The notes below the pieces were generated by a model. That model was not told the origin of the DNA. It saw only the letters and a program-made list of their open reading frames with translations, and made no database searches. Shown here piece after piece: positions 1-64,000 of a DNA stretch of 64,000 nucleotides. How positions within the stretch are numbered: the first letter of the stretch is position 1; every line of letters starts with the position of its first letter. The translations under genes and the position numbers were made by a program. This stretch comes from Mytilus galloprovincialis (taxonomy: Eukaryota > Mollusca > Bivalvia > Mytilida > Mytilidae), in contig NC_134847.1 in NCBI RefSeq assembly GCF_965363235.1, forward strand, positions 54,902,439-54,966,438, written 5' to 3'.

Positions 1-152
1 TAAAGTAATCGACCCCATCCCTGCTCCCAATTGCAGGCTTTTTGCAGCATAACATTTCCATTCTTATTTATGTAGACTTCAAACAAAATTAAAGCTTTAT
101 AACATTAATTTTTTGACACTCTTTATCTTGAAAATTGATCCTTTTGATATTC

Positions 153-158
153 TTTATT
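153..158 (-). terminator. Candidate DEAF1 polyadenylation signal
   Basis: TTTATT on the plus strand, which is AATAAA on the minus strand, lies about 340 nt past the DEAF1 stop. It is a plausible poly(A) signal. Otherwise 1-498 shows only AT-rich 3' UTR-like sequence and no gene. Confidence 0.4.
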
Positions 159-498
159 TAGTATTAAAGTTATTAAAACAAGATAGAAATTTAACAAAAT
201 GTATTTCAAATGTGTTAAAACAGTGGTAACAAAAAACAAACATGATTGCTTCCCTTTTAGCTGTATTGTATGTATTGTTACCACAAAGCAACTAATAAAC
301 ATGACAAGTACTAAACAAATATCATAAAGCACTTCATTCAAACGAACTAGGTATGAAAAATGCATTTTACATGATTTGTTTCAAGAATGTACCATTTTGA
401 TTGGTAAAAACTCATTTATGAGTGTCTTAAGATCAATAACATATATCTCTGTTTTGAACAGAAATGTTTCATATATTCAAATGCGAGAACACATATTT

Positions 499-777
499 TC
501 ATCCGTCCACGCCTTTATCTTTGTCCGAGTCGTCCTCCACCATTTCACCATTAATCATTTCCACATGAATTTGATTTTGATCGTTTTGTTGTTGTGCCCA
601 GTTATCATTATATGTAACTTTATCTACAGCGACTACAGTCACAGAATCTATTTTATCCTGAAGGTCTGCCCTAGATGATGCCAGGGCATGCTGCACAGCC
701 ATTTCTTTCTGTGCCCTCTCTTCCATCAGTGCTCTTGACATCTGTATTTGGAATTCTAATCTTGTTTGTTGTAAAGC
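499..777 (-). CDS. DEAF1: DEAF1 last exon, helical C-terminus without MYND
   Basis: Acceptor TAG at 780-778, phase 0. The exon encodes [20 protein letters not shown] and a further Ala/Gln/Glu-rich helix, then [16 protein letters not shown] and an acidic end, closing at TGA 501-499. In the vertebrate protein the same point, just after the exon-6 helix, leads into the Cys-rich MYND finger. No Cys occurs in this exon. Confidence 0.85.
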   Translation of the reverse strand, partial: ALQQTRLEFQIQMSRALMEERAQKEMAVQHALASSRADLQDKIDSVTVVAVDKVTYNDNWAQQQNDQNQIHVEMINGEMVEDDSDKDKGVDG

Positions 778-3700
778 CTACAAAAATATAATCACGTTAC
801 TATTGTAATCAGTTACTCAAATATTCAATACATGGAACCCAGTGTCTCACCTACTTTTTCTGTTAGTCCCAGGCTCAACTAAAATGGGGAAAAATATGTT
901 AAAACATTTTCTCCTAGAAACTATCTGTTGATTGTAAAAGGCTTCTGTCCAAGTTTGGTAAAAATCCAGGATAGTTTATGAATGTAATAAATATTTTAAA
1001 AACTTTAACTGCAGATCTAGACTGAATGTAATAATTGGAAGAAAAAATAAGTTCATTTTAAAGTAATATATATGGAAAAACAGGAAATAATTTTTTACAA
1101 AATATCTTTCTAGATAATAGCTTTTGATCATAAACAAGCTTTTGTCCAAGTTTGGTATAATTCAATGATATTTTATAAACTTTTACCACAGAGGGAATAT
1201 AATGTGAACTCACAGAAAAACTAAGCCAAGTTATAAGTAAAGTACAGGATTTTTTTTAAAACATCTGTTATATTTGCTCATAAACAAGCTACTGTCTATT
1301 TTTGTACAAATCCAGGATATTTTTCAGAAAGTAATTAAGATTTTAAAATCTTTAACCATGTAGAGTGAATATAATGTTAACTGGCAGAAGAAGTAAGTCC
1401 ATTTATATGTAAGGTTTACAAATACTCTGATTGAATTAACAAATGCATTTTTATATTTTAAAAAAAACAAGCAAAAGAACACCTATTAATTCTTATATAA
1501 CAGCATCATTTTTAAAAATAGTAAACTAGAGGCTCTAAAGAGCCTGTGTCGCTCACCTTGGTCTTTGTGAATATTAAACAAAGGAAGCTTATGGATTCAT
1601 GACAAAATTGTGTTTTGGTGATGGTGATGTGTTTGTACATCTTACTTTACTAAACAGTCTTGCTGCTTACAATTATCCCTATCTATAATGAACTTGACCC
1701 AGTAGTTTCAGTAGAAAATGTTAATAAAAATTTACAAATTTTATGAAAATTGTTAAAAATTGACTATAAAGGACAATAACTCCTTAGGGGGTCAATTGAC
1801 CATTTCGGTCATGTTGACTTATTTGTAAATCTTACTTTGCTGAACATTATTGCTGTTTACAGTTTATCTTTATCTATGATAGTATTCAAGATAATAACCA
1901 AGAACAGCAAAATTTCCTTAAAATTACCGATTCAGGGGCAGCAACCCAACAATGAGTTGTCTGATTCATCTGAAAAATTTAGGGCAGATAGATGTTGACC
2001 TGATAAACAATTTTACCAATTGTCAGATTTGCTCTAAATGCTTTGGTTTTTGAGTTATAAGCCAAACTGCATTTTACCCCTATGTTCTATTTTTAGCCGT
2101 GGTGGCCATCTTGATTTGATGGCCAGGTCACAGGACACATTTTTTAAACTAGATACCCCAAAGATGATTGGGGCCAAGTTTGGATTAATTTGGCCTAGTA
2201 GTTTCAGAGGACAAGATTTTTATAAAAGATAACTAAGACTTACAAAAAATGGTTAAAAATTAACTATAAAGGGCAATAACTCCTAAAGAGGTCAACTGAC
2301 CATTTCGGTCACGTTGACTTATTTGTAAATCTTACTTTCATAATTGCTGGTTACAGTTTATCTCTATCTATGATAATATTCAAGATAATAACAAACTAGA
2401 GGCTCTAAAGAGCCTGTGTCGCTCACCTTGGTATATGTGAATATTAAACAAAGGAAGCAGATGGATTCATGACAAAATTGTGTTGAGGTGATGGTGATGT
2501 GTTTGTACATCTTACTTTACTGAACATTCTTGCTCCTTACAATTATCTCTATCTATAATGATCTTGGCCCAGGAGTTTCAGTGGAAAATGTTAGTAAAAA
2601 TTTACAAATTTTATGAAAATTGTTAAATATTGACTATAAAGGACAATAACTCCTTAGGGGGTCAACTGACCATTTTTGTCATGTTAGACTTATCTTTAGG
2701 TCTTACTTTGCTGTACATTATTGCTGTTTACAGTTTATCTCTATCTATAATAATATTCAAGATAATAACAAAAAACGTCAAAATTTTCTTAAAATTACCA
2801 ATTATGGGGCAGCAACCCAACAACCGGTTGTCGGATCCATCTGAAAATTTCAGGGCAGATAGATCTTGACATGATAAACAATTTCACTCCGTCAGATTTG
2901 CTCTAAATGCTTTGATTTTTGAGTTATAAGCCAAAAACTGCATTTTACCCCTATGTCCTATATTTAGCCGTGGCAGCCATCTTGGTTGGATGGCCGGGTC
3001 ACCGGACACATTTTTTAAACGACATACCCCAAATATGATTGTGGCCAAGTTTGGATTAATTTAGCCCAGTAGTTTCAGAGGAGAAGATTTTTGTAAAAGA
3101 TTACTAAGATTTACGAAAAATGGTTAAAAATTGACTATAAAGGGCAATAACTCCTTAAGGGGTCAACTGACCATTTCGGTCATGTTGACTTATTTGTAAA
3201 TCTTACTTTGCTGAACATTATTGCTGTTTACAGTTTATCTCTATCTATAATAATATTCAAGATAATAACCAAAAACAGAAAATTTCCATAAAATTACCAA
3301 TTCAGGGGCAGCAACCCATCAACGGGTTGTCCGATTCATCTGAAAATTTCTGGGCAGATAGATCTTGACCTGATAAACAATTTTACCAATTGTCAGATTT
3401 GCTCTAAATGCTTTGGTTTTTGAGTTATAAGCCAAAAACTGCATGTTACCCCTATGTTCTATTTGTAGCCATGGTGGCCATCTTGGTTGGTTGGCGGGGT
3501 CACTGGACACATTTTTTAAACTAGATACCCCAATGATGATTGTGGCCAAGTTTGATTAAATTTGGCTTAGTAGTTTCAGATGAGAAGATTTTTGTAAAAG
3601 TTAACGACGAGGGACGCCGGACGCAAAGTGATGGGAAAAGCTCACTTGGCCCTTCGGGCCAGGTGAGCTAAAAACAGCAAAATTTCCAATTCAGGGGCAG

Positions 3701-6700
3701 CAACCCAACAACGGGTTGCCCAATTCATCTGAAAATTTCAGGACAGATAGATCTTAACCTGATAAACAATTTGACCTATGTTAGATTTGCTCTAAATGCT
3801 TTGGTTTTTGAGTTATAAGCCAAAAACTGCATTTTACCCCTATGTTTTATTTTTAGCCATGGCGGCCATCTTGGTTGGTTGGCCGGGTCACCGGACACAT
3901 TTTTTACACTAGATACCCTAATGATGATTTGGCCCTGTAGTTTCAGAGGAGAAGATTTTTGTAAAAGTTAACGACGCCGGACGACGCCGGACGCAAAGTG
4001 ATGGGAAAAGCTCACTCGGCCCTTCGGGCCAGGTGAGCTAAAAATATTAACCATCTTGTTCAATGGTAAATGTTACACCGGTAATAAGATGGATCAAGAT
4101 TAGCAGCGAGAGGGTGGTAAACGTTACACTGGTAATAAGACGGATCAAGAATATCAGCCAGAGGGTGGTAAATTTCTTGTATCACTGTTTGGATCAAAAT
4201 TTCTGTGCAAAAGGGTTAACAATAAAACATCAAATTAAAGGGTTAACAATAAAACATCAAATTAAAGGGTTAACAATTAAACATTAAATTAAAAATTGCA
4301 TTTAACATGTTAAAGGAATGATCAATTTGGCTTCATTTTCAAAAAAGCAACTCAAGCGAGAAACTCAATCTCTTTGAGAAGACCAAGGATAGTCTATAAT
4401 GCAATTGTTCTAAGATCTATAAATTTTCTATATGCACACAATAACATCACTTCTTCCTTGTTTCAATTTTCAATACTTTTATTTAAAAAAAAAATGTAGT
4501 TTTACCTATATAGGTAAACCATGAATTTAAATATTTAATGTAGATATGTATGCAGAATATGTAAAAATCAATATGCAAGATTTTTTCCCACAAAAATTGG
4601 TCCTCATGTCAGAATATAAATTAAACACAAAATCCCTTGAATATAATTTTTGCAAGAATTTGTATTTAGTTTATATGTCATCAGACAAAACCTACTTCTT
4701 GTTTTTCTTTTTCACACTGCATTTTAACTTGTTGTATGGCAGCGTCCCTGCTTAACTGACTCTGCTGCTTGGCTTGTTCTACCATGGACTTAAATTGGTG
4801 AGCTTGAGTAAGCAGATTATTAGCCATCTGAAAGAGGATATAAACATTTCCAATAAGTGTGTAAAAAGGTATGTGTCACTTTAAAATCGGTCATTTTAAT
4901 TCATCAAATTAGGCCAATTAAAATTAATCAATAGATTTTCATCCCCGCCTGCCAATCTAAAATCGTCCTGCCTTGATTTTTTTTATTAAAAAATTTTTTA
5001 CGATTTCTGGAATCTGTTCATTTCAGTAACACATAACTGTCGATAATTTCTTCTCATTTAAAACTTCCTGATTCAAATTTTGGTTTTTCATTTTTCTTTG
5101 GAGTAATCAACCAAACATGCAAAATTTAGTCTTCATATTCTGCTGCTCTATGATGACATCATCTACCAAGATTGATTATGAGAAGGACATGAAATATTAG
5201 TGTTAAGAGTTGTACACTGTCTCCAAGAATGCAAATCACTGTATGTCTCAAATTTCTATGATTAGAAAATTAAACTGTGGATTTTTTTAATTTATACAAT
5301 GACTTTGTATCAGGAAATTCAGACTTGTGAATGATATCTAAAGCGCAAGAATCATGGAACACATTGGTGCAAAAAAAGCAACAACTAGAGACTCTTAAGA
5401 GCCTGTGTCTCACTTGGTCTATGTGCATATTCAACAAAATACACAGATGGATTAATGACAAAATTGTGTTTTGGTGATGGTGATGTGTTTGTAGATCTTA
5501 CTTTACTGAACATTCTTGCTACTTACAATTATCTTCATCTTTAATGAACTTAGCTCATTAGTTACAGAGGAAAATATTTTGTTAAAAATTTACAAAACTT
5601 ATTTAAAGTGTTAAAAATTGACTGTAGAGGGCTGTAACTCCTTAAGGGGTCAACTGACCATTTTTGTCTGACAATTTTAGGGCAGCTAGATCTTGACTTG
5701 ATAAACAAATTAACCCATGTCAGATTTGCTCTAAATGCTTCGGTTTCAGAGTTATAAGCCAAAATCTACATTTTACCCCTATGTTCTATTATTAGCCATG
5801 GTGGCCATCTTGGTTGGTTGGCCAGGTCACGCCACACATTTTTCAAATTAAATACCCTAATGATGATTGTGGCTAAGTTTGATTAAATTTGGCCCAGTAG
5901 TTTCAGAGAAGAAGATTTTTGTAAAGGTTAACGACGACGGACGCCAAGTGATGAGAAAAGCTCACTTGGCCTTTTAGGCCAGGTGAGCTAAAAAACATGA
6001 TTGGATTTAAAAAATTGACACAAGCACAACTTATTATGTCCGTTGATATAGACATATATAGATATATATTGAGTTCAAAAAGTCGACAGCAACAACTTTG
6101 ATTTAGTCATAGCTGCAGTTTTTTATTCTTCACAAACAGCAAACACCCTCTGTCCCAATACCCTCAATAGAGTCATCAAACAACTTCTTTTTGTTAATTT
6201 CATATTTTACATTGAAATATTATATCTTGCATAATCACCAACCCATATTTTTTCAACACGGTTTGAGTTTTCATTTTATTCTCATTTCTGTACTCATAAT
6301 ACAATGTAATACTTGTGTTGCATACCAATATTTTTGCTTCATTTTATGATGACTACAAACCGTGGCTTGGAAAAGCAAAATAAATTTGGTTTATGCAGTC
6401 CAACTGAAGAGAGCATGATTTATCCACTGTTGCAGCAATGCTGTTTACTATAAATAGGTTTCTAAAGCAGCAATTGCATGTAGAACAGTGGTTGCTAATC
6501 AGAGATATTTATTTAAGAATTTAAAAAATTATGTACAATTCCTTATACATGTATATACATGAAATTAGCTTGTTATTACACTTGCATGTATGAAAAACAC
6601 GTCAAAAGAGGGTTTCATATGAAAAAGAGGAAGAATTTTATGAAAGTTTTTCATTAATTTCTATTGGTTTGCAGATATGATTTTTACAGTACTGATAGCA

Positions 6701-9700
6701 TTTTCAAGCATGGGCTGTTGGGTCTGTTGTTAAGCTTAAAGACTGCACTCCTTGGGTTAAATTTAAGCGAAGCAAATGGACAGAATAATTTAGCTCTTAT
6801 TACATTTGTATGTGGCATGATATAATAATTTACCTCTTCTAACTGCCACCACTGCCTCTGTTCATTAACATCAGGTAATGATATTGCAGATCCATGAGGT
6901 GTCTTAGGTGTCATTGGTATGGAGGTCATCATAACAGCATCTGAAACTCAATGTTGTCAGTAATACATCAGTCATTTAAGTAGAAAAGAAAACTAATACC
7001 AAGTATATATCTTACAATAGAACCTTCCTGGCATATTAAAGCATTGCCTTTTAAAGCTCAAAAACAGACTTCCACAAAATCCCTAGGGTTTTCTGTATAC
7101 AAACCAAAGCTATATTGGTCCACAACTTTACAGTGTTTTAGGCTAACAGCTCTTATGTTTTTTTTAATGATCAGTATCAATAACCTGTAAAAGTCCAATA
7201 CCAGTTTTTAAATGGTTTATTTCAATGGTACATGTAAATAAAATTTTGAAATTGATGATCTAGATAGTTTGATGTGTTCTACTCTCCTGTTCATCATATT
7301 GATCTATATTTCTTATTTGAAAGATTGTAGACAAAGAAATGAAGAAATTTATCAATCACATTTTTATCAACCAATAAAGACTGTGAAGAGCTTATTGCTA
7401 TATTGTTGTTTTTATAAAAGACATCTATCATGTCTATCTTGCCAATTCAAAAGCATTGGTAATAGAGACAAATTGAGCTGCAGATCTCGTCTTGATCATG
7501 CATATGTACACTTGCAAACATCCATGAGCTGTTTTGTTACTTTTTATATTTCAATTTTCATTGCAAGAAATCTGCCATCAATTATCATGATTATCATTCC
7601 TTTTTATGTTTGTAATATCAAAATAAGACAAATCAGCAGAAATATTACGCAAATCGTCAAAAATGCCAACATAAATTACATTATCATGCCTTGATTTACA
7701 TTACTTCAATAATACTGAGTTTTTTTGTCAGTTGCTATTTTTGTTAACCTGTGCCCCTTGTAAATAAAAGGTTGTCTACATACATGTATACCTATTTTGT
7801 TGGCGATCTGACTTTGGTATGAAGTCCGTCAGAATGGTCCAATCTTAGTAAATAATTACCTCCTGAAATAAGATTTCCGTGTCCATCAGTGGTCAATATC
7901 TGGACAGTTTCTCCCTCAGTATTGGTCACTTTTATTGGATGGGCATGTTGCTGTGGTTGTGATGTGGCAATAGATAGCATCATTCCTATGTACAAATAAT
8001 TACAATTAGTTCATTCATGAAATTTTGATATTATCAAACAGAAATTATAATGTAAAGAAAACTTTTTTTTTTGAAAATTACATTTTTAGAAATCTTCAAT
8101 TTCAAATGTTATATAAATAAAACTGAGATTAAGTCCACAAGATTCAGTTATGTTACTTTGAGCTAAAGATAAAAATATTTTATTAAAGTCAACAAGATTG
8201 ATGATTGAACCATAATGAAATCTCCCCATGCTGTATAAATGAGACATCAAATTATGTGTCAATATAAAGTACAATAACTGTATATATATAATTACACAAG
8301 AGTACACACGCTGAAATGTCTCGCCTTCTTTACTAATCATTGATATTTTGTTGATAGTCCTAAATATAAAGCTGTATTAATACAACTGTCACATAAACTT
8401 AACATTAACCAAGGAAATTAAACATTCACCAATGAACCATGAAAATAAGGTCAAGGTAAGATGAACCATGCCAGACAGGCATGTACAACAAACCATTCTT
8501 CCATACAACAAATATAGTTGACCATTGCTAATAGTTTAAGAAAAACAGACCAAAACACAAAAACTTAACTATAACCACTGAACCATGAAAATGAGGTCAA
8601 GGTCAGAGGACACCTGCCAGTTGGACATGCACACCTTACAATCCTTCCATACACCGAATAAACTAGACATGCTAGACCTATTGCTTAAAGTATCTGAGAT
8701 ATGGACTTGACCACCAAAACTTAACCTTGTTTATTGTGAAATGAGGTCGAGGTCAAGTTAAAATTGTCTGGCGGGCATGAGGACTTTGCAAGGTACGCAC
8801 ATACCAAATATAGTTATCTTTTACTTATAATAAGATAGAATTTAACATTACAAAAAATCTAAACTTTTTTTTCAAGTAGTCACTGAACCATTAAAATGAA
8901 GTCAAGGACATTGGACATGTGACTGATGGAAACTTTATAACATGAAGCATCCATATACAAAGTATGAAGCATCCAAGTCTTCTACAATCTAAAATATAAA
9001 GCTTTTAAGAAGTTAGCTAACACCGCCGCCGCTGGATCACTATCCCTATGTTGAGCTGTCGCAGACTCGACAATAAAAAAATAGTCAAATCTAAATGAAA
9101 GTATAAAATGGCAACAGAAAAATTGCTTTTACATGGTGACACTATTACAGTGCTCCAAATATGGTTTAAGTCCCACAAATCCATTAAAAATGATTTATTC
9201 AATTATGATGAAAAATAATTGTACTATGAAAGCTTTCTGGCAAAAGATTTCTGAGTATTGTTGTGTTTCAGACGGAGACCATAACCATGTTCCCCTTTTC
9301 TGTGATGTGCAGGATACAAATAAAGGACACCAATAAAATTGTTCTTGTTTTCTCTTTCAATGAAATCTAAAGCAATTGCATTATGAATAATTGCATAATG
9401 TTAGCTGATCCTATATGTACATGTATATAAATTGTAGTACTTGGGTTTCAAAATTTCAACTAGCTACATAGAATCATTTATATAATCTAAAGACATAAAA
9501 TATCTTCATGTCCTTAATAACAGACAAATTGATTTTAAATGAATATTTTCAATTCTGAATTGCAACTTAAACCTTATATTTACGATTGTTTATTTTGTGC
9601 TCTTTAAGACTTTAAAGTGCTATGATTTACCATGGTCTTTCCCAATGGAGACCGGCGTAAGTGTTGCTGGAATCATTGATGATGATGTTGGTGTCTTTGT

Positions 9701-11980
9701 AGAATTTAGACGTTGTTTCTTTGCTACAAATTGTGGGGAAGTTGTTGGGGCTGGTGACAATGGTCCACCTGGTCCACTTTCGCTGTCTTTCTTTCGTCGT
9801 TTATAAGGCACAAATAATCGAACCGGTCCTGTCTGAAATGCAAAATTATATATAGACATGCTAGTTTGATGGTATAATCTCTTACTTTATTACACAAGAT
9901 AAGCATGATAAGCCAAATTTTAAAATTGGACAGCTCAACATGGTGAAATTAAAATACTTTGTTTGAAATAATTCTTTACCTTTAAATTTCCATCAATAAT
10001 AATTACTAAATTTAAAAAAAATAATGAAATCTTATTAGCCATAACAGCCCATATTTTTTGGGTATAAATATATATTATTTGTTTCATTGTCAACATGGTC
10101 AATCATACCATAGCCACATCTGCTAAATTAATATTCTTTGTTTAATCATTATTTCATAAGCTGATATTACTACATGTATCATGATTACCACAAACCCACA
10201 ACCAGTATTTTTATCAATTCTCCATAACACAAAATGGTCTAGGTGATTTTTTTAAATACTCAAACATGTATTATTCATGATTGGATTTAATTCAAATATT
10301 TTCCATCTTGCATTGGAACCTGCTATGAATACATGGAATACCTGCAGGGATTTTCTTATAAGCTAACATGTTTGACCCCGCCACATTCTGTATACATGTG
10401 TGTCTGTCCCAAGTAAGGAGCCTGTAATTCAGTGGTTGTCGTTTATTGATGAGCTACATATTTTTTTTTTCATTTTTTGTACATAAATAAGAAGGTTAAT
10501 TTTTTTGTTTGAATTGTTTTACATTTGTCATTTCAGGGCCTTTCATAGCTGACTATGCTGTGTGGGCTTTGCTCATTGTTGAAGGCCGTACTGTGACCTA
10601 TGGATGTTCATTTCTGTGTCATTTAGTCTCTTGTGAAGAGTTATCTCATTGGCAATCATACCACCTTATTTTGGTATATGAATATGTATTTATAAAGTAC
10701 TTACTACAGCATCGTCATCACAGCATGCTGCACATGTACAGGAAGTGGCATGTGGCTGTAAAATATTATCATCTATCAGACACTGCAATGTACGACCACC
10801 ATATCTTATACTTCTCTTCCAATCTTTACTACTGGCTCTTCCACTATGTGCCTCAAACTCGTTCGGGGTAAACCAATCGTCTAAACCTTTTATACACCTA
10901 CCCCTACCACCTAAAAAAAACATGTATTATTAACCATTTCATGATATACACAGAGACTATAAAACCATATAAAAGGAACCCTGCAAAAAACTTTAATCTA
11001 CATGTCCCAGGAAGAATTTATATTCATGCTACCTACTTGATGATGTTAGTGATCCTTTAATTTTTTGGCTTATCATTAGCAACATTGCAAAGAGAAAATG
11101 CATTGAATATGGAAAGAAGCTGATTATCTGTCCTTTCTACTGTATCTGTTAATTATATGCTTTTAAAATTTAATGGAGTTGTCACTCAGTTGCCAAAATT
11201 TAAGTCTCAGATTTCAAAAACCATGCACACCGTCACCCTGGAATAATAAAGACAGAATGTATGGAAAAGGAAATTGCAAGCACAAACTTTTAACATGTTT
11301 AATATAGTTGTCAATTTCATATATCATGTATATAATTTCTAAATGAGGGGGGTTAAGGGTTCTTTTCAGGCAATGCTATTTGACTTTTTTGATGTTTTTG
11401 TGTTTTAGCATTTTATTTCTTATTTTCTCGTGTTTGGTTCAATGTACATGCTTCGTGTACATGTTAACCAACCATGCTTTTATATTCGTGAAAAACTTAT
11501 TTGTTATTATACTCATTCATAGATGATACTACTACGAGCTCATATTATAATTGGTTTAATACCTGAACCAAATTTTGCTTTGTGCAGTTCTCCGTTTGTA
11601 TTTTTGCAGCGAACTGGTAAAACGTGTTCATGAACTGATTCATCCCATTGGTACCTTAAACCCTTTTCTCTACTTAGGGGTGTTGCAGGCGTTGGAGGGG
11701 GGAGTGGAGTTGAAGGTGTTTTTAGTCCTCCAGAATCAACTGTTAGTGTTTGATCATGAATCACAATGTGTGTTGTTTTAAACTGATTTTGTGCATTCAC
11801 ATTTTCTGCAAATTGTTCAGCTGACAGAATGCCTTGAGATGTGGCTACATATACATGTTCTGCTGAGATTGAGTTGTCATCCGCGTGGTCTCGGGTCCCG
11901 TCTTCGTCGTGTTGTTGTTCTTCCGTGAATGCGGAATCGTCACCGTTCGGCAGTTCCTCGGTGATGTCGACCTCAGACAT
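499..11980 (-). CDS. DEAF1: DEAF1-like SAND-domain transcription factor, 7 exons, complete
   Basis: Exons in coding order: 11563-11980, 10705-10910, 9631-9832, 7860-7985, 6834-6940, 4696-4827, 499-777. All introns are GT-AG and the phases (1,0,1,1,0,0) join into one 489-aa frame. The protein has an acidic N-terminus, then a SAND domain split over exons 1-2 (about residues 122-205) with the DNA-contact motif KDWKR and the Cys-rich end [11 protein letters not shown]. Next come [14 protein letters not shown], a basic stretch that fits the nuclear signal of DEAF1, a Pro/Ser/Thr-rich linker, and a helical region (exons 5-7). Family knowledge: DEAF1 is a nuclear factor that binds TTCG-type sites through SAND and regulates transcription. 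Human DEAF1 is 565 aa and carries a C-terminal MYND finger; none is encoded here. The start ATG at 11980 is followed by [15 protein letters not shown]. The TGA stop is at 499-501. Confidence 0.93.
905..1435. repeat. Degenerate tandem array, about three units of roughly 190 bp
   Basis: The phrase 'aaacaagctt..tgtccaagtttggta' followed by 'tccaggata' and 'ttttaaaa..ctttaacca' recurs at about 940, 1140 and 1290. It is a diverged bivalve-type repeat in DEAF1 intron 6. Nothing else is seen between 778 and 905. Confidence 0.6.
1526..4041 (+). mobile_element. Bivalve interspersed element with terminal hairpins (outer copy, interrupted)
   Basis: The 5' end carries the hairpin GGCTCT-aa-AGAGCC followed by GCTCACC. 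The 3' end carries GGCCC-ttc-GGGCC followed by AGGTGAGCTAA. The body holds two direct ~500-bp units marked by 'ttgactataaaggacaataa'. A second copy interrupts it at 2396. A 3' hairpin just before CTAA recalls non-autonomous Helitrons, but the T expected after CTAA is missing, so the class is open. Confidence 0.7.
2396..3671 (+). mobile_element. Second copy of the terminal-hairpin element, nested in the first
   Basis: It starts with CTAGAGGCTCTAAAGAGCC and ends with CTTCGGGCCAGGTGAGCTAA. The outer copy resumes directly after it with 'aacagcaaaatttcc'. Like the outer copy it contains two ~500-bp internal units, near 2632 and 3130. The nesting defines the element ends. Confidence 0.72.
4063..4180 (+). 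repeat. 51-bp tandem repeat, about 2.3 copies
   Basis: 'ggtaaa.gttacac.ggtaataaga' starts at 4065, 4116 and 4167 (the last copy is partial). Confidence 0.75.
4211..4291 (+). repeat. 27-bp tandem repeat, three copies
   Basis: 'aagggttaacaataaaacat' recurs at 4211, 4238 and 4265. It is a minisatellite in a DEAF1 intron with no sign of function. Confidence 0.85.
5385..5991 (+). mobile_element. Third, shorter copy of the terminal-hairpin element
   Basis: Same ends as the copies at 1526 and 2396 (start CTAGAGACTCTTAAGAGCC, end GGCCAGGTGAGCTAA) but only one internal unit. It lies in DEAF1 intron 5 (4828-6833). The rest of that intron shows no gene; a short AT dinucleotide run lies near 6055-6070. 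Confidence 0.7.
6941..7859. other. DEAF1 intron 4, no recognised feature
   Basis: AT-rich intron sequence. A 141-codon plus-strand frame (7269-7694) is present, but it shows no family resemblance, no splice context and no conservation signal I can judge. Confidence 0.5.
8365..9075. repeat. Bivalve interspersed repeat made of ~150-bp units
   Basis: The core 'gaaccatgaaaatgaggtca' recurs with decay at about 8435, 8580, 8735 and 8890. It is followed by 'ttaagaagttagctaacacc' and a GC-rich end, 'gccgccgctggatcactatc'. I recognise it as a very abundant repeat of bivalve genomes. A related array in the opposite orientation lies at 50930-51700. Confidence 0.7.
9076..9630. other. DEAF1 intron 3, remainder without recognised feature
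   Basis: Intron 3 spans 7986-9630. Outside the repeat at 8365-9075 only AT-rich sequence and short chance frames are seen. Confidence 0.5.
10418..10690 (-). repeat. Short interspersed repeat R1, near full copy
   Basis: Read on the minus strand this matches the copies at 18487 and 50125 ('atgtggtatgattgcc..', 'ctataggtcac', 'ggccttcaacaatgagcaaa', 'atagtcagctat', 'aacaattcaaac'). It ends about 15 bp past the DEAF1 exon-2 donor. It resembles a SINE or MITE; no coding capacity and no clear ends were found. Confidence 0.65.
10705..10910 (-). CDS. DEAF1: DEAF1 exon 2, core of the SAND domain
   Basis: This 206-nt exon encodes [19 protein letters not shown] followed by [17 protein letters not shown] and [16 protein letters not shown]. 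It is the most conserved part of the gene and the main reason for calling DEAF1 rather than GMEB or Sp100, whose SAND domains lack this Cys-rich tail. The acceptor AG is at 10912-10911 and the donor GTAAGT starts at 10704. Confidence 0.95.
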
Positions 11981-12363
11981 ATCGGAAAGCCATGGGCGCC
12001 TTATTTGGCAATCATACCATTTAAACGTGAATTTACATCATCGAGGATGTTCATTAAACAATATTCATTAAAATGTATACATTGCACATCAAAATTAACG
12101 TCACATTCCCTTGTTTATCAACAAAGTCGGAATTTTCCGTTGATTAACGAGTCATGGCGGAAATGGTCTGAGGGGATAGTAGCCTCTAAATTCTGCGCAA
12201 TATATTACAATGGTATAAATTGAATATATTTTAATATAGTACGCATAAAAAATGTTATGACATTTAATTAATGAAACATTTAATCGATCAATTAGTGGTT
12301 GTAATAAAAATACAATTCGAGTATTAGAGATTATTTGGAAATGATGCAAAAATGGCTTGAGAA
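11981..12363. promoter_or_regulatory. Divergent promoter region between DEAF1 and PATL1
   Basis: The start codons of the two genes lie back to back 383 bp apart. The interval is less AT-rich near the DEAF1 start. It contains 'gtcatggcggaaatgg' at about 12150, which holds ATGGCGG, a YY1-like core often found at TATA-less starts. No TATA box is obvious for either gene. Bidirectional use is inferred from geometry only. Confidence 0.6.
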
Positions 12364-15300
12364 ATGGAAGACACGTTTTCTAAGTTAAAATCTGGTGTTT
12401 CTGTATGTGTTCTATGTTCTTTAGATACTTCCCTTCATTTAAAAACAATACATTACTTTATCATTATACGTTTCTACTTCCTGTGAAATTACCTATCAAA
12501 TTAGTTTAGGTTTTCATGCTTGTTTTTTTTTTTGGTCAAAGCAATATTTATTTGCCCATTTTATATAATTTCATTACAACAGACTAAATCAACTACAAAT
12601 TCATTACTTATATGCTTAAGACTAAGTTGAGATAATATTAAATATGGTGATCCCTAATTGCATGCAAAACAGCTTGTTGACAATTTTCTCTTGTCCATCC
12701 ATAGGCATAGATATAGGTGATAGTGCTACAATCCTACATTGTTCATGCATTTTGTAGACAACTTTCACTTTTAATTTTGCAGCTTACTTTCAATTTTAGT
12801 GCAGTCCGGTGTATCTGTGCACCACAGACTTATGAGTCCACTTTATTAAACTGATAAAACCAATAATCATAATATATTGTGTGAACAAATTCATAACACA
12901 CTTTTATTTCATAAACTTTTCTGTTAGTATGGTTTCCAGGTTTCCAACTTAAGGCCAAAAAAAAATATATGTCTGTTTATGGTTACCAGAGCGCCGACCC
13001 TAAGCCATTTTATTTCCGTCATAATGTGAAAAATATACTGAACTCGTGTTAAAAGTGAAGATAGTGATACATGTACCTGATACATTCCAATGTTCATAAT
13101 CATGAATATGATAGCTGTTTTAAGGAAATTCACAACTTTTAATGTGTGATTAATAAACATTTTGCCGCCATTTTTTTCCAATCAATAAAAAATGGAAATA
13201 ATCCAATCATTAAAAATACGGGTAATTTCAGCCCATGGACAAATCGGACACGGCAAGACGGACCGCAGAAAAAAATAATGGAAAAAAAATAATGAAAGCG
13301 AAATACCCACCTACCTACCCTATTTATTTTGATGATGTAGCCTTACACAGACATATATTTTTTTTTGGCCTAAAATTTTGTATAGTGTATGTTCAAAATT
13401 AGGGAAACCCCTGTTATTAGAGTTCTTTAAATGTCTGATTATTTCTTGCATGCCTTCATAAAATGGCTTATTTTAAAGACAGTTGCATGCATTTTAGTGA
13501 TAAATATATGAAATTAAGAAAAATAGAATAGTGCCATTAGCATGATTAGTGGTACATATATTATACATGTAATATAGTTTTTAAAATTTAAGCAACAGGG
13601 TTTGAACAAATGAAAGAATTTTATACTACAAAACATAGTTAAATATCTTTTTTCTTTTAGGCCGTTGGGGCAAATCCACCAGAGTATGATGATTGTGAAG
13701 AAAATGATGACGATATTGATTTCCTGAATGATGAAACATTTGGTGGGGAAATAGAAGGTACAAAGCTAATAAACATCAGTGTATGGACATGTATTTTTGG
13801 ACAGTTTAAAGATTTAAGGCACCACAAATCATTCAGCCTAAAATGTATCATTAAACAGTTGTAAATGGTTTTGCATGGGCAGGGGTACACTGGCTCAAAA
13901 TCTCACTTGTTTTTATTAACCAAGGAGCAGTAATCATCATATACAGTGTAACCTGCCTAATCTGACACCCAAGTCTTCCAACATCCTGCTTTAACCGACA
14001 CATTTTCATGGTCTCAAAATATGCCTACATGTATCCTTGCAGAAAACACCCGAGTATTCCAACATCCTGCTTAACCCTTTCAACGCTATACACGGCATAT
14101 GCCGCGATGACATACGCCGTCCACCACTGCTATTCGCGGCATATGCCGCGATGACAACGGATTTTTCATAAGGACTCTTAAACCATTCGGTTTTCTTTCG
14201 GGTCCTCTCTAATTTTTCCTTGTATGAATCGAGGATATGCAAGGTCTCATTTGCGCTTGAAATTCCGGCAATTCTTATTGTAAAATCATGCAGTAGAAGG
14301 AAAATTGAAGGAAAATAAAAACAAATATTTTGACAAATGCAAATGGCGGAAATCGGAAACGAAGCTGTAAATATGGAAATATTTCAGCATTTCTATGGCG
14401 AAACTGATGACGAGGATTAGTTAAAAGGTTTCTTGTTATCTCAAAGTGTTTATTACATTCAATTCGTGTGGGAAATATGATTTGATCGATCATTACGAGA
14501 CGTAGAAAAAGGGGGGAAAACGGAGGTTGACTGAAAATTTTTGAGGACGGAGCCACTGATTTGTGCCATGATTACATAATACGTTGTGTATGGTGCAATA
14601 CGCTCAAAATCGAGCAATTGGTGTCTTCTTTATTATATGGCAGATAAAAAAACAAAATAGATGAAGACGAAAAGTAGTTTTTATTCAAAATTCAACACAA
14701 ATGTAACAAATCACACCTTTTACCTGTTAATTACCTGAAAATGCAGGTAACCTGATAAAAATTTTACTGAAATAACTGCCTAACATTACAGTTCATACTC
14801 TCCTGAGCATTTTTCATGCAATAACTTTTTCTGTATCTCTTATAATAAAAAAGATACAGCAGTCTGAAAAGGAATATACTGTTCTAATGAATGAACTCAA
14901 AAAAAATGCAGCAGCTGCAGCCATTTTTCTATTTTTTTGTGTAGCGTTGAAAGGGTTAATCCTACATTTTTTTCTGGTCCCCCAGTGTGTTGGATTACAC
15001 AGTTTACACTGTATATAGTTAAATAAGAAAAAGGGAAGGTGAATTTTGTGTATAAATTAAAGTTTAAAGCACTATTAAAAGTATTTTATTGTAATGAGCA
15101 TTTGGTGCAGTGTAATAAAAAGTGAATGATGTTACAGTAAGAAACACAAAAGATTTAAAAATTTTGATTTAGTCTGAAATATGCTTAAAAATTCAGGACA
15201 TTATAAGTCTTTAAAAGAAAGGTATTTGACTTGCCTGTGTTGAAAGTTGCAGAAAAGAAACACCATTTTTCAATCATTCAAGAACCATAACTCCTGAGTG

Positions 15301-18300
15301 GTGAAAGTGGAAAAAAAGTAAATATTGAACTTGACCTCCATTTAGATATGCATGGACACTGTTTGGCTGCTGCCCCCTCTACACTCCCCCTTCCATCATT
15401 CAATATTCAAAACCGATACTTACTTTGGAAAACTTGTAAAAAATTGCTGAATTTTTCATTTCCTTCTTTAACTGTTTGCTTGAATCTAATCCATCATAAA
15501 ATTTTATCAAAGGTGGTCCCTGAACTGTCACCATGCTGACTATTTGTTGTCATGGAATTATAGTCAGGTGTAAATGTCTGTCTGGCATGGTTTATCTGAT
15601 AGTGACTTCATTTTCAAGTGAAGGATCCTAGAAAAGGTTAAGTTTAAGTGAGACTTGAAGTAAAATCTTCATATTACAGACTTTAATCAGTATCCAATCA
15701 AAAGTAAAACAGAGGAGACATTTCAGTGTGTGAACTCTTTTTCAACCCAAACAAAAGATTACTAAATTTATTTCCAAAATATTACATGTAACTTAAAATG
15801 TTGATTATTGTAGCGGGTTTTGATTGGGAGGAAGAACATGAGAAATTTGCTGAAGTGTTGGAACACGACCATCCCAAACATGGGCAAGGGATGCGAGATT
15901 CTGGATATGGTACAACCGACAAAAGCTATAGATCTCAGGAGGTAAATATTAGTATTGCCTTAAGTTACAGATCATTCTTACCAAGCCATTTCTTTCCTTC
16001 AATTTATTTCAAATGAAGATGATGATATTTATTAAGCCTCAGCAATGGATAATGTCAACAAGCCTTTATAGCCAACAAATTTGGTCTATTTTCTCTTTCA
16101 CCATGTTCACCAATAGTAGACTATGTTAAAACACCAGAGCATGTTTTGCTCTTCTGGCTTTCTGTTTGTCTTAAATTTTTTACATTTTCATCTTTTTTTC
16201 AGAATCTACTTTGCTTATAATATTTTGAACAAATTATAGAGTACTACCCTTTGGTAGTTGATGATGATAATCATTTATTGTTGCATTGTAGGAGTACATG
16301 GAACAGAGTATCAGTCAGCTGGTTGTAGACGATGAAGAGGATATAGAAGATCCAGCAATACTCAATGTCAGCAAAAGCTACAGGATTCCTAAGGTAAACT
16401 GAAATGAATATAATGTAGTATATTTATATTTTGAAGCTTATATTAAATGTTTTTTCCTTAAGAGTGATGTTATAATTATAAGCTAATTTAAGATCAAAGT
16501 GTCCTTACAAATTTTATATAGCATATAATTTTGAAAAACCATCTTGTTTCTAGAAATTTCAGCATCACATCCATTACACTATCTATAAAGAAGTCATTTC
16601 AGATAGCATCACCGTCTAGCAATATAACAACAAATTACCATGATGGTAAAAGGTTGCTGGGGAAAACACTGATCATGTTGATAATTATTTAATTTGCACT
16701 TTATTTTGGACAAATTGTGAGCCTTATTGCCCCTGTTGTCTCTCCTAATATTCTTCTATGTTTTGTGTTTCTAAAAAAACATTGACACCACTTAATATTT
16801 TAAGAACGAAGATGAATAGTTTTGCTTATATTTACAAGATACAAGATTATTGAAACATTTTTATTTTCAGAGAGAGACTAATATTGAGGATTTATTTGGA
16901 CCAGAATCTCCTCCAGCTTTTCTAGATGCTGAACATCTTGTAAGATTTACTAAACCAATGTCAGAAACCATTTTACGTGTATTATGTTTGTCTTCATTTA
17001 AGGGGGCTTGCTGGTCTAAATCAATTTTTTTATTTAATATAGGATTTCACTATATTTTTCTATAAATGAACTTTGTCTTATATCTAATAGAAAAATGAAA
17101 TAAAAAAATGGGGTCACCATTCGTTTACGCTCACAATCTGCCTTCGAAAAAAAGCATACATTTTTGATTTATAATGTTGTTTTTTTCTGTTGAACTAATA
17201 GGCATGATAGGAGAAATAGCGGTAATATCGAAATTAAAAAAGATCTAAATTATAGAAATCGCTTAAATTTTACAATTATTTAGTTCATGCACAGCTTATT
17301 TGAAAACAACAATAAAAAATATAAGTCACTGGTGAGTTAAAAAAGATATTTCAATTTTAATGCCAAAAAATGGCATTTTTGCACCAAAGAGAGATAATTT
17401 GGAGCTTTTTCAATGATATCTACATTTTAGAAGTCACCTGGGGCCAACACAAATTGATTTTTTGGAATGATTTTTGTGCTACATGATAAAGTAACAAACT
17501 ACTAAAGGTAATTAATAAAATTTGTAATGAAAAATAAATGTTCATTTTTTTTCTGAAAATCTTATACCCTCTATCTAGCCTCCTTAATTTAAACATCTTA
17601 AATTAGAAAAAATAAATAAAATTTTGATATTCTTTTTATTGTGAACTTTTACTTAATTTATACACTCATGACATGTACACCTATGTACAAAAATGATAAT
17701 AATACTACATGTATTTAGACAGTTGCTATTTGTCTGTCTACCCGGCATAGAGTACCAGGACTATTTGTCCAGCCAATACAATGTGCATGTCACTATTTGT
17801 GTGTGCGTGTACTATTATTTTCAGCACTATTGCACAAGGGGGTAGCAAATGTTTGTACTCTTTATTGTGAGGGCCTTATCTTGATACTAAAATTGAAAAA
17901 CAATCATATATATTCCATATTTGAATTTATTACTTCATCTATGGCTTTACATTGTATGAAAAGAGATGAAACTACTTGTAAAACAACTTGGGTCGTGTTT
18001 GACTCGTGCATTTTAAGTTAACGTAAAGGATCCAATTTGGTCTAGCTGAATAAGGTACAACATTATTTGTCTGTAGCTGTCAAAGAGAATTATAGACCCC
18101 TTGACATAAAGTTATCCATATTTTTAGTGAGAGGTGGGAGATTTTTCTATAATGTCTCCCCTCCAAAATAAAGTAAACAACACTGTTAGAATCTTATTCT
18201 GAATTTCTAGGTGTGATTTTATTTTATTAACATGGTTTGGTGGGGGGGGGGGGCTGACACTGTGTGCTCCTTTTCCCAAGTTCCCCTTCTCTTTTTTTCT

Positions 18301-21300
18301 CCAGATCCCACCTTTGTTAACAGTCCCCTGTATTTCATTACCCCACTTTTTATAATCTTATATCCAACATCCTCAACCCCCCTCAGTCACCCCTTTTGAC
18401 AGCTACTTGCAAGATTCATTTACGAAATATAATTACATTCTATTAAGTTAGACATGCCATTGTTTTAGGCCTTTCTCAACTCCTCTTGCTTTATATAAAA
18501 AAAAAAAAAGAAGATGTGGTATGATTGCCAATCATCCAATGAGACAACTGTCCACAAGAGACCAAAATGACACAGACATTTACAACTATAGGTCACCGTA
18601 CGGCCTTCAACAATGAGCAAAGCGCATACTGCATAGTCAGCTATAAAAGGCCCTGATAAGACAATGTAAAACAATTCAAACGAGAAAACTAATGGCCTTA
18701 TTTATATATATATAAAAATGAAATCTTTTCCACCATTTATACAGCTCTAACAGTAGAGAGTCACTGTCAAGTAATTTTGTAAAACTATAGTTCTCATATA
18801 GATCAATTATCTTTTATTTCTCATTTCCTGTTAATTTCCCCTAATTTTGAATCTCTTTTATAAGATAACATCATTCTTTTAAGTTTAAACTATCGTATTC
18901 CATTGTCAAATTCTGAAGAAAAAAAACTGCAAAATTTATCACAAATATTGATATCGCCATTAGCCATGATCTTAAAATTGAAAATCGGTGCGGATTACAC
19001 ACGCCCACCTGTGCTACTGAAGACAATATTACACGCACTTCCAAAGGCACATAATATGACATGTACATTGCAATGGCTGTACAAATACCTTGACACTATT
19101 CCTCCGGCTCGCCGGACCAATAGCCACTCAGTACTATTTATACAGTTCTATATATAATTTTAGGTTTCCCCTTCAAGTAGGAACATCTGGGGATCACCAA
19201 CAAAAGAATCACACATGCAGAAACCAGTCAACAACCTCCAAAGTCTCTTTGATTTTGCTAAAGCATCATCAACAACTGTTCACAGACAGGTAAAATGGAT
19301 ATCTGTCAGTTATGTAGAATAACCATATTCATCATGTTGTTAAAAAAACAATAGGAAATTCTTATCAAGGATTTGTCAGTAATTGTAATTTCATCTTGTA
19401 TTCTGTCCCTGTCCTGTACTGTCTTAAAATTTTTTTTTAAACGAAAAGACTTGCAGGGTTTGTTACTTGTGCTGTGTGGATGCAGTAGAAGTTAAGTACA
19501 TGTAGAAAGTGTCACCATGCCTGAAGTAAATACAATATTCAAAATATGGAATTAAGCTTTTATAATAAATATAGTAATAAAATAGATGATTTTTACAATA
19601 TATAAAATTATTATAAAAATCACACTGTTACATACTATATGCAGTAAAATGGGTCCCCCATGTCTGGAGTGAATGCCTTTATATTTTATAGTTTAGGTTT
19701 ATGCCTGTAATAGAGCTGTCTACATATTCTGTTATATTAATGGTCTTTCGTTTACTGTAATTTATCCCTGTTCCTTTTAAGGTTAAAACCTTGTAGATAT
19801 GATAAGATGTGGTATCCTAAGAATCATACCACATCTTATTATATTTATAAAATGTATAATCATTGTTTTTTTAAGACATAAAATCTTGTATTCAACCATA
19901 TTTTCATCAATTTGAAGACCTTTTGTTTTAGAATTAAACATTTTTCTTATAGTTCTTAGCTTTGTAGCAATTTCCAAATCACAGTCTCTTATTCTATTAT
20001 TTGGTCAAGATTTGATAACCTGCAGAAGTGTGACTATAATAATTTACCTACAGCATCCATCAATGTCAACACCAGACCAACAGAGGAGATCTCCACAGAT
20101 GATTCAGAAAGGACATACCCTGGAGGAACTAGAAAACCAGATGTTACAGCGACCTCCCCCGACGATAACTCGTCCTGTGACAGCAGAGGAATTGGAGAGG
20201 GCCATGAGGGGTGAGGTACCACCTCCCCAAATGCATCAACCTCCAAGACCTAATGTACCTCCTCAGTATAGAGGTGTACCACAAATGCCTATGCAGGTAA
20301 GCTCATTTGATACATACACTTGCATAGTTAAAAGACACAATAATTTGAAACTTACATTTTATCTTTTCTTTGTAATTTTTTCTACAGGATGCCACTGAAC
20401 ATTAACCAAGCAACAACTACTCAATCAATCAATTGTAATGTTAATAATGGCATTTAAAATCAATTAATTGTGATGTAAATAATGGCATTTAAAATCAAAT
20501 AATTGTGATGTTATTAAGGTGTAATACCACCATTGATTTTTCCCTATTAGTCTTTGTTAAATTGGCACTTTTAAAAAAATCGTACAGTATTTACCTTTAT
20601 TTCAACCAAAGAAATACTTTGCATGTGTAAAGTTCAATCCTTTCCAGTGATACAGTGAAAATTTCACACTACATTTCATTGCATATAAGAAAGTAACCAC
20701 CGCCGAGGGTAGACAACCCAATTTTTACACTGTTATTTACTGGTTACTTGCTTTGGTAACTATGTAACCTTAACGTTCCAAAATATTTTATAAGACCATC
20801 AAATAAAAAAAGAATGATGCTTTCAGACACCCAACATACATATTTACGACTCAGAAAAATTTAAGTGCATTGAAATGCAGGGTTAATTTTCTACAACTGT
20901 CAAATTCAAGGGAATATTTTTTTAGGCCTACTTTCGTATGCAACCGGATGTGACGTACCATGATTTGGTGGTATTACACCTTAATTGCTTTAAAAAATCA
21001 AAGTTATTGGGATGTAATTAATTACTTTGGCATGACCTTAAGTCTGTAAATGAGAAGGTATGATAAGATCCATTATTTGACACCTAGAATTACTAGAATA
21101 GTCAAATTGTTCAAGCCTTTCAAAATTATATTTATTTTAATAGATAAATGGAATGTTTGATATAATCTGGACATTTTATTGCAGAAGGGTCTCTTGTTAT
21201 GTCACTAAAACAGTCATGGGTACTACTTGTACAAGTTATTTTTAATTACTTGAAGAAGTAATATTAATATACTTATATAAGTAAATTTGTAGGATATTTA

Positions 21301-24300
21301 TGTAATTATACAAGTGAATTTTATTTATTTGTATAGGTAAAGAAAATATTGCCAGAGTTGTGTCCCTTAGACATTCAGATTTTTTTTTACTTGTAGAAGT
21401 AGAAAAGTCATCCTTTCTTTTTTTAATGAATTCTTATGATTTCTTTGCTCTAATAGAATTAAAATTATCTGCCCTTTGCAGACGGCTTAACTAATCATTT
21501 AAGTGTAATTTCATGGACAATGAAAATCCCATTTGCCTGTTATCTTCAGAACACTGCTCATTTACAATCCCTACAGGAGCAATTTTTGAAGGCCTTGCGA
21601 AAAGATCTTGCAAATATCTTTGCGCAATCAGTTTCTTTGTTGAATTAATGAGATGAAACATTGAACTCTGATAAAAAAAAATAGAGCAAACCCGGAAAAA
21701 ATCATTAAAGGCATGAATTTACATCTCAAAACTTGAGGACTTTTGTGGAATTGTAAGAAAATTACAAGTAAATTTTTGAGAATTACGATACGATATTTTC
21801 TTACAGGAAATATTTAAGTTTTTACTTTTTAACTTTTAAAGTAATTCTATATTACGGTTACAGCAGTACTCGAGTTATTTGCGATGAAATAATAATTACT
21901 GTTTTACGTCTTATTGTGTACTACTTATAAAAGGGGAATGCTGATTGTGTAAGTCAAAATAAAAGCACATGTTCGACTTGTTAAACTGTTTTGCGGAAAC
22001 TCAGTTAATTAATTCGACAAATTAATCGTCTATCTTCAGATAGTTTTCTCCTGTCTGGTTTGTTGATCTACCTGTACAAGCTCAGGTACAAGTGATTAGC
22101 GATTTTAATCCAGATATCCCTCAGGTGTTATAACCTTAATGGATTATAATATAAAAAAAAGCCTAAGGGTTATGCAATTACATGCATTTGATTATAATTG
22201 CTAAAAAATATGGCGTCAGACTATAAACGTTAACAGTTTTGAACTATGGTGGAAGACATTATAAAGATGGTGCGTGTTATGAGACGATGGCGCAAGACAT
22301 TTGAACAATGGTGGGGCGCCATCGTTAAACAGGCCATGGAGATCCCTGTTCAAGTAAATAAAAATAACTTGTACAAGTAGTACCCCTGACTGTAAGATAT
22401 GGTAAACATGTGGAAAAAGTTACATTAATTTTAAGATCTGTATACTTTTTGGTGATGAAATGGATCTTATCATACCTTTGTAAAAAAAAAGTGGGGGTGG
22501 GGGGGGGTTCACATGTCTTGCTGTATCTTAGAAACTATTTATAATTACTGCATAAAACTTCACACACAATACAACGGGCGTATGATGCGCTCCTGGCACA
22601 GATGTTTATTTTATATTTGAATACAAACATAACAAAGGTAATGTACAAACTTCCACAGTTTGATCTTATAAACCTTTGAAATTCTTATTTATGTATATCT
22701 ATATTTTCCTGCAGTTCAAAGAAAAGCAGGAAAATATTTTATTGACATGATGGGTAATATGCTTATGAAATACAGCGGTGGGCTTTACAACCGCTCATCA
22801 CATTCATTGGAGATGGTATGAAATATGGCGTTGGGCTGTGGGAAAATTGATATTTATTTTGAGTTGTTTCTTTATAGGCATATTGATAATGCCAAAGGAT
22901 TTGTGTAAAGATCAAAGTTATATAGACTCAAGGAAGTTTTGACAAAAATGTAAAAATTTCACACCTTGAACCACACATTTTCTCGGAAATTTCATAGGAT
23001 ATATATATATATAGCAGTTCGACAAACGCTAATTTTGATCAATGAGAAGCTTAATATTTTCTTTACAATACATCATGATTTAAACGTTTAGCTGATTTTT
23101 ACAGAGTTATCTCCCTATAGTGTAATTGATACATGTATTTGTTATATCAATCATGTTGACCTTACCTGTTATTCCTGTCTTGACCTTACATTTTATTTTC
23201 TGAAGCTATGAAATAAAATACTTAAAGCTGTTTCCTAAACATAGAAATGTTTATGTTTTAAATTTATGAGTATCAATCTTTCTTTAAATGGCCAAGAAAA
23301 CCAAAGGTTATGTCCCCTTGAAAATGGATGTGTGAGTTTTTGTTTCATCGGAAAAGTGTTATAAATTTCTTATATCTAAACTTTCTGGTGCCAATTTTCA
23401 AGATATTCTTATGGTATATACCAAATGATGGATATGTGAGTAAATTTCGCAAACTTAATTTCAAAACAATCTAGTATTTGTGATATTTGTGATATATATA
23501 CATGTCCATTTGTTGACATCTTGAACGGAACTCACAAAAATGTCGAAGATAAACAGACAGTTATCTATACATTTTTTCACCAAGGGACTCAAAGGGATAT
23601 CCCATGATGATGTATTGTCAGAAATTGCTATGGTAATTGATATTGAGGATGTATTATCAATTCAAATCACTGAAAAAGACTGCATAGTAACCCTAAAAAA
23701 CCCTGAAAGTAAAGACAGGCTAGCGGCTCAAGGCATCGCACTAAGAGACAGATCGGTTAAATTTTACGAAGTAGAGAGTTTAATTACTCATGTAACGATA
23801 AAAGACGCACCTTATGAACTAGACAACTTATATATTGTTGCTCAGATGCTTAGATTTGGTAAGGTGGTTCCAGGCTCTTTAAAACGAGGCGTTATCAAAG
23901 GCACAAACATCGAAAATGGGTCTCGGTATATTGATATTTTGGAATGTGATACAGTGCTTCCGAATAGAACATCTTTTGGTCGTTTTGAAGTAAGACTTTT
24001 TGCTGATAACAATCGCACTCCATGTATTTATTGTCATATCACAGGTCATCCTTCATACAGATGTAAGGACAAACCAAGTCTCATGAATCAAAAGAGATGT
24101 TACAATTGTTGTGGTATAGGTCACGTAGCTAGCGCCTGTACAAGTGAAGCCTACTGCTCTTACTGTAACGCCAATGGTCACGCCAGACGAGACTGTGAAC
24201 AGTACAAACAGGAAACAGAAAAAAAGGAATTGGGCAGTTATGGTCCTGAAATATTAGAGGGTAGACAAGACAATACAAAAAACATTCACACTGACGAAGA

Positions 24301-27300
24301 CGACAAGGAATCCATCGCATCAGACAACACAAATTGTGAACGAGAGACGGTGTCTGTTCTCCTTGGAGCATCTAATTGCATTAGGCTGGGTCATATCGAC
24401 GATTCGGTAGTGAACGCTTCAATATCTGGAGGATCCTTTGACAAAATTGAACAAAACATTGATCTAGCTTTTCAAAAAACTGAAAACAAAGATATTGAAA
24501 AGGTTGTTATCTGTCTAGGCACAAACGACATAAGTAGAAATAAAAGTGACTCTGATCAAATAAACCTTCTTGTAACAAGCGCTGTCAATCGTGTAAAGTC
24601 TAGCTTTCCAGAGGCACAGATAGGCCTTTGCAATATCATACCGCGAAAAGGCAACGGCGCTCAGTTTCAGAAAATAAATGAAACAACCAAAAACGTAAAT
24701 AGTTTCATGAAAAAACTTTGTGTTCGAGAACAATTTGTAGCATTTGTTGATATAAATGATCAATTTTATAAACACGGAGCTGTAATCAGAACGTTGTTTG
24801 ATAAAAATGACAGTAGTGGGGTACACGTCAGCACAGAGGGCGCACAAAGAATTAACAGTAAACTGTGTGAGTTTCTAAATAGCCCAAACACAAACGTCGT
24901 CGTATCAAACACTCCGATTGATCGAAAACGCAACAGAAGTGACAAAACTACTCCAACATCTGCAGACCGGACATCCAAAGTATCAAGAAAAGAGACAGGA
25001 ATAGATCATGATTAAACCCATGTGAATAAACACTCAGACTACTTAATCTGATTTTAATGTTAAAAAACAAATATTTAAAAAAAACAAAACAAACAAAAAC
25101 AAACAAACAAAAAACAAAAATGTATCACTGTAAATATTATGTCCACTTTTTTAAACATATTTTTCGTATGTATATGTTATTTAAAAATAATTCGTTTATA
25201 TGCCTATATGTATATATTGCAAAAAGTGCAAACATTGCTAAGCTATACCAAACTGTATTGTTAAATATTGAGAAGATGAATAAGTATCTGTTTATTATAC
25301 CTTTTACGGTTTTTAAACGACGCTTAGTATTGTTATATGATGAGAACATGAATGAGTATCTGTTTATTACACCTTATACGGTTTTTAAACGACGCTTTAT
25401 GATTAAAGTTTTACCTGATTTGTTTACACAAAGGTATACACATAAACGATCCGTTAAGTTTATTGTTCCAAATAGATATAATCAGGTTCAAAGCATTCAA
25501 GTGAAACATTTAAATGACGAAAGAAAGAAACAAAAAACTATTCGATCTTAATATGTCTTTGTCAATTGCTTCTATAAACGTAAATGGTTTACGAAACAAT
25601 AAAAAACGAGATATGATTTTTAATTGGTTAGTTTTAAAAAAGTTCGATATTATTTGTCTTCAAGAAACACATTGTTCAAAATCTGATATTGATAACTGGG
25701 GTAATGACTGGAAAAAATTTGGGGGAGGGGAATCAGTTTGGAATTGCGGAACTTCTGATTCAAGGGGAGTGGGATTCCTATTGCAAAAGAATTTTTCCGA
25801 AAATGTAACTTTTATAAATCACGATGAAAACGGAAGATGTCAAATGTGTGACATAAAAAAAGATAATGCTGTATATCATATTATTAATGTATATACACCG
25901 AACAACGGTTCCGATAGAAAGACTTTTTACGAAAATTTGCGCAACTTAAATAAAGTGTATGACGATGATAGCGTTGAACACTACACCGTATTATTGGGAG
26001 ACTTTAATTGTACTTTAGACAAAAAAATAGACAGAATGCCATCACATCAAAATAATGACGTCGGTACAATTGAATTAAAAAATCTTTTATTGAGATATGA
26101 ATTAGATGATATATGGAGATCTCGATTTCCAGATACAAAACGTTATACGTTTCAGAGAGGAAACTCTAAGTCTCGTATAGATTTTATTTTCTGCAGCAAA
26201 TCGTTGAATAGTAAAATATTTAACACTCGTATATCTCATTTCCCATTTAGTGATCACGAAATAGTTACATCAAAAATTAAGTTAGATGATATAGAAAGAG
26301 GGCCGGGTATGTGGATTATGAACTTAAATACAATTAAATCTGAGCAGTTTTCAAATGCTTTTAAAATCTTTTGGGAAGGATGGAAAAATAGTAAAGACAA
26401 ATATAATGATATACAAGAATGGTGGGATATTACCAAAAGTAAAATAAAATTTCTAACAATTGATGTAAGTAAAACACTAAATCGAGTATATAATAACAAT
26501 CACATTAAAAAACTTGAAAAACAACTCGAAGCATTAAAATTAGTAGAGGAAAAAACAAGTATCACCAATTCTAGAATAACCGAAATTGAAAGCGAAATTA
26601 AGGATATTTATACAAATTTGACAGAATCTGCGAAAATTAGGGCAAAAATTAAATGGTCAGAAGAAGGTGAAAAATCAACGAAATATTTTTTTAGTTTAGA
26701 AAAGAAAAATGGCCAAAACAAGTTATGGAATCGTATAAAAACAAAAACGGGTGAATATAAATATGATATTGATTCGATATTAAAAGAACAAGTAAATTTC
26801 TATTCCACACTTTTTACGGCTGAAGGGTGGGACAAAAATAGCGGTGAAAAGCTTTGCCAATTTATTGAAAATAAGGTAAGTTCGGACGATAAGGAGATGC
26901 TTGATAGTAATATAAATATGGAAGAATTAGAAAAAGTGCTCAAAGATCTCAAGACTAACAAATCACCAGGTGAGGATGGCATTATATCTGAATTTTACAT
27001 ACTGTATTGGGATATATTAAAAAATGATTTTTTCACACTCCTTCAAGAAATATTTGATAAAAATGTCTTAAGTAAATCACAACATAAAGGGGTTCTTACG
27101 TTATTACATAAGGGTGGTGAAAGGGAAAATATTAAAAATTGGAGACCTCTTACATTACTTAACACCGATTATAAAATCATAGCAAAACTTCTTGCAATGA
27201 GACTGAAAAAAGTCTTACCGAAAATAATACATTCAGATCAAAAAGGGTTTGTAAAAGGAAGAAACATTAGTGATGCTAACAGATTAATTCAAGATATAAT

Positions 27301-30300
27301 AGACTATATTGACAACGAAGATGAAGATGGAATAATAATATTTCTTGATCAACAAAAAGCTTTTGATAGGGTTGAATGGGAATGGGTGGATTTTGTATTA
27401 GAAAAGTTTAATTTTGGGGGGAAATTTAGACAATGGATTAAAATGTTACTCTATGATGCTATTACTTGTATAAAAACAAATGGACATGTTTCAAAATATT
27501 TTTCGATAACACGTTCGGCCAGACAGGGCTGTCCAATAGCACCCCTTATATATATTTTGCAAGCAGAACCAATGGCATGTGCAATACGAGGTAACAAGGA
27601 AATTGAAGGAATTCAAATACCTGGTGAGGGGGGAAAAAGTATAGAAACTAAATTATGCATGTTTGCTGATGACACTCAGCTTTTTAACAAAAATGAGAAA
27701 TCAGTAGAAAAATCTTTTGATGTCCTAACGCTATACGAAAAAGCTTCGGGATCTAAAATTAATTTTGATAAAACCAAAGGTTTACTTATAGGATCTCTTA
27801 AAAGGAAAAAACTAAAATTTAATAAAATTAAATGGATTACAGGTAGTGTAAAAACCCTCGGAGTAAATCACGGATATGAAATTGATAATGATGCTATATG
27901 GCAAAGTATAATAGAAAAGATTAAAAACTGTGTCCACGTTTGGAAAAGCAGGAAACTTTCATTTAGTGGTAAAACCTTAATTGTAAAAAATTTCATATTG
28001 CCCATGTGTAGTTATGAAATTGAAATGCGGGGAATTCTTGAAAAATATTCAAAAGAAATAAACAATAATATTTGGAATTTTATATGGGATGGGAAAGTTA
28101 ACCAAATAGAAAGACAGGTTTGTTGTCTTGATATAACAAAGGGCGGAATGGGCATGATTAGTATAGACTTATTCATTAGAAGTAAACAAATAAAGTCTCT
28201 TTATCGCATTCTCCATGAACCATTAGAAAGCTGGAATGCGATTGGCAAGTATTGGCTTCGACACTTTGACAACAAGTATAATGATCAGTATTTTTTATGT
28301 AAATGTTCAAATATTAAAGGACTAAATATTAAAAATATTCCTTTATTTTATCAGAAAATGATTTTTACATGGTCTAATTTTCTAAAAATTGGAGATAATC
28401 CCAAAACTAAGAACGAGGTACTTAATATGAGACTATTTGGTAATTCAAAAATTTCATTTCAAAATAAGCCATTGTTTTTTTCTTCCTTTCTAAATAGTAA
28501 CATGAAATATATCAAAGACATATGGAATGTAGAAACCAACAAATTTAACAGTTGTTGTTCTATATTTGAAAAACTTGTAGATAAAAGAAACTGCATATCG
28601 GAATTTTCAAGAATTAAAAGTGCAATACCAATTGACTTCTTACAAATGTTAGAAATTGATAATGAAATTAATAAGAAACCAAACATAGAATTGAAACTTT
28701 CTAATGAAATGGTTATATTAGACAGATTTGGGAAAACAATCAAACCAAAAGAATTAAAACTAAAATATATTCGAGACATGATTAATAAGAATATATATCC
28801 AAAATGTCAACTTAAATGGCAAGAATTTTATGGCCACGAAATTAATTGGAAAATAGTATGGGGCAATTTGAAAAAAGTTAAAATCACCAATAAAATGAAA
28901 GAATTTCAATGGAAATGCATTCACAATATCATATATACGGAAAGTAGACTTAAAAAAATGCAATTGTCAAACGGAAAATGTCATATTTGCCAAACTGTAA
29001 ATAATACTGAAAGTCTGCAACATTTATTTTTCGATTGTAATACAACAAAATTAATCATTAGTAAAATCAAAGATATTTTTACATTATGGAATATTCAATT
29101 AGATGATGATAATTTAAAACAGTTTATGCTTTTGGGAGATAGCAGTGGTCACTCGAACCAAAATTTACTTGTAAATCTATTTTTTATTTTGACAAAATGG
29201 TCCTTGTGGAAAATAAGAAACAAAATTAAATATGATGGGATAAAAATGTCCTCTACATATATTTTAAATCTTTGGAAATCATACATGGTAACACATCTGA
29301 AATCTGTACCCTGTTACTTATCAATTAATACATTAGACAAAGAGAAAATAAACACATTAATTAATTTCATACTATAAGTACATACCTTGCAGGAGATAGC
29401 AGTCATGTTGTCTGTTTTTTTTTTATATCTCTTTAATTTATATTGATTACGGTAATCCATGGTTTAAAGATGCACTCGATTATGTTAAAATGTTATGTGA
29501 ATCTGGTTTATAGGTGCACTCGTTTATGTTTATATAATGTTATATTATTTACCACTAGTAGTACATTCTATAAAGATATTCCTTTTTCACTCATTGTCAT
29601 ATAAAAGAATATAAGTATTATTACATGTATACTATTTTTTTTCGGATAATATAGTGCACATTTTTCAACCTCCTGCTTCCCGGACAGTTTGCTTAAATGT
29701 AAACGGGAATCCACAGTTTGCATCCTGGGCAACTGAGGAAATTGTAAACAGGAAATATTTGGAATAAACAAGTATCAATTTAAAAAAAAAAAAAAAAAAA
29801 AAAAAGAAAACCAAAGGTTATTTCAGTACTTACAAACTTAATCCCTTGATATAAGATTAATATATATTTATTTAATTTTTAATTCAACATGTTTCTAAAC
29901 CTGTCTGCATATATACAACTTTTTTCCATTGATTGTGTCTGTCTATAAAACTTTATTAACACTGGTTCATATTTGGAAGAAACTTATACCTGAAAGAAAG
30001 TTAAAATGTTCTCTTTTTATTGCATGTGTTGATAACCAATCATACAAATGTAGAATTGTGCTAATATATGTAATATAGGTTTGGTAATACATGTAATACT
30101 TGTGAATATGAGATGTTTATCTTCAGAGACCACCACAAGTATCTGAATATTCAAATTTTTTTCAGTAATTTGATTGTGTCTTTTAATTTAAATAGTTCAT
30201 GAGACTGGTTCAAGTTTGGAAGAAAGTCATACCTTAAGGATTCTTGACTAAGTTCTTTTTTTTGTTAACATAGTAATAGTGTAACTTTTGAATATAATAT

Positions 30301-33300
30301 TTTTATCTTCAGCATGTTCAGAGACCACCACAAGTATACAACCAGTATCCACAATCTCCATTGAACGTGATGAACGGTCGTAAATCTCCGTTATCTGGTA
30401 TGCCGATGTCAACTCCTCCTACAATGGTTCCTCAGAGAATGACAGAAGGACATTATTCACCGATAACAGATATGATGGGGATGACACCCCCTGGAAGGGG
30501 TGCAATGATAACTAGAGTAATGGAGGGACGTAGCTCGCCCCTGGCCGATGTGATGGGTATAACTCCACCTCGTCAGAATAACATGTCACCTGTGATGATG
30601 GGAAACAGCAGACAGTCTCCACTAGGTTTTTATCATTGCACTAGCATCTTGGTTTCAATTGGGTTTAATACTGTGGAATAATTTATTTCTTTGGATACAT
30701 TATATGAATTTTTTAGGATATATGAAATTGAAGCATGTCTAAAGAACACAACATAAAAAAATGTATTCCTAGAAAATATTTCTTCCACATGATGCATGCA
30801 TATAAAATATATATATACTATACATATCCCATATATACTCACCTACTACATGTACATGTATATTCAGTTTATAAGTAGTGCCTGATAATTTAATGATTTA
30901 CAAAATGTATATATATCCCTATTTTCTTAAATTTTTCCATCGGAAGTTCTGTATTATAATTTCCATTTTACACTGTTAGAGGTTTATGTCTTTTCCAGGT
31001 CAAATTGATATAGAAATACATAGTGAACCTACGACATTGACTAGAGAATATCGTTAATCAAATTACCAATAGCTATAATAGTCTTTCAGACTTTAAGATG
31101 TTCCTCTGTTAAATCTCTTGAGATTGAATCCTGAAAAAAAATAAATTTGAAGATCCATGATTAATCTATAAATATCAGTGTTACTTTACTGTCTCTCAGG
31201 ATGATGACCAAACTGAAAATTGAACATAGTTGCAATATACATTTTAAGCAATATCTTCAATCCTGCATATAAATCTTGAAATGATTTGTGGAAAATCTGA
31301 AGAATATTTCTATATAAATTTACAAAGAATTAATCCAACACATAACAATAAGTTCTGAATTTACAGTAATCTATCCTTTTGAATGCAAAAGTATAAAATT
31401 TACCTAGGCACCAAGCTGACGGTTTATACTTTATTTTGTAACTTTTTGTTTGTTATTAAACCTTTTTTCTTCAAAAAAAATGGAGCAATTAATTATACAT
31501 GTTATACATATGACACTTTTGCCATGTTATATTATAGCACTAGAAATATTTTTTTAAATCTTGATATTTTTTACTTGTTTGCCAAGCACTGTAATGATTT
31601 ATTCACCATCCTATTCAACACCATGAGGTTGTTATGACATTTAAGCAGAATTTGTTACTTATTTGTGCTAATTATTAGGGCCCCGCCTTTAGGCGGGTCG
31701 CCCTATAGTGATCAGTCCGTCTGTACGAATCTAGAGAACCATTATGATTTCATACTTAATACTTTACATGTTTATTAACCACCACCAGAGGGCGTGTCAT
31801 GATGTATGTACAACTTCCTAGGTCAACGGTCAAGGTCAAAAAACTTTGGTTTCAGTTGACAACCCTGTGTCCTGTGGTGAGGATCGTGTCCGCTCTATAT
31901 CTTGAGAACGGTTATGATTTCAAAGTTTATACTTGACATGTATATGAACCAACACCAGAGGGTGTGTCATAATTTATGAACGACTGCCTAGGGCAAAGTT
32001 AAAGGTCAAAAACTTTGGTTTCAGTTGACAACCCCATGTCCTATGGTAAAGATCGTGTCCGCTCTATATCTTGAGAACCGTTATCATTTCAAAGTTTATA
32101 CTTGACATGTATATAAACCAACACCAAAGGGTGTGTCATAATTTATTTACAACTTCCTAGGTCAAAGGTCAAGGTCAAAAACTTTGATTTCAGTTGACAA
32201 ACCCATGTCCTATGATAAAGATACAATTTTTTAATGCACATTATTCACAGCGGGGCCCACAGAGATGGCTCCCATCTCAATGATATCTAGTTCTTTATTC
32301 TTAATACATGTTATATTTAAGAATTCCCAATTTTCCTTTTTTTTTTTCTATTTTTGTAAACACTATCCAAATCCTATAAGTCTACGTTTAAGTCATTTAA
32401 AACATTTTGTTTCACATGGAAAAAAATGATTTGAATAATTAATTTAAAATCAAATTGATCTGGCAAGTTGATTGAAAAAAAGAGATTTTAAAATATTTGT
32501 TTCTATGTTGGATTATTAAGAGGATACAGAGCATGTAAATTACAACTAAATAAAAGGACTATTTAGGTGTTTTCCTTGAAATAAGTTCAAATTGAAGCAC
32601 AGAAGAATTAAGAGATAAAGCCAAAGATTATATGGTAATGGAATGCTTCTACACTACCATTTACTTGTATATCTTTATCACAGTAACATACTGAAATATT
32701 TCATATTTACAGTGTAATTTATGCTCTTAATAAATCTAAAAAGATCCAAATATTTCACACGGAAAATAACATGACGATAACTGAATACATGTACATATGA
32801 ATAGCTAGACAAATGGTTTTGTTTGTATTTTCTTTATGTTAGCTAGAATATTAATATTCAGAACTCTTGTATATGTGTACTAGATCTTGCCTTCAGATTT
32901 AAACTGCTTTAAACAAATCAGCTATTTTATAACTGTTTACATTTTGTTGTGAAAAATTTGAATACAAATGATACTAAGAATTAATTATTAAGAAAAAGAA
33001 AGGTCCTTAAGTTTCTTACTAGACACAACACTTGAAAAATCAGCATTGTGATATGCTATGTTGCTTGTTCATCTATTCAATTGTAAATGTAACTTATTTA
33101 AGTCATGGACCACTGTTCAGTGTCCCAGAAGTCTTGAAATAAGAATAGTCGTAAATAAAAAACTCTACAAAGAGTTACAACTTTTCAAGTAATGAAACTT
33201 TGGTTGTTTCATTGTGTTTAGTCAAGAAAGTTGAAGGATCTTTGTGAAAATTTTCCTAACCATGTTAACGGTGATCTATTTTTTTGCACAATAATTTCAA

Positions 33301-36300
33301 AAAAAATGCAGTAAATCGATGTGAATGTAAGATCCAGAATTCCACCACTGTCATAACTTATGTAATCTGTCAATGTGTGTATTCTACTTTCTAACAGGAA
33401 TGATGGGTTTAACACCAGGGCGTAGAACCACGCCTTCACCTCCCACTTATTCAGTGTCCCCTCTCATCATGCAATCACCTTTGTCTCAGGCACGATTGAT
33501 CTCACCCTATGCCAGGGGTCAGTTGTTGGAAATGTTGGGTAGGTCAATATCACAATAAAGAGATGTGGTATGGTTGCCGATGAGTCAACTAAGTAAATCA
33601 GAAAAAAGCACCAATATGAAGGATCTAGTAGTACAATATAAAAATAACTTTGGAACATTTCTTATTTTTTTAAGGTCCCTTAAAATCTAGTTTTTATATG
33701 CCCGTTTAAGGGACATATTATGGTATACTGTGTCTGTCTGTCCGTCTGTTGTCAATATGTCAGACATTACCTCAAAAACACTTTTATTAATTTGCATAAA
33801 ACTTAGGTAAATTGTTAAAATCTATTGACATAAGTTCCCTTTTGTTTTTTATAAATTTTAAATTTTACATTTCTGAGTTATGGAGTTTTATTCATTAAAA
33901 AAAAGGGGGATTTTCCAGTTTTTGGACAATTACTCAAGAATGCTTTTACCAACGTGCTAGAAATTTTGGTGAATTGTTAATATCTATTGACATGAGCTCC
34001 CTTTCTACTTTTATAAAATTTAGCTTGTACATTTCTAAGTTGTCGAGTTTTATTCTTAAAAAGGGGGATTTTCCAGTTTTCTGATAATAACTCAAAAATG
34101 CTTTCAGCAGTTCTCATGAAACATTGGTGAATTGTTGATAACTATTGATGTCAGCTCTCTTTTGATTTTCATAAATTTCTTATATATGACATTGAGAAGT
34201 CATTGTACTTTATTTTCATGCCCCATTTATGGGCATTATCATGATTATGTTTTCTGGTCTGCGCGTCCATTCCTCAGTCTGTCCCGCTTCAGGTTAAAGT
34301 TTTTGGTCAAGGTAGTTTTTGATGAAGTTGAAGTCCAATCAACTTGAAACTTAGTAAACATGTTCCCTATGACATTGTATGATATGATCTTTCTATTTTT
34401 ATGCCAAATTGGAGATTTTATCCCATTTTCACGGTCCACTGAACATAGAAAATGATTGTTCCCTATGATATAATCTTTCTAATTTTTATGCCAAATTAGA
34501 GGTTTTATCCCATTTTCACGGTCCACTGAACATAGTAAATGATAGTGCGAATGGATCATCCCTGTACTTGGGACACATTCTTGTTTGAAAATGCAACAGG
34601 TGTATCATGCGCTCATTGAGCAGATGTTTATTAATGGTGCAGCTTTACTGGTATACAAAAATAAAAATTGTGATTATGTACTTTGAATTATTTTCAGAAT
34701 TAAGAATTAAATTTGCTATTCTCAAGGAAAGTATTGAATATGTATCCCAAACCATCATAGATAAAAGATAATTAATCATGAAAGGGTAATTAAAGTACAT
34801 TTGTCTGATTGATAAATGACTAGGAAAAATAGGTATATCATTATAATTGTCACCCAATAAGGTTTTCTAAGCATAAGTTGAAGATCACTGTGTGTGTCTG
34901 TTAACAGTGCACAGAAAACATCTATTCAGACACTAATTTCTTATTACAAGTTTTAAATGATATTAATTAAATCCACTATATAGGATTTATTAGCTTGTGC
35001 ATGAGTTACACATATATTCATGTGATTGTATTAACATATATTTCATAAGTTAAATGTTGAAATAATAAAATGCTGTGTAAACTTTTTTATAGATTAAAAA
35101 TTGAACTATCTTAAGTAGATATCATAATCAATAGGGAGATGTTGTAGAATCTTCATGCTGTACAGACTTATTTAGTTATACATGTTATATATCCATTGAT
35201 AGTCCTAAAACACATTCGCTCTTATAGATCTCTTTAAGATCAGTCAGTTAGATATACAATCACATATATTTTCCATAATATTTTTACTACATTGAAGACT
35301 GCATATCTTTAATTTTCAGGGAGTAAACAAAAATAAGAATTTTATTTAGTAGTTTTTGTGTAGTGCACATTTATTTATTTATGTTCATCTTAATTGAATA
35401 CTTCTTTATAGTGCAAAAAAGATCAGAAAGAACATATGCATTGCATTTTTCTGTTAGAATTATATTTAAGTTATTTGTTTAAACAGCTAACAGAGGAGCA
35501 CCAACTGCACCCATTGGAATTCCGAGGCAGATGGGAAGAGGATCAGTACCACCAAATCATAGTCCTTATAATAGTCCAGCCCCACACCAACAGAGCCCAT
35601 ACACCAACAGAAATAATTCATATCATAGTCCTGCTAATCACCACCCTAGTCCAACAGCTAGATTTCCTATTCACCCTGGTCTAGGACACAGTCCTGCAGG
35701 CTTTAGTACTCCACAGCCAAACAGGTAATTTTTTTTAAAAGAAGGAAAAAGGTGAAAAGGTTTCTTCACAACAATAATAGGTGGAAGGCTATTTTTTCAA
35801 TGAAATGATAAATGAATATGGATATATTAGATAGACTTTTTTTTGCACTATGGTGATGGTTGGGGGTGGGAGGGGCACATGAAGGTGGGAGATATATATA
35901 TACCCTTCACAGCTTTATTAATAATTAACAGCAATCTCTCATTTAAAGAAGTTTACATTTTTCAAATAATGCTGAGGTGTTCTAAGCTGTCTTGTTAAAT
36001 GTATATTCACTTTTTATTGCCCTTGAATTGTTTAAGGACATCAATCATCTAGTTTTCTGTAAAATTCTTTGAAGTTGTTAAATTTCTTGCACTAACTGTA
36101 AACATAATATAATTACATAAGAACATGCATATTCATCATATGTATTATGATTGTTGTGTATTCAGGTGTAATAAGCCTAAGGCACAACATGTTATGTTCC
36201 CAAACAAGGTCTTCATTACGTTATAAGGAAAATTCATTCTTTATAAAAAATATTTTGGAACACAAAGTTGTCTTATTTGACAGTAATAGGTTGTAATAGG

Positions 36301-39300
36301 GTTTTTGAGCTTCAAAAAAGATTGTTAATTCTCATAATATGAAGATTGAAGGGAAAAAAGTGCAAAGAATCTAACACAAGTATGGATATAGACATGTAAT
36401 CAGCAGAACAACATTTAGGCTGCTTGCATGTTTTGGCTGATGGTTCAAAGGTGAAGGTGTTGAAAACATTTGACTAAAATTATTCAACTTTCGATTTTGC
36501 TTTCAATTTTGCCAATTTAGTTCAATGGTGAAACCTGTGACATTGTTTGACTTTATTGCACCTAGGATACCGCATCAGCATCATCATAATGGAAACACAG
36601 ACCCCCGACATACTCGAGGGAGAGGAAGAGGGACATATCAAAACTGGGGAGACAAGCAAAATCATCCGTAAGTTTATCAATATATCTATAGATTTTAGAT
36701 TTTATTTTATTTAAAGTGCAACCTGATATATATCTATTGGTAAAATTTTACTTTTGACATGTTTTCTAGTATTCAGTTCTACGCCATAATTGTGTATTTA
36801 CAACTTGTGTATCACTAACATAACTAAAAAGAAATGAGAAAAACTTACATGCAACCGTTATGAAAGGAAGTTAACTGAATTAAATTGATATGTTTTAATC
36901 AATTTAAATATCTTGGTTTTTTTAAGATCACATCCTTTAATCCATATTATTGCTTTTTATCAAACTTTTGAACAAAACTTGCATATAATCATTACAGGAT
37001 TTGAAACTGTTTAATTTTTTGAGAGGTTTGAAGAATCTATGGTTTTTAATATTCAAAAATGGACTCATTGAGTATGTGCTAAGTTTCATTTATTAGAGAT
37101 TTTTTTCATTTTCTTACTATATTGAAGAAGCATAAATAAATAAGAAAAAAAATAATTCTCAAGAAACACGATTTTTGTCATTCAAATAGAATCAATGGTT
37201 GTCCACCGTTGTTACATGCTCCAAATTTATCACTGTAAATTTAGGTTTTTATTAATGCGAATAAGGCGTCTGAATAATATCCCAATAAAAACTCGCATTC
37301 CTATAACTGGAAAATAGACCTGTTTGCAGATTTTTTTTTAAATTGCAATAATAAAACTTACATTTTTGTGCATTCTTGAAAAATCCCAATAATAAATGCA
37401 TGCAATAATTTCTGAATTAACAGTATAGTAACAGAAATCATACTGAAAATATTAAAGTTCAGCCGTGAAAAAATTAAAAACTAATTTTGTAACTTTTTTT
37501 TGACTTTTGTATCCAGAAATTATAGAGAACAAGAACATAGAGAGAATTACAGAGATAGAGAGAATTATAGAGATAGAGACTATAGACAGAACAGACCATA
37601 TAACAACAGACGATACTACGAGTACAATGCTGATATTGAACATCGTAGATTGGACGATTATGCAGGCCTGATGACGCAGAAAGAAAAAGACTGGATTATT
37701 AAGATACAGCTGTTACAGTTACAGACAGATAATCCTTATATAGATGATTATTATTACACAGTTAGTAACTTATTAAGAATGAAGGTGTTTTGCATTTAGC
37801 ATCAATATATGTATTTAGGTCAAGTCTATTCCCAGTTCCATGCTCAATTTTATTATTCATGCAGGAAGTTTAAATGTCAATTTTTAATCAATTTGAGATT
37901 AATTAATTTAGGGCTACCGTAATATCAACCAAAAGTCATCTTTAGACTTTACAACTTACATATGGCATGCAATATTTGTTTTGGAATGAAAAATTATAAA
38001 TTGTTTTTGATAATATATATTAGGCAGAATACAGTATTCAGTAAATTTGACAAATTGAAGGTAATTTGTAAGGTTCAATCTCTCAAGCTGAAAAAGAAAG
38101 TTCAAATATTTTATGTCTCAGTGTAAGATAATGTGATTTAATAAGCAAGATTGTAATGGCAAACTGTTTTGATTATAGACATTTGCTATAAAGAAGAAGG
38201 CACTGGAAAGACAGAAACAGATAGAGAATGGGGAAATAGATGGTAAAAATCTAGCAGAACTAGTAATACCTGCCATGGCTAAGCTAGAGACGAGGGCCTA
38301 TAAACCTGGTAAATACATGTACAGATGATTAGAAAGTTCTTATCAGTCAATCATTTATTTACTCTTAGACATACTGCTGTGTATAATGTGCCCATATGCT
38401 ATCAGCTTATAATTTAATTGAGAATTTTCCATGAAAAATGTCTGATTCCATATATTTTTTTTTTTAAATTTAAGATTGTATATATATGTACATGATGTAT
38501 TTAATAGGGTTACATTATTATGACAACAGCCCAATGACACAAATAACTGAAACCTATGCGGATCCCGTCTTTTGACGGGTTTGAAGTCGTCCTTCTCAGT
38601 GCGGAACCCGTCTTTTGACGGGTTACACTGGCTATTTTCTGACCTTTCAAAAAACCTTCAAATCCTCGCATAATCACAAAACTCCGAGTTTAAATTTGAA
38701 TGGGCCATCAGATCTATATCCATTATTACGCTGTGTTGAAGATTAATTAATCTTGCATGCGGAGGTTTTATATACTCAAATTGTTACTCAAATGATCATT
38801 TTTTTAAAGAACATAACTTACTTTGTGTATTCTGAGTAATTCAAGTGTTTCATTTCTTGATTTAGGGTTTGCAATATAAAATCTTTTAAATTCAAAGAAA
38901 ATGGGGGGGTGACTAGAAGAATTAAAAAAAAAAACAATTTTGCATTAGAATATTAATTCTGTATTAAAGAAGTGTTTAATTGAAGTTATACATACCTTAT
39001 TTTATTTGTTGTATTTCACATTTTCAAGTAACTTATTGTTGTTCAATTACTGATGATCAAGATATTTATATAATAATATTCTATTTTCTAGCTCAGTTTG
39101 AAGGGTCTCTAGGTAGGTTGACCACATCCAGTGTGCACAATCCTCGACAAATTATTGATTTGCATGCACATGATATTCATGATGAGGGTCAAGGTCAGAG
39201 TGCAAATAAAGATTTAAGAAAGGCTAGACAGTTACTGATGGAAATTGAGAAGGTAAAGTTTTATATGCCTTTGTTATCAATCCAAAAAATATGAATACTG

Positions 39301-42300
39301 TTGATTCGTTTATTTTCGTAGGCACAAATTTTTGTGGATTAAGGATGTTCTTAGGTGAGGTTTTGGAATTCATGTAAAATTTTCGGACTCCCTGATGTTT
39401 TTCCATACAAAACAAGATAAAATATTTTGCCCCATAACACCTATTTATTTTTTCATATAAGACTAAATAGCTCATGAAAGGCCATTTACCAAAATTTAAG
39501 AAGATTCTTATTTTTCTTTCTTTTGTTTTGGGACCCAAATAATACCAATGCAAACATAAGGTAAAAGTCTGATTCAACCTTTTCCCACCATATTTTTAAT
39601 CTCAAATATTTCGAAAAGGAGGTCCATGACCTATCAATATTTTTAGCTTATTTTTATTCTTAAAAAATGCTCTACCAGCTTAAAGTATCAATTTTAAATT
39701 CTTGATTTATTAATTTTCACCTAACCTCACCTAAGTACATCCTTAAGGAAAACTGTCATGTTTGTTGATGTCTAATATCATGGTTTTTACGAAGTCTGCA
39801 TAAAAGCCTACAGGATACTTGTCATTCGTTGCTCATTTAATTTGGTGTTTCTCCTATTCCCACGAAATTCATGGAAATTGTTATCCAACAAATAATAATG
39901 AATTCACAGTATTAGTAAATGAGAGTGCTGTAAACGTAATATTAAGTTTCTTTATGTATTGACCTGTAACATTGTCTTGTTTCTAGGAAAATAATTAATA
40001 CAATTTTAGTCTGTTTCTAAGGATATAAACTATTTCTAGAGAAAAGCATTTTTGGTTTTTTAGGGACATTTTTTTAACCAGTTAATATTTTATTTTCTAG
40101 ATGTATATATAACCTGTATTCATATAACCATATAATTGTCACATAATATGTTTTTATATCCCCGCTTTGAAAAAAAGGGGGGTATACTGTTTTACCTCTG
40201 TCTGTCCTTCCGTCAGTCCATCAGTCCCTCAGTCTGTCAGTCAGTCCGTCCTTCCCATGAATATTTTCATCACATTTTTCTCAGGAACTACACTACCAGG
40301 ATTTCTGAAATTTGGTTTCAGGCTTGATATAAGTAAGCTATACCATGTGATGCGTTTTCAGATTCATCACTCAACAACTTCCTGTTTACCGAACACTTGT
40401 TTGATTTTACACATGATAGCCAAGTTGAAAATTTTTCGTCACATTTTTCTCAGGAACTACAATACAAGGATTTCTGAAATTTGGTTTAACGGTTAATATA
40501 AGTCAGCTATACCGTGTGATGCTTTTTCAGATTCATCACTCGACAACTTCCTGTTTACCGAACACTTGCATATTTTTACACAATTAATATTATCCACTTG
40601 CGGCGGGGTTATCATCAACAGTTTCACTTGTTAGAATTTTTTTTATTCCAGTCATCTTTTTCCTGGAATATAATCTCTAACCTGGTCTTTATACTACAAT
40701 ATAATCTCTAACTGTTTGTTTTAGGGGTATAACTTATTGCTGGAGGTTGATGATATCGAGAAGAAAATATTAGCTCTACCAGATGAAGCTAGGTAACATA
40801 TCATATGCATACATATCCGAGAAATATAGAGCTTTCATTATTATGAAACAAAACTTAAAAAAATTTCATTATTGCGATTCAATTAGTGAGTTTCTACATA
40901 AATTACTACAAGGTTTGGACTAGTTGTTTATTGGACATTTGGTCTAGGAATACAGTTATCGTCCTTTGATTTTCATTGTCTACAAATAGAGTCCTTAGTG
41001 TGGACTGTGTTTAACTGTTTTTCATACACCTTCCAAATTTATTTCTATATATTTCATGCATAGAATAATAAGTAGGGGGATGAAATTACATTGAAAAAAA
41101 TTTAAGGCATGGATATGAGTTCTATATAATTTCAAGGGTCAATCAAGGTCAAATGAAAGAATTGTTGGAAACAACCTTTTCTGTACTATTATTTAATTGC
41201 AAAAAAGATTCTGTTATATTGAAATTGTGATTAAATGACAGATTAGAGTTGTTTCCCTTGGGGGAAAAATGAATATTCTCAAATATGTCTTATTATTAGA
41301 TAAATATATAATAATATTTTGAAGCAAGTTTTCATGATAACTTAAACCAGTTACTGATATTTATAGTATAATTTTCTCTCTTCATCAGATATCTACTGCT
41401 ATTAATCTGGATGTGTCCGCTATTTTATGTTTATTCATCATATTAAATACACATTTTACACTTGTATTCAAAGGAGTATGTTCGGTAAGGTCCTAAAATG
41501 GCCCCCTTTTTTAGCGTAAATTTCAAATTCAGATTTATTGACCAATATCATAATAAATTATAGCTAATACAGTGACTAGATAGGAAATAAGCCATTTTGT
41601 TGAAAGTTTTACGTTTCTGCGTTTCATTATGACGTCACAAGTTGTACTCATATCGATTTTTCTCGAAAAATCAATGAAAATAGGTAAATTTCCATAGATT
41701 ACTGGACAGGAAACATAGAGCGCATACGTCGACAACAAAGATCTTTTAAAATAATGTGTGTGAAGACATTTCACATGTCTTTTTGAATATTAAGCTTGTC
41801 GACGCCTGCGCTCTATGTTTCCTGGACCTTAATTTGGTTGAAATCCAGCTGATTTTGTCAAATTTCACCAAATTCCTTATCTTGACCTTTTAAGAATGTA
41901 AAAATCAACGTGTTAGAATTAAACTTTGACAAAACTAGTTCAGTTAAACCTTCTCACATGTCTTTAAGACTTAAAACATTTATTGTCTTGTAACTATGAA
42001 CTTTATAATTGGGGCCAAATATGGCCCTTACCGAACTTACTCCTTTGTCTGCCATTACGTTAAATCACACAGGTTCCCGTAAACTTTGACATAACAATTC
42101 AAAAAAATTGACGTCATAATTAAATAGAGATTGTTGTTTGACGTCAAAAGGTTATTCGGAGGTGATCTAAGGTCATTCGGAGGCGCAATTCAGCTAAATA
42201 CTAAAAGTGTAAATATGTTTATTGTTTCCAGTACAGTCATTTCAACGAGCAGAATCACACAGATAAAGGATACTGGAATAAGATAGACATGATAGATGTA

Positions 42301-45300
42301 GCAAAATCATATCTTGTTCATACATTCAGTTGTTTTAAACATTTATTAGTGATTCTTAATGATACCACATTTAAGTATCCAAAGTTTGGATCAGTCTGTT
42401 CATGCCTAAATAATAAATAGATGTAAGAAGATGTAGTATGAGTACCAATGATACAACTCTCCATCAAAGTCACAATTTGTAAAAGTAAACCATTATAGAT
42501 CAAAGTAGGTTCTTCAACACTGAGTCTTTACTCACACCAAACAGCAATGACTAGTGTAAAACCTTTCAATAAGTTCTTAAATATATGCTCAGGGTTGGCA
42601 AAGTATTACCCGCCCGGGTTTTACTGGGCGGGAAAACCCGGGTTTTCCCGGGCTGGGCAATACTACCTGAAACGGGGAATACTGGGTAATACTGGGCAAT
42701 ATGATTTTTTAAGCTTATTTCAACACAAAATAGTAAAGACTTGTTGTAGTTTCATAGTATTGTAGCTAAATATATACATTTTATACAGATAACCATTGAG
42801 AGTCATCAAAAATTCAATTTCATTCTCTTCTCCACATAAATTTTATGTAGGCAAAATACAATATTTGCACAATTTAGGATTCCTCACTAATTTCCTAGCA
42901 TTGTTTCAATAATCTTAACACTTTATTGCAGTGTTTAAGTGAATTGTAAAGTAAATTGCTATACATGTATACACAACCATGATTGCTAAATAAACACCCT
43001 ACAGGGTCTTGTCATTAACTCTTATAAGAATGAAAAGACTGATTATTGTTATATAATCATATCTGTGTTCTAATCTGAATAATTACTTATTAATTAGTTT
43101 TGTACATTTGTACATATATAAATTATTTCAAAGTAATTTTTCTTAAATTCTTTATACTAGTTTAATATATATTTGAAAACATATTTTTTTATCAGAGTTG
43201 TTAGAATAATTCTTTCTCAGATGTATACTCTTGTACTTTTGTACATGTATGTATCATAAGACTCTCAAAAAAGTAAACTTATTTATAAATAAAAATAGGT
43301 TTACATATATCTTAAATGTATTGCATTTGTGTTTGATTACTGAATCCTCTTTGAAATTCAGGCCAGAAACGTATATTACCCAGTATTGCCCAGTATTACC
43401 CAGTAAAACCCAGTAAAACCCGGGTTTTCCCAGTATTTCCCACTGGGCTGGGCAATACTCATAAAACCCGGGTTTTTGCCAACCCTGTATATGCTAGAAC
43501 CAATAATCATTTGAAATTAAGTAACTATGTAAAATGATTAGAATTTGCATATCTTAGTACATCTAGATGAAAGTTTATTGTAATCTTCTTTTTCTTTTTT
43601 TTAAAGAACTCCCTTATTTGAACAAAGACATGATATGCTTTACTCACTGTATAAATATGTGATAAGTGATGACTTCCTACATCTTGTGATGGTCAGAAAA
43701 GGCAGGAAACTGGTAGCTAGATGTATACCTAACCTGGAAAAGGTAAGTCTAATAGATAACATCAGTTAGAGCTCTGATCAGAAAGGGCAGGAAACTGGTA
43801 GCTAGATGTATACCTAACCTGGAAAGGTAAGTCTAATAGATAACATCAGTTAGAGCTTTTATAGAAATCCATGGTGAATAAAACTTTAATGGGTAGATAA
43901 AATTATGTCTTTACAATATGTAACAATTTTATCTTGTTTCAAGTATTGGCTGGACACAATTTTTTTTTATTATTCATTGTCATATCAAATTGATGACATT
44001 TTTACTTGGTTTTAAACGATATAAATGAGAAAATAGAAATGGGCTAAACAATTTTAAAAGATATAAATGAGAATATAGAAACGGGCCAAAGATTTTTAAA
44101 AGATATAGATGAGAATATAAAAACGGCCAAAGAAATTTAAAAGATATAAATGAGACTATAGAAACAGGCCAAAGAAACAATAACCAATGAAATTATATTT
44201 CAGAAAAATGCAGAAGATGTGGTTATGTTAGTATTAAAGAGATTACAAGTGCTGCTGAAGAAAGACCCTCAGGATGAGGTAAACACTACCCATAATTCAT
44301 TGTGTTCAAAGTCATTATCCATTGAATGTATATTTGGTTCCTATGGCAGTTGTTTTAATGCATTTGAAAGATAAACACGAAAAGATAATTTCATATTAGA
44401 ATATCAGAGGGAGACAACTGCACAGTGATTTTTGTATCACAGATTTTTCTTCATTTAAGGAATGACTGTAATATTTTTTCTGTCTGTGAAGAAATAACAT
44501 CAAAATGTAGTGCACACTGAATAACGCGCATAGCGTGTTATTTGTAAAATGTTGGACAAAAATAATGTCTATAAGCTGATAAACATAACAATGTCAACCA
44601 ATCAGAAGAAGCTTTACATTCAAAATTAAATTATATAGATTTAACTGTAAAAAAAACTTACGGTAAATTAGAAAAACAACTGCAACAGTGATAAAATTGA
44701 GAATGGAAATGGGGAATCTGTCAAAGAGACAACAACTCAACCAAAGAGCAGATAACACTTTCATAGAACTTCTGATGTTAACAATTGCTAGTCTATAAAT
44801 TAATCGAAACAAATTCATATGTTCAAAGACTTAAGGGCATACGATACAGTTTTGAACCTGTATTTACAAGTTGATGAAAATTTGCATATAGGCTATTTTT
44901 TACCTGATTAAATCAAATATGTAATAAAAAATATACCTTCATGTGCTACTTTTGGAGTAAAATGAGGTCGAAATTTGGTATATTTGCTCAAAATTCAGAT
45001 TTGTGTCCGTATTTTCTTTTTCGAAAGAAAGACATAACTTTTTTGTTGTAAAAGATAAACACAAATGGTTTTTTGTTAAATAATCTGTAATTTCTGTATT
45101 TTATAAGTACCATTTAAAATTATGCAATTTTTATTCAGAAATAACTCAAATTTATCAAATGTTCATGAATAGAGGAACAAACGTCATTTTTTGCTGCATG
45201 TTTATCAAAATTAAAAAAATTCCTCTATTTACAGTTTTATAAAATTTGGGTCACATAATCTCCTTGCAAAATGAAACAAATTGCCGTTTTAAAAAATAGG

Positions 45301-47671
45301 GGTCCATGCACTCGTTTTCAAATTAAATCAGTTTGAATGATAAAAATCAGTCTAAAAATGCATCTTTTCCCGATATGTCATAGTTTGACGTCGCGAAAAT
45401 AACATTTTACGTTAGCAACGTCATTACCTCCCCTGTAACTGTATCGTATGCCCTTAACATATTTCTGTTGTGAAAGGACATTTTGTAAAACCTATAAATT
45501 ATATTCTAAAATGCTTTTTTGTTTGAATGAAAACTAAAATTATTAGATTATTTTTTTGCTTTCTGAAATTCAGTTTACCGTAGTAATCTGTATGTTTGGC
45601 AACTCCAGGAACTGTGTATATATCTGTTGTCTTATGTTTTGCTGATAATTGTAAATTCAAAAATTTTATGTCTTTATTTTACCAAAATAGCTAAGGGATA
45701 GGTTTAGCAAAAATAAAAAAGGTTATTTTAAATGTTGATAGCATTGTTTTAGGCAGCATTTCTAAAAGTTGCAATAATTTATATTATGCTTTTGTCAATT
45801 GTTCAACTATTACAATAAGTGCATGCAATAATTTCTCAATATTCATTATTTTAAAATCTTGACATTCAGATTTAAAAGACATACACACATTACATTTCGT
45901 TATTTATATATTTTCAGGGATTAATGGTTTTACATGATCCTGTTGTCAGAACGATACAAAGCTGTGATTTAAAAAGTTTAGTCCAGTTCATATCAACTGT
46001 ACTGTCAGAAACTGATACAGCTTCCCAAGCTTTGCAAAATAAGGTTTGTTTTAATTGCTGTCGTTTATATGAACATGAATAAAAGATTACTATGGATTCT
46101 ATATTATTTGTGGGATATCAATTTCATGAACTTTGGGTACTGGTTAACCACAAATTTTTATGATCCACAATTTTTTTCACCTGAGACTAAGGACAGCACA
46201 CACGTAATGTGACGGAGTCGAACAACATTTCCTTAGCATGCTGGTACAGTTATGTAACAGCACAAAATAAGCATAATTTGTAAAAATCAGTTGTAAAATG
46301 GTTGACTCATCAGTTGAGCACAAAAAAGAAATAATATTAACACTCTTACACAAAGCACCAATTTGAGATTACTCACAGTAACTAAGTACTCAGAGAAGAC
46401 GTAACAAAGTTGAAAAACTTGTCTAAGCCATTTGTCATTTTTTGAACAATAAAAAGTGTTTAAACTAAAACTAATTAGTAACTGTAAGTTAGTTTAAAGC
46501 CAGTAAACTAATGAAAATCATGTATCCAAGTGTGAAATTTTGCAGTTGAGAAAAAAGAGTAGCATTTAGTGTCCTCATAACTGAAAAAAAGGGGCATTTG
46601 TATAATAATTATTGACTATTATAATGTCATAGAGAAATGTTAATTTTTTGTTAAATATTTCTATACATGGTCTTAATTTCTCAGGATAAAATTATTTTCT
46701 TTTTTCTAGTTTGGTAGTTCTGTTGTTTGTACGTTAATTCATCGTGGTGAAGTGCTGTACAAAGATACATCACCATTAGACATAGATAATCAGCTACAGA
46801 CTGAGTGGTAAGTACTAGTTTAGGAAAGCCACTGTGAATAAGTGCTGTAAAATCAGGTCTAACCTTTTGCAACATAAGGGTAGAATTTTGCCCAGATCTG
46901 AAGAGTAATTGTGAGGTATTGCAATTACTTATTTCTTGTCATATAGCTCTTTGTTTGGACACCTGGATAATATCCTGAAAAAAACAGTCTATTAAGATCA
47001 AGTGCCTAGTTTCAAAACTTTAAGCCATTGCAGAATATTGATTTGTGTAGATTTAGTGGGAAAATGCATAAAAACACTGCTTGAAAACAGTTGTAATTCT
47101 CTTTTTAATTCTTATCCAACAACTAGAACCATTGGCAGAATTATTTTTAAGGTGGTTTCTTTCAGATTTAAAAATCTCCTTTTTGAAAATCTATTGCTTA
47201 ATTTTCTCTTGCAAAATACATATTTTATTGAATCATTATATACGTATTTAAACATAATGCATAGACAACCGTGGCATAGACAACAGTGAATTGATAACTT
47301 TTCAAAGAGTTCAGAAAAGGAACTTTAGAGAACCACAAGGCTTATTTTAAAGACAATTTTATTTATGTTAAGAATTGTGGCAAAATTGAATACAATATGA
47401 ACAAATAAACAATGAAAAATGGTGGTACTATATGAAGTGTCAACAGTGGTTAATTGTATGCGGTAATGTAGTATTGTTTTCTTTTTTTAGGTGTCAGTTT
47501 GTACATGATTTGGCGAGTATCCTTGCTACAGTGCCATTAGAATCTCTGGTGAAACCTAAACTTCCACAGACAACAATATCAGGACATTTTGACCGTCTGC
47601 TTAACAAGAAGCAGATTGCCTCCCTTGAAGATAAATTGAAAGTGATAGCAGAACCTCTGACTATTTCTTGA
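12364..47671 (+). CDS. PATL1: Pat1 homologue (mRNA decapping scaffold), 20 exons, complete
   Basis: Exons: 12364-12402, 13661-13757, 15814-15941, 16292-16393, 16871-16939, 19164-19289, 20054-20296, 30313-30625, 33398-33538, 35487-35724, 36566-36667, 37517-37760, 38179-38308, 39092-39252, 40725-40792, 43607-43742, 44204-44278, 45918-46043, 46710-46807, 47491-47671. All introns are GT-AG and all phases fit, giving 938 aa (human PATL1 has 770). An in-frame TGA at 12358 supports the start. Seen: N-terminal FLNDETFGG, matching the DETF motif by which Pat1 proteins bind DDX6; a long Pro/Ser/Met-rich middle; an Arg-rich RGRGRG and RENYRD stretch; then [39 protein letters not shown] and [16 protein letters not shown], which belong to the conserved Pat1 C-terminal half that binds LSm1-7 and decapping factors. 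Known role: P-body scaffold in deadenylation-dependent decapping. Confidence 0.95.
12953..13370. mobile_element. TTAA-flanked MITE in PATL1 intron 1
   Basis: Perfect 23-bp inverted ends at 12953-12975 and 13348-13370: GGCC, nine A, then TATATGTCTG, and its complement. TTAA precedes the left end (12949-12952); TAAA follows the right end, one mismatch from TTAA. No ORF. Confidence 0.7.
13661..13757 (+). CDS. PATL1: PATL1 exon 2 with the DDX6-binding motif
   Basis: It encodes [20 protein letters not shown] then [12 protein letters not shown]. The acidic run plus N-D-E-T-F-G is the hallmark of the Pat1 N-terminus. Exon 1 (12364-12402, [13 protein letters not shown]) joins it in phase 0. Confidence 0.92.
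13944..15011. mobile_element. Tc1/mariner-type MITE carrying a nested insertion
   Basis: Inverted ends CAGTGTAACCTGCCTAATC and GATTACACAGTTTACACTG flanked by TA on both sides (13942-13943, 15012-15013). A CAGT start with a TA duplication fits Tc1/mariner/pogo-type elements. Only about 190 bp belong to this element; the rest is the inserted element at 14075-14955. Confidence 0.7.
14075..14955. mobile_element. piggyBac-type non-autonomous element
   Basis: Perfect inverted ends CCCTTTCAACGCTA and TAGCGTTGAAAGGG, each bordered by TTAA (14071-14074 and 14956-14959). The CCC..GGG termini with TTAA targets are the piggyBac signature. The left part has paired GCGGCATATGCCGC palindromes (near 14095 and 14140). 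No transposase frame was found. Confidence 0.82.
15061..15813. other. PATL1 intron 2, remainder without recognised feature
   Basis: AT-rich intron sequence. The segment at about 15270-15600 ('accataactcctgag', 'gtcaccatgctgac') looks like a worn bivalve repeat, but no boundaries can be set. Confidence 0.35.
17002..17583. mobile_element. TTAA-flanked MITE in PATL1 intron 5
   Basis: Left end TTAA-GGGGGCTTGCTGG (TTAA 16998-17001), right end CTAGCCTCC-TTAA (17584-17587). The inverted ends are short and imperfect. AT-rich interior with no ORF. Confidence 0.55.
18487..18705 (+). repeat. Short interspersed repeat R1, full-length copy
   Basis: Contains 'gatgtggtatgattgcca', 'gagacaactgtccacaagag', 'aactataggtcaccgtacgg', 'gcatagtcagctataaaagg' and 'aacaattcaaacgagaaaac'. 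An A-run (18500-18512) precedes it. Upstream in the same intron are a G12 tract near 18240 and a pyrimidine-rich stretch to 18410. Confidence 0.7.
19802..19839. repeat. Perfect 14-bp inverted repeat, R1-derived
   Basis: ATAAGATGTGGTAT (19802-19815) faces ATACCACATCTTAT (19826-19839) across a 10-bp loop. The arm equals the start of repeat R1, so this may be a head-to-head remnant. Confidence 0.7.
20424..20515 (+). repeat. 35-bp tandem repeat, about 2.5 copies
   Basis: 'aatggcatttaaaatcaa' recurs 35 bp apart (20446, 20481), directly before the MITE at 20518. Confidence 0.7.
20518..20980. mobile_element. TTAA-flanked MITE, 463 bp
   Basis: Inverted ends GGTGTAATACCACCA and TGGTGGTATTACACC with TTAA on both sides (20514-20517 and 20981-20984). 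Non-coding. Confidence 0.8.
21211..22392. mobile_element. 1.2-kb element with long inverted ends
   Basis: The left end CAGTCATGGGTACTACTTGT and the following 'acaagttattttta' recur inverted at the right end ('aaaaataacttgtacaagta' then GTACCCCTGACTG), over about 35 bp with one or two mismatches. No ORF and no clear target duplication, so the superfamily is uncertain. The ends contain the palindrome ACTTGTACAAGT. Confidence 0.65.
23540..25015 (+). CDS. LINE ORF1: RNA-binding protein with zinc knuckles and SGNH-like domain
   Basis: 491 aa. The N-terminal part (about 8-80) has a strand/helix pattern like an RRM. Three CCHC knuckles follow: C162-C165-H170-C175, C187-C190-H195-C200 and C206-C209-H214-C219. 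An acidic linker (about 225-270) leads to a domain at about 270-450 with [16 protein letters not shown] and [10 protein letters not shown], which resemble blocks I, III and V of SGNH hydrolases (esterases). The serine-containing block reads GAS rather than GDS and the D of the DxxH block is not in its usual place, so catalysis is doubtful. Presumed role: binds LINE RNA in the retrotransposition particle. Confidence 0.9.
   Translation: MSKINRQLSIHFFTKGLKGISHDDVLSEIAMVIDIEDVLSIQITEKDCIVTLKNPESKDRLAAQGIALRDRSVKFYEVESLITHVTIKDAPYELDNLYIVAQMLRFGKVVPGSLKRGVIKGTNIENGSRYIDILECDTVLPNRTSFGRFEVRLFADNNRTPCIYCHITGHPSYRCKDKPSLMNQKRCYNCCGIGHVASACTSEAYCSYCNANGHARRDCEQYKQETEKKELGSYGPEILEGRQDNTKNIHTDEDDKESIASDNTNCERETVSVLLGASNCIRLGHIDDSVVNASISGGSFDKIEQNIDLAFQKTENKDIEKVVICLGTNDISRNKSDSDQINLLVTSAVNRVKSSFPEAQIGLCNIIPRKGNGAQFQKINETTKNVNSFMKKLCVREQFVAFVDINDQFYKHGAVIRTLFDKNDSSGVHVSTEGAQRINSKLCEFLNSPNTNVVVSNTPIDRKRNRSDKTTPTSADRTSKVSRKETGIDHD
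25270..25400 (+). repeat. 72-bp duplication in the LINE ORF1-ORF2 spacer
   Basis: The units start at 25270 and 25342, each containing 'gtatctgtttatta' and 'acggtttttaaacgacgctt'. The period of 72 keeps the reading frame of a 164-codon frame (25057-25551) that overlaps the ORF2 start. Whether that frame is translated is unknown. Confidence 0.7.
25514..29377 (+). CDS. LINE ORF2: AP-endonuclease and reverse transcriptase
   Basis: 1287 aa from the first ATG. The second ATG at 25553 ([13 protein letters not shown]) fits the start of the endonuclease fold better. The APE domain shows ICLQETH, LLGDFN and SDHEIV. The RT domain shows [45 protein letters not shown] and the catalytic FADD near residues 717-720. 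The C-terminus has a CHIC..H..C zinc motif near residue 1156. These are the parts needed for target-primed reverse transcription. No interruption is seen. Confidence 0.95.
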   Translation: MTKERNKKLFDLNMSLSIASINVNGLRNNKKRDMIFNWLVLKKFDIICLQETHCSKSDIDNWGNDWKKFGGGESVWNCGTSDSRGVGFLLQKNFSENVTFINHDENGRCQMCDIKKDNAVYHIINVYTPNNGSDRKTFYENLRNLNKVYDDDSVEHYTVLLGDFNCTLDKKIDRMPSHQNNDVGTIELKNLLLRYELDDIWRSRFPDTKRYTFQRGNSKSRIDFIFCSKSLNSKIFNTRISHFPFSDHEIVTSKIKLDDIERGPGMWIMNLNTIKSEQFSNAFKIFWEGWKNSKDKYNDIQEWWDITKSKIKFLTIDVSKTLNRVYNNNHIKKLEKQLEALKLVEEKTSITNSRITEIESEIKDIYTNLTESAKIRAKIKWSEEGEKSTKYFFSLEKKNGQNKLWNRIKTKTGEYKYDIDSILKEQVNFYSTLFTAEGWDKNSGEKLCQFIENKVSSDDKEMLDSNINMEELEKVLKDLKTNKSPGEDGIISEFYILYWDILKNDFFTLLQEIFDKNVLSKSQHKGVLTLLHKGGERENIKNWRPLTLLNTDYKIIAKLLAMRLKKVLPKIIHSDQKGFVKGRNISDANRLIQDIIDYIDNEDEDGIIIFLDQQKAFDRVEWEWVDFVLEKFNFGGKFRQWIKMLLYDAITCIKTNGHVSKYFSITRSARQGCPIAPLIYILQAEPMACAIRGNKEIEGIQIPGEGGKSIETKLCMFADDTQLFNKNEKSVEKSFDVLTLYEKASGSKINFDKTKGLLIGSLKRKKLKFNKIKWITGSVKTLGVNHGYEIDNDAIWQSIIEKIKNCVHVWKSRKLSFSGKTLIVKNFILPMCSYEIEMRGILEKYSKEINNNIWNFIWDGKVNQIERQVCCLDITKGGMGMISIDLFIRSKQIKSLYRILHEPLESWNAIGKYWLRHFDNKYNDQYFLCKCSNIKGLNIKNIPLFYQKMIFTWSNFLKIGDNPKTKNEVLNMRLFGNSKISFQNKPLFFSSFLNSNMKYIKDIWNVETNKFNSCCSIFEKLVDKRNCISEFSRIKSAIPIDFLQMLEIDNEINKKPNIELKLSNEMVILDRFGKTIKPKELKLKYIRDMINKNIYPKCQLKWQEFYGHEINWKIVWGNLKKVKITNKMKEFQWKCIHNIIYTESRLKKMQLSNGKCHICQTVNNTESLQHLFFDCNTTKLIISKIKDIFTLWNIQLDDDNLKQFMLLGDSSGHSNQNLLVNLFFILTKWSLWKIRNKIKYDGIKMSSTYILNLWKSYMVTHLKSVPCYLSINTLDKEKINTLINFIL
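29930..30345 (+). repeat. Local duplication covering the acceptor and start of PATL1 exon 8
   Basis: 'cactggttcatatttggaag' (29960) parallels 'gactggttcaagtttggaag' (30204). 'atcttcagagaccaccacaa' (30120) parallels 'atcttcagcatgttcagaga' plus 'ccaccacaagtat' (30307 on). The upstream copy repeats the intron end and first codons of exon 8. Confidence 0.65.
30313..30625 (+). CDS. PATL1: PATL1 exon 8, SPL/MG/TPP repeat region
   Basis: This is the largest exon. Its product contains degenerate repeats of the form R-x-S-P-L/I-x-D-x-M-G-x-T-P-P ([43 protein letters not shown]) that continue into exon 9 ([10 protein letters not shown]). It is probably disordered. It is part of why the protein is longer than human PATL1. 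Confidence 0.9.
30650..31677. other. PATL1 intron 8, first part, no recognised feature
   Basis: AT-rich; contains short TA-rich runs near 30800. No gene or recognisable repeat was found. Confidence 0.45.
31678..32258. repeat. Bivalve repeat with GGGCCCCGC inverted ends and tandem units
   Basis: It starts GGGCCCCGCC with a hairpin (CCGCCtttaGGCGG) and ends GCGGGGCCC, an exact 9-bp inverted end. Inside are three ~160-bp units with 'tatcttgagaac', 'catgtatatgaacc', 'ggtcaaaaactttggtttca' and 'gttgacaacc..tgtcct'. No coding capacity. Confidence 0.65.
32300..33397. other. PATL1 intron 8, last part, no recognised feature
   Basis: AT-rich intron sequence up to the exon 9 acceptor at 33397, without repeats or coding signal that I can identify. 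Confidence 0.45.
33553..33625 (+). repeat. Fragment of repeat R1
   Basis: 'gagatgtggtatggttgccg' followed by a worn R1 start, just after the PATL1 exon 9 donor. Confidence 0.5.
33695..34200 (+). repeat. Bivalve repeat with three ~160-bp units
   Basis: It starts 'atatgcccgtttaagggaca' and 'ctgtctgtctgtccgtctg'. The phrase 'tgttaaaatctattgacat' and 'aagggggattttccagttt' recur at about 33815, 33975 and 34130. Confidence 0.6.
34215..34640 (+). repeat. Bivalve interspersed repeat ('gcccatttatgggc' start)
   Basis: It contains 'gatgaagttgaagtccaatc', 'ttcacggtccactgaacata' (twice, ~80 bp apart) and 'tgtacttgggacacattctt'. The same family lies inverted at 50318-50625. Confidence 0.6.
34641..35486. 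other. PATL1 intron 9, last part, no recognised feature
   Basis: AT-rich intron sequence without identifiable gene or repeat. Confidence 0.4.
36668..37516. other. PATL1 intron 11, no recognised feature
   Basis: Long AT-rich intron with no repeat family that I recognise. Intron 10 (35725-36565) is likewise plain. Confidence 0.4.
38562..38632 (+). other. Twin perfect stem-loops in PATL1 intron 13
   Basis: CCCGTC-tttt-GACGGG occurs twice, at about 38567-38582 and 38609-38624, each preceded by 'gcgga'. Direct repetition of a GC-rich hairpin in an AT-rich intron is conspicuous. It may be a repeat end or a small RNA-like structure; function unknown. Confidence 0.6.
39343..39742. mobile_element. 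TTAA-flanked MITE, 400 bp
   Basis: Inverted ends GGATGTTCTTAGGTGAGG and CCTCACCTAAGTACATCC with TTAA on each side (39339-39342, 39743-39746). No ORF. Confidence 0.8.
40155..40620 (+). repeat. Bivalve repeat with two ~180-bp units
   Basis: It starts 'tatccccgctttgaaaaaaa' and a run of 'cagtc' triplets. The phrase 'cacatttttctcaggaacta' and 'actcaacaacttcctgttta' recur about 180 bp apart. It ends near 'ttgcggcggggttatcatc'. Confidence 0.6.
41470..42046. mobile_element. Fold-back element with two sets of inverted repeats
   Basis: Outer ends AAAGGAGTATGTTCGGTAAG and its near complement (CTTACCGAACTTACTCCTTT). Inner arms at 41706-41735 and 41796-41825 (each contains ATAGAGCGCA..GTCGACAA or its complement). 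No clear target duplication, no ORF. Confidence 0.65.
42420..42535 (+). repeat. Worn copy of repeat R1
   Basis: 'agaagatgtagtatgagtac', 'gatacaactctccatcaaag' and 'ttcttcaacactgagtc' match decayed R1. It lies immediately before the hAT MITE. Confidence 0.5.
42590..43487. mobile_element. hAT-type MITE with 8-bp target duplication
   Basis: Ends CAGGGTTGGCAAA and TTTTTGCCAACCCTG, flanked by the exact duplication TATATGCT (42582-42589 and 43488-43495). An 8-bp duplication and CAGGG ends fit hAT. Subterminal arrays of ACCCGGGTTTT and TACTGGGCAAT/CCCAGTATT at both ends form extensive inverted repeats. No transposase. Confidence 0.85.
43690..43862 (+). repeat. Direct duplication of the end of PATL1 exon 16 with its donor
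   Basis: About 85 bp at 43690-43775 ('ggcaggaaactggtagctag', 'atgtatacctaacctgg', then the GTAAGT donor and intron start) is repeated at 43777-43862 with few changes. The second copy lacks an acceptor and has one A fewer before its GTAAGT. Confidence 0.8.
44018..44195 (+). repeat. ~45-bp tandem repeat, four copies
   Basis: 'aagatataaatgagaatata' and 'gaaacgggccaaag' recur four times with drift, ending next to the exon 17 acceptor (AG at 44202-44203). Confidence 0.75.
44695..44765 (+). repeat. Fragment of bivalve repeat R2
   Basis: 'ggaaatggggaatctgtcaa' and 'agagacaacaactcaaccaa' match the start of the family at 57830. Confidence 0.5.
44835..45453. mobile_element. TTAA-flanked MITE, 619 bp
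   Basis: Inverted ends GGGCATACGATACAGTT and AACTGTATCGTATGCCC, TTAA at 44831-44834 and 45454-45457. Non-coding. Confidence 0.82.
46044..46709. other. PATL1 introns 18 and 19, no recognised feature
   Basis: Introns 46044-46709 and 46808-47490 are AT-rich and show neither repeats I recognise nor coding signal. Confidence 0.4.
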
Positions 47672-50124
47672 CCTTTGACCTTCTACTTAAAGAATTCTGT
47701 GATGTCAGAATGAGGTCAAGGTGATAGTGATGAATGGGTTTTCTGTATATGTGATGTAGACTATATTGGTTTCTATAAAAAGATGTTAGTTTTCCTGTAT
47801 CATGTGTATTCAATTATTGTTTAGAAAATTCAGCAGGAATTAAGTGTTGTATTTCAGTATAAACTTATTTTATTTTCAGATTTATAACGGTTTTTATTCA
47901 CAGTTGAAGCATTAAGGGGAAATGTCACAAAGTCTGTTTTAATAGAAAGAAAATATTTAATGGTTTATATTTTTTTTTTTTAAGTTTTCCGGTGATTTGT
48001 ATCATATCAAAATAGGAGAATCATAAACAGAAAAGCATCATATTTGCAATTAAGAATTTTCTCTTTAAATTTTTTCTATAATATTTCAAATGCACCCATA
48101 TTTTGCAGTACATTTAATCACAGAGATTGTTATGCTAGAATCACTAGGTTGTAAGTATTCACAATGTAATAAGAAACATAAATTTGTAGATTGGCAGAGC
48201 TCTGTTATTGAAATTTTGCATTTACCTTGTCTGTATGTCTGTCCATTGGACCATTTGTCCGTCCCACAAATATTTCCATTATATTATATCAAGTATCAAT
48301 GAAACTTTGACTTCATATTGGATAAGCAGCTTTTCAGTGAGAAATTTTAATGCAGCATTCTTATCAAGACAATGTATACATCATTGAATGTCTGGTATTA
48401 TCATCATATAACATAAAAGTCAAATGGTCATTGGTAATTTATAAATTGACAAGAATCCAGGATTTGAAAGAAGCACCAATCATTTTCATTGCCAGATCAA
48501 TGAAGCAATTCTGTAAACTCTATTAATTTGTTTTTGGTTAATTCTAAAACTGTGTTGAAGTTTGATGGCGCCCAAGATCAATGATGCATAGTCCTACATC
48601 CTTAACACATTTTATCAAGTATCTCTAAGGGAAAAAAAATCCATATACTGCAATCTAGATGATGTGTTTTAAAGGTCTTCTAAACAATTTTTCATCAAAC
48701 TTGTTATAGGTATTTATACATGGATTATACTGGACATAAGTTTGTTGTATTAACTCAATTTATTTTCAATGTATGATTAAGTCATTGTATGATTTAGTTA
48801 AATATGAAAAAATATATATATGGCACTAACAAACACTACATGTAAATAGCAAGTTTATTTCAAATGCTCTGACTTCAAATGTTATTAAACAAAGGGTATT
48901 CACGGTTTAGTTTATATTATATAACATTTCTATGTTCAATATGAGGATCAAACCAATGTTTGCCATTTAAATATCCAATCACTATTTAAGTACATATACT
49001 AACTATAAAATATAATAGACATATATAATAGTTGAAGACAAATAGTTGTACTTTTTTTAATAAAAGAAATAAAAAAACGATTAAACATATAAATTATTTG
49101 GGGGAAAAGAGGTGTTAAAATAATGAGCAACTTCTCAATTTGTTCTGATTGGTTTATAATATCAAGAAGCTGGCACCTTATAATTTTTTAGATTTTTTTT
49201 TATACTTCAGTTAGTGCTATTATATATTTTAGGTTCAAAATGATGAATGATGAATATTAACATGTATTATATTTACTAAAACAATATTTTATTACAAAGA
49301 ACAATTTATTTGCTTCTGGTTGGAATTGTAGTTGTTGTATTTTCCAATTTAAAGATGAAATTGATTTTCACAATTAAGGATAATGAATATTTAATAACTA
49401 CTTTGTATTTTGATACCATTTGAAATATAAGTTATGTTGGAGTGATCAATAACATCTCCACTTGAAATACTTCTTTAAGTTGCTCTTAGCCATGAAAATT
49501 ATTTGTAAGATTTTTTTGAAATTTTTACATCAGTACATATAACAGGAGCTAGTATAATATTTTATTCACTTAAGAAATTTCTATGGTTTGAAAAAAAGCA
49601 TATTTTCTTGAAAACTATGAACAAATATTATAATTAACATACTTTATTGTATTTTGAAAGCACCTTTTCAAAATCGTTAAGGGCAACTTTTTGTAATTTC
49701 TTTTTTTTTTTATAAAAATAATCATTTGAAAACATTTTTTCTTATAGAGATGCCATAATTGTTTTGCATGTTTTTGTTTCTCATAGATAGAGACATTGTA
49801 AGTAGATGATGATGTATATTTGGAGAGTTATATTAAGAACCAGTTCTGTGGGGCGACATTTGTTATGCCCAGGCGACATGTTGTTATGCCTTAAAACACA
49901 GACTGAAGAAGAACTAGCCATTAGGCATTTTTCTAGTGCTCTTTGTTACTTAGTAACATTACAAATAAAATTTTGCAAATCCTACTTGTTAATTCATTAC
50001 ATATTGAAAGATTTTTCTGAAAATATATTTGTAGGGCTAATTTTTTTCAGAATATATTGGTATGTTTTCTTTCATCTGCCCACAACAAATTTGCAGAAGG
50101 AAAAGTTACAGGTATATAAAAATA
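47672..50124. other. PATL1 3' UTR and intergenic DNA
   Basis: AT-rich. No AATAAA was found close behind the stop; AATAAA-like sites near 49055-49075 are candidates for the transcript end. No gene was found to 50124. Confidence 0.4.
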
Positions 50125-50335
50125 AGAAGATGGGGTATGAATGTCAATGAAACAACTCTTCACAATAGACCAAATGACACAAAATTAACAACTATAGGTC
50201 ACTGAGGTCACTGTTTGGCCTTCAATAATTTAGTAAAACCCATACTGCATAGTCAGCTTTAATAGACCCTGAAATGATAAATGTTAAACAATTCAAATGA
50301 GAAAACTAATGACCTGATCTATGTACAACAAGAAT
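50125..50335 (+). repeat. Repeat R1, worn full copy
   Basis: 'aacaactataggtcactgag', 'catactgcatagtcagcttt' and 'aacaattcaaatgagaaaac' match R1 along its length. Confidence 0.6.
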
Positions 50336-50625
50336 GTGTCCCCAGTACATGGATGCCCCATCCGCACTATCATTTTCTATGTTCAGTGGACCGTGAAAAT
50401 GGGGGGAAATCTCTAATTTGGCATTATAATTAGAAAGATCATATCATAGGGAACATGTGTACTAAGTTTCAAGTTGATTGGACTTCAACTTCATCAAAAA
50501 CTACCTGGACCAAAAAAAATTATCCTGGAAACTTTATCCTGAAGTGGGACAGACAGACGAACGGAAGGACAAATGGACGGACAAAGGGATGCAAGCTATC
50601 TGTTACGCCTATTTAAAACCAAGAA
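50318..50625 (-). repeat. Inverted copy of the repeat at 34215
   Basis: 'atgttcagtggaccgtgaaa', 'gattggacttcaacttcatc' and 'ctgaagtgggacagacag' are the complement of the 34215-34640 family. Confidence 0.6.
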
Positions 50626-50929
50626 TATTGATAGAATTGGTGTCAATGTAAATTTTCAGACAAAGTTGACTTTTGGTCATTTCCTTTCATATTTAGGTAT
50701 TTTAAACATTCCTGGCTTTCAAATGTTAATTTTTAAGCATCCTTAGATGATTCAAACCTTGTTTACAGATACTGCACATTTCAGTCTGTCATATGTCTAT
50801 TGGGCTTGAGCTATTGTTCCTGGCTCAGTAACTGCTTGAGAGAAAAAAAAATGCTTTATTTTTTGTCATGAGAAATACTAAGTAGTAGGATAACTATATT
50901 TGTTATATGGATTTCTAGCAAGGTTTACA

Positions 50930-51700
50930 TGTGTGATATGGTTAACCTGACTTCAACCTCATTTAATGAATCGACTAAGTTTTGTTCGTGAAGCCAATAT
51001 GTCAGATACTAAAAGCAATAGACCAACTATATTTGGTGTATGCAATGACTGTAATTGTACATGTGCAGCTTGTAGGTTTCATCTGATATCAACATCATTT
51101 AATGGATCATTAGAAAATATTTAGTTTTTGTGGTTAGGTCTTCTTCACGGATACTATAAGCAATAGGACCACTTAATTTGGTATGTGGAATGATTGCAAG
51201 GTAAATATGAATGTCTGGCCAGTTTCATATGACCTTAACCTGATTTTCCTGTTGCATTGTTTTGTCAGTTTAGCAGATTCTATAAGCAATAGGTTAATTA
51301 TGTTTAGTTAGATGAAATTCAATGATTTGACTGTCGGTCTGTCAGGATGCATGTGACCTTGACCTTATTTTCATGGTTCCTTGCTCAATGATAAGATTTT
51401 TGGAGTTTTATCAGTTTATCGGATGCTATACGCAATAGGTCAACCATATATGGTGTTGTATGGTTGGAATGTGTACATGTCTGTCTGGCAGGGTTGACAT
51501 TAACTTGACCTCATCTTCATGGTTCATTGGTCAATGTACTTTATTGTGATTAGGTCCGTTATTCGGATGCTATAGGTAGAATCCCAAAATTTTTGGTGTA
51601 TTGAAAGATTGTCAGATGTTTATGGTCTGTCTGGTAGGATTCATCTGACCTTGAGCTCAGTTGTATGATTTACTGCTCAACATGACATGGACACTGCAAA
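50930..51700. repeat. Degenerate array of ~150-bp units, inverted relative to 8365
   Basis: 'tgaccttgaccttattttca' plus 'tggttcattg', 'ggatgctata..caataggt' and 'catgtctgtctgg' recur about every 145-150 bp, at least four times. Confidence 0.55.
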
Positions 51701-52157
51701 GCCATGTGTCAACTCGACATTGGGTCATATTAGTATTTGATTCCTTTTTCGCTATTCAATTGTAGTTGTAATTGCCCTAATTTCACAATATCATGAAGTG
51801 ATCGCTCATTTCCTATAATCACTTTATTCGTGAGTTATCCGTACACATTTATTGTTAAATATGCAATGAAATGTTTTAATTGCTTATACAAGTATAACTT
51901 TATGTATTTGACATATAAGGTTATATGAATGTCCTTCAAATTTTAATTTGATGATTTAAATGCTATCAGAATTCGATTCACACTACAGAGAATCAATACC
52001 TCCTTAAATTTAAAATATATTAATATATATACAATGGGTATACATTGCAGTGGAGGTTATTCAAATTTTTTAAAGTTCGACATGCATTGTTTATTGTTGC
52101 TTTCTGGATGACTTGATATTCTGATATATTTTGGACTTCCTAGTTACTCTACCGAAA

Positions 52158-55100
52158 ATGGAAATACTATGTAGACTCGTGTTTGCCATCTGTATCTTCA
52201 CGATCTTTAAAGCAGGTATTTAGCTATACGAATTTGTATAATAGAAGAATATAATAATTGTTGTAATAGAACAATTTTTATGTGCTTTTTGTGTTTTTAT
52301 TTATCATTTGTGAAAAAAATCTCTAGCGCTCAACTCCATCTTACAATGGTATTTAAAGTTAGAGAAGGCTCATGCACGAGGAAAGTATATTGTAGAGGGG
52401 CTGTTATGTTTAGAAAAAAATCTGATTGGAAATCATCGTGGGATTGTTTCGCGTATTTTTCGCGAATTCACATTTCATTTGATTAATTGTTTAAATACAC
52501 GTGTAAAAAAGGTGGATATTTTTTTATGAAATGAGTTTTTTGGAAACCACTGGCAGTCTTTTCCAACCCTTCACCCCGATAGACCCAATTTGCAATTATT
52601 GTTTATTTGTTTTCATCTTGAATATGAATGAAATGTTAGCCACTGGACGATAGCGAACAACTGGTTACATTTATAACATAGTGAATTGTCTACATTTGCT
52701 TCTTACCCGATTTTAATAGAATCCCTCAAATAATAGATTTCTATTGTTGGCATCGGTCATAATTATATATGATTCATGGTAAAAATAAGTTATTTTTTGA
52801 ATGAGGGAAGTATATAAACTCTATAGAAATAGCTAAAAAGAACCCTTCAATAATTTTAAATATAAAAAAACCCACTTAGAAACGTTTGTCTCTAAATAGA
52901 TCGATAGCTGTTGATATAAAACAGAATCAGTTATTAAAGTTTATTGAATTTTAATAGATTTGAATTTTAAAACTTCACGAACAAAGACATGGAATACTAG
53001 ATTATAATCAAACATGAAGATTCTGATTTTTACATTGTTGACTGTCGAAATAAGTAAGTAGATTTTTACATATTCTGAACTATTTAAAAGGTAATTCATA
53101 TTAATGTACAGAGGTGGTACATATTTTCGCATTTAAACCTTTTCTTCTTTTTGTAAAAACCTAGGATTGATTATTGAAATATTTGAATGAACAATGTCTC
53201 AACATATGCAACACATTCAGAGTGAAAATTATCAGAATGAACGAAACTTTTGGAAAAATTACACATTCAGAGAAAGCAAAATACCATAATACTAAGTTTA
53301 AGCCATAACCAATATAAGTCCTGCAGTCAAGATGCGGTCCATAGTTTGTCACCAAAAATAAGTTTGTATCAATAAAATATTTGGAAGATGTGGTATAATT
53401 GCAAAAGTATACAACTATTTACTGGAGACAAAATGATGTACATGTTAACATCTATAGGACAACTTACTACCTTCAACAATGAGCAATTACAACTATGTTG
53501 CCTACATATCAATCATCTCACATCTAATTAATTTATTGTAAATACGCCATTAAAGTCTGAGAAAAATTGATGCCAAAATGTAGACATCGACAGGATGTAG
53601 GTTTTATATAGCTATATAGCGATTCATATTTCATGTTTTAATTTACTAAAAGCAAACTTACAATAAATTTAATATTTAGAGATCTTATTTCAGTGTTAAA
53701 TTGATATTTTATTAGAATACATTTATTCAAAGCATCGTCAATAAGTTTACACCCTTTAAATACTATTTAGACAACTTTAATACTGCTACTTTCAAAACTT
53801 CCTTCGAAACCAATTGTCGTCTACAATGCCGTCTTCTCTTTTCATTATTAAATTTGTACATTCTATAAGCAACGAGACGGTTGCAACGTGTGGTGAGAGA
53901 TCTGCTTAAGAAAAGAAAAAAAAACAAATGAAAGCATGTATTTTTTTAAATGGATAGGTGATAGTTATATCAACAGTCTACTGCAATTGATTTTTGAAAG
54001 ATCACAGATCCATTTTTCAGCATATGAAATATCTTGTTTATGAATTATACATAAGAAAGGCGCGAAAAACACTCATTTGTACACGGTAATACAATATATC
54101 TTTAAGACAATGAATAGCCGAGGTTAACCTTAATGTCTTTTTTTATAGTGAGCAAATACACTTCATCTTCAAACTTATTATAGTGCTTTGAAATCTATGT
54201 ACAAGTTAACTTTACGTTTTTAATTTGTAAATCATTTTTACCATCACCATGATTTCCTTGATAAATAGACATGTGAAAGTAAACACAATTGCATTACAAA
54301 TCTAACTTCATATTTTACATGTTTCTTATCAACATCTGAGTAGATAGAGCCATTAATTTGTTCGTCTTTATTATAAATGAAATAGGAAGTACTAGACAGT
54401 ATATCAAAGGAAAGAAGACTATAGATTTATGGTGCATTGATAGTTATTTTCTTAAAATATAGGGTATAAATTTATGGTGCATTGACAGTTGTTTGCTTTA
54501 CATGTACGGTATAAATAAATGCATATACACTATATCCAAAAATGTTTTTACCACCACATTCTTTATTTGCCTATTTGTAATTCAGTTGTTGTTTTCTTTC
54601 TATTTCTTTCTCCCTTTTATTGTTTGTCATAATCAGACCGTTTTTTTTTTAATTGTTTGAAAATTTTCACATTTTGTCATATCGGGGCCTATTTTACTCA
54701 TTGACAAAGGCCGGGCGGTGATCCACTAATGCTAACAACCGCGTCATTTTGGACTTTTGTGGAGAGAAGTCTCAATTAAACATTCTGCATATCCTTATTT
54801 TAATATGTACATATCTATATGGATTAGTTTTATTATCGTGTGATAAATGGAAATGGATTTTTAAGGATATAGATTCTACACCAGGAATGTAACGTACATA
54901 AATACACGTGACCATTCATCTCCTTAAACTAAGACTAATAAAATTGTCTTACGCTTAAAGCAGATATACTCATTCAAATGATTTAAGATATCACAATTAT
55001 AGAATAAATATTGTGAGTAACTGTATAGTGCAAATGCATTTTGTCTAACGTTTCAATATTTGTTAGAAGTAAAAAAGTCTATAAACTTGTGTTTTTAACC

Positions 55101-58100
55101 CCACCCCCTAAATAAGTAATACAATGGATTTGTTTCTACTAAATAATATGAAAAGAATAGGTCATTTAAGATCTGTGTAAATAAACAAGAAAATATCTGG
55201 ACGGGGAAGAAAACCATACAGATTTAGATTCTGACAATTATTATTTTAAATATCTGTGTTTCGATTGTTCTTTTAAGATTTACTTAAAAATGAAATTAGT
55301 TTATTTACCTCATTTTTAAAAGTATTTGTTAACGGCTTGAATACTACTTATCAGTGCATTTAAATGTCATAAACAGCAGAATTACACGCAAAACAAATTT
55401 GTTTTATTTTTTAAAACTTCTTTTGTTTATTGTTTTTTTTCGATAACCGTATAACGTTTATAAAAATAGAAATAATTTACAACAATTACTTTTTCTTTTA
55501 AACAAATTAACAGTAAACAAAAGTGGACACGCTGTAATGTCTCGTCTGTTTATCTGATTAGGATCGAAAACTGTAAATTTAGAAAATATTGCAAGCATTT
55601 ATTATTGTAAATTACATGACCATCCGAAAACGCGAAATTAACTGCGGTTACTTCAGGAAAAGCTGTGCTACGTTACACATACCTCCTGCAGAAAGCTGAT
55701 AGTTCTATCCGGGCTACTTCCGCAAAAAAAACCCTCACAAAATAGGCAATAGTGCTGAAAAGGGTATTACACCTCTTTTTGCTCTCCCTTAAGTGGTTTC
55801 TTAAAACAGTTTTGACTGCACTTGTATAATAACCTTCAAATTGGTTTTATGTCAATAGTAAAACCAAGGTAGAAAGTTCGAGGGCGAACTAAACGTAAAA
55901 CGTTTAGGATATGAATCCATTATCATTTAAAAGAAAAGTTATTTTCATTGACTGCACATATATTTATACTGTAAATATTCTTGCAAGTTGTAAGACTAGT
56001 GTGCTCTTATATTAAGCAAAAGTCATTTTAAACCAAGACAACTACTTTATATTGAAAACGATTGCTGTTCCTTTGTAATTGCTTTTTTGAAATATGGCAT
56101 ATAAATTCCGCTTACTAAATTATTACTTTATGGATTACTTATTAGTAGAAGTAGATTGAAAGCCTATAAAACAATGATTTTTCTATTTTATTTTTAATAG
56201 GTTTTGCTCAAGATATTACAGAACCAACAGCCAAAGAAAGCGATTGCTTTGGCGAAATTCTTACAGGAAATTGTTCAGAAACTAACACAAGGGCTTATGT
56301 CAAACAGGTTAATGCTGGTGTCAAGTATCTTGATCGATATACCGGTAATGATTCATGTAGTCCATCTTTCTCTGCCCCAAGAGAATGCTGTATCCAGGAA
56401 TCAGACGACTGTCACGGTGAATACATCGCTGTCACTACTGATCCCTACAGTTACCATAAAGACTGTATTGGAAAGAATAAATGTTCAGCAAGACAAGCTA
56501 CTCGTATGGACACACTATATTTGACCAGCTGTAACCAAAACCTTTATCCGCTCCAAACTACATATATGGATGTAGAATTTTATTGCATTGATGGTAAATG
56601 ATAGAAGTATTCTTGCTGAAATAATTGAAATTTTGTTTAATCAATTATGTAAAGACAAAAAGTATCAATTGGCTGATAGAAATTTTATTTTTGGGACCAT
56701 TGAGAAAAAAAGAATCATACTGTAATGCTACAACTACCCAGCGATTCCAAAAAAAAATTCAGACATCCTTATAGACAACATACGGTCATCACTGTAATTT
56801 ACAATGTTAAACCTCTTCAAATACCCGACTCTTCTATAAAAAAAAAAGAAGATGTATCAACATTTTCCATCCACATATTTTTTTTCTTTTTCATACAAAA
56901 AGAAAGAAAGAAAACATTGATAATACTAATAACTATAAAAGACGAAAAAAGCAATAATAGAAAACTTAAGATTACAACTGACAGGAGTCACTGATTAAGG
57001 ACAGGCACATTCGCATGAGTTATCTGGATGAACTAGTTTATACTAGTATACAACACTTAAACCCGCCCTTTCAATCTTGACATGTGGAATAAATTAGAAC
57101 ATTGAAACAAATGTCGAATGAAAAGAACTCAAATTACTTAACCGGTTGGTATAAACATTATTGGGTATGGATCTGAATAAGTTTTACACAATTTACAGCA
57201 AAATTAACACAATATAAACAGACGATAGCTTAAACCTCGTTTTTTAGTGTGTCTGATTATTGACATCAAGGCCTATGTATATTTACATTTTAGTTAATAA
57301 TATAACTCCCTTAAACAACGGAAACAAGCAGAATAATGGACAAGGGTCTACATTGTACTTATGGAGTGGCGATACCAGCACTTACTCAGAACTGACAGTA
57401 GCAACTCATACATGTTCAGTTGAGACGGACTGTGATGGTAAAATCTCTGTATTAAGCCTTGATTTTAGATTTGCTCCTGACAACGTGAATGTAACTTGTA
57501 TTGAAGACAACATGTTGTCCATAAAAGATGAATCGAATACCAATCATTTCAATTGTTCCTCAAACAACAACTTTGAGATCAAGACTTTGTATACAAGCCA
57601 CAGTAACTATATTACTGTAACATATACAGGGACAAACGCTGGGGGCTATCTATGGCTAGGGTTTCAAAGTAAGTTCGTATTATTCAGTTTGTGAATTATC
57701 ACTTTTCGATGCCGAAAGCTATGAATGATGTGTAATTGAAACAAAATAATCTCTCTTACAAAACTAGCATGTTTTAAAGTGAAGGTGTGTACGATTAATG
57801 TTTCCAGTGTCTTATATCTTACAGTATAAAAATGGAAACAGGAAATGTGTGAAAGAGACAACAACCCGACCTTATAGAGGAACAGCAGATGGGCCTTCAA
57901 CGCAACAAGAAAATACCGCACCCAGAGGTGGACTTCAGCTAGCCCTTAAATAATTGTATGACAGTTCAGAAAAAAAAAACCGCATGCCTATAACTCCGAA
58001 ACATACAAATTAAAAGAAAACACATGACTAACAAATACTACAGGTTGCTGATTTGAGGCAGGCGCAAACACTTACCATACTGTTCTTGTTGTTGTATGGA

Positions 58101-59415
58101 CTATACATGCATCTCATTATAATGTTGTCCATCACCAACTATATTACTGTTACTCATCATGCTTAAGAAATAAGATATGTGTAGTAATTGAATGTTAATG
58201 TACGAATCCATGTTATAGAGATGCCATACAATTACCCCTAGTTAAATTAGTAGAATAAATTTATTTCTAATTATATATCTTTCTAATAAATGTTATATCA
58301 GCATCAACAAATGGTAATCTGACAATAAACTGTCAAAGTCCAGGCCAAATATATACCTGTGAAATCTCTACAACTGAAGAACCAACAACAACAGAACAGG
58401 AAACTACAACTCAGCAAACTACAACACCGGAAGCCACAACTTCTTTACAGAGCACAACAAATGAAGCAACAACCGGAAGTTTGACATCAACTGAAGATCA
58501 AACGTTTACCACAGACAATTCATCAACAACAACTGACAAAGAAACAAGTGGAAAGTCAGAATCACCATCAGCAGGAAATAACACTGCAAGTATGTAGATA
58601 ATTTAATACTGCACATTGTTTTTCTCAAGAAGAAATACATTGTTTATGCGTATTCAACTGACATGATAAGTAAGTTAAGATCAATGTACATCAAACGTTA
58701 TTTTTTAAACGTCCCCCCTCTTGGTTATGCTACAGTTACCATCGGTTTATCTGTTTAGATGTTGTTATATTTCTCACTGTGCTTTATCATTTTTATGAAC
58801 TGTATACACCAGTGAAACAAAATTTCTATCACACACATTAGCTAGTTGATTTTTAACTTAAACTTTAAATTCAACCAAAAATAAAAATGAACGTAACCTT
58901 AAACTGATGTTAAATTAGTTTTTGTAAAAAATAAGTTTTGGTTTAGCAGACTTGTGGCATCATGCACTTGTAAGATATTCATATCTATCAACATTTTAAG
59001 AAAATAACCGACTAAAAACTCTTTGGTTGTTACGGAACTTGTAGCAACAGTTTATAAGTTTGTCGTGTAGATATGTCGATTATTTCATTTATATGTTTCA
59101 ATCAAGTAATGAGACCAAAAAGGAAAGCCAATACCAGTCAGGGTTCAACAAAAAGTTTTGATAAAATATTTTGACTGCAACCAAATTTTCGCAATAACTC
59201 GAATATGTTTAGCACAGGTTCTCTCTGGGGTATTCAATTGATACATTTTTCATTGTGAAAAGAAATTGCTGGTAAATGAAAATAATCATATAGCACTGTT
59301 TGCATTTATAACTATTTTCATTGCAGTGATTGCTGGTATTTTGGTGGCAATAATTATAATTATAGTTATAGTGATAGGTGTTGGTGTATTATACCAAAGA
59401 CATCGAAAAAAACAG
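52158..59415 (+). CDS. Putative type I membrane receptor: lectin-like and CUB-like domains, mucin stalk
   Basis: Exons: 52158-52215 (or the alternative 53014-53053), 56201-56593, 57294-57668, 58302-58589, 59327-59415. All GT-AG, all junctions phase 1 to the last. About 400 aa. Exon 1 gives a hydrophobic signal (MEILCRLVFAICIFTIFKA). Exon 2 has ten Cys; DCIGKNKCSARQ..TYMDVEFYC recalls sea-urchin-egg-lectin domains. Exon 3 (LYLWSGDTSTYSEL..YITVTYTGTNAGGYLWLGF) resembles a CUB fold. Exon 4 is a Thr/Ser-rich stalk. Exon 5 is a transmembrane helix (MIAGILVAIIIIIVIVIGVG) and a basic stop-transfer. The next exon is not found; read-through adds only VIFDCRIQNNL before a stop. I do not recognise a named gene. 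Likely cell-surface glycoprotein, possibly recognition or immunity (inference). Confidence 0.7.
53014..53053 (+). CDS. Alternative first exon with a second signal peptide
   Basis: MKILIFTLLTVEI followed by GTAAGT, ending in phase 1 like the exon at 52158. Spliced to exon 2 it would read MKILIFTLLTVEISFAQ-D, a typical secretory signal with a likely cleavage after FAQ. Both first exons fit equally well by phase. Confidence 0.5.
53380..53490 (+). repeat. Worn copy of repeat R1
   Basis: 'ggaagatgtggtataattgc', 'aacatctataggac' and 'accttcaacaatgagca' match R1 with decay. Confidence 0.5.
53500..54400. other. Intron of the receptor gene, no recognised feature
   Basis: AT-rich intron sequence. The same holds for 54800-56200. 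Confidence 0.4.
54410..54530 (+). repeat. ~55-bp tandem repeat, two copies
   Basis: 'atttatggtgcattgatagt' and 'atttatggtgcattgacagt' lie about 55 bp apart, followed by '.ggtataaat'. Confidence 0.65.
54640..54790 (-). repeat. Worn inverted copy of repeat R1
   Basis: 'tgtcatatcggggcctattt', 'ctcattgacaaaggccg' and 'gtcattttggacttttgtgg' are the complement of R1. Confidence 0.45.
57830..58075 (+). repeat. Bivalve interspersed repeat R2
   Basis: 'aaaatggaaacaggaaatgt', 'gaaagagacaacaacccgac', 'tgggccttcaacgcaacaag', 'gaggtggacttcagctagcc' and 'ttgaggcaggcgcaaac' mark a family I recognise from bivalve DNA. It sits in the intron between the CUB-like and stalk exons. Confidence 0.55.
58590..59326. 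other. Receptor gene, intron before the membrane exon
   Basis: AT-rich, no repeat or coding signal recognised. Confidence 0.4.
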
Positions 59416-60039
59416 GTAATATTTGATTGCAGAATTCAGAACAACCTGTAAGTTTATATATGTGCGCATATTGATGTTGAGTTTTATTATAATTACCATG
59501 TTCTCTCTCTTCCCGTTTATGAAGTTTTAAGTCGTGCTGTATGAAGGCTGAACACCGCGCAAACGCGTATGATCTTATTGTTTGCTGTTATGACATATTT
59601 ATTCTAGTGATAAATCTCCTTGACCAATCTGTTTCCCTTCTCGATTTAACCAGTTTTGATATAAAGTTATTGTTAAGCAGTGAACCCTCTTTATTTTCCC
59701 CATTCATAAACCAGTGTTAGGATCCATCTTGAACTTGTAGGTGAGGTGGATTGTTTTCTCCATTTGGAGGCCTCATTGTAACAGTAAGATGAAGAATCAC
59801 AACTATAAGTCACGTTACCTTTTTTCATCTGCATATATGATGATTTTGTGTCCGGAATAGATAAAACCTTTATGTTTTTGTCGCATACCGATCTATTGAG
59901 TTACTTCGTCATCTACATCGTTGAAATGCAAAGGGTCTAAGATCCATCACGCAAGTACTAATTAGGTCATTCAATATGGTGCTCTTTAAAACATATTTAC
60001 ATGTGAAATTAAAATCAAATGTTTATTGTGGACTACTCT
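59416..60039. other. Region after the membrane exon, no recognised gene
   Basis: If the receptor gene has more exons they are not visible here. No clear poly(A) signal was identified. Confidence 0.35.
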
Positions 60040-60489
60040 GTTAAATAAGATGTGAGGCTGCCTCTGTATCTTCTATATTTAACAGTCTTATTAGTAGGAT
60101 ATTCCAGTCTTTGATGGTACGTGGAAAGAAGCTGTATTTGTAGGTGTTTGTTGAAGTTTGGAGGATTCTAAATTTACTTTGGTGGTATCGCCGTGTTGTC
60201 CTGCCTTGTTGTTCTACCTAATCTGGAATATTTATGGCTAATTTTTTTATGTAAAGCTTTGTGAAACAAGCAAAGCATTTTTATTTTCCGTCTAGTCTCT
60301 AATGATGGTAGTTTTAGCTCATTCAGTAGGCTAGTAACTGACCCAGGTTCTGTGCTGTATTGATGTTTGATGAAACGTGCTGATCTTCTTTGTACAATTT
60401 CTATCTGTTTGATGTGGTTTTCCTGATATGGATCATCCAATTTATCCAGATCTTTTTGTAATTAGTCATCTTTGAATTTTATTGCTAGG

Positions 60490-60740
60490 TATAATCGGCA
60501 AAGAGACGAAATTTTAAATTTTTCGAAAAAAAAACCCTAAGGATTTTCTTATCCCAGGCATAGATTACCTTAGCCGTATTTGACACAACTTTTTGGAATT
60601 TTGGATCTTCAATGCTCTTCAACTTTGTACTTGTTTGGCTTAATAAATAATTTGATATGAGCGTCACTGATGAGTCTTATGTAGACGAAACGCGCGTCTG
60701 GCGTAATAAATTATAGTCCTGGTACATTTGATAACTATTT
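60490..60740 (+). mobile_element. Short repeat carrying a hammerhead ribozyme (retrozyme-like)
   Basis: A bivalve repeat ('cccaggcatagattacctta', 'acaactttttggaattttgg', 'cttcaactttgtacttgttt') interrupts the LINE between its RT core and C-terminal part. It ends with the hammerhead motif at 60661-60704 and 'tagtcctggtacatttgata'. It has no ORF. Exact ends and target duplication could not be fixed. Confidence 0.6.
60661..60704 (+). ncRNA. Type I hammerhead ribozyme motif
   Basis: The core CUGAUGA (60667-60673) is followed by stem II GUC-uuaugua-GAC (60674-60686), GAAA (60687-60690), and stem III ACGC/GCGU (60690-60697) with C17 at 60698. Stem I pairs GCGUCA (60661-60666) with UGGCGU (60699-60704), two of six pairs being G-U. 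Predicted cleavage lies between 60698 and 60699. Stem III is a loopless palindrome, which in known short-stem-III hammerheads favours a dimeric active form. All conserved core bases are present. Confidence 0.8.
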
Positions 60741-61270
60741 GACTTGATGTCATCCCCAATATCATTGATATACAAAAGAAACATCAATGGGCCTAAAACT
60801 GTACCTTGTGGTACTCCTGATTTTACAAAGGCATTTGTAGATGTTTCACCTTCAACTACTACACACTGTTGTCGTTGTGTGAGCCAGGTTTTTACCCACT
60901 CTATTATTTTCCCATTTATTCCATAGTGCTCTAATTTCCACAGAAGCCGTATAAGGGGAAACATTACATCAAATGCTTTGCTGAAATGTAATATAAGCAA
61001 ACCCACTTGCTCTTTTTTATCTAGTTGTTTTTGCGATATCTTCAATTGTTGTTACTCATTGAGATTCGCATGCTCTTTTCTGTTTGGAGCCATATTGGTA
61101 ATCGACTAACATAATGTGTTTGAAAATGATGTGTTCCATGAGTTTGTATGTTACTGACGTCAATGAAACAGGTATATAATTTACTGGAAAGCTTTTGTCT
61201 CCCTTTATATTTTGTTTTGGTTGACTTGATGTATTTTTATCAGTAAAAACAGATACAAATTGATGGTTAA

Positions 61271-61649
61271 GGATGTTCGCTTGTCATGTGTTGGGATTTT
61301 TGTCAGATTTTCGGATTCCATTTGAATGCCTTAACATTTTTGCCCAGTGACCCCCATTTTTCTTTTTATAAATATTTTGCATGTATAATTAATATAAGCC
61401 ACTTGTAAAAGTCTGATAAAATCTTATTTATTTTTTAATAATTTTTGAGAACTTTAACTTGGCAATGATACAGCTATGAAAAATCAAGAGAAACATTTTC
61501 CCCGCCAAAATATCAATGGCTAATATCTCGATAACAAGCGCATTGACCTCTATATATTGTTTGCTTTGTTGATTCCTTAATTAATCCTCTATCAATATAT
61601 ACTAGTTTTATGAAAAGCTATTTATTTTGAAACTAAGTAGCGAACTTCC
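61271..61649. mobile_element. TTAA-flanked MITE inserted in the decayed LINE
   Basis: Ends GGATGTTCGCTTG and TAGCGAACTTCC with TTAA at 61267-61270 and 61650-61653. It splits the LINE frame after KGKAEALKEV. Its end resembles the MITE at 39343 (GGATGTTC). Confidence 0.72.
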
Positions 61650-62216
61650 TTAAGTGCTTCTGCTTTCCCTTTCCTGTCTGCCATTAGTTTTCCATTTGAA
61701 ATAAGTGGTGCTATTCCACATGAGTCTCTTTTTTTTTGATTGAACATATTGCCAAAACTTTTTTTAACAACATTTGTCATTCTCTCACCCTCTTCGTCTA
61801 CTTCCAATAATTGTGTTATGAATTACAGTTTTGATGTGCTTCTTCTAATTAAGTCTTTACTGTTTTTCTCCGGAGCTTAAATTCTTCCCAATGTTTTTCA
61901 TTATTAGTACGTTTTGCCTTGTTGTAAACCATTGTTTTTTTATGATCATTGTTTTGATCTCTCTATTTATCCAAGGTGCATTCCATCTGGTGGACAGTAT
62001 TTACTATTATAGCCTGTGACAATATATCTTTAAAATCATTCCAGCATTCTTGTATGGTACTTGTATTTGCTTTTTGTATAAAATTATTCAGCTCTTTATC
62101 TAGTTGTTTATTTATTCCGTTCATGTTACCCTTTTTATAAATACATACTTTAAATACATAAGCAGCCTGGTGAATCGCATTCAAAGTTTGTACGATCACG
62201 GAAAATAATTGAATTA

Positions 62217-64000
62217 AATTGGATTAAAAAATTACAGACAGTTTACCCTCTCGGTCTAAATGATAATATCATGGGAATTGGTAATATATCTAGAACCAAT
62301 TCCGTTAACATTTTGGATATAGTTTCTAAAACTGTTCGTAAAAAACGTTCTCACGGTCGTAGAACAAATCGCAATCAAAGAAAATTTCGGGCCAATCATA
62401 CCAATATTTCGGACCTAATTTCTATTTCAAAAAACAACGGCAGACATTATCTGTTAACAAAACTCTGTTCGTTACCGGTTAATAAGTTAAATAAAATTTT
62501 GGAGGATTGCAACACAATTTCATATAGCAGTCCTAAGTATGAAATTGTTCAAATTATTATGGCATATTGTTATTCTAAATTATTTCCCAAAATTGATCGC
62601 CCTGAAGATCATAAAAAACATTTTATTAAAATTAAGTATGTCAATAAAGGCTTTGATTTTGTAAATATTGCCGGTATATTTAACGACCATTCTGTTAAAG
62701 AACACATTCCTGGATATTTTGACAATACTGAGCTACCTCTTATTTGTTATATTTACAAGAAATCTACCCGGAAATTTGTGTTTAATTATAGTCAATTGTG
62801 TAAAGATGTTAATATCAGTGAAAATACACCTACTTCATGTAATTGCAGTAATTCCGAATATATTTATGGACCCATTTCCCATGTTATTACAGGAGATCTT
62901 AACATCGTTCAAGACCGAGAGTTAAAATCATTCCTCAGTAAAGGACCTAAATATCGTCCCCCGTCAATTATTAATTGGAATGAGTGTCGTAATATCATCC
63001 ACGACTCACTCCATACTTACTGTATGAAATGGATAAAACGGGGAAAAGCTGACAAAAAATCTTTGGACTCTTTTTTTAATTCAGTAATGAAGATAGTTGA
63101 TATACGTATTCAACATTTTAAAGAACATTTTACTATAAACAATAACCACAATAAACCTATTTCTCGTATCAAACATAAACTAAAAGAACTAGCCAAGGAA
63201 TTTGTTTTTGTCCCGGCAGATAAAGCTGCTAATAATATTATTATTGTTTGACGTAAATTTTACATTGAGGTTCTGAAAAAGGAAATCACCAATTCACCAA
63301 CATTCCAACTGACTCCATTTTCAGAAAACGAAATCTGTAACAAACATAAACTGTTAGCCACCGCTTTACAAGCAGAGCCAAATACAATGAAAGTCCCAAC
63401 TATGTATTGGCTTCCGAAGCTACACAAAACCCCTTACAAATATAGATTTATTTCGTCTTCAAGCCATTGTTCAACTACTAAATTGTCTATTCTTCTTACC
63501 AGCACACTTGGTACAATTAAAAACCTGATAATAAATTGTTCAAATAAGGCCTTCGAAAATAGTGGAATAAATTACTTTTGGAGTGTCAAGAACTCGTTGG
63601 AAGTACTTGATAAATTGCATGCTTATATTGGTGATTTTGAATCTGTTCAAAGTTTTGATTTTTCTACCCTGTATACCACATTGCCTCACATTCTCATTAA
63701 GAAAAAATTCACACACCTAATTAAATGGGCATTCAAAAAATCAGAATGTGAATATATATGTTCAAACTCTTTTAGGTCATTTTTTAGTAGCAATAAACCA
63801 AAAAACTATGTTAATTGGACATGCTTTGATACTATATATGCCCTTGAATTTTTACTAGATAACATTTTTGTTCGCTTTGGAGATTCCGTATATCGTCAGA
63901 TTATCGGAATCCCAATGGGAACTAACTGTGCACCACTTATTGCGGACCTGTTTTTGTATTGTTATGAGTTACAATTTATGACAAAAATAAGCAAAGACCC
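62217..64000 (+). mobile_element. Penelope-like retroelement, 5' part cut, runs off the window
   Basis: The frame from about 62220 reads WIKKLQTVYPLGLNDN, then a long basic region (326-codon stretch from 62271). Further on come FVFVPADKAANN, MYWLPKLHKTPYKYRFIS, SFDFSTLYTTLPH and IIGIPMGTNCAPLIADLF, which are Penelope-type reverse transcriptase blocks. The catalytic DD block would lie beyond the window. The WI..L.T..P.GLN.. string resembles the end of a GIY-YIG endonuclease domain placed before the RT, as in the Naiad group; the rest of that domain is absent. The visible part is broken about once and lacks its start, so it looks like a non-functional copy of moderate age. Confidence 0.8.

What the first reader, a model, noticed from the sequence alone, without database searches (positions are those of the whole stretch)
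60661..60704. Hammerhead ribozyme in a short non-coding bivalve repeat
All core nucleotides of a type I hammerhead are present (CUGAUGA, GAAA, cleavage triplet GUC), with consistent stems I and II and a loopless palindromic stem III (ACGCGCGU). The host repeat is short and has no ORF, matching the idea of retrozymes: non-autonomous retroelements spread through circular RNA, reported for bivalves and other metazoans. Only one ribozyme copy is seen here, whereas retrozymes usually come as repeats with a ribozyme in each unit.
Basis: partly seen in the sequence, partly recalled or inferred. Interest (0 to 1): 0.75.

Follow-up and report, generated by a model that had tools for sequence, protein, structure and literature searches.

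The report
Truncated copy of a mussel retrozyme
This is a broken-off copy of a small RNA-cutting mobile repeat that is abundant in a mussel-like genome, and comparing its copies suggests where copying of its circular RNA back into DNA begins, which had been an open question.

Summary
The hammerhead is real. Rfam Hammerhead_1 scores 33.0 bits at exactly 60661-60704 (cut-off 34). The genome holds 19,765 exact-core matches against 0 for the reversed pattern. It lies in a 228-bp copy (60513-60740) of a ~355-bp tandem repeat that carries hammerheads. Eleven of 11 fetched paralogues of the host reverse-transcriptase fragment show the site empty. This matches the mussel retrozymes of Cervera and de la Pena 2020 (PMC7229834). 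The single ribozyme is explained: the copy is 5'-truncated, under one turn of the unit.

What I did not see in print is the anatomy of the ends. 57 of 68 distinct 3' ends fall within the same 4 nt, 42 nt past the ribozyme cut (37 of 44 without the tail-picked sample). The 72 5' ends are scattered, long target-site duplications are absent, and units of one array are mostly alike. Most likely reverse transcription starts at one internal site of the circular RNA, goes round it and stops anywhere, resembling internal initiation shown in vitro for an Anolis Penelope-like element (PMC11167929). The helper was not found in 18 LINE-type and 25 Penelope-like stretches.

The parts
60513..60740 (+). Retrozyme copy: part A (positions 1-222) of the ~355-bp A+B unit, 93% identical to reference unit L012, truncated at its 5' end; part B (133 bp) absent
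   Evidence: blastn; 5' boundary uncertain by a few bases, 3' boundary by ~3 bases because host and element share TTT
60661..60704 (+). Type I hammerhead ribozyme
   Evidence: Rfam RF00163, 33.0 bits, model 1-45/45
60667..60673 (+). Core CUGAUGA
   Evidence: sequence; alignment
60687..60690 (+). Core GAAA
   Evidence: sequence; alignment
60690..60697 (+). Stem III, palindrome ACGCGCGU
   Evidence: sequence
60696..60698 (+). Cleavage triplet GUC; predicted cut after 60698
   Evidence: sequence; established hammerhead chemistry
60699..60740 (+). 42-nt stretch between the ribozyme cut and the inferred start site of reverse transcription (family end GATAACTATTT)
   Evidence: cut at unit position 180; 57 of 68 distinct 3' ends at unit positions 219-222
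60290..60512 (-). Host: degenerate LINE-type reverse-transcriptase fragment, left of the insertion (tested stretch only; RT identity read by eye from its reverse complement)
   Evidence: 42 matches; empty sites
60741..60990 (-). Host: the same fragment, right of the insertion (tested stretch only)
   Evidence: 33 matches; empty sites

Best explanation
The feature is a 5'-truncated, probably dead genomic copy of a mussel retrozyme, a non-coding element with a self-cleaving hammerhead. Inferred cycle: a tandem array is transcribed, the hammerheads cut the transcript into ~355-nt units, and a host ligase closes them into circles (published for M. galloprovincialis, not tested here). A reverse transcriptase from another element starts on the circle at one fixed internal site, 42 nt past the ribozyme cut and just before domain B, which is predicted to be structured. 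It runs round the circle and stops at a random point. One turn or more leaves an array that can be processed again; less than one turn, as here, leaves a single-ribozyme dead end. Shown here: the ribozyme motif, the family, the mostly fixed 3' end, the scattered 5' ends, no long target-site duplication, and likeness of units within most arrays. Inferred: circularity of the template, the internal start, and who supplies the enzyme.
For: Ribozyme. In a sample picked by the tail, not by the ribozyme, 12 core positions differ from the column majority in 8 of 312 cells, the rest of part A in 255 of 3,791 (28 rows, one unit per locus). 95.7% of cells pair against 17-48% in slid versions, and 5 of 12 pairs show changes on both sides, mainly in two related sequences (71 of 88 distinct segments, those of 47 nt). 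Tandem units. 3' ends: 57 of 68 distinct ends at unit positions 219-222; by sample 20 of 26 ribozyme-picked, 17 of 18 similarity-picked, 20 of 24 tail-picked. 5' ends: 72 ends at 54 positions, 2 near the ribozyme cut, uniformity not rejected (KS p 0.08). Duplications: 0 of 54 of 7 nt or more, shuffled pairs 1.9%. Within-array divergence 2.1% against 7.1% between arrays; lowest of 1,000 label shuffles 5.3%. Inserts run across the cut at unit position 180, so they cannot come from a cut linear monomer started 42 nt from its 5' end. Internal initiation exists: an Anolis PLE protein starts inside its RNA, past its own hammerhead.
Against: 11 of 68 3' ends lie elsewhere. I read them as diverged tails (L083, L090, L096) or later breakage, but did not prove it. 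Direct repeats of 4 nt or more at the flanks are slightly more frequent than in shuffled pairs (32 of 54 against 50%), and an earlier, smaller count had 4 of 41 with 6 nt against 3.7%, so very short duplications are possible. In 5 of 27 arrays the units differ from each other as much as from other arrays. An uncut linear multimer ending at the tail would leave the same ends. No partner enzyme was found. No RNA data were at hand. The tail-picked sample contains the tail by construction, the similarity query included it, and 50 of the 88 loci come from the first 7.2 Mb of contig C1. Overlapping loci and several units per array are not independent, so p values are too small.
Confidence: 0.72

Rival explanations
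1. The template is a linear multimeric transcript that escaped self-cleavage and whose 3' end is made at the tail (termination or processing). It is copied SINE-fashion from that end, so no circle is needed.
For: Gives the same fixed 3' and scattered 5' ends. The Anolis PLE inserts unprocessed RNA in vitro, and ribozyme mutants of its RNA still insert. A mussel copy cleaves more slowly (about 0.1 per minute) than a coral one.
Against: At least 42% of exact tails in the genome (2,370 of 5,656) run straight on into part B, so copied RNA does pass the tail. Units of most arrays are alike down to array-specific unit lengths, e.g. all 358 bp in L010 or 359-361 bp in L032. The published predominant RNA form in mussel tissues is the circle (PMC7229834).
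Confidence: 0.2
2. The repeats are ordinary satellite DNA spread by unequal crossing over or by a Helitron-like rolling-circle DNA transposon; the ribozyme is a passenger.
For: Tandem head-to-tail arrays and no long target-site duplication.
Against: Sampled insertions at many places share one 3' end but not a 5' end. Crossing over gives no shared end across loci, and a Helitron has a fixed 5' end (recalled). The ribozyme core is better conserved than its surroundings.
Confidence: 0.04
3. A chance or dead hammerhead-like sequence with no role in the element.
For: This copy is 1 bit below the Rfam cut-off.
Against: 19,765 exact-core matches against 0 in the reversed control, core conservation, pairing kept in the stems, and published cleavage of a mussel copy.
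Confidence: 0.02

Closest known systems
Mytilus galloprovincialis non-LTR retrozyme (Cervera and de la Pena 2020, PMC7229834)
   Same: Type I hammerhead, ~350-390 bp tandem units, more than one ribozyme variant, thousands of copies, no ORF, mussel-like genome
   Different: The published sequences (MN642551-MN642576) could not be compared here. In the parts of the paper that I read (parts 1-4 of 6; passages) no fixed 3' end or 5' truncation is described ('truncat' occurs 0 times). It reports target-site duplications longer than 4 bp 'when present'; none above chance of 7 nt or more was found here.
Penelope-like elements with minimal hammerheads, e.g. Poseidon of Anolis (Frangieh 2024, PMC11167929)
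   Same: A hammerhead followed within ~40-90 nt by an internal start of reverse transcription, RNA needed downstream of it, tandem insertion
   Different: PLEs code for RT and GIY-YIG endonuclease; the retrozyme codes for nothing comparable. Mussel PLE families aligned here run into TA repeats, and sampled PLEs share no tail or domain B with the retrozyme apart from two matches read as neighbouring retrozyme copies.
Plant LTR retrozymes (PMC4918200; search listing only, details from passages of PMC7761336 and recalled)
   Same: Non-coding retroelement, hammerhead, circular RNA intermediate
   Different: Type III hammerhead, LTRs, tRNA primer site, 4-bp target duplication; not the pattern seen here.

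Membership tests
Type I hammerhead ribozyme (RF00163) | Invariant core CUGANGA / GAAA / NUH with three helices | tested here: met
Type I hammerhead ribozyme (RF00163) | Covariance score at or above the curated cut-off for this copy | tested here: not met
   33.0 against 34 bits; 29 of 37 genome matches pass, so I treat the copy as a member by homology to them, not by its own score
Type I hammerhead ribozyme (RF00163) | Self-cleavage | not testable with these tools
   bench only
Metazoan non-LTR retrozyme | Type I hammerhead in a non-coding tandem unit of ~170-400 bp | tested here: met
   family spacing 351-361 bp apart from two irregular ones
Metazoan non-LTR retrozyme | At least a dimeric arrangement of the ribozyme at this locus | tested here: not met
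   one A segment, no B; only match in the 64 kb. It is a truncated, presumably non-functional copy.
Metazoan non-LTR retrozyme | Dispersed insertions (mobility) | tested here: met
   empty site in 11 of 11 host paralogues; thousands of motif matches
Metazoan non-LTR retrozyme | Target-site duplication, when present, longer than 4 bp | tested here: inconclusive
   0 of 54 of 7 nt or more; 32 of 54 of 4 nt or more against 50% in shuffled pairs
Metazoan non-LTR retrozyme | Circular RNA intermediate | not testable with these tools
   published for the mussel (PMC7229834), no RNA data here
Penelope-like element | RT plus GIY-YIG open reading frame | tested here: not met
   no window ORF of 150 aa or more overlaps 60513-60740; PLEs exist separately in the genome
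Penelope-like element (works like) | Internal start of reverse transcription past the hammerhead | tested here: inconclusive
   genomic ends fit; not shown biochemically

The most novel reading that the evidence does not exclude
Animal retrozymes are copied from ribozyme-made RNA circles by a Penelope-type reverse transcriptase that binds a structured RNA domain and starts at a fixed internal site just upstream of it. On a circle, internal starting turns into rolling-circle reverse transcription. That would explain tandem arrays, 5' truncation and the lack of a shared 5' end, and why PLEs and retrozymes both carry hammerheads next to the start site.
Probability: 0.4. Interest if true: 0.7.

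Novelty: new member of a known kind. Interest (0 to 1): 0.45.

Why it matters
[quoted passage not shown] The shared 3' end gives a single position and a candidate RNA domain to test. Insertions that cross the ribozyme cut argue from genomic DNA alone that the template was religated or uncut RNA.

Tried and rejected
Partner search by shared 3' end. 18 stretches downstream of long RT frames that I took for LINEs (of 150 RT matches listed; fetched) carry no clear retrozyme-like end of their own. L117 holds a retrozyme copy (part A 91%, part B 89%) that I read as nested, and L122 a 32-bp tail piece on the other strand; other matches have E 0.015 or worse. Some of these stretches may not reach the element's 3' end. 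25 stretches of Penelope-like elements (of 147 GIY-YIG matches; fetched, three of them 5' regions) share no tail or domain B of their own. L104 has an 84% and L108 a 73% match to part A (E 4e-42 and 4e-14), both beyond the aligned PLE end; I read them as neighbouring retrozyme copies. In one search the best E was 0.17. L136 stayed open to its end, so its 3' end was not reached.

Idea that part A is an LTR and B an internal region (both ends fixed): rejected, because 5' ends are scattered.

First grouping of units by shared 200-mers merged unlike arrays; replaced by genome coordinates. First core-conservation counts used one copy as reference, which inflated the background; repeated with per-column majorities and one unit per locus. 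First end count could count an end twice where a locus was cut; repeated with each end deduplicated by its flank. Several 5' ends at unit 223 are artefacts of the A|B query split.

Folding: B alone has z -1.8 and its first 84 nt z -2.6 against shuffles; part A has z +0.8. The free fold of the bare 44-nt ribozyme is not the hammerhead (-9.2 against -3.4 kcal/mol for the written structure); tertiary contacts are not modelled.

A Pol III B-box-like GGGTCGATGCC in B (78 of 103 B segments) is suggestive only; T-runs in A would stop Pol III. The box consensus is recalled.

Full report
Observation. The core bases and stems of a type I hammerhead stand at 60661-60704. Rfam Hammerhead_1 aligns over its full length at 33.0 bits, E 1.1e-5 for the 3-kb stretch, one bit under the curated cut-off; the gathering-level scan of the whole window therefore lists nothing. 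The own genome (1.38 Gb, 331 contigs) returned 37 matches to the same family at E <= 0.001, 29 of them over the cut-off, from 74 scored of 224,653 first-look candidates. The pattern CTGATGA-N(7-20)-ACGAAACGCGCGT occurs 19,765 times and its reversed control 0 times.

Anatomy. A DNA search with the surroundings gave 90 matches from 40 scored of 5,019 candidates. The 38 loci fetched include many head-to-tail arrays with hammerhead motifs spaced 351-361 bp apart, with two irregular spacings (230 in L002, 521 in L034). I divided the unit into A (222 bp, with the ribozyme) and B (133 bp). The window copy is A alone, 60513-60740, 93% identical, and is the only match in the 64 kb. It sits in a degenerate reverse-transcriptase fragment on the minus strand. 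Eleven of 11 fetched paralogues run through the site without an insert. Host and element share TTT at the right edge, so a duplication of a few nt cannot be excluded here.

Ends. Three samples were used, 88 loci in all: ribozyme-picked (L001-L008, L080-L099), similarity-picked (L009-L038) and tail-picked (L039-L068). From these, 76 arrays or single copies remained after dropping 15 duplicates and 3 pieces under 60 bp; matches under 78% identity were not chained. Deduplicated by flank, 57 of 68 3' ends lie at unit positions 219-222 (37 of 44 without the tail-picked sample), while 72 5' ends fall on 54 positions with at most 11 in any 20-nt bin. The exceptions are L034, L043, L054, L063, L067, L083, L086, L087, L090, L095 and L096. 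The ribozyme cut is at unit position 180, so the common end is 42 nt past it. Only 2 of 72 5' ends lie near the cut. Direct repeats at the two flanks: 32 of 54 of 4 nt or more (shuffled pairs 50%), 13 of 5 or more (21%), 4 of 6 or more (6.4%), 0 of 7 or more (1.9%). The exact 23-nt tail occurs 5,656 times in the genome, and 2,370 of these continue exactly into B.

Lengths. Of 58 complete insertions (3' end at 209-222), 30 are shorter than one turn: 19 of 23 ribozyme-picked, 4 of 16 similarity-picked, 7 of 19 tail-picked. The ribozyme-picked figure is inflated: for I passed over places in the list that were clustered or already in hand, and fetched only about 1.1 kb each, so long arrays could not appear complete. 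Short copies like the window's are common, but I give no genome-wide fraction.

One template per array. Among 129 full A units in 47 arrays or single copies, mean divergence is 2.1% within arrays and 7.1% between, and the lowest of 1,000 label shuffles was 5.3%. In 22 of 27 multi-unit arrays the within value is lower; in 5 it is not. The nearest neighbour is in the same array for 74 of 109 units.

Ribozyme conservation. In the tail-picked sample, one unit per locus (28 rows), core positions differ from the column majority in 8 of 312 cells and the rest of A in 255 of 3,791 (Fisher p 0.0024). In the similarity-picked sample (30 rows) the figures are 0 of 360 and 94 of 4,470. Some loci overlap, so these rows are not fully independent. 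Of 88 distinct ribozyme segments the 71 of 47 nt were scored: 95.7% of cells pair, and 5 of 12 pairs show changes on both sides in one or two sequences each, mainly two related ones.

Mechanism. A shared 3' end with scattered 5' ends is the mark of reverse transcription that starts at one place and stops anywhere (established for non-LTR elements). The inserts cross the ribozyme cut, so the template was uncut or religated. A circle is the simplest template, since circles are the predominant form in mussel tissues (PMC7229834; parts 1-4 of 6 read). The same paper shows cleavage of a mussel copy (about 0.1 per minute) and partial closure by RtcB in vitro (about 30%), and names PLEs as strong candidates for the helper on grounds of shared hammerheads, tandem copies and co-existence. 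Frangieh 2024 (PMC11167929, parts 1-2 of 4 and passages read) shows that an Anolis PLE protein starts reverse transcription inside its RNA, at sites not homologous to the cut DNA. Its hammerhead cut lies 26 nt, and one start 111-118 nt, into the ORF, and the first 172 nt of the ORF are needed. By subtraction that start is about 85-92 nt past the cut, with the two starts 30-40 nt apart; here the distance is 42 nt. The layout ribozyme, start, downstream RNA domain is shared. Against a need for the circle, that PLE inserted unprocessed RNA and its ribozyme mutants still worked. The words circular and retrozyme do not occur in that paper's main text.

Partner not found. PLEs are common here (147 GIY-YIG matches from 150 scored). 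In the families aligned (11 of 12 loci; L109 left out) their 3' ends run into TA repeats, whereas the retrozyme flanks show only a mild preference for A at the first base (30 of 54). Apart from matches read as nested or neighbouring retrozyme copies (L104, L108, L117, L122), no retrozyme tail or domain B was found in 25 PLE and 18 LINE-type stretches. These are small samples of large families.

Literature. Searches were seen as listings; of the papers found I read parts or passages of PMC7229834, PMC7761336 and PMC11167929. In what I saw, none describes a fixed 3' end or internal start for animal retrozymes. The library lacks most subscription papers, and supplements were not readable. That the genome is a mussel is inferred from its size, 14 large contigs and the published element; it was not tested.

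Noticed in passing
L100-L102 and L141; L103/L108/L111; L104-L107/L110: Mussel Penelope-like elements end in two lengths: a short end running into TA repeats, and one with roughly 30-40 nt (two families) or 90-100 nt (third family) more. This looks like the two-start 'tail' described for Anolis.
   Followed up: partly
L100, L109, L137, L141: Short hammerhead-like motifs after the PLE stop codon, e.g. CTGAAGA...GAAAGCGCTA in L100. L100 and L109 were in the Rfam scan and not reported at E 0.5; L137 and L141 were not scanned. Minimal PLE hammerheads are known; the assignment here is by eye and pattern.
   Followed up: partly
window 23525-29377 (+): A LINE-type element with a GDSL-lipase-like first frame (496 aa) and a 1,287-aa frame with endonuclease, reverse transcriptase and zf-RVT domains.
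   Followed up: partly
one search place list, e.g. G000:C12:53730884 (-) and 53732559 (+); C2:56110254 (-) and 56111876 (+): Several GIY-YIG frames of PLEs occur as close pairs on opposite strands, a palindromic arrangement.
   Followed up: no
unit part B, e.g. L012 1375-1507: B contains a Pol III B-box-like GGGTCGATGCC (78 of 103 segments) 8 nt past the inferred start site, and a predicted hairpin with a TTCG loop.
   Followed up: partly
L082, L095, L096 and the GAGCATCACTGAAGAGACA... copies: More divergent retrozyme subfamilies with a tail TGATGAGTTTATTT or similar, or with swapped stem bases.
   Followed up: partly
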